DNA from: an uncultured Bacteroidota bacterium
Lineage (GTDB): Bacteria; Bacteroidota; Bacteroidia; Flavobacteriales; Flavobacteriaceae
Direction of reading: 5' to 3'
Length of the DNA stretch: 38,608 nt
Assembly: GCA_902514615.1 (NCBI GenBank)
Contig: CABXRG010000008.1
Span: forward strand, 1-38,608
Below are positions 1 through 38,608 of this stretch, one piece after another. The translations under genes and the position numbers were made by a program. How positions within the stretch are numbered: position 1 is the first letter of the stretch; the number at the start of each line of letters is the position of its first letter. The notes under the pieces were generated by a model. That model made no database searches and had not been told where the DNA came from. It worked only from the letters and a program-made list of their open reading frames with translations.

Positions 1-222
1 ACCAACACCACCTCTACCTATGACCTTTAATGAGGGACAATTGTCTATAATATCTTTTCTAACCTGAGTAGCACTTCTAACTAGTAAAGTAGTAATTAGA
101 TTATTGTTGATGTAATCTACAAGTTGCTCTTGTGCTACTTTAGTTAGATCTACATTAAATCCATACTCTTGAAGTTTATCAACTCCAGATTCTGAGATAC
201 CGTCATTTGCTAATACTTTCAT
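1..222 (-). CDS. serA: D-3-phosphoglycerate dehydrogenase, N-terminal part (cut by window edge)
   Basis: Only the first 74 codons are inside the window; the gene runs off the left edge. The translation starts MKVLANDGIS and reaches LKVIGRGGVG, the N-terminal substrate-binding half of the D-isomer 2-hydroxyacid dehydrogenase family. The enzyme oxidises 3-phosphoglycerate to 3-phosphohydroxypyruvate with NAD+, the first step of serine synthesis in the cytoplasm. The ATG lies 2 bases after the stop of serC on the same strand, so the two consecutive serine-pathway genes are almost certainly co-transcribed, serC first. The link to serC is what favours SerA over other 2-hydroxyacid dehydrogenases. 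The NAD domain and any regulatory ACT domain are outside the window. Confidence 0.88.
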   Translation of the reverse strand, partial: MKVLANDGISESGVDKLQEYGFNVDLTKVAQEQLVDYINNNLITTLLVRSATQVRKDIIDNCPSLKVIGRGGVG

Positions 223-224
223 AG

Positions 225-1295
225 TTAGTTGTAGTTTGATTCAAATTCTTTCATACACTTAATCAATAGATTTATACTGTCAGTTGACAGAGCATTGTAA
301 ATGGATGCCCTATACCCTCCAACTGATCTATGACCATTAATACCAGATATATTATTTTCTTTACATATTTTATTAAATAATTCACCATCATATCCATTAT
401 TTAGATTGAAAGTAGCATTCATCTGACTTCTATCATCATAATCAGAAAATCCAGAGAAGCATTTATTATTATCAATCTCATCATAAATTAACTTTGATTT
501 AGTTAAATTGTTTTCGCCAATAGATTCAAGGCCTTCTTTCTTGATTAGTCTTAAATTAAGCAATACACAATAGATTGCAAATACAGGGGGAGTATTAAAA
601 GAGCTGTCTTTGTCAATATGAATCTTATAACTAAGCATTGATGGTACATTCCTAGTAATTTTATCTAATAAATTATTTTTAATTAAAACCATAGTTACAC
701 CGGCTGGTCCAAGATTCTTTTGAGCTCCTGCATAAATTAAATCAAATTTTGAAAAATCTATTTCTCTTGAAAAGATATCTGAACTCATATCGGCAAAAAG
801 TGGACAACTTGATTCAGGAAAAGAGTGAAATTGAGTTCCAAATATAGTATTGTTAGATGTTATATGTAAATAATCATAAGATCCATTAAGATCATATTCT
901 TTTGGTATGTAATTAAAATTTTTGTCTTTAGAGGAGGCTATCTCTGCTACTTTTCCAAACAATTTTGCTTCTTTGATAGCTTTGGATGACCAACTACCAG
1001 TATTAATGTATGCTGCGTTATTATTTAAAAAATTATATGCAGTCATTAAAAATTGTAAACTAGCTCCACCTTGAAGATATAAACAAGAATACTCTTCGCT
1101 ATTAAGTCCTGCTATTTCAAGAGCAAGAGATCGAGATTCTTCTAAAACATTCATAAAATCTTTACTTCTATGAGAAATTTCTAAAATAGACAATCCAGAA
1201 TTATTAAAATTCTTTACGGCAGAAGATGCTTTTTCAAAGACTTGATCTGGTAAAATTGAGGGGCCGGCACTGAAATTATGTACTCTATTATTCAT
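225..1295 (-). CDS. serC: Phosphoserine aminotransferase
   Basis: A 356-residue class V PLP aminotransferase that converts 3-phosphohydroxypyruvate and glutamate to phosphoserine; it may also serve pyridoxal synthesis. The family N-terminus HNFSAGPSILP is present, and the PLP lysine sits in the YAGAQKNLGPAG motif (about K193). A longer reading begins 13 codons upstream at 1334, but those residues are not family-like and would run into the divergent promoter region, so the ATG at 1295 is chosen. Length is normal. It is followed by serA after 2 bases. The 114-base gap to the divergent ferredoxin gene must hold the promoters for both directions. Confidence 0.95.
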   Translation of the reverse strand: MNNRVHNFSAGPSILPDQVFEKASSAVKNFNNSGLSILEISHRSKDFMNVLEESRSLALEIAGLNSEEYSCLYLQGGASLQFLMTAYNFLNNNAAYINTGSWSSKAIKEAKLFGKVAEIASSKDKNFNYIPKEYDLNGSYDYLHITSNNTIFGTQFHSFPESSCPLFADMSSDIFSREIDFSKFDLIYAGAQKNLGPAGVTMVLIKNNLLDKITRNVPSMLSYKIHIDKDSSFNTPPVFAIYCVLLNLRLIKKEGLESIGENNLTKSKLIYDEIDNNKCFSGFSDYDDRSQMNATFNLNNGYDGELFNKICKENNISGINGHRSVGGYRASIYNALSTDSINLLIKCMKEFESNYN

Positions 1296-1358
1296 AAATA
1301 TTTGCAAATATCTAAACTTACTTTTAATAAACAATTACACTAATTTTAAATTATGTAA

Positions 1359-1757
<399 letters not shown>

Positions 1758-1760
1758 TAA

Positions 1761-2852
1761 ATGAAAGTAGGTATCGTAGGATTGCCCAATGTAGGTAAAT
1801 CAACTCTTTTTAACTGTCTATCTCAAAGTAAAGCTCAAAGCGAGAATTATCCTTTTTGTACTATTGATCCAAACGTTAGTATTGTAAATGTGCCTGACTT
1901 GAGACTTGAAAAACTATCTAAACTGATTAATCCAGAAAAACTAATCCCCACCACAGTTAAGATAGTAGATATTGCAGGACTGGTTAAAGGAGCTAGTAAA
2001 GGAGAAGGATTAGGTAATAAATTCTTATCAAACATTAGAGAGACTGATGCAATAATTCATGTCCTAAGATGTTTTGATGACCCAAATATTGTTCATGTTG
2101 ATGGTAAAATAAATCCTCTATCAGATAAAGAGGTAGTAGAGTACGAATTAATCTTAAAAGACCTAGAAATAGTTGATAAAAGGTTGGACAAAATTAAAAA
2201 GACTCTAAGATCTGGTAGTAATGAATCTAAAAAAGAAATTGAAGTTTTAGATAAAGTTAGATTACAACTTGAAAATGTAAAGATAATTAGAAGTGACTTC
2301 ACTGATGATCAATTTGATGACTACATTAAACCTCTAGAGCTAATTTCATTCAAACCTATACTATATGTTTGTAATGTAGGAGAAAATGATGTTATTTCAG
2401 GTAATGATTATGTAGATCAAGTAAGAAAAGAAATTGCAAATAATGATTCAGAACTAATTATAATTTCAGCAAAAATAGAATCTGAAATAAACGAATTGGA
2501 TTCTTATGAAGAAAAAAAGATATTCCTTGATGATCTTGGTTTAGAAGAGTCTGGTTCAAACAAACTAATAAGAGCATCATATAAGTTATTAAATCTTCAT
2601 AGTTACTTTACAGCAGGAGTTAAAGAAGTTAGAGGATGGACTATTAGAATTGGAGATTCGGCTTATGATGCTGCTGGTCAAATTCACACTGATTTTCAAA
2701 AAGGTTTTATTTGTGCTGAGGTAATCAGTTACAATGATTATGTTGAAAATGGTTCTGAGTCTAAAGTGAAAGAAGCTGGAAAAATGAGATTAGAAGGTAA
2801 GGAGTATATAGTTTCAGACGGAGATATAATGCACTTTAGGTTTAACATTTAG
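1761..2852 (+). CDS. ychF: Obg-like ATPase / ribosome-binding GTPase-family protein YchF
   Basis: A 363-residue P-loop protein of the universally conserved YchF/OLA1 family. The Walker A/G1 motif GLPNVGKST is at residues 7-15 and G3 DIAGLVKGAS at 70-79. The G4 position reads NVGE (205-208) instead of NKxD, the change linked in this family to ATP over GTP preference. A helical insertion covers about 125-190 and a TGS domain about 278-361. Known members bind ribosomes and affect stress responses. Length is typical. It starts 3 bases after the ferredoxin stop and ends 13 bases before parE, so all four plus-strand genes may share a transcript. Confidence 0.96.
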   Translation: MKVGIVGLPNVGKSTLFNCLSQSKAQSENYPFCTIDPNVSIVNVPDLRLEKLSKLINPEKLIPTTVKIVDIAGLVKGASKGEGLGNKFLSNIRETDAIIHVLRCFDDPNIVHVDGKINPLSDKEVVEYELILKDLEIVDKRLDKIKKTLRSGSNESKKEIEVLDKVRLQLENVKIIRSDFTDDQFDDYIKPLELISFKPILYVCNVGENDVISGNDYVDQVRKEIANNDSELIIISAKIESEINELDSYEEKKIFLDDLGLEESGSNKLIRASYKLLNLHSYFTAGVKEVRGWTIRIGDSAYDAAGQIHTDFQKGFICAEVISYNDYVENGSESKVKEAGKMRLEGKEYIVSDGDIMHFRFNI

Positions 2853-2865
2853 TATATTTATATAA

Positions 2866-4722
2866 ATGGCAAGTACATCAAATTATACTGAGGAAAATAT
2901 TAAATCACTTGATTGGAGAGAACATATAAGGTTAAGACCTGGTATGTATATCGGTAAGTCTGGTGATGGCTCATCCCCTGATGATGGTATATATGTATTG
3001 CTTAAAGAGGTTATCGATAATTGTGTAGATGAGTTTGTTATGGGTGAGGGAAAAGTTATTGATATTATTATAAATGATGACTTTGTTTCGGTAAGAGATT
3101 TTGGTAGAGGTATACCTATCGGTAAAGTTGTAGATGTTGTTTCTAAGATGAATACAGGAGGTAAGTATGATACTAGAGCATTTAAAAAATCAGTCGGTTT
3201 AAATGGTGTTGGAACTAAGGCAGTAAATGCCCTTTCCTCTTCATTTATAGTTTCTTCTACTAGAGAAGGCAAGACTAAATCAGCAAATTTTGAACTAGGA
3301 ATTTTAACCAATGAGGATTTAAATTCTAGTGAGGAGAAAAATGGAACATATGTTGAGTTTAAGCCAGATCAAACGATTTTTAAAAATTATAAATACAGAT
3401 TGGAATATGTAGAAAAGATGATTAAATTCTATGTATATCTAAATCCAGGTTTAACAATTAAACTTAATGGAAACAAGTTTAAATCTGACTTCGGACTTAA
3501 AGATTTAATAGAGGATCAATCTAATGTTCAGGATTTCTTATACCCTATAATTCATCTTAAAGGTGATGATATTGAAGTAGCTATTACACACTCAAGAACT
3601 CAATATAGTGAAGAGTATTATTCATTTGTAAATGGCCAATATACGGTTCAAGGAGGGACTCATCAAACTGCATTTAGAGAAGCTTTTGTTAAAACCATTA
3701 GAGAGTTTTTTGGTAAAAATTATGAAACTTCAGATATAAGAAAATCGATTATATCTGCAGTAAGTATTAAGGTTATGGAGCCTGTTTTTGAATCTCAAAC
3801 AAAAACTAAACTTGGATCTACTGAAATGGGTAAGGGCTTAAAATCAGTTAGAGTTTTTATAAATGATTTCGTAAAAGAGAAGCTTGACAATTATTTACAT
3901 AAAAACTCTGAAATTGCAAAATCAATCCAGAATAAAATTATTCAAGCAGAAAGAGAGAGGAAAGAATTATCCGGTATTAGAAAATTAGCTCGTGACAGAG
4001 CAAAAAAAGCAAGCCTTCACAATAAGAAATTAAGGGATTGTAGGGTTCATCTAAACGAATTGAAAAAGGATAACAGACTTGAATCTACAATATTTATTAC
4101 TGAGGGTGACTCAGCTAGTGGTTCAATAACTAAATCAAGAGATGTTAATACTCAGGCTGTTTTTAGCCTAAGAGGAAAACCCTTAAATTCTTTTGGTATG
4201 ACTAAAAAAATAGTTTACGAAAATGAAGAATTTAATTTACTTCAGGCTGCACTAAATATTGAAAATAGCATGGAGGATCTTAGATATAATAACATTGTTA
4301 TAGCTACTGATGCTGATGTAGATGGAATGCATATTAGATTACTAATTATAACTTTCTTTTTACAATTCTATCCAGAACTATTAAAGAATGGGCATTTATA
4401 TATATTACAGACTCCTATATTTAGAGTAAGAAATAAAGATAAAACTCATTATTGTTACAGCGAGGCTGAAAAAAATAAAATCATGAACTCATCAAAGAGT
4501 AAGTGGGAAATCACTAGATTTAAAGGATTAGGTGAAATTTCGCCAAATGAGTTTAAAAATTTTATAGGTGATGATATCAGATTAGATCCCGTTATTATAG
4601 ACACCTCAACAACAGTTGAAGAGCTCTTGAAATTTTACATGGGTAAAAACACTCCTGATAGACAACAGTTTATTATAGATAATTTAAAAGTTGAATTAGA
4701 TATTATAAATGAAAATGATTGA
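2866..4722 (+). CDS. parE: DNA topoisomerase IV subunit B
   Basis: A 618-residue ATPase subunit of topoisomerase IV, which decatenates daughter chromosomes. GHKL ATPase motifs are visible: [10 protein letters not shown] (48-57, catalytic Glu and Mg-binding Asn), DFGRGIP (78-84) and [14 protein letters not shown] (111-124). The TOPRIM domain has TEGDSASGS near 412 and DADVDG near 482. The N-terminus [17 protein letters not shown] plus [11 protein letters not shown] is the flavobacterial ParE form rather than GyrB. The pairing with an overlapping parC confirms topoisomerase IV rather than gyrase. The leader ATATTTATATAAATG has no Shine-Dalgarno sequence, as is usual in this phylum. Confidence 0.95.
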
Positions 4723-6793
4723 TAATCCAGAAAATATAAATACTACTGAAGACTCTAATTCTCTAATCAAGGTAGGGGGTATGTATAAAGAGTGGTTTCT
4801 AGACTATGCTTCTTATGTTATTTTAGAAAGAGCTGTTCCAGACTTAATGGATGGTTTAAAACCAGTTCAAAGGAGAATACTTCACTCAATGTTTGACCTT
4901 GAAGATGGTAGGTATAACAAAGTAGCTAATGTTGTTGGTCACACCATGCAATATCACCCTCATGGTGATGCGAGTATTTCAGATGCAATGGTTCAAGTAG
5001 GTCAAAAAGAGCTTTTAATCGACATGCAGGGTAACTGGGGTAATATTTATACCGGTGATAAAGCAGCTGCTTCAAGATATATTGAGGCTAGACTTTCAAA
5101 GTTTGCTCTAGAAGTAGTTTTTAACCCTAAAACAACTAATTGGCAGCTTTCATATGATGGAAGAAAGAAAGAGCCAATACATTTGCCTGTAAAATTTCCT
5201 CTTTTACTTGCTCAAGGGGCAGAGGGAATAGCAGTTGGATTATCCACTAAAATTTTGCCTCATAATTTTAACGAATTAATTGATGGAAGTATAAAATATT
5301 TAAAGGGAAGAAGTTTTAAGTTATATCCTGATTTTCAAACAGGTGGAAGTATCGATATTAAAAATTATAATGATGGTAATCGAGGTGGAAAAGTTAAAGT
5401 CAGAGCCTTAGTAGAGAAATATGACAAGAACATTATTAAAATAAAAGAGATTCCCTACGGAACAACTACAGCTTCGCTAATAGAGTCAATAATTAAAGCC
5501 TCTGAGAAAGGTAAACTTAAAATTAAAAAGATTGAAGATAATACATCATCTGATGTTGAAGTTCTTGTTTATTTACCATCAGGTTCATCAATGCAAAAAA
5601 GTATTGATTCATTATTTGCATTTACACAATGTGAAGTATCAATCTCTCCTTTGTGTTGTGTTATTTCAGACAATAAGCCACAATTCCTAGGTGTTAAAGA
5701 AATACTCAAAACCTCTACTGATAACACTAAAAATTTATTGAAGAATGAATTAGAAATTCAATTAAATGAGTTAGAAAGTCAATGGCATACTATATCACTT
5801 GAGAGGATTTTTATTGAAAACAGAATATATAGAGACATTGAAGAGATAACAACTTGGGATGAAGTTATATCCAGTATAGATAAAGGTTTAGACCCTTTTA
5901 AAAAGAAATTAAAAAGAGAGATTACTGTTGATGATATAAAAAAGTTAACTGAGATTCCAATTAGAAAAATTTCAAAATTTGATTTAAATAAGGTGAAAGA
6001 AAAGCTCAGTAATATTGAGGTTAACATTGAAGAAGTAAAGAATAATCTCGCTCACTTAGTTGATTATACCATCCAATATTTTACACACCTTAAAAAGCAT
6101 TACGGAAAAGAAAGAAAAAGAAAAACTATAATTGAAGAATTTAATGATCTTGATAAAAAGAAAATTTCAATCAAAAATCAAAAACTATATGTGAATAAAG
6201 ATGAAGGTTTTATAGGCACAACTCTTAAGAAGGATGAATTTATATCTGATTGCTCGGATCTAGATGATGTTATAGTGTTTACAAAAGAAGGTATTATGAA
6301 AGTGGTTAAGGTTGATAGTAAAGTTTTTATTGGTAAAGATATTTTACATGTATCCTTATTTAATTCAGAAAGTAAGGAGAAAACTTATAATCTGATATAT
6401 AGGGATGGTAAAAAAGGCACCTCTTATATGAAGCGTTTTAAAGTCTCTGGTGTTATCAGAGATAAGGAGTATAACTTGACTCAGGGTAAACAGAGTTCAG
6501 AGGTTTTATATTTCAGCTCAAACAATAAAGATATTGCGGATGTAGTTACTATTCATCTAAGAAAACGTGCTTCAATTAAAAAGATAAAATGGGAAGTTGA
6601 TTTTGCTGACTTAGCAACAAAAGGTAGAGATTCTAAAGGAAACATTGTCACTAAGTATAGTATAAGAAAGGTTTCATACAAAGAGAAAAATTCTGTTGAG
6701 CAAAAAATAAAAAAAATAGATCAGATAGAAGTTAATGATGAAGAACAAGTTTCCGATGATAAAGATCAAACTCAAACAAAACTAGATTTTTAA
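4709..6793 (+). CDS. parC: DNA topoisomerase IV subunit A, with short C-terminal domain
   Basis: A 694-residue breakage-reunion subunit that forms topoisomerase IV with ParE. The DNA-linking tyrosine is Y124 in ASRYIEARL; the quinolone-pocket region reads [12 protein letters not shown] (83-94). A winged-helix, tower and coiled-coil core is followed by a C-terminal beta-propeller that here seems to hold only about three blades before a charged tail ending KLDF. Flavobacterial ParC proteins I know are about 200 residues longer, so this domain looks reduced, but no in-frame break is visible. The start overlaps the parE end by 14 bases (ATG at 4709, or 4715). The stop overlaps the convergent lipoprotein stop by 4 bases. 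Confidence 0.94.
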
Positions 6794-7161
6794 TTAGAAA
6801 TTCTTTTTACTGTTCCTCTGCTTATTTTTTGTGGATTGCTCACTTGTGAATACTCAAAGTCATATTCATTGCCATAAGTTCTTAGAATTTTAATTTTTAT
6901 TGGCCTTTTCTCTTGATTTGTTCTTGGTCTGATTTTAGTTAATAAAAACTCACATTCATTAACCCAACTAATAGTTGATGAATCACTTATTCCATTATAA
7001 GTTTCAATTTCAAAATCTTCAGTTCTTATGAAAGTTGACTTTATTAATGAATCGTTAAGAGTAGTGGTAAATTCAAATGTTCCTGTTTTAAAATCAACAC
7101 AATTTCTCTCAACTGAGTAGCATGAGCTTAGAAGTATTAAAAGCATTAATGATCTTTTCAT
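6790..7161 (-). CDS. Small conserved lipoprotein next to parC
   Basis: A 123-residue protein with a lipoprotein signal peptide (hydrophobic 5-11, lipobox LSSC with Cys14). The body contains a DFKTGTFEF segment, a predicted all-beta pattern, WVNECEF near the middle and FEYSQV near the end. I recognise the type as a small lipoprotein commonly found beside parC in Flavobacteriia; such proteins are sometimes mislabelled 'DNA topoisomerase IV', but no topoisomerase motif is present. Function unknown; it should be anchored in a membrane facing the periplasm. It starts 1 base after the stop of the XRE regulator gene, suggesting one transcript, and its stop codon overlaps the convergent parC stop. 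Confidence 0.8.
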   Translation of the reverse strand: MKRSLMLLILLSSCYSVERNCVDFKTGTFEFTTTLNDSLIKSTFIRTEDFEIETYNGISDSSTISWVNECEFLLTKIRPRTNQEKRPIKIKILRTYGNEYDFEYSQVSNPQKISRGTVKRISN

Positions 7162-7162
7162 C

Positions 7163-7528
7163 TTAAAGTTTATCTATTTGTTCAAATTTATTGTTTTCAT
7201 AGATAAGAATGATTGATTTAAGGCTATTATTAGAATCTTTAACAGAATATTCAGAGGTTTCTTCATCTTGGTTAGAAAAAAGCTCATTAGACTCATTTAT
7301 ATTAGTTTTTAGAGATTTCTCTGTACCAAATATTAAATAATCAGTACTAATATCATCAAAACAGCTAGAAATCTTAGATACAATATCGAGACTAGGATTA
7401 TTTCTTTCAGAGAGTAGGTGAGAGATAGAAGACTTTGGAACATCTATTTTTTCGGCAAACTCCGAGTTGGTTAAGTTGTTATCATTAATGATGTCTTTTA
7501 TTCTTTTTAGTATATCTTTATTATTCAT
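7163..7528 (-). CDS. XRE-family helix-turn-helix regulator
   Basis: A 121-residue DNA-binding protein. The N-terminal HTH_3 domain (about 5-68) shows the Cro/CI pattern: NSEFAEKIDVPKSSISHLLS, followed by NPSLDIVSKISSCF and DYLIFG. The acidic linker (about 75-100) is low in complexity, and the C-terminal stretch SIILIYENNKFEQI is predicted beta and resembles the tail of other flavobacterial XRE proteins. Targets are unknown. Because it is the first gene before a small lipoprotein and has an imperfect palindrome upstream (7586-7601), autoregulation is plausible but not shown. Confidence 0.85.
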   Translation of the reverse strand: MNNKDILKRIKDIINDNNLTNSEFAEKIDVPKSSISHLLSERNNPSLDIVSKISSCFDDISTDYLIFGTEKSLKTNINESNELFSNQDEETSEYSVKDSNNSLKSIILIYENNKFEQIDKL

Positions 7529-7585
7529 CTTTTACTTTTATTATATTCTATAACTTATTGATTTACAACATTTAAATTATATATA

Positions 7586-7601
7586 GTTCACAATTGTAAA
7601 C
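7586..7601. promoter_or_regulatory. Imperfect palindrome between xre and lrp genes (candidate operator)
   Basis: GTTCACAATTGTAAAC is a palindrome except for one base pair position (positions 4 and 13). It lies in the 197-base gap between the divergent XRE and Lrp/AsnC genes, the longest gene-free gap in the window. Further TTTACA/TGTAAA half-sites occur at 7563 and 7614. Either neighbouring regulator could bind here. No other gene or RNA is seen in this gap. Inference from symmetry and position. Confidence 0.35.
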
Positions 7602-7725
7602 ATAAGAAACAAATGTAAATTGACCAAAAAAAAGAGTAAAAAAATTTAAAAGAAATAGTAGAAAATTATTTAAAAGATTTAAATCATTTCAAAAATTTAA
7701 TATTTTAGCATATACACCAGACAAA

Positions 7726-8199
7726 ATGCAAAAATTAGACGACGTCGATAGAAAGATACTTGATATATTAATCGACAACACCAGAACCCCTTTTACGGAC
7801 ATAGCTAAAAGACTTTTAATCTCTGCTGGAACTGTCCATGTAAGAGTTAAAAAAATGGAAGATCTAGGAATTATAAAAGGTTCTTCTTTAACATTAGACT
7901 ATAAAATGCTTGGATATAACTTTATAGCATATGTAGGTATTTTAATAGATAGATCAAGAAGAACTTATGAGATAATCGATGAATTAAAAAAGAAACCCTA
8001 CATAACAGTTGCACATATAACAACTGGAAAATATAATATCTTTTGTAAAATCAGAGCAAAAGGAACTGAACATGCAAGAGACATAATCTTTTCAATTGAT
8101 GATGTAGAAGGGGTTTTAAGAACTGAAACTATGATTTCTTTAGAGGAAAGCATTAATGATAAGAAAAGATTAATGAAAAATATATTTCAGGACCTATAA
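7726..8199 (+). CDS. Lrp/AsnC-family transcriptional regulator
   Basis: A 157-residue regulator. The N-terminal winged HTH opens with LDDVDRKILDILIDNTRTPF and continues through IAKRLLISAGTVHVRVKKMEDLGIIKG in the usual Lrp order. The C-terminal RAM (ligand-binding, oligomerising) domain covers about 65-150 with YIVAHITTGKYN-like and DVEGVLRTETMISL segments (the actual text is YITVAHITTGKYN). These regulators respond to amino acids or related ligands. The ligand cannot be read from the sequence. A weak -7 match, TATTTTAG, lies at 7701-7708. The stop overlaps the convergent aroB stop region by 6 bases. Confidence 0.92.
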   Translation: MQKLDDVDRKILDILIDNTRTPFTDIAKRLLISAGTVHVRVKKMEDLGIIKGSSLTLDYKMLGYNFIAYVGILIDRSRRTYEIIDELKKKPYITVAHITTGKYNIFCKIRAKGTEHARDIIFSIDDVEGVLRTETMISLEESINDKKRLMKNIFQDL

Positions 8200-9228
8200 A
8201 CTATTAGAATAGAACTTAAAGGACTCCTCAAATAGTTCTTTAGTTATCTCCTGATCAATAAATGGCTCTCCAATAGCTTTCAATAAAACGAAGTTAATTT
8301 TACTTCCGTCGTTTTTCTTGTCATAGATCATCAGATCATGGATTTCTTGGATATCCTTATCAGAAAAATCAACTTTCTTGAAATATTTTAAAACATTTTT
8401 TTTGATATTTTCCAAGTCAGATAATGGGAAATTTAAGTGTTTGTGAGAAATATATAATTCAGTTATTAAACCAATTGTTATAGCTTCACCATGTTTAAGC
8501 TCATTTATTTCTGATGATTTGAAAGAATATGATTCAACTGCATGACCAATAGTGTGACCAAGATTTAGGATCTTTCTAAGATTAGACTCAAACTTATCTG
8601 ACTCAACTATTTCCTTTTTGATTTTTGAGTATTTATCAATTATGTAGCCTACATCTTTATAAAAATCTAGCTCAATCAATGAGTTAAAATTGAGATCCTC
8701 TTTATCGGTAAGTAAACTGTGCTTGAATACCTCTGCGTATCCATTTAAAAACTCTTCTTTGGAAAGTGTTTTAAGATAATCACTATCTAAAATAACCTCG
8801 GATGGGTCATTAAAAATTCCAATTTGATTTTTTAATAATTTAAAGTCTATTCCTGTTTTGCCTCCATGAGCAGCATCAACCATTCCTAAAAGTGTAGTTG
8901 GGATATTTATAAAACTTATCCCTCTTAAATAAGTAGAAGCAGCGAAACCTCCCATGTCCGTTAATACTCCTCCTCCTAAATTGATTAATAGAGATTTTCT
9001 ATCAGCTTTATGCGTATTGAATTTATCCCATATAACTAGACACGTGTCAATATTCTTGTTCTCTTCCCCAGAATTAATGATTATTTTATTGAACTGTTTA
9101 ATTTTAGTTTTTTCAATAAAAGAGTCAAAACAAAATTTATTAGTGTTTTCATCAACCAGAATAAATATTGAAGAAAATTTATTTGAGGTCAATTTTTCCT
9201 TTAATGATGAATATTGATCTATTTTCAT
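8194..9228 (-). CDS. aroB: 3-dehydroquinate synthase
   Basis: A 344-residue NAD+- and zinc-dependent enzyme that cyclises DAHP to 3-dehydroquinate, step 2 of the shikimate pathway. The NAD-binding GGGVLTDMGGF (85-95) is present, followed by RGISFINIPTTLLGMVDAA and GGKTGID. Zinc ligands are in GYAEVFKHSLL (Glu166), LNLGHTIGHA and LKHGEAITIG. The segment normally read as DAS-V/I-GGKTG is DAAHGGKTG here, a small departure from the consensus I know. It is convergent with the lrp gene and divergent from proline dehydrogenase. The other shikimate gene in this window, aroC, is 21 kb away. Confidence 0.96.
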   Translation of the reverse strand: MKIDQYSSLKEKLTSNKFSSIFILVDENTNKFCFDSFIEKTKIKQFNKIIINSGEENKNIDTCLVIWDKFNTHKADRKSLLINLGGGVLTDMGGFAASTYLRGISFINIPTTLLGMVDAAHGGKTGIDFKLLKNQIGIFNDPSEVILDSDYLKTLSKEEFLNGYAEVFKHSLLTDKEDLNFNSLIELDFYKDVGYIIDKYSKIKKEIVESDKFESNLRKILNLGHTIGHAVESYSFKSSEINELKHGEAITIGLITELYISHKHLNFPLSDLENIKKNVLKYFKKVDFSDKDIQEIHDLMIYDKKNDGSKINFVLLKAIGEPFIDQEITKELFEESFKFYSNSL

Positions 9229-9232
9229 TAAT

Positions 9233-9240
9233 TAATTTTG
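9233..9240 (+). promoter_or_regulatory. Candidate -7 promoter element (TAATTTTG) of proline dehydrogenase gene
   Basis: TAATTTTG matches TAnnTTTG exactly and lies 33 bases upstream of the chosen start at 9274. A TTG at 9214-9216 gives a 16-base spacer, somewhat short for a -33 element. Its position inside the formal upstream reading frame (9238 onward) supports the downstream start. Pattern-based prediction. Confidence 0.4.
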
Positions 9241-9273
9241 ATTAATTTTATACCAAAATTAGGTATTTATTTT

Positions 9274-10449
9274 ATGCTTTTAGACAATACTAAAAATGGT
9301 TTTACTCTCAAATCTAACTTTGAATTAAAAAAAGCTTTTTTTTTATTTAAAATTATATCAAATAAAACTCTTACTAATATAGGTAAGAAAGCTCTTGAAA
9401 TATCCTTAAAATTTAGATTACCCGTACTTTTTTTAGTAAAAGGAACAGTGTTTGAACAATTTTGTTCTGGAGAATCATTGGATGAGTCATACAAAACTGT
9501 TCAAAAGCTTAATGATAAAAATGTAAAAAGCTATCTTCATTACTCTGTAGAAGGTCAAGAAAATGAAGATTCTTATGACCTCTCCTTAAAAGAAGTCTTG
9601 AATTCAATTGAATTTGTTTCACAAAAAAATATTCTTGATTTTACTGTTTTTAAGCCAACTGCTATAGCTAATTCAACAATCCTTCAAAAAGTCTCAGAGA
9701 ACAAACCTCTAGATAAAAACGAAAATGAGTTATATAAAAAAGTATATGAAAGATTTGATACTATATGCAATCTAGCTCACGAAAAAGATGTAAAAATATT
9801 AATTGATGCTGAAGAATCTTGGATTCAAAATCCAATTGATGAAATAGTATTGAAAATGATGATGAAATACAACAAACAAAAAACTATTGTTTTCAACACA
9901 TCTCAGATGTATAGGCATGATAGACTTGAGTACCTAAAAAGCCTTAAAGATGTTGCTGAAAAACATAATTTTTTTGTTGGTATAAAATTAGTTAGAGGGG
10001 CATATATCGAAAAAGAAAATGAAAGAGCGATTAAGAATAATTACAGATCACCTATATGTGATTCAAAGAATTCTACTGATATTAATTTTAATAATGGAGC
10101 CTCATTTTTACTTTCTAACTTAAAAATATTCTCAATTTTTTCAGGAACTCACAATGAAAAAAGTATTTACAAAATTATTGATTTAATGAAATCGATTGGT
10201 CTAGACAAGAATAATCCTAAAATTTGGTTTGGTCAATTATATGGAATGAGTGATAATATATCCTTTAATCTTGCCGGAGAAGGCTTCAATGTAATAAAAT
10301 ATCTTCCATTTGGACCAATTAAGGAGGTTATACCTTATCTAATAAGAAGAGCAGATGAAAACACTTCAGTAAAAGGTCAAACATCAAGAGAATTAGATTT
10401 AATAAGATCAGAATTAAAGAGGAGGGAATCTATAAAATTTCTACAGTAG
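9274..10449 (+). CDS. putA: Proline dehydrogenase
   Basis: A 391-residue single-function FAD enzyme oxidising L-proline to pyrroline-5-carboxylate and passing electrons to quinone. The flavobacterial family pattern is clear: FELKKAFFLFK near the N-terminus, VFKPTAIAN, LIDAEESWIQ, VFNTSQMYRHDR, KLVRGAYIEKE, FAGTHNE-like FSGTHNEKS, WFGQLYGMSDNISFNLA, and the proline-binding RR in YLIRRADENTSV. The reading frame opens at 9238, but the ATG at 9274 fits the family N-terminus and follows a promoter-like element. No P5C dehydrogenase domain is present, unlike proteobacterial PutA. The 3' end overlaps the convergent DUF4258-like gene by 20 bases. Confidence 0.94.
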   Translation: MLLDNTKNGFTLKSNFELKKAFFLFKIISNKTLTNIGKKALEISLKFRLPVLFLVKGTVFEQFCSGESLDESYKTVQKLNDKNVKSYLHYSVEGQENEDSYDLSLKEVLNSIEFVSQKNILDFTVFKPTAIANSTILQKVSENKPLDKNENELYKKVYERFDTICNLAHEKDVKILIDAEESWIQNPIDEIVLKMMMKYNKQKTIVFNTSQMYRHDRLEYLKSLKDVAEKHNFFVGIKLVRGAYIEKENERAIKNNYRSPICDSKNSTDINFNNGASFLLSNLKIFSIFSGTHNEKSIYKIIDLMKSIGLDKNNPKIWFGQLYGMSDNISFNLAGEGFNVIKYLPFGPIKEVIPYLIRRADENTSVKGQTSRELDLIRSELKRRESIKFLQ

Positions 10450-10762
10450 CAATTTCTTTGCAATTTGTAATAACAAAACTTTTGGAATTAGATTCAATAA
10501 AGTATACACCACAAGGTTCTTGGTTAGGTTCGCTTTTATTAAAGATTACTTTACCTTTTGATATAATATCAATAAGGTCATCTGTATTTATGGAATCAAA
10601 ATTTGACTTTACAACTAATTCTTTTGATACTATATTGTCTAAAACTCTTGCACTTGGACCATAATTACATGATGTTCTTTTTCCATTGAATATGAAAAAG
10701 AGAAAAACAATACCAATTATAAATCCCGTAGAGTAGTAATATAGACGTTTTAAGAAACTCAT
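10430..10762 (-). CDS. DUF4258-like small membrane protein
   Basis: A 110-residue protein with one N-terminal membrane segment (about 12-27) followed by GKRTSCNYGPSARVLDNI and a C-terminal CGVYFIES plus FVITNCKEIATVEI. I recognise the SCNYGP(N/S)ARVL signature from a small flavobacterial family annotated DUF4258, often found near proline dehydrogenase and tsaE, as here. Function unknown. The two cysteines in the soluble part (in SCNYG and EPCGVY, with another in TNC) may be structural. It overlaps the upstream tsaE by 4 bases (ATGA), implying translational coupling, and overlaps the convergent proline dehydrogenase gene by 20 bases. Confidence 0.8.
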   Translation of the reverse strand: MSFLKRLYYYSTGFIIGIVFLFFIFNGKRTSCNYGPSARVLDNIVSKELVVKSNFDSINTDDLIDIISKGKVIFNKSEPNQEPCGVYFIESNSKSFVITNCKEIATVEIL

Positions 10763-11166
10763 TTGATTTTTTCTATTATCCTTGAATCATTCTCTTTTGA
10801 GATGATAAATTTATTAAAATTAGAATCAATTATTTTTTCTATTTGGTCTCCCCATTCAATAAAGCATAAATTACCAGATTCTAAATATTCAAACAAGCCA
10901 ATACCTTCAATTTCTTCAATACTTTTTATCCTGTATAGATCAACATGATAAATCAATCCTCCTTTTTTAGTCTTATATTCATTGATTATAGAAAATGTTG
11001 GGCTTGAAATATTATCAATAACATCCATTGATCTAAGAATTTCTTTAATTAGTGTGGTTTTACCTGTTCCCATCTCTCCACTAATTAAAATAATATTTTT
11101 ATCAATATTATTTTTAACATTATCTGAAACCTTACTTAATTGATTTAATTGAAATTTTATCTTCAT
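10759..11166 (-). CDS. tsaE: tRNA threonylcarbamoyladenosine biosynthesis ATPase TsaE
   Basis: A 135-residue P-loop ATPase that works with TsaB/TsaD to make the t6A modification at tRNA position 37. Walker A is GEMGTGKTT (30-38), followed by SPTFSIINEY (55-64), HVDLYRI (74-80) and FIEWGDQIE (102-110), the standard TsaE order. The ATG at 11166 is chosen; an upstream ATG at 11190 would add eight residues with no family match. It is the first gene of a two-gene unit with the DUF4258-like gene and is divergent from lpxD with 51 bases between starts. TsaB/TsaD are not in the window. Confidence 0.93.
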   Translation of the reverse strand: MKIKFQLNQLSKVSDNVKNNIDKNIILISGEMGTGKTTLIKEILRSMDVIDNISSPTFSIINEYKTKKGGLIYHVDLYRIKSIEEIEGIGLFEYLESGNLCFIEWGDQIEKIIDSNFNKFIISKENDSRIIEKIK

Positions 11167-11204
11167 ATAAATGATCCTAAATATAAGCATTTGTCATAAT
11201 TTTT

Positions 11205-11212
11205 TAATTTTG
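11205..11212 (+). promoter_or_regulatory. Candidate -7 promoter element (TAATTTTG) of the lpxD operon
   Basis: TAATTTTG fits TAnnTTTG exactly and ends 5 bases before the lpxD ATG at 11218, so transcription would start at or just before the start codon (near-leaderless mRNA). No convincing -33 TTG at normal spacing is seen; TTTG at 11190-11193 is too close. Pattern only. Confidence 0.35.
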
Positions 11213-11217
11213 CAGAT

Positions 11218-12225
11218 ATGAATTTAACTGCCGGACATATAGCTAATCAAATAAATGGAACTGTAGTTGGCGATAAAGATGTTAAGATTTTAAATATTTC
11301 AAAAATTGAGGAAGGCTCTAAAGGTTCTTTGACTTTTCTAGCCAATCCAAAATACACTGAGTATATATACTCAACAAATGCCTCTGCAGCCATTGTTTCC
11401 GATGATTTTGAGCCAACTAAAAAAGTCACTCTTACTTTAATTAAAGTAAAAGATCCGTATTCTTCCTTTACTACTATTTTGGAGTTATTTAATAATAACC
11501 ATTCAGATAGAAAGGGAATAAGTGATTTGACCGTTATTGACAAATCATCAAAAATATCTGACTCGGCATATATTGGTTCTTTTTCAACAATTGGAAAAAA
11601 TTCAATCATAGGGAGTGATTGTGTCATTGAAAATCAAGTATTTATTGGAGATAATGTAAAAATAGGAGAGGGTTCAATGATTTATCCAGGAGTAAAAATT
11701 TTAAATGACACCATAATTGGTAAGAATTGTATAATTCATAGTTCCTGTTCAATTGGATCAGATGGTTTTGGATTTGCACCCAATGAAGACGGTACTTATA
11801 AAAAAATACCACAAACTGGAAATGTAATAATTGGTGATAATGTTGAAATTGGCTCTAATTCTACAATAGATAGAGCTACATTAGGTTCTACCATAATTAA
11901 TAACGGCGTCAAACTTGATAATCAAATTCAAATTGCTCACAATGTTGAAATTGGAGAAAATACTGCTATAGCAGCTCAATCTGGTGTTGCAGGATCAACA
12001 AAAATTGGTAAAAATTGTATGATCGGAGGGCAAGTTGGAATAATCGGACATATTAAAATCGGCGATAATGTTAAAATACAAGCTCAAGCCGGTGTTACTT
12101 CAAATATCGAAAGCAATTCTAGAATAACTGGAACGCCTGCAATTTCTTATATGAACTATAATAAATCTTATGTTCATTTTAAAAACTTACCTGAAATAGT
12201 TAAAAAAATTGATAAAAAAGACTAA
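11218..12225 (+). CDS. lpxD: UDP-3-O-(3-hydroxyacyl)glucosamine N-acyltransferase
   Basis: A 335-residue hexapeptide-repeat acyltransferase that adds the second hydroxyacyl chain in lipid A synthesis. The N-terminal uridine-binding domain (1-100) has [11 protein letters not shown] (36-46). The left-handed beta-helix covers about 100-320 with many I/V-G-x-N repeats, including [11 protein letters not shown] (178-188) and the catalytic histidine H241 in [12 protein letters not shown]-terminal helix ends the protein. It opens the run lpxD, lpxC-fabZ, lpxA, efp, sucD, fabG, SPFH, and shares one base (TAATG) with lpxC-fabZ. Length is normal. Confidence 0.97.
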
Positions 12226-13631
12226 TGATAAGAAGAACTGTTCCTCAAAAATCAATTTCAAAAGAATCTTCACTTTCTGGAGTTGGATTGCATACAGGAG
12301 AAAATGTTAATTTAACATTTAAACCTGCACCTTCTAATACAGGTTTAATTTTTGTACGAGAAGATATTAGCGGAGATAATCATATTGAAGCTAATATTAA
12401 GTTCATATCAAATACAGATAGGGGAACCAATCTAGATAATGGTAAATTTAGAATACATACATCTGAACATGTTTTAGCGGCTTTAACTGGACTTGATATT
12501 GATAATTGCTACATATGTATGGATGGTGCTGAAGTACCTATTATGGATGGTTCTTCAAAATTTTTCATAAAGGCAATAGAGGAAGCTAAAATAGTTGAAC
12601 AGAACGCTTTAAGAGAAGAATTCATTCCATCAGAAAAGATTTCATTTAAATGTGATGAAACTGGAAGCATTATTTCTATTCTACCCGATGACAATTATAA
12701 AATTGATACTAAAATAGACTTTAATACAAAGGTACTTGGTACTCAAACTGCTTCTATTGATCATATAAGCGATTTTAAAAATGAAATATCTTCTGCTAGA
12801 ACATTTAGCTTTCTTCATGAATTAGAAATGCTTCTTGAACATGGGTTAATTAAAGGTGGTGATTTAAATAATGCTATAGTCTATGTTGATAAACCTCTTG
12901 CAGATAGTAATATGGATAGATTAAAAAAGGCTTTTAACAAAGACTCAATATCAGTATCAGCTAATGGAATACTTGACAATCTAAGTCTTCACTATCCCAA
13001 CGAAGCTGCTAGACACAAGCTTTTAGATGTTATTGGTGATCTCGCTTTAATCGGAATGAAAATAAGAGGAAAAGTTATAGCGGAAAAACCAGGTCATGCA
13101 GTAAATGCTAAATTTGCACAAATGGTTAGTGAGGTGATTAAAGTTGATAGAAAAAATGTTTTACCAAAAATAGACTTTGCTAAGAAGCCTTTAATGGATT
13201 CAAATAAAATAATGAATGTAATTCCTCACAGACCTCCTTTTTTATTAATTGATGAAGTTCTAGAGTTGTCTGAATCTCATGTAATAGGCCTAAGGAAGGT
13301 AGAGCAAACTGAATCGTGGGTAAAAGGTCATTTCCCAGGAGCACCTGTTATGCCTGGAGTTCTTCAAGTTGAATTTATGGCTCAAGCCGGTGGTGTTTTA
13401 GTATTGAACACAGTTCCAGATCCTGAAAACTATCTTACGTTTTTTATGAAGATGGATAAATGTAAATTTAAAGATACTGTCGTACCTGGTGATACACTAA
13501 TTTGTAAATTAGAACTTGTTTCACCTATAAGAAGAGGTATTATTCACATGCATGGTCAAACCTTCGTTGGAAATAAAGTAAAGAGTGAAGGGGAGTTTAT
13601 GGCAAAAATTATTAAAAAAAATAAATTATGA
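12225..13631 (+). CDS. lpxC-fabZ: Bifunctional LpxC deacetylase / FabZ 3-hydroxyacyl-ACP dehydratase fusion
   Basis: A 468-residue fusion typical of Bacteroidota. Residues about 1-310 are LpxC, the committed zinc deacetylase of lipid A synthesis: GVGLHTGE (19-26), zinc ligand H82 in TSEHVLAAL, catalytic region GAEVPIMDGSS, zinc ligands H264 and D268 in RHKLLDVIGDLAL, and H291 in KPGHAVNAKFA. Residues about 325-468 are FabZ, with catalytic H335 in IPHRPPFLLID, GHFPGAPVMPG (368-378) and E383. The fusion joins enzymes competing for the 3-hydroxyacyl-ACP pool. It overlaps lpxD by 1 base and lpxA by 4 bases (ATGA). Confidence 0.97.
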   Translation: MIRRTVPQKSISKESSLSGVGLHTGENVNLTFKPAPSNTGLIFVREDISGDNHIEANIKFISNTDRGTNLDNGKFRIHTSEHVLAALTGLDIDNCYICMDGAEVPIMDGSSKFFIKAIEEAKIVEQNALREEFIPSEKISFKCDETGSIISILPDDNYKIDTKIDFNTKVLGTQTASIDHISDFKNEISSARTFSFLHELEMLLEHGLIKGGDLNNAIVYVDKPLADSNMDRLKKAFNKDSISVSANGILDNLSLHYPNEAARHKLLDVIGDLALIGMKIRGKVIAEKPGHAVNAKFAQMVSEVIKVDRKNVLPKIDFAKKPLMDSNKIMNVIPHRPPFLLIDEVLELSESHVIGLRKVEQTESWVKGHFPGAPVMPGVLQVEFMAQAGGVLVLNTVPDPENYLTFFMKMDKCKFKDTVVPGDTLICKLELVSPIRRGIIHMHGQTFVGNKVKSEGEFMAKIIKKNKL

Positions 13632-14413
13632 ATCAACCATTAGCATATGTTCATCCAGGCGCAAAAATTGCAAAAAATGTTGTAGTTGAACCATTCACTA
13701 CAATTAGTAATAATGTTGAAATAGGTGAGGGTACTTGGGTAGGATCGAATGTCACAATAATGGAAGGGGCTAGAATTGGTAAAAATTGTTTTATTTATCC
13801 TGGCTCAGTTATTTCCGGAAACCCTCAGGATTTAAAATTTGAAGGTGAAGATTCAATATGTGAAATTGGTGATAATACTACTATTAGAGAATGTGTAACT
13901 ATAAACAGAGGTACTAATGATAGAGGTTCAACAAGAATTGGTAAAAATTGTTTAATTATGGCGTATTCTCATATAGCTCATGATTGCTTTGTAGGTGACT
14001 ACTGTATATTTTCAAATAACAGTACACTTGCAGGTCATATAACTGTGGGTGATTATGTCATACTCTCAGGTTTTGTAGCAGTTCATCAGTTTTGTCAAAT
14101 CGGCTCTCATTCTTTTATAGCAGGTGGATCTTTAGTAAGAAAAGATGTACCTCCTTATGTTAAAGCTGCAAGAGAACCATTATCATATGTTGGTATAAAT
14201 TCTGTTGGATTAAGAAGAAGAGGCTTTGATAGTAAAAAGGTTCATGAAATTCAAAATATTTACAGAATACTTTATCAGAAGAAGCATAACAACACACAAG
14301 CTATGGGAATTATTCAGGCAGAGCTAAATGCTACTCCTGAAAGAGATGAAATAATTCAGTTTATAGATAATTCACAAAGAGGTATAATGAAAGGTTACTT
14401 TCAAAAAAACTAG
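13628..14413 (+). CDS. lpxA: UDP-N-acetylglucosamine O-acyltransferase
   Basis: A 261-residue hexapeptide-repeat enzyme for the first step of lipid A synthesis, transferring a 3-hydroxyacyl chain to UDP-GlcNAc. Beta-helix repeats fill about 1-190. GNPQDLKFEGE (64-74) and the catalytic histidine H118 in SHIAHDC (equivalent to E. coli H125) are clear, followed by NNSTLAGHITVGDY and HQFCQIGSHSFIAGG. The C-terminal helical domain carries GLRRRGF. Translation is coupled to lpxC-fabZ by a 4-base overlap, and efp starts 3 bases after the stop. Confidence 0.97.
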   Translation: MNQPLAYVHPGAKIAKNVVVEPFTTISNNVEIGEGTWVGSNVTIMEGARIGKNCFIYPGSVISGNPQDLKFEGEDSICEIGDNTTIRECVTINRGTNDRGSTRIGKNCLIMAYSHIAHDCFVGDYCIFSNNSTLAGHITVGDYVILSGFVAVHQFCQIGSHSFIAGGSLVRKDVPPYVKAAREPLSYVGINSVGLRRRGFDSKKVHEIQNIYRILYQKKHNNTQAMGIIQAELNATPERDEIIQFIDNSQRGIMKGYFQKN

Positions 14414-14416
14414 TTT

Positions 14417-14980
14417 ATGGCAAGTACAAGTGATATTAGAAAAGGATTATGCATTAATTATAATCATGATATTTATAAGGTAATTGAATTTCTTCATGTT
14501 AAACCAGGGAAAGGACCTGCTTTTGTTAGAACAAAGCTTAAAAGTGTTACAAATGGCAAAGTTTTAGATAATACTTTTCCCTCAGGTCATAAAATTGAAG
14601 AAGTTACAGTAGTAACAAGTAAATTTCAGTTTTTGTATAACGATTCAGATCATTTTCATTTTATGAATACTGAAGACTATAATCAGATAACTATAGATAA
14701 AAATAAAATTGATCATCCAGGTCTTTTAAAAGAAGGGGAGAATGTTACAATAATTATTAATACCGAAGACAACAATCCTCTGTCTGTTGATATGCCGCTA
14801 AGTGTAGTGCTTGAAGTTACACACACAGAGCCAGGCATAAAGGGAAATACAGCTACAAATGCTACTAAACCAGCTACTTTAGAAACTGGTGCTTCTATTA
14901 ATGTTCCGTTATTTATTAATGAAGGAGATAAAGTAAAAATTGATACTGAAAAAGGTCAGTATATCGAAAGAATAAAATAA
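14417..14980 (+). CDS. efp: Translation elongation factor P
   Basis: A 187-residue factor that relieves ribosome stalling at polyproline stretches. It has the three-domain layout: KOW-like domain (1-65) with the tip loop VKPGKGPAFVRTK, where K32 is the tip residue; a middle OB domain; and a C-terminal OB domain with GDKVKIDTEKGQYIERIK-like ending (here 18 residues). Whether K32 is modified cannot be told; no epmA/epmB or earP is in the window, though earP-type modification would need arginine instead. The gene is embedded in the lipid A run. Confidence 0.97.
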   Translation: MASTSDIRKGLCINYNHDIYKVIEFLHVKPGKGPAFVRTKLKSVTNGKVLDNTFPSGHKIEEVTVVTSKFQFLYNDSDHFHFMNTEDYNQITIDKNKIDHPGLLKEGENVTIIINTEDNNPLSVDMPLSVVLEVTHTEPGIKGNTATNATKPATLETGASINVPLFINEGDKVKIDTEKGQYIERIK

Positions 14981-15001
14981 ATTTGTCAAAAATTATACTA
15001 A

Positions 15002-15874
15002 ATGAGTATTATAGTTAACAAAAACTCTAATGTTTTAGTTCAAGGTTTTACTGGAAGTGAAGGTACATTTCACTCAGAACAAATGATTGAATATGGAACT
15101 AATGTTGTTTGTGGTGTAACACCCGGAAAAGGTGGCACAAAACACTTAGGCAAACCTGTTTATAATAGTGTTGCAGATGCTTTAAATTCAGAAGATATTA
15201 ATACTTCAATAATTTTTGTTCCTCCCATGTTTGCTGCAGATGCAATAATGGAAGCTGCAGAATCTAATATAGAAACTATAGTAACTATTACAGAAGGTAT
15301 ACCTATTGGAGACATGACTAAAGTAGTCTCTTTTATAAAGGGAAAGAACATCAGACTTATAGGTCCAAATTGTCCTGGAATAATTACCCCTGAAGAAGCA
15401 AAAATTGGTATAATGCCAGGATTTGTATTTAAAAAAGGTAATGTAGGTATTGTGTCAAAATCTGGTACTCTAACATATGAAGCTGCAGATCAAGTAGTTA
15501 AATCAGGATATGGAATTTCTACTGCAATTGGTGTAGGAGGTGATCCAATTATTGGTACTACTTTATTAGATTCCGTTCAATTGTTTATGGAGGATGAAGA
15601 CACAGAAGTTATTGTGCTAATAGGAGAAATTGGTGGTCAACTTGAAATAGATGCTGCTAGGTGGATTAAAGATAATGGTAATAAAAAACCAGTAGTAGGT
15701 TTTATAGCAGGTGAAACTGCTCCAAAAGGAAGAAAGATGGGGCATGCTGGTGCAATTATAGGAGGTAAGGATGATACAGCTTCAGCAAAAAAGAGAATTA
15801 TGCGCGAATCTGGTATATTAGTGGTAGATTCTCCTGCAGATATAGGAAAATCAGTTAAAGAAATTTTAGGTTAA
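15002..15874 (+). CDS. sucD: Succinate-CoA ligase, alpha subunit
   Basis: A 290-residue subunit of succinyl-CoA synthetase, which makes ATP or GTP from succinyl-CoA in the TCA cycle. The CoA-binding Rossmann fold has VQGFTGSEGTFH (13-24) and GVTPGKGGTKHLG. The phosphohistidine is H248 in KMGHAGAIIGG. IGPNCPGIITPEE and VSKSGTLTYEA are also family motifs. The beta subunit gene (sucC) is not in the window, so the two subunits are encoded apart. The 21-base gap after efp has no clear promoter. The stop shares a base with the fabG start (TAATG). Confidence 0.97.
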   Translation: MSIIVNKNSNVLVQGFTGSEGTFHSEQMIEYGTNVVCGVTPGKGGTKHLGKPVYNSVADALNSEDINTSIIFVPPMFAADAIMEAAESNIETIVTITEGIPIGDMTKVVSFIKGKNIRLIGPNCPGIITPEEAKIGIMPGFVFKKGNVGIVSKSGTLTYEAADQVVKSGYGISTAIGVGGDPIIGTTLLDSVQLFMEDEDTEVIVLIGEIGGQLEIDAARWIKDNGNKKPVVGFIAGETAPKGRKMGHAGAIIGGKDDTASAKKRIMRESGILVVDSPADIGKSVKEILG

Positions 15875-16620
15875 TGAAATTATTAGAATCAAAAGTAGCA
15901 ATAGTAACAGGTGGAAGTAGAGGAATAGGTAAGGCTATTTGTCAATCTTTTGCTGAAAATGGTTGTGATGTTGCTTTTACCTACAATAATTCAAAAGAAT
16001 CTGCTGAAAATTTAGCGGCAGAACTTAATAAATTAGGAGTTAAAGCAAAAGCATACAAAAGTGATGCTTCAAACTTTGATGATTCCTCCAAATTAGTTGA
16101 TGATGTAATTACTGATTTTGGAAAAATAGATGTTTTGGTTAATAATGCTGGTATAAAGAAGGATAATCTCCTCATGAGAATGGATAAAGCTGATTTTGAT
16201 ACTGTAATAAATACAAACTTATCATCTGTATTTAATTTAACTAAATCTTCAATTAGAACATTTCTTAAACAAAGAAGTGGTTCAATTATTAATATAAGCT
16301 CTGTTGTAGGTGTGAAAGGAAATGCTGGGCAATCAAATTATTCTGCTTCTAAAGCAGGTATCATAGGTTTTTCTAAATCTGTAGCTCTTGAACTTGGTTC
16401 TAGAAATATCAGAAGCAATGTTATAGCTCCTGGATTTATTGAAACTGACATGACAGACTCTTTACCAGAGGATGTTATTAATTCTTGGAAAGAAAGTATT
16501 CCACTTAAAAGAGGTGGAAACCCAAGCGATGTTGGAAATGCATGTGTATTTCTTGCATCTGATCTGTCTAGTTATATAACTGGGCAAGTTCTTCACGTAG
16601 ATGGAGGAATGTTAACTTAA
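15874..16620 (+). CDS. fabG: 3-oxoacyl-ACP reductase
   Basis: A 248-residue short-chain dehydrogenase, probably reducing 3-oxoacyl-ACP with NADPH in fatty acid synthesis. The cofactor motif TGGSRGIG is at 12-19, NNAG near 90, and the catalytic Ser143, Tyr156 and Lys160 lie in SVVG and NYSASK. The C-terminal DGGMLT and IETDMT segments match FabG closely. The genomic setting with lpxC-fabZ and lpxA supports FabG over other SDRs, though substrate assignment by sequence alone is imperfect. It overlaps sucD by 1 base. Confidence 0.92.
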   Translation: MKLLESKVAIVTGGSRGIGKAICQSFAENGCDVAFTYNNSKESAENLAAELNKLGVKAKAYKSDASNFDDSSKLVDDVITDFGKIDVLVNNAGIKKDNLLMRMDKADFDTVINTNLSSVFNLTKSSIRTFLKQRSGSIINISSVVGVKGNAGQSNYSASKAGIIGFSKSVALELGSRNIRSNVIAPGFIETDMTDSLPEDVINSWKESIPLKRGGNPSDVGNACVFLASDLSSYITGQVLHVDGGMLT

Positions 16621-16631
16621 TATTTATATAA

Positions 16632-17450
16632 ATGAAAAATTTACCAAACGTAGGTTTACCTATTATTTTATTATCACTATTACTAATCGTATTTATATCT
16701 AGATCATCTGTTAATATAGGCTCAGGTCAAGCTGGAGTTCTATTTCAAACTTTAGGCGGTGGTGTAGTTACGGATGCTCCTCCAAAAGGAGAAGGTTTTA
16801 AGATTATTGCACCTTGGAATAGAGTTGTAATTTACAATGTAAGACAACAAGAGGCTCTTGAGAGAATGCAAGTACTTTCATCTAATGGTCTTGAAATTAG
16901 TTTAGATATATCAATTTTATATCAACCACTATATGATGAACTTGGTCTTCTTCACCAAACTAAAGGTGAAAATTATTTAAACTCAGTTCTATTGCCTAAT
17001 ATAAGAGCAGTAGCTAGAAGTGTCGTTGGAAGATATACACCTGAACAATTATATTCAACTAAAAGAGATGCAATTCAAAATGAAATTTTTGAAGAAACAC
17101 GTGATAATGTTTTATCTCAACATATTCAATTAAACTCTGTTTTAGTTAGAGATGTAACATTACCAACTGCTATTAAAGAAGGTATTGAGAGAAAATTAGT
17201 TCAAGAGCAAGAATCTTTAGAATATGAATTTAGACTTGTTAAAGCTGAACAAGAAGCTGAGAGACAAAGAATTGATGCTGAAGGTAAAGCTATTGCAAAT
17301 AGAATTTTAAGTGCTTCATTAACTGATAGGATTCTTAAAGAAAAAGGAATTGAAGCTACATTGAAATTATCTGAATCACCTAATGCTAAGGTTATTGTAA
17401 TTGGTTCTGGTGAAGATGGAATGCCTATAATTTTAGGTGGAAACAACTAA
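16632..17450 (+). CDS. SPFH/band 7 (prohibitin-type) membrane protein
   Basis: A 272-residue protein with one N-terminal membrane segment (about 8-23), then an SPFH domain (about 28-195: GSGQAGVLFQTLGGG, VVIYNVRQQEALERM, GLEISLDISILYQP), then a predicted coiled coil rich in Glu and Arg (about 195-235) and a C-terminal beta-rich tail ending LGGNN. Prohibitin-like proteins form ring assemblies in membranes and are tied to protease or membrane-quality control; the specific role here is unknown. It is the last gene before the intrinsic terminator. Its leader is identical over 15 bases, including the ATG, to that of parE. Confidence 0.9.
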   Translation: MKNLPNVGLPIILLSLLLIVFISRSSVNIGSGQAGVLFQTLGGGVVTDAPPKGEGFKIIAPWNRVVIYNVRQQEALERMQVLSSNGLEISLDISILYQPLYDELGLLHQTKGENYLNSVLLPNIRAVARSVVGRYTPEQLYSTKRDAIQNEIFEETRDNVLSQHIQLNSVLVRDVTLPTAIKEGIERKLVQEQESLEYEFRLVKAEQEAERQRIDAEGKAIANRILSASLTDRILKEKGIEATLKLSESPNAKVIVIGSGEDGMPIILGGNN

Positions 17451-17473
17451 GATTTAATTATAAATCAATAAAG

Positions 17474-17506
17474 AACCCATGATCGTTTTGATTGTGGGTT
17501 TTTTTT
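17474..17506 (+). terminator. Intrinsic terminator of the lpxD-to-SPFH run
   Basis: A hairpin AACCCATGATC-GTTTT-GATTGTGGGTT forms an unbroken stem of about 11 pairs (two are G-T wobbles) with a 5-base loop, followed by eight T residues. It begins 24 bases after the SPFH stop codon. It also lies beyond the stop of the convergent methyltransferase gene and may act in both directions, although the minus-strand T-run is weaker. This is the clearest terminator in the window. Confidence 0.9.
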
Positions 17507-17515
17507 ATTTCTAAT

Positions 17516-18058
17516 TTAGGGATAACATCTATATAGAAAAGCAGGAGGGAAGTTAGTTAAGGTAAAAGTAAGTTTTACTTTTCTAAAATATTTTTTTAAT
17601 CTCCTGTAATCATATGGTGTATATTGAAACTGGACGTACAAACCTTCACTTTTTAAATATTTAATTGAATTTTGAATTATAGAATTCTTAATATCTACCG
17701 GTATTAGTGATAGAGGTAGCGCAGAAATAATGTAATCAACTTCATTTAAATTTTGCTTTTTTATATAATCTCCTATTTTTTCAGCACTATCATTAATAAT
17801 AATTACTCTTTCATCATTTATTTTTTCTTTTAAAACTTTATAGAAATATTCATTTGTTTCAAAAACTAAAAATTTAGTGTTAGGTCCTATAAGTTTCAAT
17901 ATTTCTGAAGTAAAGACACCATCGCCAGCACCAAATTCTACAACAGCTTTAGCTTCATTTAATTTAAGTGAACCATACATTTTATTTCCCATTGCTTTAC
18001 TACTAGAGGAAATTGCGCCTACACTTTTATGTTTTAAAAATTCTTTGAAATATGACAT
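17516..18058 (-). CDS. SAM-dependent methyltransferase, PmtA-like
   Basis: A 180-residue class I methyltransferase. The N-terminal SVGAISSSSKAM (12-23) followed by VVEFGAGDGVFT (39-50) matches the phospholipid N-methyltransferase/rRNA dimethylase-like group (COG3963 type); the later DYIISALPLSLIP and C-terminal NFPPAFLYR are also seen in that group. The likely substrate is a phosphatidylethanolamine-type lipid or another small amine, but this is inferred from family resemblance only. It follows the conserved hypothetical gene by 21 bases on the same strand and probably shares its transcript. It converges on the SPFH gene across the terminator. Confidence 0.82.
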   Translation of the reverse strand: MSYFKEFLKHKSVGAISSSSKAMGNKMYGSLKLNEAKAVVEFGAGDGVFTSEILKLIGPNTKFLVFETNEYFYKVLKEKINDERVIIINDSAEKIGDYIKKQNLNEVDYIISALPLSLIPVDIKNSIIQNSIKYLKSEGLYVQFQYTPYDYRRLKKYFRKVKLTFTLTNFPPAFLYRCYP

Positions 18059-18079
18059 AATTTTAAAATATAATTTAGT

Positions 18080-18466
18080 TTAAAAAATCTGCAGGTTATC
18101 CTGTAATCTTTTAAGAATAATATTCATCATTCTTTTATTTAAGGATGATGAATTTTTTTTATAGTTATGATACTCTTCAATAGTGAATAACCCTGTAATC
18201 ATTCCCTTCAAGAGATTTCTAAACTTTTGATTTTTATTAATTGAATTTTCAATATAATCAAGTTTCTTTTCATTTGAAAGTTCATAAAAAACATTTTTGT
18301 GTTTAGATATGTAATTTTTATAAGTTTCAATTAGAATACGAGACTGAAGCTTTATAATAGGTCTTAGTGTTTCATTTTGAAAAGATTCTTCATCAGTAAT
18401 TTGTGATGATTTTTTTAAATTTAAGACTGGTCTAATTTTAATTAAATCGTTAGGTCTGTCATTCAT
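18080..18466 (-). CDS. Conserved flavobacterial hypothetical protein
   Basis: A 128-residue, mostly helical, charged protein without signal peptide or membrane segment. Recognisable segments are NETLRPIIKLQSRIL (31-45), YISKHKNVFYELS (52-64), FRNLLKGMITGLFTIEEY and LNKRMMNIILKRLQDN near the C-terminus. I recall close relatives across Flavobacteriia, sometimes labelled 'glyoxalase' without any glyoxalase metal site; nothing here supports that name. Function unknown. It is first in a two-gene unit with the PmtA-like methyltransferase and is divergent from the lipoprotein gene starting at 18552. Confidence 0.78.
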   Translation of the reverse strand: MNDRPNDLIKIRPVLNLKKSSQITDEESFQNETLRPIIKLQSRILIETYKNYISKHKNVFYELSNEKKLDYIENSINKNQKFRNLLKGMITGLFTIEEYHNYKKNSSSLNKRMMNIILKRLQDNLQIF

Positions 18467-18530
18467 TATATTTTTTTTTAAATCCTATTTTAAAGAATAC
18501 TCTTAAAAAATTAACAAATATTATTATCGA

Positions 18531-18548
18531 TAAATTTAATAAATTTAA
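18531..18548 (+). repeat. Tandem pair of TAAATTTAA upstream of lipoprotein gene
   Basis: Two perfect 9-base copies of TAAATTTAA run back to back and end 3 bases before the ATG at 18552. TAAATTTA is itself palindromic. The same octamer lies 3 bases upstream of two other lipoprotein genes in this region (24499-24506 and 26327-26334). It also resembles the -7 element TAnnTTTG, so it may be promoter rather than operator. Observed directly; role inferred. Confidence 0.5.
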
Positions 18549-18551
18549 TTT

Positions 18552-18980
18552 ATGAAAAACCTACACTTATACATATCCTTACTATTTGTTTTAACCTGTG
18601 CAAAAGAGGACTCACAGGATCCAAATAATGCACCTTCTCAAATAACAAGGCAATATACTCTAAGTGTGTCTTCTGGCGATGGGGGAAGTGTTTCAGGTGG
18701 AGGAACATTTGCAGAAGGAACTCAGGTAAGTTTAACTGCTACTCCAAGCTCAGGATATAGCTTTAGTGAATGGTCTAATGGATCAACAACAAATCCACTT
18801 ACAGTTACTTTAAACTCAAATACAAGCATTACTGGTAATTTTGTAATAATCATAAACAGTTTCACGCTAACAGTAACTGCAGGAGAAGGAGGATCAGTAA
18901 GTGGAGGAGGGGAGTATGATGAAGGAACAGAGGTTACAATAACAGCTACACCAGACGAAGGATATGAGTTCACGGGATGG
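18552..18980 (+). repeat. Paralogous segment A (inverted relative to 22091-22522)
   Basis: This 5' part of the lipoprotein gene (signal peptide and both InlB-type repeats) is closely similar in DNA to the minus-strand segment 22522-22091, with long shared runs and only scattered differences; the downstream propeller parts are much less alike. It marks a gene duplication now in inverted orientation about 4 kb apart. Similarity judged by eye, not by computed alignment. Confidence 0.7.
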
Positions 18981-20276
18981 TCTGATGGTGAATTGAATAT
19001 TACAAATACATTTAATATTAATTCTAACATTAACATCACAGCAGATTTTGAAATAATTACCGTAGATCCTATACCTCAAATTATTTATTCAACATCTGTC
19101 CAAAATCATGAATGGAATGATGGTTGGTATTCAAGAGAAAGAGAATCTTATCCTGTTGAATTCTTTTCTGCCTTTGAGTATTTTGATTATGATTTAGATG
19201 GTGATTTAGACATATTTTGCAGAGTTGGATTTTACCCTGGTCAAGGAGATTCAAATGCAGCTAATACAAACAATGATATTAGGATTCTAATAAATAATAA
19301 TAATACTTGGACATTAGCAGATAGAGATATTTTAGATTTTCAACCTAACCGAGCATATAGAAAAATAGTTGCTGTTGATATTGATAACGATGGGGATTTA
19401 GATATGATTGGATTTAATGCAGAGGACCCGGCTCCTTATAATGGAAACAGAACAATGGGTGGATTAGATTTATTTAGATTTAATGATGGTAATTTTTATT
19501 TTGAAGAAATTATACCTTATCAAGAAGGAAATCCTACATTTTTCCATTCAGGTTCAGCAGCTGATGTAAATAACGATGGGTGGATTGATTTAATTGCAGG
19601 AACAGGTAAAATGATTTTAAACAATGGAGATGGTACTTTTCAAAATTCCTCATATGATTTAGTACAAGGTGATAGTGGTGGTATGGATTGGTATTCTCAA
19701 TCAGCTATAGATTTAAATAATGATGGTTATACTGATATAATTGCAGGAAAATCACATGACAGTGGTGAGTGGTTTTTTCCTATGGGTGGAACAGAAGAAT
19801 TATATGGTAAAACTCAATGGGTATATTGGGGTAAGGCAGAATATCCATATTTTGATATGGATAATCCATTAATTCTACCAACTAATTATGATTTTTTTGG
19901 AACAGATGATTTAATTTCAAAAGGATTAGCATCAACAATGGATATTTCTATTGTAGATTTTGATAAAGATAACTTACTTGATATTTTTGTTTTATCACAT
20001 TCACCAATAAATCCTCCTTATGGAGATGGTAGTAGTTCACAATTAAATGTTATAGAATATTATAAAAATAATGGTGATAATACATTTACAAACGAAACTT
20101 GGAATATATTTGGAACTGATGGTGAAAATGAATTACCTAATTCAGGGACAAATTATTGGAAAGTTAGAGATATTGATAATGATGGTGATTTAGAAATACT
20201 ATTAGAAGTAGAAGAATATCCATTTACACATTTTAAGAAAGGAAGTACAGGAAAATATTATAAAACAATAGACTAA
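18552..20276 (+). CDS. Surface lipoprotein: two InlB-type repeats plus FG-GAP/VCBS propeller (paralog 1)
   Basis: A 574-residue lipoprotein (signal peptide 1-15, Cys16 in VLTC, followed by AKED). The Lys-acidic residues after Cys fit the flavobacterial lipoprotein export signal, so it is probably on the cell surface. Two divergent InlB B-repeats cover about 34-97 and 103-167 (GGSVSGGGTFAEGTQVSLTA; GYEFTGW). The rest is a propeller with six Ca-binding DxDxDG-type motifs: DYDLDGDLD (212), DIDNDGDLD (276), DVNNDGWID (338), DLNNDGYTD (387), DFDKDNLLD (469, degenerate) and DIDNDGDLE (540). Such proteins bind glycans or proteins; the ligand is unknown. No T9SS C-terminal domain is seen. Its stop overlaps that of the convergent 41-residue gene. 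Confidence 0.9.
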   Translation: MKNLHLYISLLFVLTCAKEDSQDPNNAPSQITRQYTLSVSSGDGGSVSGGGTFAEGTQVSLTATPSSGYSFSEWSNGSTTNPLTVTLNSNTSITGNFVIIINSFTLTVTAGEGGSVSGGGEYDEGTEVTITATPDEGYEFTGWSDGELNITNTFNINSNINITADFEIITVDPIPQIIYSTSVQNHEWNDGWYSRERESYPVEFFSAFEYFDYDLDGDLDIFCRVGFYPGQGDSNAANTNNDIRILINNNNTWTLADRDILDFQPNRAYRKIVAVDIDNDGDLDMIGFNAEDPAPYNGNRTMGGLDLFRFNDGNFYFEEIIPYQEGNPTFFHSGSAADVNNDGWIDLIAGTGKMILNNGDGTFQNSSYDLVQGDSGGMDWYSQSAIDLNNDGYTDIIAGKSHDSGEWFFPMGGTEELYGKTQWVYWGKAEYPYFDMDNPLILPTNYDFFGTDDLISKGLASTMDISIVDFDKDNLLDIFVLSHSPINPPYGDGSSSQLNVIEYYKNNGDNTFTNETWNIFGTDGENELPNSGTNYWKVRDIDNDGDLEILLEVEEYPFTHFKKGSTGKYYKTID

Positions 20277-20398
20277 TAATCTCTATTTTCAAAGTCTTCA
20301 TTTTCTTCCTTAATTATCTTTCTAATAAGCAAATAAATTAATGAAGCTATTATGATAAGCCAAATCGCTATACTAAAAATCATTTCTGAATCATTCAT
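20273..20398 (-). CDS. 41-residue single-span membrane protein downstream of ybjQ
   Basis: A short frame of 41 codons plus TAG. The product begins MNDSEMIFSIAIWL, has one membrane segment (about 7-25, rich in Ile, Leu, Ala) followed by RKIIKEENEDFENRD, a basic then acidic cytoplasmic-type tail. The ATG begins on the base immediately after the ybjQ stop codon (zero gap), the arrangement expected of a real cotranscribed gene, and the frame fills the whole space to the lipoprotein stop, which it overlaps by 4 bases. Function unknown. No family recognised. Coding status rests on context, length of hydrophobic segment and exact fit. Confidence 0.65.
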   Translation of the reverse strand: MNDSEMIFSIAIWLIIIASLIYLLIRKIIKEENEDFENRDY

Positions 20399-20713
20399 TT
20401 AGTCAAGTTTTACAGCAGTTCCATATGCCATTATTTCAGAACATCCTTGCATAATCATTGAAGTTGTTATTCTTACATTAATTACAGCATCAGCTCCCAA
20501 AGATTCTGCATTATCAATCATTCTACTTATTGCTTGCTCTCTTGATTGAGCTTGAAGTCTAGTATACTCACTTATTTCACCACCAACAACATTTTTAAGA
20601 CCTGCCCATATATCTCTTGCAACATTTCTTGCTCTTACTGTATTTCCTCTAGCTATTCCGATAGTATTTGTTATGTTTTTTCCTTGAACGTAGGGTGTAG
20701 TAGTTATAATCAT
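20399..20713 (-). CDS. ybjQ: YbjQ/UPF0145 family protein
   Basis: A 104-residue protein of the YbjQ family (UPF0145, formerly DUF74, also called heavy-metal-binding domain). The family pattern is full length: MIITTTPYVQGKNI, GIARGNTVRARNVARDI, the helical EYTRLQAQSREQAISRMI and the closing LGADAVINVRI with MAYGTAVKL. Members form pentameric rings; the in vivo role is not settled. It is followed at zero distance by a 41-residue membrane protein gene, which suggests that the two act together at the membrane. An inverted repeat (20731-20756) lies just upstream. It sits between two inverted lipoprotein paralogs. Confidence 0.93.
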   Translation of the reverse strand: MIITTTPYVQGKNITNTIGIARGNTVRARNVARDIWAGLKNVVGGEISEYTRLQAQSREQAISRMIDNAESLGADAVINVRITTSMIMQGCSEIMAYGTAVKLD

Positions 20714-20730
20714 ACTCTAATATACGAACT

Positions 20731-20756
20731 TATGTAAACATATTCTGTTTTACATA
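20731..20756. promoter_or_regulatory. Inverted repeat between lipoprotein paralog 2 and ybjQ
   Basis: TATGTAAA and TTTACATA form a perfect 8-base inverted repeat separated by 10 bases. It lies 18 bases upstream of the ybjQ start and 24 bases after the stop of the lipoprotein gene on the same strand. There is no T-run after it on either strand, so it looks more like a protein-binding site than an intrinsic terminator. The decamer TGTAAACATA within it also occurs at 7595-7604 next to the XRE gene. Confidence 0.4.
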
Positions 20757-20779
20757 ATATTAATTATAGGACATTTATA

Positions 20780-22522
20780 TTAATTAACCTTTATAAGCTG
20801 ACTTGATATAATTTCCCATTCCAAGTAGTTGTTTTGATCACTATAAGGGTTTGAGGTATTATATAATTCAAGAATCCCATCATTATCGATATCTTTAATC
20901 TTTGTAAATTTTATCCAATTCTCATTACCAGAATATACATCAATAAAGCTTGATGTAGCATCTCTAAAGTATTCACCATCAAGTTTAAGAATTTGTATAG
21001 ACCAATCTCTGTAAAAATTAGTTTGATCCCAGGGCAATCCTGGTTCTTCATTCATATTATCTCCAGTTCTAGTAATTATAATTTCAACCTGCCCATCATT
21101 ATCAAAATCAAAAAACTCAAAATTAGTAACGATACCCTGTTTATCAATACCTGAAGCAGGAAGTCTCTGAAATTCGTTATTCATATAATCAATTCCATCT
21201 CCATAAATAATAACCGGTGCATTATCATAAGTATTACACTCCCAATACTCACATTCTGGATTCTGATTAAAAGACCAGTCATGTCCACCTGCAATTAAAT
21301 CAATGTAACCATCATTGTTGATATCAAAAAGTTCAGCATTATACATTTGATTCATGAGAGTTTGATCGATAAGAGTTTCATTTGGCACAAGCTGTCCATT
21401 CAAATTTTTATATATAAGTGATTTTCCTCGCCCAGCATCAACTACTACTATATCTAGGTCACCGTCATTATCGATGTCTCCTGAAGCACCACCATGATAA
21501 AATGATTCAAAAGATTGATAGTCAACATCAGAAAAACTCCCATCTCCATTACTCATTAATGCCTTGTTGAACTCTCCATTAAATGGTTGCTTATCATACC
21601 CATGACCAAGAAGAAAAAGATCTACATAGTCGTCATTATTAAAGTCCCCCAAGAGAATCTTTCTTCCATGAACTAATCCAAGAAATTTACTATCATTTAA
21701 TTCATCAACTTCAAAATTACCTCCACAACCACCTTTGTAAAATCTTATTAGTTGTTTTCTTTCATATCCATAATAGTCACTAGGATAATCAACAAAATTT
21801 GAATAATCGTTATAGGAACCTATTATATCCATATAACCATCATTATTATAGTCTACACTTATAACATTAAGACCATATTCTCCAGATTCACCTCCCCATT
21901 GGTTGTTTAATAGTGAGCCTAAATCCTGATAATTTTGTGGGTAGTATATGTCAAAAAGTTTATAAGATGTCTGACTCCAATCTGGAATATCTGTTTGCCA
22001 ATAACCACAATCAATTTGAAAATTTGCACTTATTGTAACATTTGAGCTTATGGTCAATGTAATATTTGAACTTGTTGACTCTGATCCAATCCATCCAACA
22101 AATTCATATCCTTCTTCAGGTGTTGCAGTTATTGTTACCTCTGTGCCTTCTTCATACTCTCCACCCTCACTTGACACACTCCCCCCTTCTCCTACAGATA
22201 CTGTTAGTGTGTAACTGTTTATTATAATCTGGAAGTTAGCTGTAATGGTTGTATTTGAGTTTAATGTAACTGTAAGAGGATTAGATGTTGATCCAGTAGA
22301 CCATCCACTAAAGCTATATCCTGAAGTTGGTGTTGCCGTTAAACTTACCTGGGTTCCACTTGCAAATGTTCCTCCACCACTAACTGATCCACCATCTCCA
22401 GCAGTAGCTGTTAAAGTATATTGCTTTGCAATATCAGATGGGGGTGTGTTTGGATTCTGTGAGTCCTCCTTAGCACAGGTTAATAGTAATACTAGGGATA
22501 TGTATAGAGGTAGTTTTTTCAT
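20780..22522 (-). CDS. Surface lipoprotein: two InlB-type repeats plus FG-GAP/VCBS propeller (paralog 2)
   Basis: A 580-residue lipoprotein, close paralog of the one at 18552. Signal peptide 1-15, Cys16 in LLTC followed by AKED (surface-export-like). InlB B-repeats cover about 34-97 and 103-169 (GGSVSGGGTFASGTQVSLTA; EEGYEFVGW). Propeller Ca motifs: DYNNDGYMD (224), DFNNDDYVD (293), DIDNDGDLD (349), DINNDGYID (400), DFDNDGQVE (472) and DIDNDGILE (544). Extra cysteine pairs (172/266; 424/429) may form disulfides. The start shares one base with the stop of the upstream 657-residue lipoprotein gene (TAATG), so the two are translationally coupled. The binding partner is unknown. Confidence 0.9.
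   Translation of the reverse strand: MKKLPLYISLVLLLTCAKEDSQNPNTPPSDIAKQYTLTATAGDGGSVSGGGTFASGTQVSLTATPTSGYSFSGWSTGSTSNPLTVTLNSNTTITANFQIIINSYTLTVSVGEGGSVSSEGGEYEEGTEVTITATPEEGYEFVGWIGSESTSSNITLTISSNVTISANFQIDCGYWQTDIPDWSQTSYKLFDIYYPQNYQDLGSLLNNQWGGESGEYGLNVISVDYNNDGYMDIIGSYNDYSNFVDYPSDYYGYERKQLIRFYKGGCGGNFEVDELNDSKFLGLVHGRKILLGDFNNDDYVDLFLLGHGYDKQPFNGEFNKALMSNGDGSFSDVDYQSFESFYHGGASGDIDNDGDLDIVVVDAGRGKSLIYKNLNGQLVPNETLIDQTLMNQMYNAELFDINNDGYIDLIAGGHDWSFNQNPECEYWECNTYDNAPVIIYGDGIDYMNNEFQRLPASGIDKQGIVTNFEFFDFDNDGQVEIIITRTGDNMNEEPGLPWDQTNFYRDWSIQILKLDGEYFRDATSSFIDVYSGNENWIKFTKIKDIDNDGILELYNTSNPYSDQNNYLEWEIISSQLIKVN
22091..22522 (-). repeat. Paralogous segment B (inverted relative to 18552-18980)
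   Basis: Second copy of the duplicated signal-peptide plus InlB-repeat coding segment, on the opposite strand. The sequence around the first repeat (GGAACATTTGCA, AGTTTAAC, TCAGGATATAGCTTTAGTG) is shared base for base with segment A. The pair encloses the propeller regions, ybjQ and the 41-residue gene. By-eye comparison. Confidence 0.7.
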
Positions 22523-24495
22523 TAATATGTTGTCTTAACAAACTTGGAACCATTCCACTCCCAAATATGTTGAACCTTATGACTAACTAAGCTATTAAAA
22601 ATATTTAGAGTCCCATCTCCCTCGTAGTCCTCAACTCGAGTATGAATAAACCAACCTGTCTCTGGGTTACTACAGAATAAATTTGGGGTATTATAATTAT
22701 TACTTTCAATCAATTGATCAGAAAAATCTATAATATTTCTTTCTAAATCTAATTTATTAATTTGTATATAGTGGCCACCGTAAAAATTCGAAGTTCCAAT
22801 ATTATCGTTCATATCTGATGATTCTATTGGAAAAGAATCAATATCACCGCCTGTTCTAGAGACAATTATCTCATTTACTCCATCTCCATCTAAATCGACT
22901 ACATCAAAGTCAGTTGATGTTCCAAAATTTCTAACAATTGGTATTAAAGATTTTCTGTTCTCACTAAATTTGGAATCTTCATCACCCCAATAAATTTTCC
23001 CTCTACCACAATTGCCATCAGCATTATCTTGACACCAATCATAATAATAATCCCATTCATGACCCATAACCAAAAGATCGATATTACCATCCTTATCAAC
23101 ATCTATTAGTTCAGATTGATAAGTAGACCTCCAGTACCAAAAATTATCACCATTTTCAGGTTGAAATCTATCAGCCCATATAGGAAAATTAAAAGCACCT
23201 TGATTCTCAAAAAACTTGCTTGTAAACCCATTTTGCGGAGAGTTATCCCTACTTCCTTTTGAAAAAATATCTAGATCCCCATCGTTATCAATATCTGCAG
23301 AAGAAGCCTCATGTGCGCCGTTAGCTAATTCATGAACTCTATAGCCAAGAGTTCCATCAATACTATAATTATTAATGATAAAACCATTGAATTCTCCAGT
23401 ATAAGGCGGTATGTCAAGACCTAGATTAGCTGAATAAAAATCAGGATCTCCATCATTATCATAGTCACCAACAATAATCTTTCTGGCTAAATGTACTTTA
23501 GGTGGATCAATACCACCCCAATTAATCTCTGTAAAAACATATGATCCGTTTTCATAAAGATATAGTTCATATTCTACTTGAATAAGAGTAAAAGAATTAG
23601 GAGCTTGATATGTTGGGTGGATAAAAATATCATCATAACCATCATTATTTATATCCGCATATGCTACTCCATCTAGTTCATCAAAAGAGTTTCCATTTTG
23701 ATTAAACCCTTCGTAAATGCCATTACAGTAGTCTTCATAACGATTATCTCTTTGATTTAAATATCTAACTAAATTAACATCGGCTTTATTCCTTGTAGCA
23801 AATAGATCATGAGATGACTTTAAATAATCTTTATATATAGGTTCTGGTTGAGTTCTAACTTGATAATTTGACAACACAGATAGATTATCAACACCTGTGA
23901 AATTTATCCCTATATTATCAGTTCCTGCAATTGTAGTTGTCCAATCGACATTTTCAACAGTGTTTACAGTATACTCTATTATAATATTTCCTTCTGTATC
24001 TCCCTCGTTTGGCTCAGAGATTACACTTACATTTCCATACAATGCAGATAAAGAAGTTGTTTTATATCCTCCAGCATGAGAAAACCCAATTGAAAGTGTA
24101 TCCCCCACTCCTTTTGTAAACATTTTTGATGGTATTTCTGGAAGTGTAAATTGAGGAACTAGTCCAAATAAAGCTTCTATTGTTGTATTTGCAGTTAGAG
24201 TAACTGAAATTGTAGAACTAGAAGAATCAGATCCGTTCCATCCAATAAAACCATATCCTTCGTTAGGTGTAGCTGTTATGCTTACCTGTGTTCCATCATT
24301 ATAAGTACCACCAGCTGTCGAGACAATTCCACCCTCTCCAGCTGATACAGTTATTGTATACTGAGTAACTGTCGTTGAAGGAGTATTTGTTGTATTTGAC
24401 GGAGGTGCAACATAAACTGACGAGGTATCTTCTGTACTATCCTTAGCACAGGTTAAAACAAATAATAATGATAGGTATAAGTGTAGTTTTTTCAC
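22522..24495 (-). CDS. Surface lipoprotein: one InlB-type repeat, Ig-like linker and FG-GAP/VCBS propeller (paralog 3)
   Basis: A 657-residue lipoprotein starting with GTG (24493-24495). The signal peptide is nearly identical to paralog 1 (MKKLHLYLSLLFVLTC, Cys16, then AKDS). A Thr/Ser/Pro-rich linker (20-45) leads to one InlB B-repeat (46-110), then a beta-rich region (about 115-210) that looks like an Ig-type domain. The propeller has DINNDGYDD (281), DYDNDGDPD (344), DIDNDGDLD (401), DVDKDGNID (465), DLDGDGVNE (534) and DYEGDGTLN (623, weak). It heads a two-gene unit with paralog 2 (1-base overlap) and is divergent, by 47 bases, from the kelch/transmembrane protein. Ligand unknown. Confidence 0.9.
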   Translation of the reverse strand: MKKLHLYLSLLFVLTCAKDSTEDTSSVYVAPPSNTTNTPSTTVTQYTITVSAGEGGIVSTAGGTYNDGTQVSITATPNEGYGFIGWNGSDSSSSTISVTLTANTTIEALFGLVPQFTLPEIPSKMFTKGVGDTLSIGFSHAGGYKTTSLSALYGNVSVISEPNEGDTEGNIIIEYTVNTVENVDWTTTIAGTDNIGINFTGVDNLSVLSNYQVRTQPEPIYKDYLKSSHDLFATRNKADVNLVRYLNQRDNRYEDYCNGIYEGFNQNGNSFDELDGVAYADINNDGYDDIFIHPTYQAPNSFTLIQVEYELYLYENGSYVFTEINWGGIDPPKVHLARKIIVGDYDNDGDPDFYSANLGLDIPPYTGEFNGFIINNYSIDGTLGYRVHELANGAHEASSADIDNDGDLDIFSKGSRDNSPQNGFTSKFFENQGAFNFPIWADRFQPENGDNFWYWRSTYQSELIDVDKDGNIDLLVMGHEWDYYYDWCQDNADGNCGRGKIYWGDEDSKFSENRKSLIPIVRNFGTSTDFDVVDLDGDGVNEIIVSRTGGDIDSFPIESSDMNDNIGTSNFYGGHYIQINKLDLERNIIDFSDQLIESNNYNTPNLFCSNPETGWFIHTRVEDYEGDGTLNIFNSLVSHKVQHIWEWNGSKFVKTTY

Positions 24496-24507
24496 GTTTA
24501 AATTTAC

Positions 24508-24515
24508 TAAATTTG
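24508..24515 (+). promoter_or_regulatory. Candidate -7 element (TAAATTTG) of kelch/transmembrane protein gene
   Basis: TAAATTTG fits TAnnTTTG and lies 27 bases before the ATG at 24543, in the 47-base gap to the divergent lipoprotein operon. On the minus strand the same gap carries TAAATTTA (24499-24506), 3 bases from the GTG of the lipoprotein gene. Both promoters must be packed into, or extend beyond, this gap, so binding here could affect both. Confidence 0.4.
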
Positions 24516-24542
24516 AATGCTATATAAAATAGTTGCATTATT

Positions 24543-25859
24543 ATGATACTATTATTTCAGACCTTACTATTAATCTTTATTCCCTTTCAAGACCTCAATG
24601 AATATATTTATTACATTGATGATTCACAGCTAATAAAAAGAAATATTATTTCAGAAGAAATTGAGGTCATAGATTTCAATAATCCAGATATGATAAATCT
24701 GAATGACTATGAATTAATGGTTAAGGAAAGTGGTATTTTCTTCATAAGTAATAATAGCGGTATAGTATATAAAATTAAGGATAACTTTTTAACAAGGATT
24801 GATAAATCTCTAGATAATAGACTTTTATCAGACTCTTATATCTTCACACACAATGATACGATATTTAGGTATGGAGGATATGGCTTTTGGTCTCAGAGAA
24901 ATTTTATAATATATTTTGATGAAGATTTCAAAGAATGGGAGTTTTACCCCTCTAATACTGATTCCTATTCACCAGAAGGAAGCTATAAAGGGATTTATTT
25001 TAAAAGTGATAATGAGGTGTATTTTATTGGTGGGCAGTCTATTGATAAAAAGAATAAACTTAAAAGTAAAAACAGTAATGAAGTTATTAAATATGACTTC
25101 AACACTAAAATCTTTGAAAATCTAGGAAATCTTAACTTTCATTTTAATTACGAATCATTAATAGTAAAAGATGATTCAGGGTTTGCTATTAACAGTGGAA
25201 CTCAAATAGCATATGTCAAGCCCAAAGAAAACTTAGTTCAATTTTATAATAAAACACCTCAACAGTTTAATATTTTACAATACCCTAGAATACAAAATCA
25301 AAATAAGTATTATAATGATAATTATTTAATTCAAGTTTTTAGAAATTCAAACAAAACCAGTGAGAAAGTTATCTTGGCAAAGTCAAGTTTTTATAAAAAC
25401 AAATCATCAGAAATAAGACTATACACCAATAAGCCTGATTATTCATTTAATTTAAGTACTCTTATGATAATATTATTTCTGCTTAGTATTGGCATTTACG
25501 CTATTGACAAAATAAGATTCAATAATATATTATTAAATTCTAAAGGAATTATTTATAGAAGAATTCTAAATAATCTAACCCTTAAAGAAATAGATTTTAT
25601 GAAGGAAATTATGAAGCAAGAATATGTCACAACTAAAACAGTTTTAAAAATTGTAGAAAACACAAATCTTTCTTATCCACACAATATTAAAATTAAAGAT
25701 CAATTTATAAAAGAGCTAAATCTTAAGCTTAAAACTATATTTAATACCGACTATAGACCCCTAGAGGTTAGAAGCTCAAGTATTGATGCAAGGATTAAAG
25801 AATACTACTTCAATGAAAACTTTAAAAAGATTATTAATAGATTATCAGTTAAAGTTTGA
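24543..25859 (+). CDS. Kelch-like extracytoplasmic domain, one membrane span, cytoplasmic C-terminal domain (putative transmembrane regulator)
   Basis: A 438-residue protein of unrecognised function. Residues 1-15 form a signal peptide. About 18-300 is beta-rich with kelch-like repeats: FRYGGYGFWSQRN (108-120), YFIGGQSIDKKN (160-171) and alternating Tyr/Asp strands. A membrane segment covers about 304-322 (LSTLMIILFLLSIGIYAI). The remaining 116 residues are cytoplasmic, basic and helical: LTLKEIDFMKEIM, VTTKTVLKIVENT, IKIKDQFIKELNLKLKTIF and SSIDARIKEYYFN, an order resembling a winged-helix or response-regulator-type DNA-binding domain. I infer an outside-sensing, inside-acting regulator. It is divergent from the paralog 3/2 lipoprotein operon by 47 bases. 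The DNA-binding role is unproven. Confidence 0.7.
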   Translation: MILLFQTLLLIFIPFQDLNEYIYYIDDSQLIKRNIISEEIEVIDFNNPDMINLNDYELMVKESGIFFISNNSGIVYKIKDNFLTRIDKSLDNRLLSDSYIFTHNDTIFRYGGYGFWSQRNFIIYFDEDFKEWEFYPSNTDSYSPEGSYKGIYFKSDNEVYFIGGQSIDKKNKLKSKNSNEVIKYDFNTKIFENLGNLNFHFNYESLIVKDDSGFAINSGTQIAYVKPKENLVQFYNKTPQQFNILQYPRIQNQNKYYNDNYLIQVFRNSNKTSEKVILAKSSFYKNKSSEIRLYTNKPDYSFNLSTLMIILFLLSIGIYAIDKIRFNNILLNSKGIIYRRILNNLTLKEIDFMKEIMKQEYVTTKTVLKIVENTNLSYPHNIKIKDQFIKELNLKLKTIFNTDYRPLEVRSSSIDARIKEYYFNENFKKIINRLSVKV

Positions 25860-25873
25860 TATCTAAAAACCTT

Positions 25874-26323
25874 TTAATCACCTGTAGCTTTAAAGACTGC
25901 TGTAACTTCTATATCTGAATCTAATTTAAAAGTTATTGGATTTGATGTCCAACCACTAGACCACTCATGAAATTCAAATCCCTCAGCTGGTGTAGCACTA
26001 ATAGTTACTTCTGTTCCAGCTAATATTTCTCTTTCAATCATTCCTTTCCCCAATACATAGGTCTTTCCCTTCTTGTTCTTCTCCTGGTATTCTAAACTCA
26101 CCCATCCTGCTGGATTAAAACCATATCCGGGGTGATTATTTGCTTGAGGATCGTGTGAATACGAACCAGGAACGTAAGTCGTAGCATTTAAACGAGTTCT
26201 ATCAACTAATAAATTATAGCTGACTTCAGGGTCAAAATTAAACGAATAATTTGATTCTGGTAATTCTCCCTTAGTACAGCTAAGTATAAATAGAAAAGAA
26301 AAAAATAGTAGGATTTCTTTCAT
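25874..26323 (-). CDS. Small lipoprotein with one InlB-type repeat
   Basis: A 149-residue lipoprotein: signal peptide 1-15, Cys16 in ILSC, followed by TKGELPE, which partly fits the surface-export signal. Residues 20-85 are not recognised (NHPGYGFNPAGWVSLEY is the clearest segment). About 86-146 is a single divergent InlB B-repeat with LAGTEVTISATPAEGFEFHEW-type sequence, here split as AGTEVTISATP and EGFEFHEWSSG. No propeller. It is convergent with the kelch/transmembrane gene (14-base gap) and preceded by the palindrome TAAATTTA (26327-26334) as in two neighbouring lipoprotein genes. It may be a reduced member of the same family. Role unknown. Confidence 0.82.
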   Translation of the reverse strand: MKEILLFFSFLFILSCTKGELPESNYSFNFDPEVSYNLLVDRTRLNATTYVPGSYSHDPQANNHPGYGFNPAGWVSLEYQEKNKKGKTYVLGKGMIEREILAGTEVTISATPAEGFEFHEWSSGWTSNPITFKLDSDIEVTAVFKATGD

Positions 26324-26358
26324 ATATAAATTTATTAAAAATTTAAAATAAAAAAAAA

Positions 26359-26817
26359 CTAGGCATTGTACACATCAAATTGATATAGATGATATGATGT
26401 ATGAAAGTAGACAACCTTTTTAAATGCTTGGTTAGGAACTATTCCATGAAAATTATTAAGCAAGTATTTCTTATTTATAGATTCAACTTCTTTTAAGTCG
26501 CTAATCAATTTATTTTTTTCAAATTCAAAATCTAGATTTTCATATCGGTAAGTATTAAAAACCTTAAGTGTTGGTAAATTCTTTATATAATTTTTTACAT
26601 TATATCTCACTATGTACTTAAGATAGAGTCTATGAAATATACCAAAAACAAATCCTACAATAAAGATTAAGGGGTTAAGTTTTGTCTTGTTTAAATATAC
26701 GTCGATAAAGGCAGAACAGTGTTTAAGCATCATTGAAGAATTCATTCTTCCCCATTTAGGATCAGTATCCTTATCTAACAAATGAATTGAATTAATTAAT
26801 TTAGAATAGTCCATCAT
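26359..26817 (-). CDS. DUF1569 / DinB-like protein
   Basis: A 152-residue helical protein. WGRMNSSMMLKHCSAFIDVYL (22-42; the key residues are W22, N26, M30 and H33) and the C-terminal HTSYHLYQF give three histidines, H33, H139 and H143, in the spacing of the DinB metal-binding four-helix fold; the family is DUF1569. Enzymatic role unknown (relatives use thiols or bind metal). A hydrophobic stretch lies at 50-61. It is the last gene of the minus-strand run and shares one base with the stop of the E1 gene (TGATG); an alternative start is the next codon, also ATG. A 9-base T-run follows the stop, without a convincing hairpin. Confidence 0.8.
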   Translation of the reverse strand: MMDYSKLINSIHLLDKDTDPKWGRMNSSMMLKHCSAFIDVYLNKTKLNPLIFIVGFVFGIFHRLYLKYIVRYNVKNYIKNLPTLKVFNTYRYENLDFEFEKNKLISDLKEVESINKKYLLNNFHGIVPNQAFKKVVYFHTSYHLYQFDVYNA

Positions 26818-28796
26818 CAGTAGTTAAGTAGATAGTCTAACTTGTCTTTTAACTTATAGCTTGCTTGAAACCCTTCTTCCAGATTTTTAGCAAAAGGTAC
26901 TGGAGTATCTAAAGATCCAACTCTAACAATAGGGGCATCTAGATATTCAAATATTTCCTCACTAATTACTGCAGAAATCTCTCCAATATAACTACTAAAA
27001 AGAGTATCTTCTCCTAAAAGTAATACTTTACCTGTTTTCTTTATTGAATTGAAAACTAAATCCTTATCCCAGGGAATTAAAGTATTTAGATCAATTATTT
27101 CTAACTCTTGTTTTGGATACTCTTTTAATAGATCTAGTGCCCAATGAACACCTAATCCATAAGTCACAATAGTAACCTTTGTGCCAATATTTCTAATTTT
27201 ACCTTTACCTAATTCTAAAGTGTATCTAGATGATGGAATTTCTTCTGAGACTGTTCTGTATAAAAACTTGTGCTCAAAGAACATAACTGGATTAGGATCA
27301 TCTATAGACGCATTTAATAAACCCTTTGCTTCATATGGATGGGATGGATATACTACTTTTAATCCAGGGACTTTTGTAAACCATACTTCGTTAGTCTGAG
27401 AATGGAATGGACCAGCCCCTACTCCACCTCCACAAGGCATTCGCACAACGATATCTGAATTTTGAGACCATCTATAATTTGATTTTGCTATTAAGTTTAC
27501 CACAGCTGTAAAACCAGAACTTACAAAGTCAGCAAATTGCATCTCTACAATTGATTTGTAACCACCAACACTTAATCCATATGCAGAAGAAAGTATAACT
27601 GATTCACATAGAGGAGTATTGAAAACTCTATTCTTACCATATTTCTCATAAAGACCATCCGTAACCTTAAATACACCACCGTATCCCGCAATATCCTGAC
27701 CCATAACTACAAGATTATGATGCTTTTCCATAGATTCAAAAATACCCTCCCTTATTGAATCTACTAACCTAAACTCTTTTAGAGTCTTATTATCAATGTC
27801 TGTGCTTTCGTAATTAAAATCCTTATACACATCTCCAAGTTCTCTATCTACATCAAAATCAACTTCAGCATATTCATTGGCAGAACTCCAATTTTTATCA
27901 ATTTCACTTGAAATTTTTCCTTTTATCTCTACTAAATCTTTTTTTGAAATAATTTTTGAAGTCAATAAGAATTCTTCAAAATGAGAAATTGGATCTTTTT
28001 TTGACCATTCTTCAATAACCTTATTGTCAATATAAGCCTGGCCACTAGCCTCTTCATGACCCTTCATTCTAAAAGTTTTAAATTCAATTAAAGCAGGCTT
28101 AGAATCTTTTCTCATCTTATTAGTAACCAAGTCAATGCATTTATAAACATCCACAATATTGTTTCCATCTATTATATGAGAATCCATGTTGTATGAAGCC
28201 CCACGGTCTGCTAGGTTTTCAATTGCATATTGTTCATTAACAGGAGTACTCAAACCGTAACCGTTATTCTCAATACAAAAAATAACTGGGAGATTCCAAG
28301 TTGAAGCTAAATTCAAAGCTTCATGAAAATCTCCTTGACTAGTACCACCATCACCTGTAAAAACAGCCGTTACCTGATTGTTATTGTTTAATTTATTAGA
28401 TAATGCTACTCCACAGGCTACCCCCATTTGAGGGCCTAAATGTGAAATCATTCCTATTATTTTGTGCTCATTAGATCCAAAATGAAAACTTCTATCTCTT
28501 CCTTTAGTGAACCCCTCATTTTTTCCTTGCCACTGAGCAAATAACCTATCAAGCGGAATATCTCTAGAGGTAAAAACACCTAAATTTCTATGCATAGGAA
28601 GAATATACTCTTCCTTTTTTAAAGCTTGTGTAACACCTGCTGAAATAGCTTCTTGTCCGATACCACTAAACCATTTTGAAACCTTTCCCTGCCTTAATAG
28701 AATGATCATTTTATCTTCAATCATTCTAGATTTGAGCATATTTCTATACAATTGTATTAGAACATCTTGATCTATTCCTGTTACATCATACTTCAT
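26817..28796 (-). CDS. 2-oxoacid dehydrogenase E1, fused alpha and beta subunits
   Basis: A 659-residue thiamine-diphosphate enzyme. Residues about 5-330 are E1 alpha, with the TPP/Mg motif GDGGTSQGDFHEALNLAS beginning at 148 and ending at IENN (175-178). Residues about 340-659 are E1 beta (RLVDSIREGI, QDIAGYGGVFKVTDGL, GGGVGAGPFHSQTNE, GLKVVYPSHPYEA). The fusion is common in Bacteroidota, mostly labelled branched-chain 2-oxoacid (2-oxoisovalerate) dehydrogenase; the substrate is not certain, and no E2/E3 gene is nearby. The ATG at 28796 gives a 4-base ATGA overlap with ung; a TTG three codons upstream is possible but less likely. Confidence 0.92.
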   Translation of the reverse strand: MKYDVTGIDQDVLIQLYRNMLKSRMIEDKMIILLRQGKVSKWFSGIGQEAISAGVTQALKKEEYILPMHRNLGVFTSRDIPLDRLFAQWQGKNEGFTKGRDRSFHFGSNEHKIIGMISHLGPQMGVACGVALSNKLNNNNQVTAVFTGDGGTSQGDFHEALNLASTWNLPVIFCIENNGYGLSTPVNEQYAIENLADRGASYNMDSHIIDGNNIVDVYKCIDLVTNKMRKDSKPALIEFKTFRMKGHEEASGQAYIDNKVIEEWSKKDPISHFEEFLLTSKIISKKDLVEIKGKISSEIDKNWSSANEYAEVDFDVDRELGDVYKDFNYESTDIDNKTLKEFRLVDSIREGIFESMEKHHNLVVMGQDIAGYGGVFKVTDGLYEKYGKNRVFNTPLCESVILSSAYGLSVGGYKSIVEMQFADFVSSGFTAVVNLIAKSNYRWSQNSDIVVRMPCGGGVGAGPFHSQTNEVWFTKVPGLKVVYPSHPYEAKGLLNASIDDPNPVMFFEHKFLYRTVSEEIPSSRYTLELGKGKIRNIGTKVTIVTYGLGVHWALDLLKEYPKQELEIIDLNTLIPWDKDLVFNSIKKTGKVLLLGEDTLFSSYIGEISAVISEEIFEYLDAPIVRVGSLDTPVPFAKNLEEGFQASYKLKDKLDYLLNY

Positions 28797-29467
28797 AGTG
28801 ACCAATCAATTTTATTTTTTCCAATAGATTCCATATAATTATTAGTCTCACTAAAATGTTTATTTCCAAACCAATAACCTCTATTAGCGCTTAACGGTGA
28901 TGGATGACCTGATTCTAGTATTTTATGTTTACTGGTATCTATCAATTTTCTTTTTTGCTTAGCAAATGATCCCCATAATAAAAATACAGTATTATTTGTT
29001 TCCTTTGATATGATTTCAATAACCTTGTTAGTAAATATCTCCCAACCCTTGTTCTGGTGACTACCAGCTAACCCTTCTTTAACCGTTAAAGTGGCATTTA
29101 AGAGCATAACTCCTTGTTTAGCCCACTTAGATAAATCACCATGTTTTTCTCTGAATTTGAGACCTAAGTCAGCTTCGACCTCCTTAAAAATATTAATAAG
29201 TGATGGTGGGTGTGTAATTCCTTTATTAACAGAAAAGCAAAGTCCGTTAGCTTGATTAGCTCCATGATATGGATCTTGACCTATAATAACGACTTTTAAA
29301 TTATCTACTGTACATGAGTTAAAAGCATTAAAAATCTGTGAGCCCTTCGGATAGCAAATAGAAGAAGAATATTCATCCTTCACAAAAGATATGAGATCAT
29401 TAAAATATTCTGAATTAAATTCTTTGGCTAGAAGTCTCTCCCAAGATTCATCAATTTTTATTGACAT
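28793..29467 (-). CDS. ung: Uracil-DNA glycosylase
   Basis: A 224-residue family 1 uracil-DNA glycosylase that removes uracil from DNA at the start of base excision repair. The catalytic GQDPYHG motif (63-69, Asp65), GLCFSV (75-80), LLNATLTV and the DNA-intercalating HPSPLSANRG loop are all present, and the length is standard. The start overlaps the symporter gene end by 17 bases and the stop overlaps the E1 start by 4, so the gene is tightly embedded in the run. No sign of damage or transfer. Confidence 0.97.
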   Translation of the reverse strand: MSIKIDESWERLLAKEFNSEYFNDLISFVKDEYSSSICYPKGSQIFNAFNSCTVDNLKVVIIGQDPYHGANQANGLCFSVNKGITHPPSLINIFKEVEADLGLKFREKHGDLSKWAKQGVMLLNATLTVKEGLAGSHQNKGWEIFTNKVIEIISKETNNTVFLLWGSFAKQKRKLIDTSKHKILESGHPSPLSANRGYWFGNKHFSETNNYMESIGKNKIDWSL

Positions 29468-30728
29468 CTTTTGGATCCTTTAATTTACCGACTGATTTTG
29501 CAACAACCATTGAAACCGCTGCATCACCAGTCACATTAACAATTGTTCTACACATATCAAGAGGTCTATCAACTGCTATAATTAGAGCTAAACCAGCTTC
29601 TGGTATTCCAGCCTGACCAAGAACAATAACCAACATTACTATTCCTGCACTTGGAACAGCAGCAGCACCTATTGATGCTAAAGAAGCGGTTACTATTATA
29701 CCTAATTGAGCGCCTAAGCTTAGATCTAATCCAAATGCCTGAGCAATAAATACAGCTGCAACAGCTTGATAAACACTTGTACCATCCATATTTATAGTTG
29801 CACCTATTGGTAAAACAAAACTTGAAATCTCTTTGTCTACACCTAGATTTTTTTCTACACAATCCATAGTAACAGGAAGTGTAGCAGCACTAGAGCTTGT
29901 TGAAAAACCTAATAGCTGAGCAGCAGAGACACCATTCATGAAACTAATAGGATTTGTGTTGGTTACAAATTTCACTATAATCATATAAACAACTATCATT
30001 ATACCTAAACCAATAATAAGAGTCAGAGAATACATTCCAAGTGCAATAAATAGATCTATACTTGGAGACTCTACCACAAGTGTTGCTAATAGAGCAAACA
30101 CACCATAAGGAGCAGACAACATTATAAGGTCAATCAGCTTTAGGATTATTGAGTTGAATCCGTCAAAAAAATCTTTAACAGGTTTAGCTTGCTTTGGAGG
30201 AATTAATATCATTCCTATTCCAAAAAATATAGCAAAAAATATTACCTGAAGCATATTTCTGTTATTTGTTGTTGCATCAAAAATATTTGAAGGAACAACA
30301 TCAACTAAAGGTTGTAAAGGACCACTTTCTGACTGTTTTTGTGCTTGTTGTTGCTTCTCAAGGACACCTTGCTCATATTCTTGTACTAAATCTATTCTAG
30401 TTTCTTCTTTTATACTGTTTCCTGGTTGAACAATATTAACTAGTACTAGACCTACTATAACTGCTAGTACAGTTGTACATATGTAGACACCTAATGTTCT
30501 TGTACCAATGGTAGAAAGCTTTGAAATATCTTTTAGATCAGATATACCTTTAATAAGTGAGGCTAGAATCAAAGGCATTGCAATTAGTTTTAATAGATTT
30601 ATAAAGATTGTACCAAAAGGCTTAATCCAATCTTTTATAAACTCCGATCCGAAGGATGTCTGAGACATTAAAAGTCCGAATACAACACCCGCAACCATAC
30701 CAATAATAATTTTCCAATGTAGTTTCAT
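29451..30728 (-). CDS. gltP: Dicarboxylate/amino acid:cation symporter (DAACS family)
   Basis: A 425-residue inner-membrane carrier of the GltP/DctA (Glt-Ph) family, importing glutamate, aspartate or C4-dicarboxylates with Na+ or H+. About eight membrane segments and two hairpins are expected. Key motifs: SSSAATLPVTMDCVEKNLGV (Ser-rich hairpin 1, before the NMDGTS of TM7 in GATINMDGTSVYQA), SIGAAAVPSAG (hairpin 2) and DRPLDMCRTIVNVTGDA (TM8, with the substrate-binding Asp and Arg). An unusual Gln/Lys-rich loop (near 120-142) lies between early segments. The substrate cannot be settled by eye; the symbol is a family-level guess. aroC ends 2 bases upstream. Confidence 0.88.
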   Translation of the reverse strand: MKLHWKIIIGMVAGVVFGLLMSQTSFGSEFIKDWIKPFGTIFINLLKLIAMPLILASLIKGISDLKDISKLSTIGTRTLGVYICTTVLAVIVGLVLVNIVQPGNSIKEETRIDLVQEYEQGVLEKQQQAQKQSESGPLQPLVDVVPSNIFDATTNNRNMLQVIFFAIFFGIGMILIPPKQAKPVKDFFDGFNSIILKLIDLIMLSAPYGVFALLATLVVESPSIDLFIALGMYSLTLIIGLGIMIVVYMIIVKFVTNTNPISFMNGVSAAQLLGFSTSSSAATLPVTMDCVEKNLGVDKEISSFVLPIGATINMDGTSVYQAVAAVFIAQAFGLDLSLGAQLGIIVTASLASIGAAAVPSAGIVMLVIVLGQAGIPEAGLALIIAVDRPLDMCRTIVNVTGDAAVSMVVAKSVGKLKDPKDVNKN

Positions 30729-30730
30729 AA

Positions 30731-31795
30731 TTAAATTTTTGAGACTCTGTTTAGTAATAAGTAATCAGCTAAAACAATAGCAGACATTGCTTCAACAATA
30801 GGAACTGCTCTAGGAACAACACATGGGTCATGTCTGCCTTTACCTTTTACCGTAACTTCATTTCCATCACTATCGATTGAATCTTGATCTCTCATTATAG
30901 TAGATACAGGCTTAAAAGCTACATTAAAGTAAATATCCATTCCATTTGAAATACCTCCCTGAATTCCACCAGACTTATTAGTTTTAGTAGTTCCATCAGC
31001 ATTAAATGAATCATTATGCTCTGAACCTCTCATTGAAGAACCTTTAAAGCCACTTCCAAATTCGAAACCTTTTACTGCATTAATAGACAACATTGCTCTT
31101 CCAAGTTCTGCATGTAATTTATCAAAAACAGGTTCTCCTAAACCTACAGGAACACCGCTTATTATACAAGAAATCACTCCACCTACTGTATCACCATTTT
31201 TCTTCACACTTTTAATAAGGTCTATCATTTCATCAGACTTCTTATCATCTGGACATCTAACAATAGAGTTTTCAATATTGTCAAAATTTATGTCTGTATT
31301 TTCATATTCATATTTGATTTCTCCTACAGAAGAAACAAATGCATTAATCTTTACATCTTTAAGAAGCATTTTAGCAATGGAGCCAGCTACAACCCTTACT
31401 ACAGTCTCTCTTGCAGAACTTCTACCTCCACCCCTATAGTCTCTAAATCCGTATTTTTTATCATAAACAAAGTCTGCATGGGACGGTCTATAACTATTTT
31501 GTATGTGAGAGTAATCTTTTGACTTTTGATCTTTATTGACAATAATAAAACCGATCGGAGTACCCGTGGTTTTACCCTCAAAGATACCTGACAAAAATTC
31601 AACTGAATCATCTTCTTTTCTCTGAGTAACAATCTCTGACTGACCAGGTTTTCTTCTATTGAGTTCGTTATTAACGAAATCTAAATCTAATTCAACACCA
31701 GCTGGACAACCATCTATAATGCCTCCTAAAGCCTTACCATGGGATTCTCCGAAAGATGAAAGTTTAAATATGTTGCCGAATGAATTTCCTGCCAT
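30731..31795 (-). CDS. aroC: Chorismate synthase
   Basis: A 354-residue FMN-dependent enzyme that makes chorismate from EPSP, the last step of the shikimate pathway. Family signatures are [18 protein letters not shown] (17-34), the central [14 protein letters not shown] and [20 protein letters not shown] (split here as [12 protein letters not shown]), and the C-terminal [18 protein letters not shown]. Length is typical. It starts 29 bases after the FAD oxidase stop and ends 2 bases before the symporter start, so it is part of the minus-strand run. No other aro gene is adjacent; aroB lies elsewhere in the window. Confidence 0.97.
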
Positions 31796-31824
31796 AACTT
31801 GAATTATAAAGATAATATCTTAAA

Positions 31825-33213
31825 TCATATTACTCTACCGGGATTTAATATATTTTTTGGGTCAATCGATTTTTTAATTAACCTCATAAGTTCAATTTCA
31901 TCTTCACTTCTACTTTTAATTAAATACTTTTTCTTGTCGAGACCTATTCCATGTTCTGCAGATATTGAGCCAGCTACTTTCTGAGTATTATTATATACTA
32001 TATCATTTATTTTGAATTTCAATTCATCATCATCAGAGTCTTTTCCAATAATAAAATGAATATTTCCATCTGCTACATGTCCGAATGGGAAAACTGTTTT
32101 TACACCCTCACAATTTTTAAGTTCTCCTGAAATTTTATCAATGACCTCTCCAATAAGTCCAACAGGTATACTTATATCAAAATGCTGATCAAACTCTCTT
32201 TCCTCAGCTAATACTGCAACATCTTCTCTAATACCCCAAATATTAACCTGCTCTTTATCATCTTTACCAATTACTGCATCTTCCACTACTCCTTTATCAA
32301 CACAATCAAGAATTACAGCTTCAAAAAGATTATAATCATTTTCAAAATCACCACCCATATATTCTATAAACACATAATACTTAAAGTTATCAGGCAAATA
32401 CTTATTATATAAAGTTTTATCTCCCACCATTTGCTTGTAAGTATCATTCCATAACAATTCAAATCCTGTCAGACTTGAAGAAAGCTTATCTTCCATTATC
32501 TTAAGAAGATCTAATACATTTTGATAATTATTTGTTACCGCCAAGGAAGTATACCTTGTTTTTGGTAGTCGATATAATCTGAGAACAACTTTAGTTACAA
32601 TTCCTAATGTTCCCTCAGAACCAATAAATAACTGTTTTAAGTCATAACCGGAATTATCTTTCATTAATTTTTTTAACGAAGAAATAATGGTTCCATCGGG
32701 AAGGACAACCTCAATACCCATAACTAAATTTCTAGTCATTCCATATTTAAAAACTCTTAAACCTCCTGCATTGGTTGAAACTGCTCCACCTATTTGCGCA
32801 GAACCTCTAGCTCCAAAGTTAAGCGGTAAAAGGAAATCTTTATCTTTTACTGAATCAATAATATCTTCAATTATAGCCCCTGACTCACAAGTGATAGTTT
32901 TACTTTTTTCATCAATCTCAATTATCTTATTCATCTTTTCAAGTGAAACTACAACTTGAGTTTTATTTGAAATTGTTGAACCAACAAGATTAGTTAAACC
33001 CCCATGTATTATAATTTCTTGATTATTTTCATTACATATTTTTAAAATTGATGACACTTCTTGCGTTGACCTTGGTAACAAGAGACATAAAGATTCTAAA
33101 GGCATATCTGTTTTCCAAATATGATAAAATCTAGATTTAAGATCCTCTCCTAATAGAATTGATGAATCATCAAGGATATCTTTAAACAAGCTAATTATAT
33201 TGATTTTTGGCAT
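31825..33213 (-). CDS. FAD-linked oxidase, GlcD / D-2-hydroxyacid dehydrogenase type
   Basis: A 462-residue flavoenzyme. The PCMH-type FAD domain (about 35-215) has LLPRSTQEVSSILKIC, HGGLTNLVGST, GSAQIGGAVSTNAGG and GSEGTLGIVTKVVLRLYRLP-like segments. The C-terminal FAD-oxidase domain has FGHVADGNIHF (metal-binding histidines) and SAEHGIGLDKKKYL, ending DPKNILNPGRVI. The family oxidises D-lactate, glycolate or D-2-hydroxyglutarate. Because SerA can make D-2-hydroxyglutarate, that substrate is attractive in a serine-making cell, but sequence alone does not decide. It is the first gene of the run to DUF1569 and is divergent from the thioredoxin-like gene by 71 bases. Confidence 0.88.
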   Translation of the reverse strand: MPKINIISLFKDILDDSSILLGEDLKSRFYHIWKTDMPLESLCLLLPRSTQEVSSILKICNENNQEIIIHGGLTNLVGSTISNKTQVVVSLEKMNKIIEIDEKSKTITCESGAIIEDIIDSVKDKDFLLPLNFGARGSAQIGGAVSTNAGGLRVFKYGMTRNLVMGIEVVLPDGTIISSLKKLMKDNSGYDLKQLFIGSEGTLGIVTKVVLRLYRLPKTRYTSLAVTNNYQNVLDLLKIMEDKLSSSLTGFELLWNDTYKQMVGDKTLYNKYLPDNFKYYVFIEYMGGDFENDYNLFEAVILDCVDKGVVEDAVIGKDDKEQVNIWGIREDVAVLAEEREFDQHFDISIPVGLIGEVIDKISGELKNCEGVKTVFPFGHVADGNIHFIIGKDSDDDELKFKINDIVYNNTQKVAGSISAEHGIGLDKKKYLIKSRSEDEIELMRLIKKSIDPKNILNPGRVI

Positions 33214-33219
33214 TTTACC

Positions 33220-33234
33220 TTAACAAAAAGTTAA
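33220..33234. promoter_or_regulatory. Inverted repeat TTAAC-AAAAA-GTTAA between FAD oxidase and thioredoxin genes
   Basis: A perfect 5-base inverted repeat around five A residues, in the 71-base gap between the two divergent genes, 6 bases from the FAD oxidase start. The similar GTTAAC palindrome lies upstream of the ferredoxin gene (1364-1369). It may be part of a promoter or a binding site. Short and AT-rich, so chance is possible. Confidence 0.3.
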
Positions 33235-33258
33235 CTAAAGATATTAAATATAAAAAAC

Positions 33259-33266
33259 TAAATTTG
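33259..33266 (+). promoter_or_regulatory. Candidate -7 element (TAAATTTG) of thioredoxin-like lipoprotein gene
   Basis: TAAATTTG fits TAnnTTTG and lies 18 bases upstream of the ATG at 33285. This location, inside the formal longer reading frame that opens at 33207, supports the downstream start. No clear -33 TTG is seen. Pattern-based. Confidence 0.4.
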
Positions 33267-33284
33267 CTGAGTAATTATAAAACT

Positions 33285-34394
33285 ATGTTTAAGAATATAT
33301 TCCTTGTATTTAGTCTTCTATTATTGTCCTGTGGTAACGATAATGATTTTACCGTTAATGGTAATATTGACACTCCAGATGACACTAAGGTATACATTCT
33401 TCAAGCTGATCAAAATAACCAACCTTTCATCAAAGACTCAGCTACAGTAAAATCTAATCAATTCAGTTTTAAAGGTATGTCTGCAACTCCACAAATTAGC
33501 TATATGCAAGTAGAGGGGGTTAATGGTTATGTTTTAACGATATTAGAAAATGGCTTGATAAATGCTGATTTATACAAAGACTCAATATCAAAGTCTCAAG
33601 TATATGGCACTAAATCGAATGACGACTTTATTAAGTATAAATCTGAAACTAAAACATTAGTTGAAAATATGAATAGTATTTCTTCTGCTGCTCAAGATGC
33701 TATTATGAATGGTGATGTTGAAACTGCTATGAAATTAGAAAAGGATTACAACAGAAAGGAACAGGAAGTTCTCTTGTATGAGTGGGACTTTATAACCGAT
33801 AACCTTGACTCTTACATGTCAGCACTTCTTCTCGAGGTTTTTATGGTTGAAAATAAAGTAAATAAAGACTCAATTATAGATGTTTACGAAAGCTTATCAA
33901 ATAGAATTAAAGTGAGTGATGTTGGTAAAAATATTGCAGATCTTTTAAACCAATATTCAGATCCAATTGAAATAGGCGAATCTGCTCCAGACTTTACTGG
34001 ACCATCTGTAGACGGTACCAATATTACTTTTAGCAAAGTATTAGGAAAGGTAACTCTTCTTGATTTTTGGGCTGCATGGTGTAGACCATGTCGAGTTGAA
34101 AATCCTAACTTAGTTAGAATACACAAAAAATATAAAGATGATGGTCTTCAGATAGTTGGTGTTTCACTGGATAGAACTAAAGATCAATGGTTGAAGGCTA
34201 TTGAAGACGATAACTTACCTTGGATTCACATTTCAAATCTTGACTTCTGGAATGATCCAATTGCTAGAAAATATAGCATAAGAGCTATACCTCAATCCTA
34301 TCTAGTTGACGAAAATGGTATTGTCATCGGAAAAAACTTGAGAGGTAAAGATCTCGAAGAAAAAATTAAATTTGCATTATCACAAAACGACTGA
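33285..34394 (+). CDS. TlpA-like thioredoxin-fold lipoprotein with DUF4369-type N-terminal domain
   Basis: A 369-residue periplasm-facing disulfide-active lipoprotein. Signal peptide 1-15 with LLLSC (Cys16) then GNDNDF. Residues about 20-115 resemble DUF4369 (TVNGNIDTPDDTKVYI), then a helical spacer (about 115-220) and a C-terminal AhpC/TSA-thioredoxin domain (about 225-369) with DFWAAWCRPCRVENP: the redox pair CRPC. GAPDF-like APDFTGPSVDG and RAIPQSYLVDENG (cis-Pro) are also present. Such proteins reduce disulfides, for example in cytochrome c maturation. The ATG at 33285 is chosen for the signal peptide. It is followed after 3 bases by the acyltransferase gene. Confidence 0.93.
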   Translation: MFKNIFLVFSLLLLSCGNDNDFTVNGNIDTPDDTKVYILQADQNNQPFIKDSATVKSNQFSFKGMSATPQISYMQVEGVNGYVLTILENGLINADLYKDSISKSQVYGTKSNDDFIKYKSETKTLVENMNSISSAAQDAIMNGDVETAMKLEKDYNRKEQEVLLYEWDFITDNLDSYMSALLLEVFMVENKVNKDSIIDVYESLSNRIKVSDVGKNIADLLNQYSDPIEIGESAPDFTGPSVDGTNITFSKVLGKVTLLDFWAAWCRPCRVENPNLVRIHKKYKDDGLQIVGVSLDRTKDQWLKAIEDDNLPWIHISNLDFWNDPIARKYSIRAIPQSYLVDENGIVIGKNLRGKDLEEKIKFALSQND

Positions 34395-34397
34395 TAA

Positions 34398-35261
34398 TTG
34401 CATTTATTAATATATATTCTTACATATCCCATAATCAAATTTATATCAATACTTCCTTTTGGTTTAGTATATAGGCTATCTGACCTTATTTCATTCCTTC
34501 TCCACAAAGTTTTTAAATATAGATTAAAAACTGTCAAAAAAAATTTAAGCCTAGTCTTTCCTAAGAAAAGTAAAAGTGAGCTAAACTCTATTGAAAAGAA
34601 ATTTTATAGTCATTTTGCAGACATTAGCATTGAGAGTATTAAAGCTTATGGTATGAGCAAATATGAGATGAAAAAACGTTATAGATATGAAAATATTGAA
34701 GAGCTGGTGAGAATTCAGAAAAAAAATAAAAACATAATTCTTATTTGTGGACATTATTCAAATTTTGAGTGGCTACTTTCAATAGGATACAATGTTAAAG
34801 GAAATGGTTACGGTATTTATACTCCAATGACTAATAGGTACTTTGATAAATTATTTAAAAAAATTCGAAAAAAACATCAAGCATTTCTTGTATCAAGATA
34901 TCATATTAAAGATTTTATGAGGAACTTAGATACTAATAAGTATCATTTATTTGGATTTGCCGCTGATCAATCACCAAGAAAAGTTGGAAAGTCCTATATC
35001 AATAATTTTCTTGGACATAAAGTTCCAATTTTTACTGGAGCTGAAAGATTTTCTAAAGATTATGATCTATCAGTTGTTTTTGCAGATATCACAAGAACTA
35101 AAAGAGGTTTTTATAAAACAGTATTTACTGAAATTAAGGATAAAGACAGCTCTAAATACAGTGTGACTGATCAATTTATAAACTTACTGGAAAAACAAAT
35201 AATTAGAGATCCCTCACAATATTTTTGGACACATAATAGGTTTAAACACCTAATCACTTAA
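34398..35261 (+). CDS. Lysophospholipid/lipid A acyltransferase (LpxL/HtrB family), TTG start
   Basis: A 287-residue membrane-bound acyltransferase of the late lipid A acylation family. The HX4E catalytic motif is GHYSNFEW (H119, E124), with AADQSPRK near 190 as the family DQSP motif. An N-terminal hydrophobic segment (about 4-35) anchors it to the inner membrane. The start is TTG at 34398: an in-frame stop lies directly upstream and the product MHLLIYILTYPI matches the family N-terminus MQLLVYILxYP. It follows the thioredoxin gene by 3 bases. The stop region overlaps the convergent phosphomutase gene by 12 bases. Which acyl position it fills is unknown. Confidence 0.9.
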   Translation: MHLLIYILTYPIIKFISILPFGLVYRLSDLISFLLHKVFKYRLKTVKKNLSLVFPKKSKSELNSIEKKFYSHFADISIESIKAYGMSKYEMKKRYRYENIEELVRIQKKNKNIILICGHYSNFEWLLSIGYNVKGNGYGIYTPMTNRYFDKLFKKIRKKHQAFLVSRYHIKDFMRNLDTNKYHLFGFAADQSPRKVGKSYINNFLGHKVPIFTGAERFSKDYDLSVVFADITRTKRGFYKTVFTEIKDKDSSKYSVTDQFINLLEKQIIRDPSQYFWTHNRFKHLIT

Positions 35262-36638
35262 AGAAACTATCTCTTTTTGAATTTTTAATGCTAATTCATC
35301 AGCATGACTTTGAGTATTAGATTCTGAGAAGATTCTAACAATAGGTTCAGTATTAGACTTCCTCATGTGCACCCATCCTTTATCAAAATCAATTCTTACA
35401 CCATCATCAGTATTTGGAGATAGATTAGAATATGTATCCGTTATATCTTTAAATACCTTTTCTATAATTTTGTCATCTTTCAATGAAACTTTAAGTTTTT
35501 TCATGAAATATTCTGGATAATTACCCTTAAGATCAGAAACTTTACATTCTTTTTTTACCAATAATCCAAGAAATAGTGCAACACCTACCAGTGCATCTCT
35601 CCCATAATGTAACTCAGGATAAATTATACCTCCACCCCCTTCTCCTCCTACAACAGAATTAACCTCTTTCATCTTTTTAACAACATTCATTTCACCTACT
35701 GGTGTAAAATAATAGTTCGAATTGTAAGATTCTGTCAGATCTTTAAGAGCATTAGAAGACGATAATGTTGAAACTGTATTTCCTTTCTTAGTTGATAAAA
35801 CAAAATCAGAACAAAAAACCTGAGTGTATTCCTCACCAAGAATTTTACCTTTTTCATCAAAAAAGACAAGTCTGTCAACATCAGGGTCTACAGCAATACC
35901 AAAATCAGCATTATTTTTGATAATTTCTTGTGACAGATCTATTAAATTTTCAGCGAGTGGCTCAGGAGTATGATTAAAAACACCCTCTATTTCTGAATTA
36001 ATTATTTTATATCTAATATTAAGTTTTTCGAGTAGTTTAGGTAATGCAACTGCCCCACCCGAATTAATTGCATCTGCCAAAACAAACAGATTTAGTTCTT
36101 TAATTTCTTTTAAGGGTAAAATATCTAATTTAATTATTGCGTCTATATGGTCATCTATTAAATTTCCATATGTACTTATTTTACCAAGAGATCCATTTAC
36201 AGCAAAATCATATGTTTTTTGTTCTGAGTACTCAATAACTTTAGTTACATCTTCCCTGGATAAAAACTCACCTTCAGCATTAAAAAACTTTAAACCATTG
36301 TACTCCTCTGGATTATGACTAGCTGTTATCATTAAGCCAGCTACAGAATCATTATTAAGAACTCCCCAACATAGTGTTGGAGTTGTTGAAAGTCCTGCAT
36401 CTATAACATTGATGCCCATAGAGGAAAAAACTGAATTTACAATATTTTGAATCATCTCTCCAGATTTTCTTCCATCTCTTCCAGTCATAACAGTTAGATT
36501 GTTGTTATTTGGATTGTTTTCTCTAATTAATTTAGAAAATCCAGCTATAGATGTTACGATATCTACTGGAGTTAAATTAATATTATTCTCACCTCCTATA
36601 GTACCTCTAAATCCAGATATATTTTTTATTAAAGTCAT
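35250..36638 (-). CDS. glmM: Phosphoglucosamine mutase / phosphomannomutase family protein
   Basis: A 462-residue alpha-D-phosphohexomutase. The phosphoserine loop is TASHNPEEYNGLKF (S107), the Mg site DPDVDRLVFFDEKG, the sugar-binding GEGGGGIIYPELHYGRDA and the phosphate-binding RKSNTEPIVRIF. The N-terminal ISGFRGTIGG and GGGG-containing loop are the form I know from Bacteroidota GlmM, which makes glucosamine-1-phosphate for peptidoglycan and lipid A; a phosphomannomutase or phosphoglucomutase role cannot be excluded. Divergent from the gamma-glutamyltransferase gene by 44 bases; convergent with, and overlapping by 12 bases, the acyltransferase gene. Confidence 0.88.
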   Translation of the reverse strand: MTLIKNISGFRGTIGGENNINLTPVDIVTSIAGFSKLIRENNPNNNNLTVMTGRDGRKSGEMIQNIVNSVFSSMGINVIDAGLSTTPTLCWGVLNNDSVAGLMITASHNPEEYNGLKFFNAEGEFLSREDVTKVIEYSEQKTYDFAVNGSLGKISTYGNLIDDHIDAIIKLDILPLKEIKELNLFVLADAINSGGAVALPKLLEKLNIRYKIINSEIEGVFNHTPEPLAENLIDLSQEIIKNNADFGIAVDPDVDRLVFFDEKGKILGEEYTQVFCSDFVLSTKKGNTVSTLSSSNALKDLTESYNSNYYFTPVGEMNVVKKMKEVNSVVGGEGGGGIIYPELHYGRDALVGVALFLGLLVKKECKVSDLKGNYPEYFMKKLKVSLKDDKIIEKVFKDITDTYSNLSPNTDDGVRIDFDKGWVHMRKSNTEPIVRIFSESNTQSHADELALKIQKEIVSLSD

Positions 36639-36682
36639 ATGAAATGTAAATATATAAATTGTAAATTACACGATATTTTATT

Positions 36683-38374
36683 ATGAAAAAACTTACCCCA
36701 TTAATTTTATCATTTTTAATCCTTAGTTGCGGCAAAGGATATAACCCAGCTGTTGTTTCAGCAAGAAAGGAAGCCTCTGATATAGGTATTGAAATTATGA
36801 AGAAAGGCGGCAATGCTTTTGATGCTATGGTAGCTGTTCACTTAGCTTTAGCTGTAACCTACCCGATTGCAGGAAATATAGGAGGAGGTGGATTTGTAGT
36901 TTATCATACTTCTAACGGAGAAAGTGGATCACTTGACTTTAGAGAAAAAGCACCAGGAAAAGCATCTAAGGACATGTACCTTAATGAGAATGGTGATGTT
37001 ATTGAAAATATGAGCACTCTTGGTGGAGCTGCTGTTGGAGTTCCTGGATCTATATCAGGTATTTTTGAAATTCATTCAAAGCTTGGTTCTCTTCCAATTC
37101 AGGATCTTTTTCAACCCTCAATTGATTTAGCTAAAAATGGTTTTGTTGTTACAAAAAAACAAGAGGATGCTTTAAAAGATAAACTTCAAGATTTTATAAA
37201 TGTAAATGGTGAAGAATCTTTATTCTCCAAAAATTTTAAACAAGGTGACACTTTAAAGAATTTAAAATTATCTATTACCCTTGATAAAATTGCTAAAAAT
37301 GGGCCAAAAGCATTCTATGAAGGAGAGGTTGCTAAAATGATTATTGATGAGGTTCAGGAAAGTGGAGGTATAATGACTGAGGATGATTTAAAAAATTATA
37401 ATTCTGTCTGGAGAGATCCCGTAAAATTCACATACAAAGATTTAGAAGTAATTTCGATGTCTCTTCCATCAAGTGGAGGAATCCTTTTAGGTCAAATGTT
37501 AAATGCAATTGAAGAATATGATATTGGTCAGTTCGATCATAATTCAGTTGAATCTATTCAACTAATGGTAGAAGCTGAAAGAAGAGCATATGCAGATAGA
37601 AGTTTCTATATGGGTGATCCAGATTTTGCCAAGCTACCAGTATATGAGTTGATGGATGATAATTATGTTACAGAGAGAATGGAATCCTTTTCATGGGATA
37701 AGGCAACTCCTTCAAGCGATGTATCTCATGGTGAAATTAAAGTTATAGAAGAAAGCGATCAAACTACTCACTATTCGATCATAGACGCCTATGGAAACTC
37801 TGTTTCAGTAACAACAACTTTAAATACAAATTATGGATCTAAAGTTTTTGTTGAAGAAGGTGGATTCTTTCTAAATAATGAAATGGATGATTTTAGTTCA
37901 AAACCAGGTCATCCAAATAGTTTCGGTCTTATTGGTAGTGCAGCTAATTCTATTGAAGCTAACAAAAGAATGCTTAGCTCAATGACTCCAACAATTGTAT
38001 TAAAGAATAAAAAACCATCCTTAATAGTGGGGACACCAGGAGGCTCTACTATTATTACGTCTGTATTTCAAATTATTCTTAATGTTTATGAATTTGGAAT
38101 GTCAATGCAAGAAGCAGTTAATGCCCCAAGAGTTCATCATCAATGGGTACCAGATGTTGTAATTATCGAGGAAGGTGGTATAGACCATGTAAAAGACTCA
38201 ATTCTACGATCTAAAAATTACTATGTAATCTCGCTTCCTATTAAATCTGACTCTCCAGGGATGTCGGCTAGATCATCTATTGGTAAAGTTGATGCTATAT
38301 TTATAGATGATGATGGTGATGTTTCAACAGGAGCTGATCCTAGAGGAGATGATCATGCAAGTATTTTAAAATAA
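36683..38374 (+). CDS. ggt: Gamma-glutamyltransferase, lipoprotein form
   Basis: A 563-residue Ntn hydrolase that cleaves or transfers gamma-glutamyl groups from glutathione and similar peptides. A lipoprotein signal (LILSC, Cys16) places it outside the cytoplasm. [11 protein letters not shown] (65-75) and DFREKAPG (85-92) are in the large subunit. Self-cleavage is expected before Thr361 in [16 protein letters not shown], giving the small subunit with nucleophile Thr361; NNEMDDF (398-404) and MTPT (434-437) are substrate-binding segments, and GTPGGS (450-455) is the oxyanion glycine motif. Two TGTAAAT copies lie in the upstream 44-base gap. uvrA starts 14 bases downstream. Confidence 0.95.
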
Positions 38375-38388
38375 ATTCAATTCCAACT

Positions 38389-38608
38389 TTGAATAATACG
38401 ATTCAAATTGAAGGTGCTAAAGTTCATAATCTAAGGAATCTAGATTTAGAGATCCCTAGAGAAAAACTTGTTGTTATTACTGGTTTGTCTGGTAGTGGTA
38501 AATCTTCCCTAGCATTTGACACTATTCATGCAGAAGGACAAAGAAGATACATGGAAACTTTTTCTGCATATATAAGACAATTTGTAGGAAATTATGAAAG
38601 ACCAGACG
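38389..38608 (+). CDS. uvrA: Excinuclease ABC subunit A, N-terminal part (cut by window edge), TTG start
   Basis: The first 73 codons of UvrA, the damage-recognition ATPase of nucleotide excision repair; the gene continues past the right edge. The translation starts (M)[17 protein letters not shown] and includes the Walker A motif GLSGSGKSS (32-40), [13 protein letters not shown] and [10 protein letters not shown]. No ATG exists in frame before the homology begins and an in-frame TGA lies at 38350-38352, so TTG at 38389 is the best start; ATT at 38380 is a less likely alternative. It lies 14 bases after the ggt stop on the same strand. The zinc finger and second ATPase half are outside the window. 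Confidence 0.92.

Follow-up and report, generated by a model that had tools for sequence, protein, structure and literature searches.

In the 38,608-nucleotide stretch of DNA analysed here (the window), from an uncultured member of the Flavobacteriaceae, a gene for a putative membrane protein lies among lipoprotein genes carrying InlB repeats. This arrangement raises the question of whether the protein senses a cue outside the cytoplasm and controls its neighbours, as a first-pass annotation of the sequence had proposed.

Domain layout and predicted fold

The open reading frame at 24543-25859 (+) encodes a protein of 438 amino acids. The first-pass annotation had the length right, but its start at 24496 counted in the 47-bp intergenic gap. 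The features of the locus are as follows, with their basis in brackets.

18552..20276 (+): further InlB-repeat and FG-GAP lipoprotein of the cluster (Pfam)
20780..22522 (-): second InlB-repeat and FG-GAP lipoprotein, its start overlapping the previous stop by one base (Pfam)
22522..24495 (-): InlB-repeat and FG-GAP lipoprotein, head-to-head partner and proposed target (Pfam)
24496..24542 (no strand): divergent intergenic gap, 47 bp (sequence)
24508..24515 (+): TAAATTTG, fitting TAnnTTTG, the Bacteroidota -7 promoter element (sequence)
24528..24553 (no strand): candidate operator, the 26-bp palindrome AATAGTTGCATTATTATGATACTATT, which extends over the start codon (palindromic EM model, cross-validation)
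24543..25859 (+): kelch, transmembrane and winged-helix regulator, 438 aa (sequence, family alignment, AF2 model)
24543..24593 (+): N-terminal signal-peptide-like segment, residues 1-17 (hydropathy; AF2 helix 2-11)
24603..25418 (+): kelch beta-propeller, residues 21-292, predicted periplasmic sensor (kelch models and predicted structure)
25440..25520 (+): single membrane helix, residues 300-326, hydrophobic core 303-321 (hydropathy and AF2)
25527..25856 (+): predicted cytoplasmic OmpR-type winged-helix domain, residues 329-438 (profile search, predicted structure)
25874..26323 (-): small lipoprotein with a partial InlB repeat, tail-to-tail (Pfam)

The 438-residue protein matches no Pfam or NCBIfam model at cut-off, and its kelch region gives a weak Pfam match (Kelch_6, E 0.005). 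Hydropathy places a single internal membrane segment after the N-terminal hydrophobic stretch, and the C-terminal domain of 117 residues carries a net charge of +10. The full-length AF2 model (pLDDT 92.4) has strands over residues 21-292, a helix at 300-326 and a winged helix thereafter. Its propeller matches kelch domains at E values of about 1e-9, with KLHDC2 and KEAP1 among the matches. No receiver domain was found by Pfam search or in the full-length model. Hydropathy, profiles and predicted structure thus bear out the signal-peptide-like segment, kelch region, single membrane segment and basic C-terminal domain that had been read from the sequence.

The C-terminal domain was predicted by AF2 from a 77-row alignment at pLDDT 93.2. 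Its elements follow the order b-b-b-H-H-H-b-b, as in OmpR-type domains, with a third helix of 23 residues and a two-strand wing last. In VIA-align the top match was the DNA-binding domain of CadC (Z 8.9 over 92 residues, 3.2 Å), followed by RitR (Z 8.4), ToxR on DNA (Z 8.3), and then CovR, CosR and AdeR; Z scores of 8-9 are near the level reachable by unrelated models. Foldseek alone returned weak matches (best E 0.012), to MarR-, BlaI-, SarA- and OmpR-type winged helices. Searched against PDB sequences, the family profile found AdcR (E 6e-4) and, at E 7.5e-4, 2k4j, a putative transcriptional regulator. Pfam gave scattered weak winged-helix matches on 77 C-terminal domains, Trans_reg_C not being among the 25 families listed. 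The structure prediction and fold search that the first-pass annotation had suggested as a check on the cytoplasmic domain therefore yielded a winged helix, in favour of the DNA-binding reading: the confidently predicted OmpR-type fold, closest to the DNA-binding domains of CadC and ToxR, suggests a domain able to bind DNA.

We consider it very improbable that the winged helix instead binds protein, for example in an envelope-assembly scaffold whose kelch domain holds surface cargo. Kelch domains typically bind proteins or peptides, the matches to KLHDC2 and KEAP1 are in keeping with such a role, and winged helices are able to mediate protein contacts. Against this, the domain is basic, its best matches are DNA-binding OmpR-type domains, and a conserved palindrome is found at the family's start codons (see below).

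An undescribed family and its neighbours

Scanning genome contigs with the single protein gave no relative, and a profile scan was required. The latter found 80 loci, all but one labelled Bacteroidota and most of them Flavobacteriaceae. Of 299 genomes from the window's family, 22 contained relatives in a single-sequence search, a few matches among these being weak. More than 100 homologues are known to us from these searches, all but one from records labelled Bacteroidota, and 105 distinct family ORFs, fragments among them, were gathered. Presence is patchy: in wider draws the regulator occurs in 29/397 genomes of the window's family and 44/396 of its order, and within the window's genus in one genome of three. 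The window's own genome (1.03 Mb, 81% complete) has Flavobacteriaceae-like relatives in searches. No Pfam or NCBIfam family matched the homologues as a whole, and a literature search found no description of such kelch/winged-helix membrane proteins; the homologues are an undescribed Bacteroidota family.

The architecture is shared across this family. In all 23 first-aligned members hydropathy shows one membrane helix, and their C-terminal domains, 101-125 residues long, are basic with one exception; a kelch model is matched by 73 of 75 aligned members at E 0.01 or better (best 5e-13). Conserved motifs are RIDxS and GGYGFW, together with a tail of the form S-Y/H-x-x-N...LN...DKRxKxY. Outside kelch fusions the winged-helix profile was not clearly found, short remnants apart. 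In an exopolysaccharide-type locus, two short winged-helix-only ORFs (L095:2258-2608 and 3492-3827) lie beside a full-length member and are possibly soluble versions or remnants.

The layout described for the window was confirmed. The regulator gene is head-to-head, across 47 bases, with two coupled lipoprotein genes that both encode InlB and FG-GAP repeats and share one base, the nearer beginning with GTG at 24495, and the tail-to-tail lipoprotein at 25874-26323 (-) carries a partial InlB repeat. Of the five ORFs with InlB repeats in this small genome, four lie grouped round the regulator (18552-26323); the fifth encodes an 890-aa protein on another contig (G000 contig C17:72-2744). A literature search found no account of InlB/FG-GAP lipoproteins of this kind.

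Tabulating neighbours across the relatives, another check suggested at the outset, showed that the InlB association recurs (in L089 and twice in G666) in several separate lineages. Family genes show head-to-head placement roughly twice as frequently as other genes do (neighbour within 300 bp, 31/56 non-redundant homologues versus 120/451 other genes of the same loci, p 3.6e-5). InlB-repeat lipoproteins adjoin them in the window, in L089, in L067/L070 and at three of four G666 copies. Head-to-head InlB pairs occur at four loci with gaps of 46-60 bp (window 47, L089 56, G666 60 and 46); the partners in L089 and G666 are InlB/FG-GAP or InlB/DUF285 lipoproteins, the two in G666 having the same InlB and FG-GAP make-up as the window partner.

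InlB-linked members are nevertheless a minority, and more relatives sit in exopolysaccharide loci. WecA-, UpxY-, Wza- and Wzz-like genes recur beside the family and are commoner than InlB genes: by Pfam identities, a WecA-like transferase is present in 16/95 loci and a NusG/UpxY-like gene in 14/95. A frequent order has the WecA-like gene diverging from the regulator, which is followed by UpxY with a 4-bp overlap. The exopolysaccharide neighbour label needs 10 changes on the tree. Six of the 17 family-search genomes have a PF00953 gene no more than 4 kb away, with only one to three such genes per genome. InlB adjacency as a family-wide rule was accordingly rejected.

Several individual loci illustrate these surroundings. 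The regulator's end overlaps a NusG/UpxY-like gene by 4 bp in L096, L098, L100, L104, L106 and L111, and in L098 and L111 a WecA-like transferase is head-to-head on the other side, forming a compact exopolysaccharide control cassette. Elsewhere, in several genomes, family genes have nearby a ParB-N plus DNA methylase gene, a helix-turn-helix-like gene of 60-70 aa (MERRLSKKDLMELYGVDR...), or both (L190:11021-15149, L191:7471-12518, L089:1375-2739, L120, L126 and L058), in what looks like a mobile or hypervariable spot.

Such patterns bear on a second explanation, in which a membrane-bound winged-helix regulator acts on itself or on distant genes only and the InlB lipoproteins are accidental neighbours in variable islands. 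The patchy presence of the regulator (the 29/397 genomes above), the varying number of InlB genes between genomes and the position of the L089 and G666 pairs beside a ParB-methylase gene, often with a small helix-turn-helix gene, are consistent with it. So is the sister species G187, whose syntenic locus keeps the InlB lipoproteins, with flanks mostly 73-90% identical, and lacks the regulator. However, the head-to-head order is repeated at the four loci with their short gaps, and the InlB-adjacency label requires 5 changes on the tree, of which at least four separate gains or losses are forced by the starred branches; the link is seen in at least 4 lineages. Moreover, an InlB gene adjoins three of the four copies in G666, a genome with only about nine such genes among some 2,000 (on a rough count, fewer than 0.1 of four copies would be adjacent by chance). 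We therefore regard accidental neighbourhood as unlikely.

In the sister-species sequence L158, lipoprotein genes compared with window positions 25874-28805 are 23-51% identical over the aligned parts. As the lipoproteins have diverged this strongly while the flanks are mostly 73-90% identical, the InlB cluster appears to evolve fast. The sister-species locus in L158 also has an extra MscL-like gene.

A palindrome at the start of family genes

Upstream alignments first drew attention to a block common to diverged subclades. A palindromic EM search of 64 start regions returned the 26-bp AATAnTTGCATTATAATGCAAnTATT with a log-likelihood ratio of 200. The 12 sets of other gene starts used as controls, half of which consisted of signal-peptide-like genes, gave ratios of 41-66. 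Single k-mers near family starts were suggestive only and a generic test for palindrome excess was not significant; it was the palindromic model that settled the matter. About a third of diverse members carry AATAnTTGCATTATAATGCAAnTATT at or close to the start codon. Most copies lie at -12 or -15, over that codon, and others in non-coding DNA. Lutimonas saemankumensis and L. halocynthiae are cultured relatives that have this motif. The window copy, AATAGTTGCATTATTATGATACTATT, is the third best match to the model; it lies downstream of the TAAATTTG box and covers the ATG, 33-58 bp upstream of the divergent lipoprotein start.

Cross-validation used tree clades, single-linkage identity clusters being uninformative (one cluster held 51 of the 64). 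With one clade left out at a time, 23/64 held-out members scored above the 95th background percentile (p 2e-14), and the window palindrome scored 15.9 with its own clade held out. Scores of at least 10 were reached by 23/64 family starts, a count that includes training members, versus 5/520 other starts. Over 1.47 Mb scanned, 42 sites lay close to family starts, compared with 14 in other places; of these 14, several were at the starts of neighbouring envelope genes, a UpxY-like gene included. At up to 3 mismatches, the window's genome held no site beyond the single window copy, and a reversed-pattern control there gave 2+2 matches.

The palindrome is absent from about half of members and several clades, as well as from 26/26 distant held-out homologues in another family of the order. 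Given these distant homologues and several fresh loci without the motif, we do not claim it as a feature of the whole family. The InlB-paired members in G666 have weak or no matches to it, and the pairs there have another conserved block in common, seen by eye.

Conceivably, though with low probability, the palindrome is a feature of start regions, arising from signal-peptide codons or translation initiation, or is the site of another regulator. Its usual position overlaps the ATG together with codons such as ATGAAGCAACTATTT (MKQLF), and many members lack it. Yet control starts, signal-peptide-like in half of the sets, yield no such palindrome, the copies in L083, L067 and Lutibacter lie in non-coding DNA 50-95 bp upstream, and stray sites occur at starts of neighbouring envelope genes.

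Proposed mechanism and relation to known regulators

Taken together, the locus probably encodes a membrane-integrated one-component regulator, with a kelch sensor outside and a winged helix on DNA, that controls the adjoining lipoprotein genes. Its fold, topology and layout and the conserved palindrome are supported computationally; cue sensing and control of the neighbours are what we infer, strengthened by the palindrome at the gap. The periplasmic propeller would bind a cue arising in the envelope or at the surface, perhaps a glycan or peptide, and the single membrane helix would pass its state to the cytoplasmic OmpR-type winged helix, which as a dimer would bind the palindrome at 24528-24553. 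This site, immediately downstream of the likely -7 element, covers the start codon of the regulator itself, so the protein probably represses its own gene. With the same site only 33-58 bp upstream of where the divergent lipoprotein gene begins, control probably extends to that two-gene InlB/FG-GAP operon as well. Likewise we infer the ligand, the dimer state, binding to the palindrome and the sign of regulation.

In the ToxR-like family (ToxR, CadC, TcpP and PsaE), a sensor in the periplasm is joined through a single membrane helix to an OmpR-type winged helix in the cytoplasm (PMC5430869, PMC5936718), the DNA-binding domain being at the N-terminus (PMC5936718). In its predicted form, the kelch regulator shares with ToxR and CadC the periplasmic sensor, single membrane helix and OmpR-type winged helix, with no phosphoacceptor. 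Unlike them, it has an N-terminal sensor and a C-terminal DNA-binding domain, and is thus the reverse of the arrangement described for the ToxR family; unlike ToxR-like regulators, its sensor is a kelch domain and its hosts are Bacteroidota. It may work like ToxR and CadC yet fail one defining feature of the family, domain order.

In its predicted winged-helix fold, with N-terminal strands and a C-terminal wing, the output domain resembles those of OmpR/PhoB-type response regulators. Unlike these, the kelch regulator is membrane-tethered, lacks a receiver domain and has an inverted repeat as its candidate site, theirs being a tandem direct repeat. Kelch profile and fold matches link its sensor to kelch/galactose-oxidase-type propellers, but here kelch forms the part of a regulator that lies outside the cytoplasm. 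Bacteroidota membrane regulators with a C-terminal LuxR-type helix-turn-helix also place the sensor outside and the DNA-binding domain after the membrane segment; in contrast to the kelch regulator, they have other sensor domains and another DNA-binding fold.

Surface-lipoprotein and exopolysaccharide switching in marine Bacteroidota is poorly known. The family would provide a directly testable switch made of one gene, its sensor and DNA site being defined and its targets recurrent, and would show that an OmpR-type winged helix placed at the C-terminal end can be driven across the membrane. More speculatively, and with the balance tilted against it, these proteins could represent a general Bacteroidota class of 'inside-out ToxR' regulators, in which a periplasmic kelch propeller would recognise outgoing surface-lipoprotein or exopolysaccharide cargo and signal directly to DNA, each copy being paired with the adjacent surface genes and its operator evolving along with them.

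Finally, tandem GTGAGAAnTTGTGAGAA repeats with 10-11 bp spacing occur about 50 bp upstream of distant homologues in L146 and L157; direct repeats such as these are of the kind bound by OmpR-type domains.
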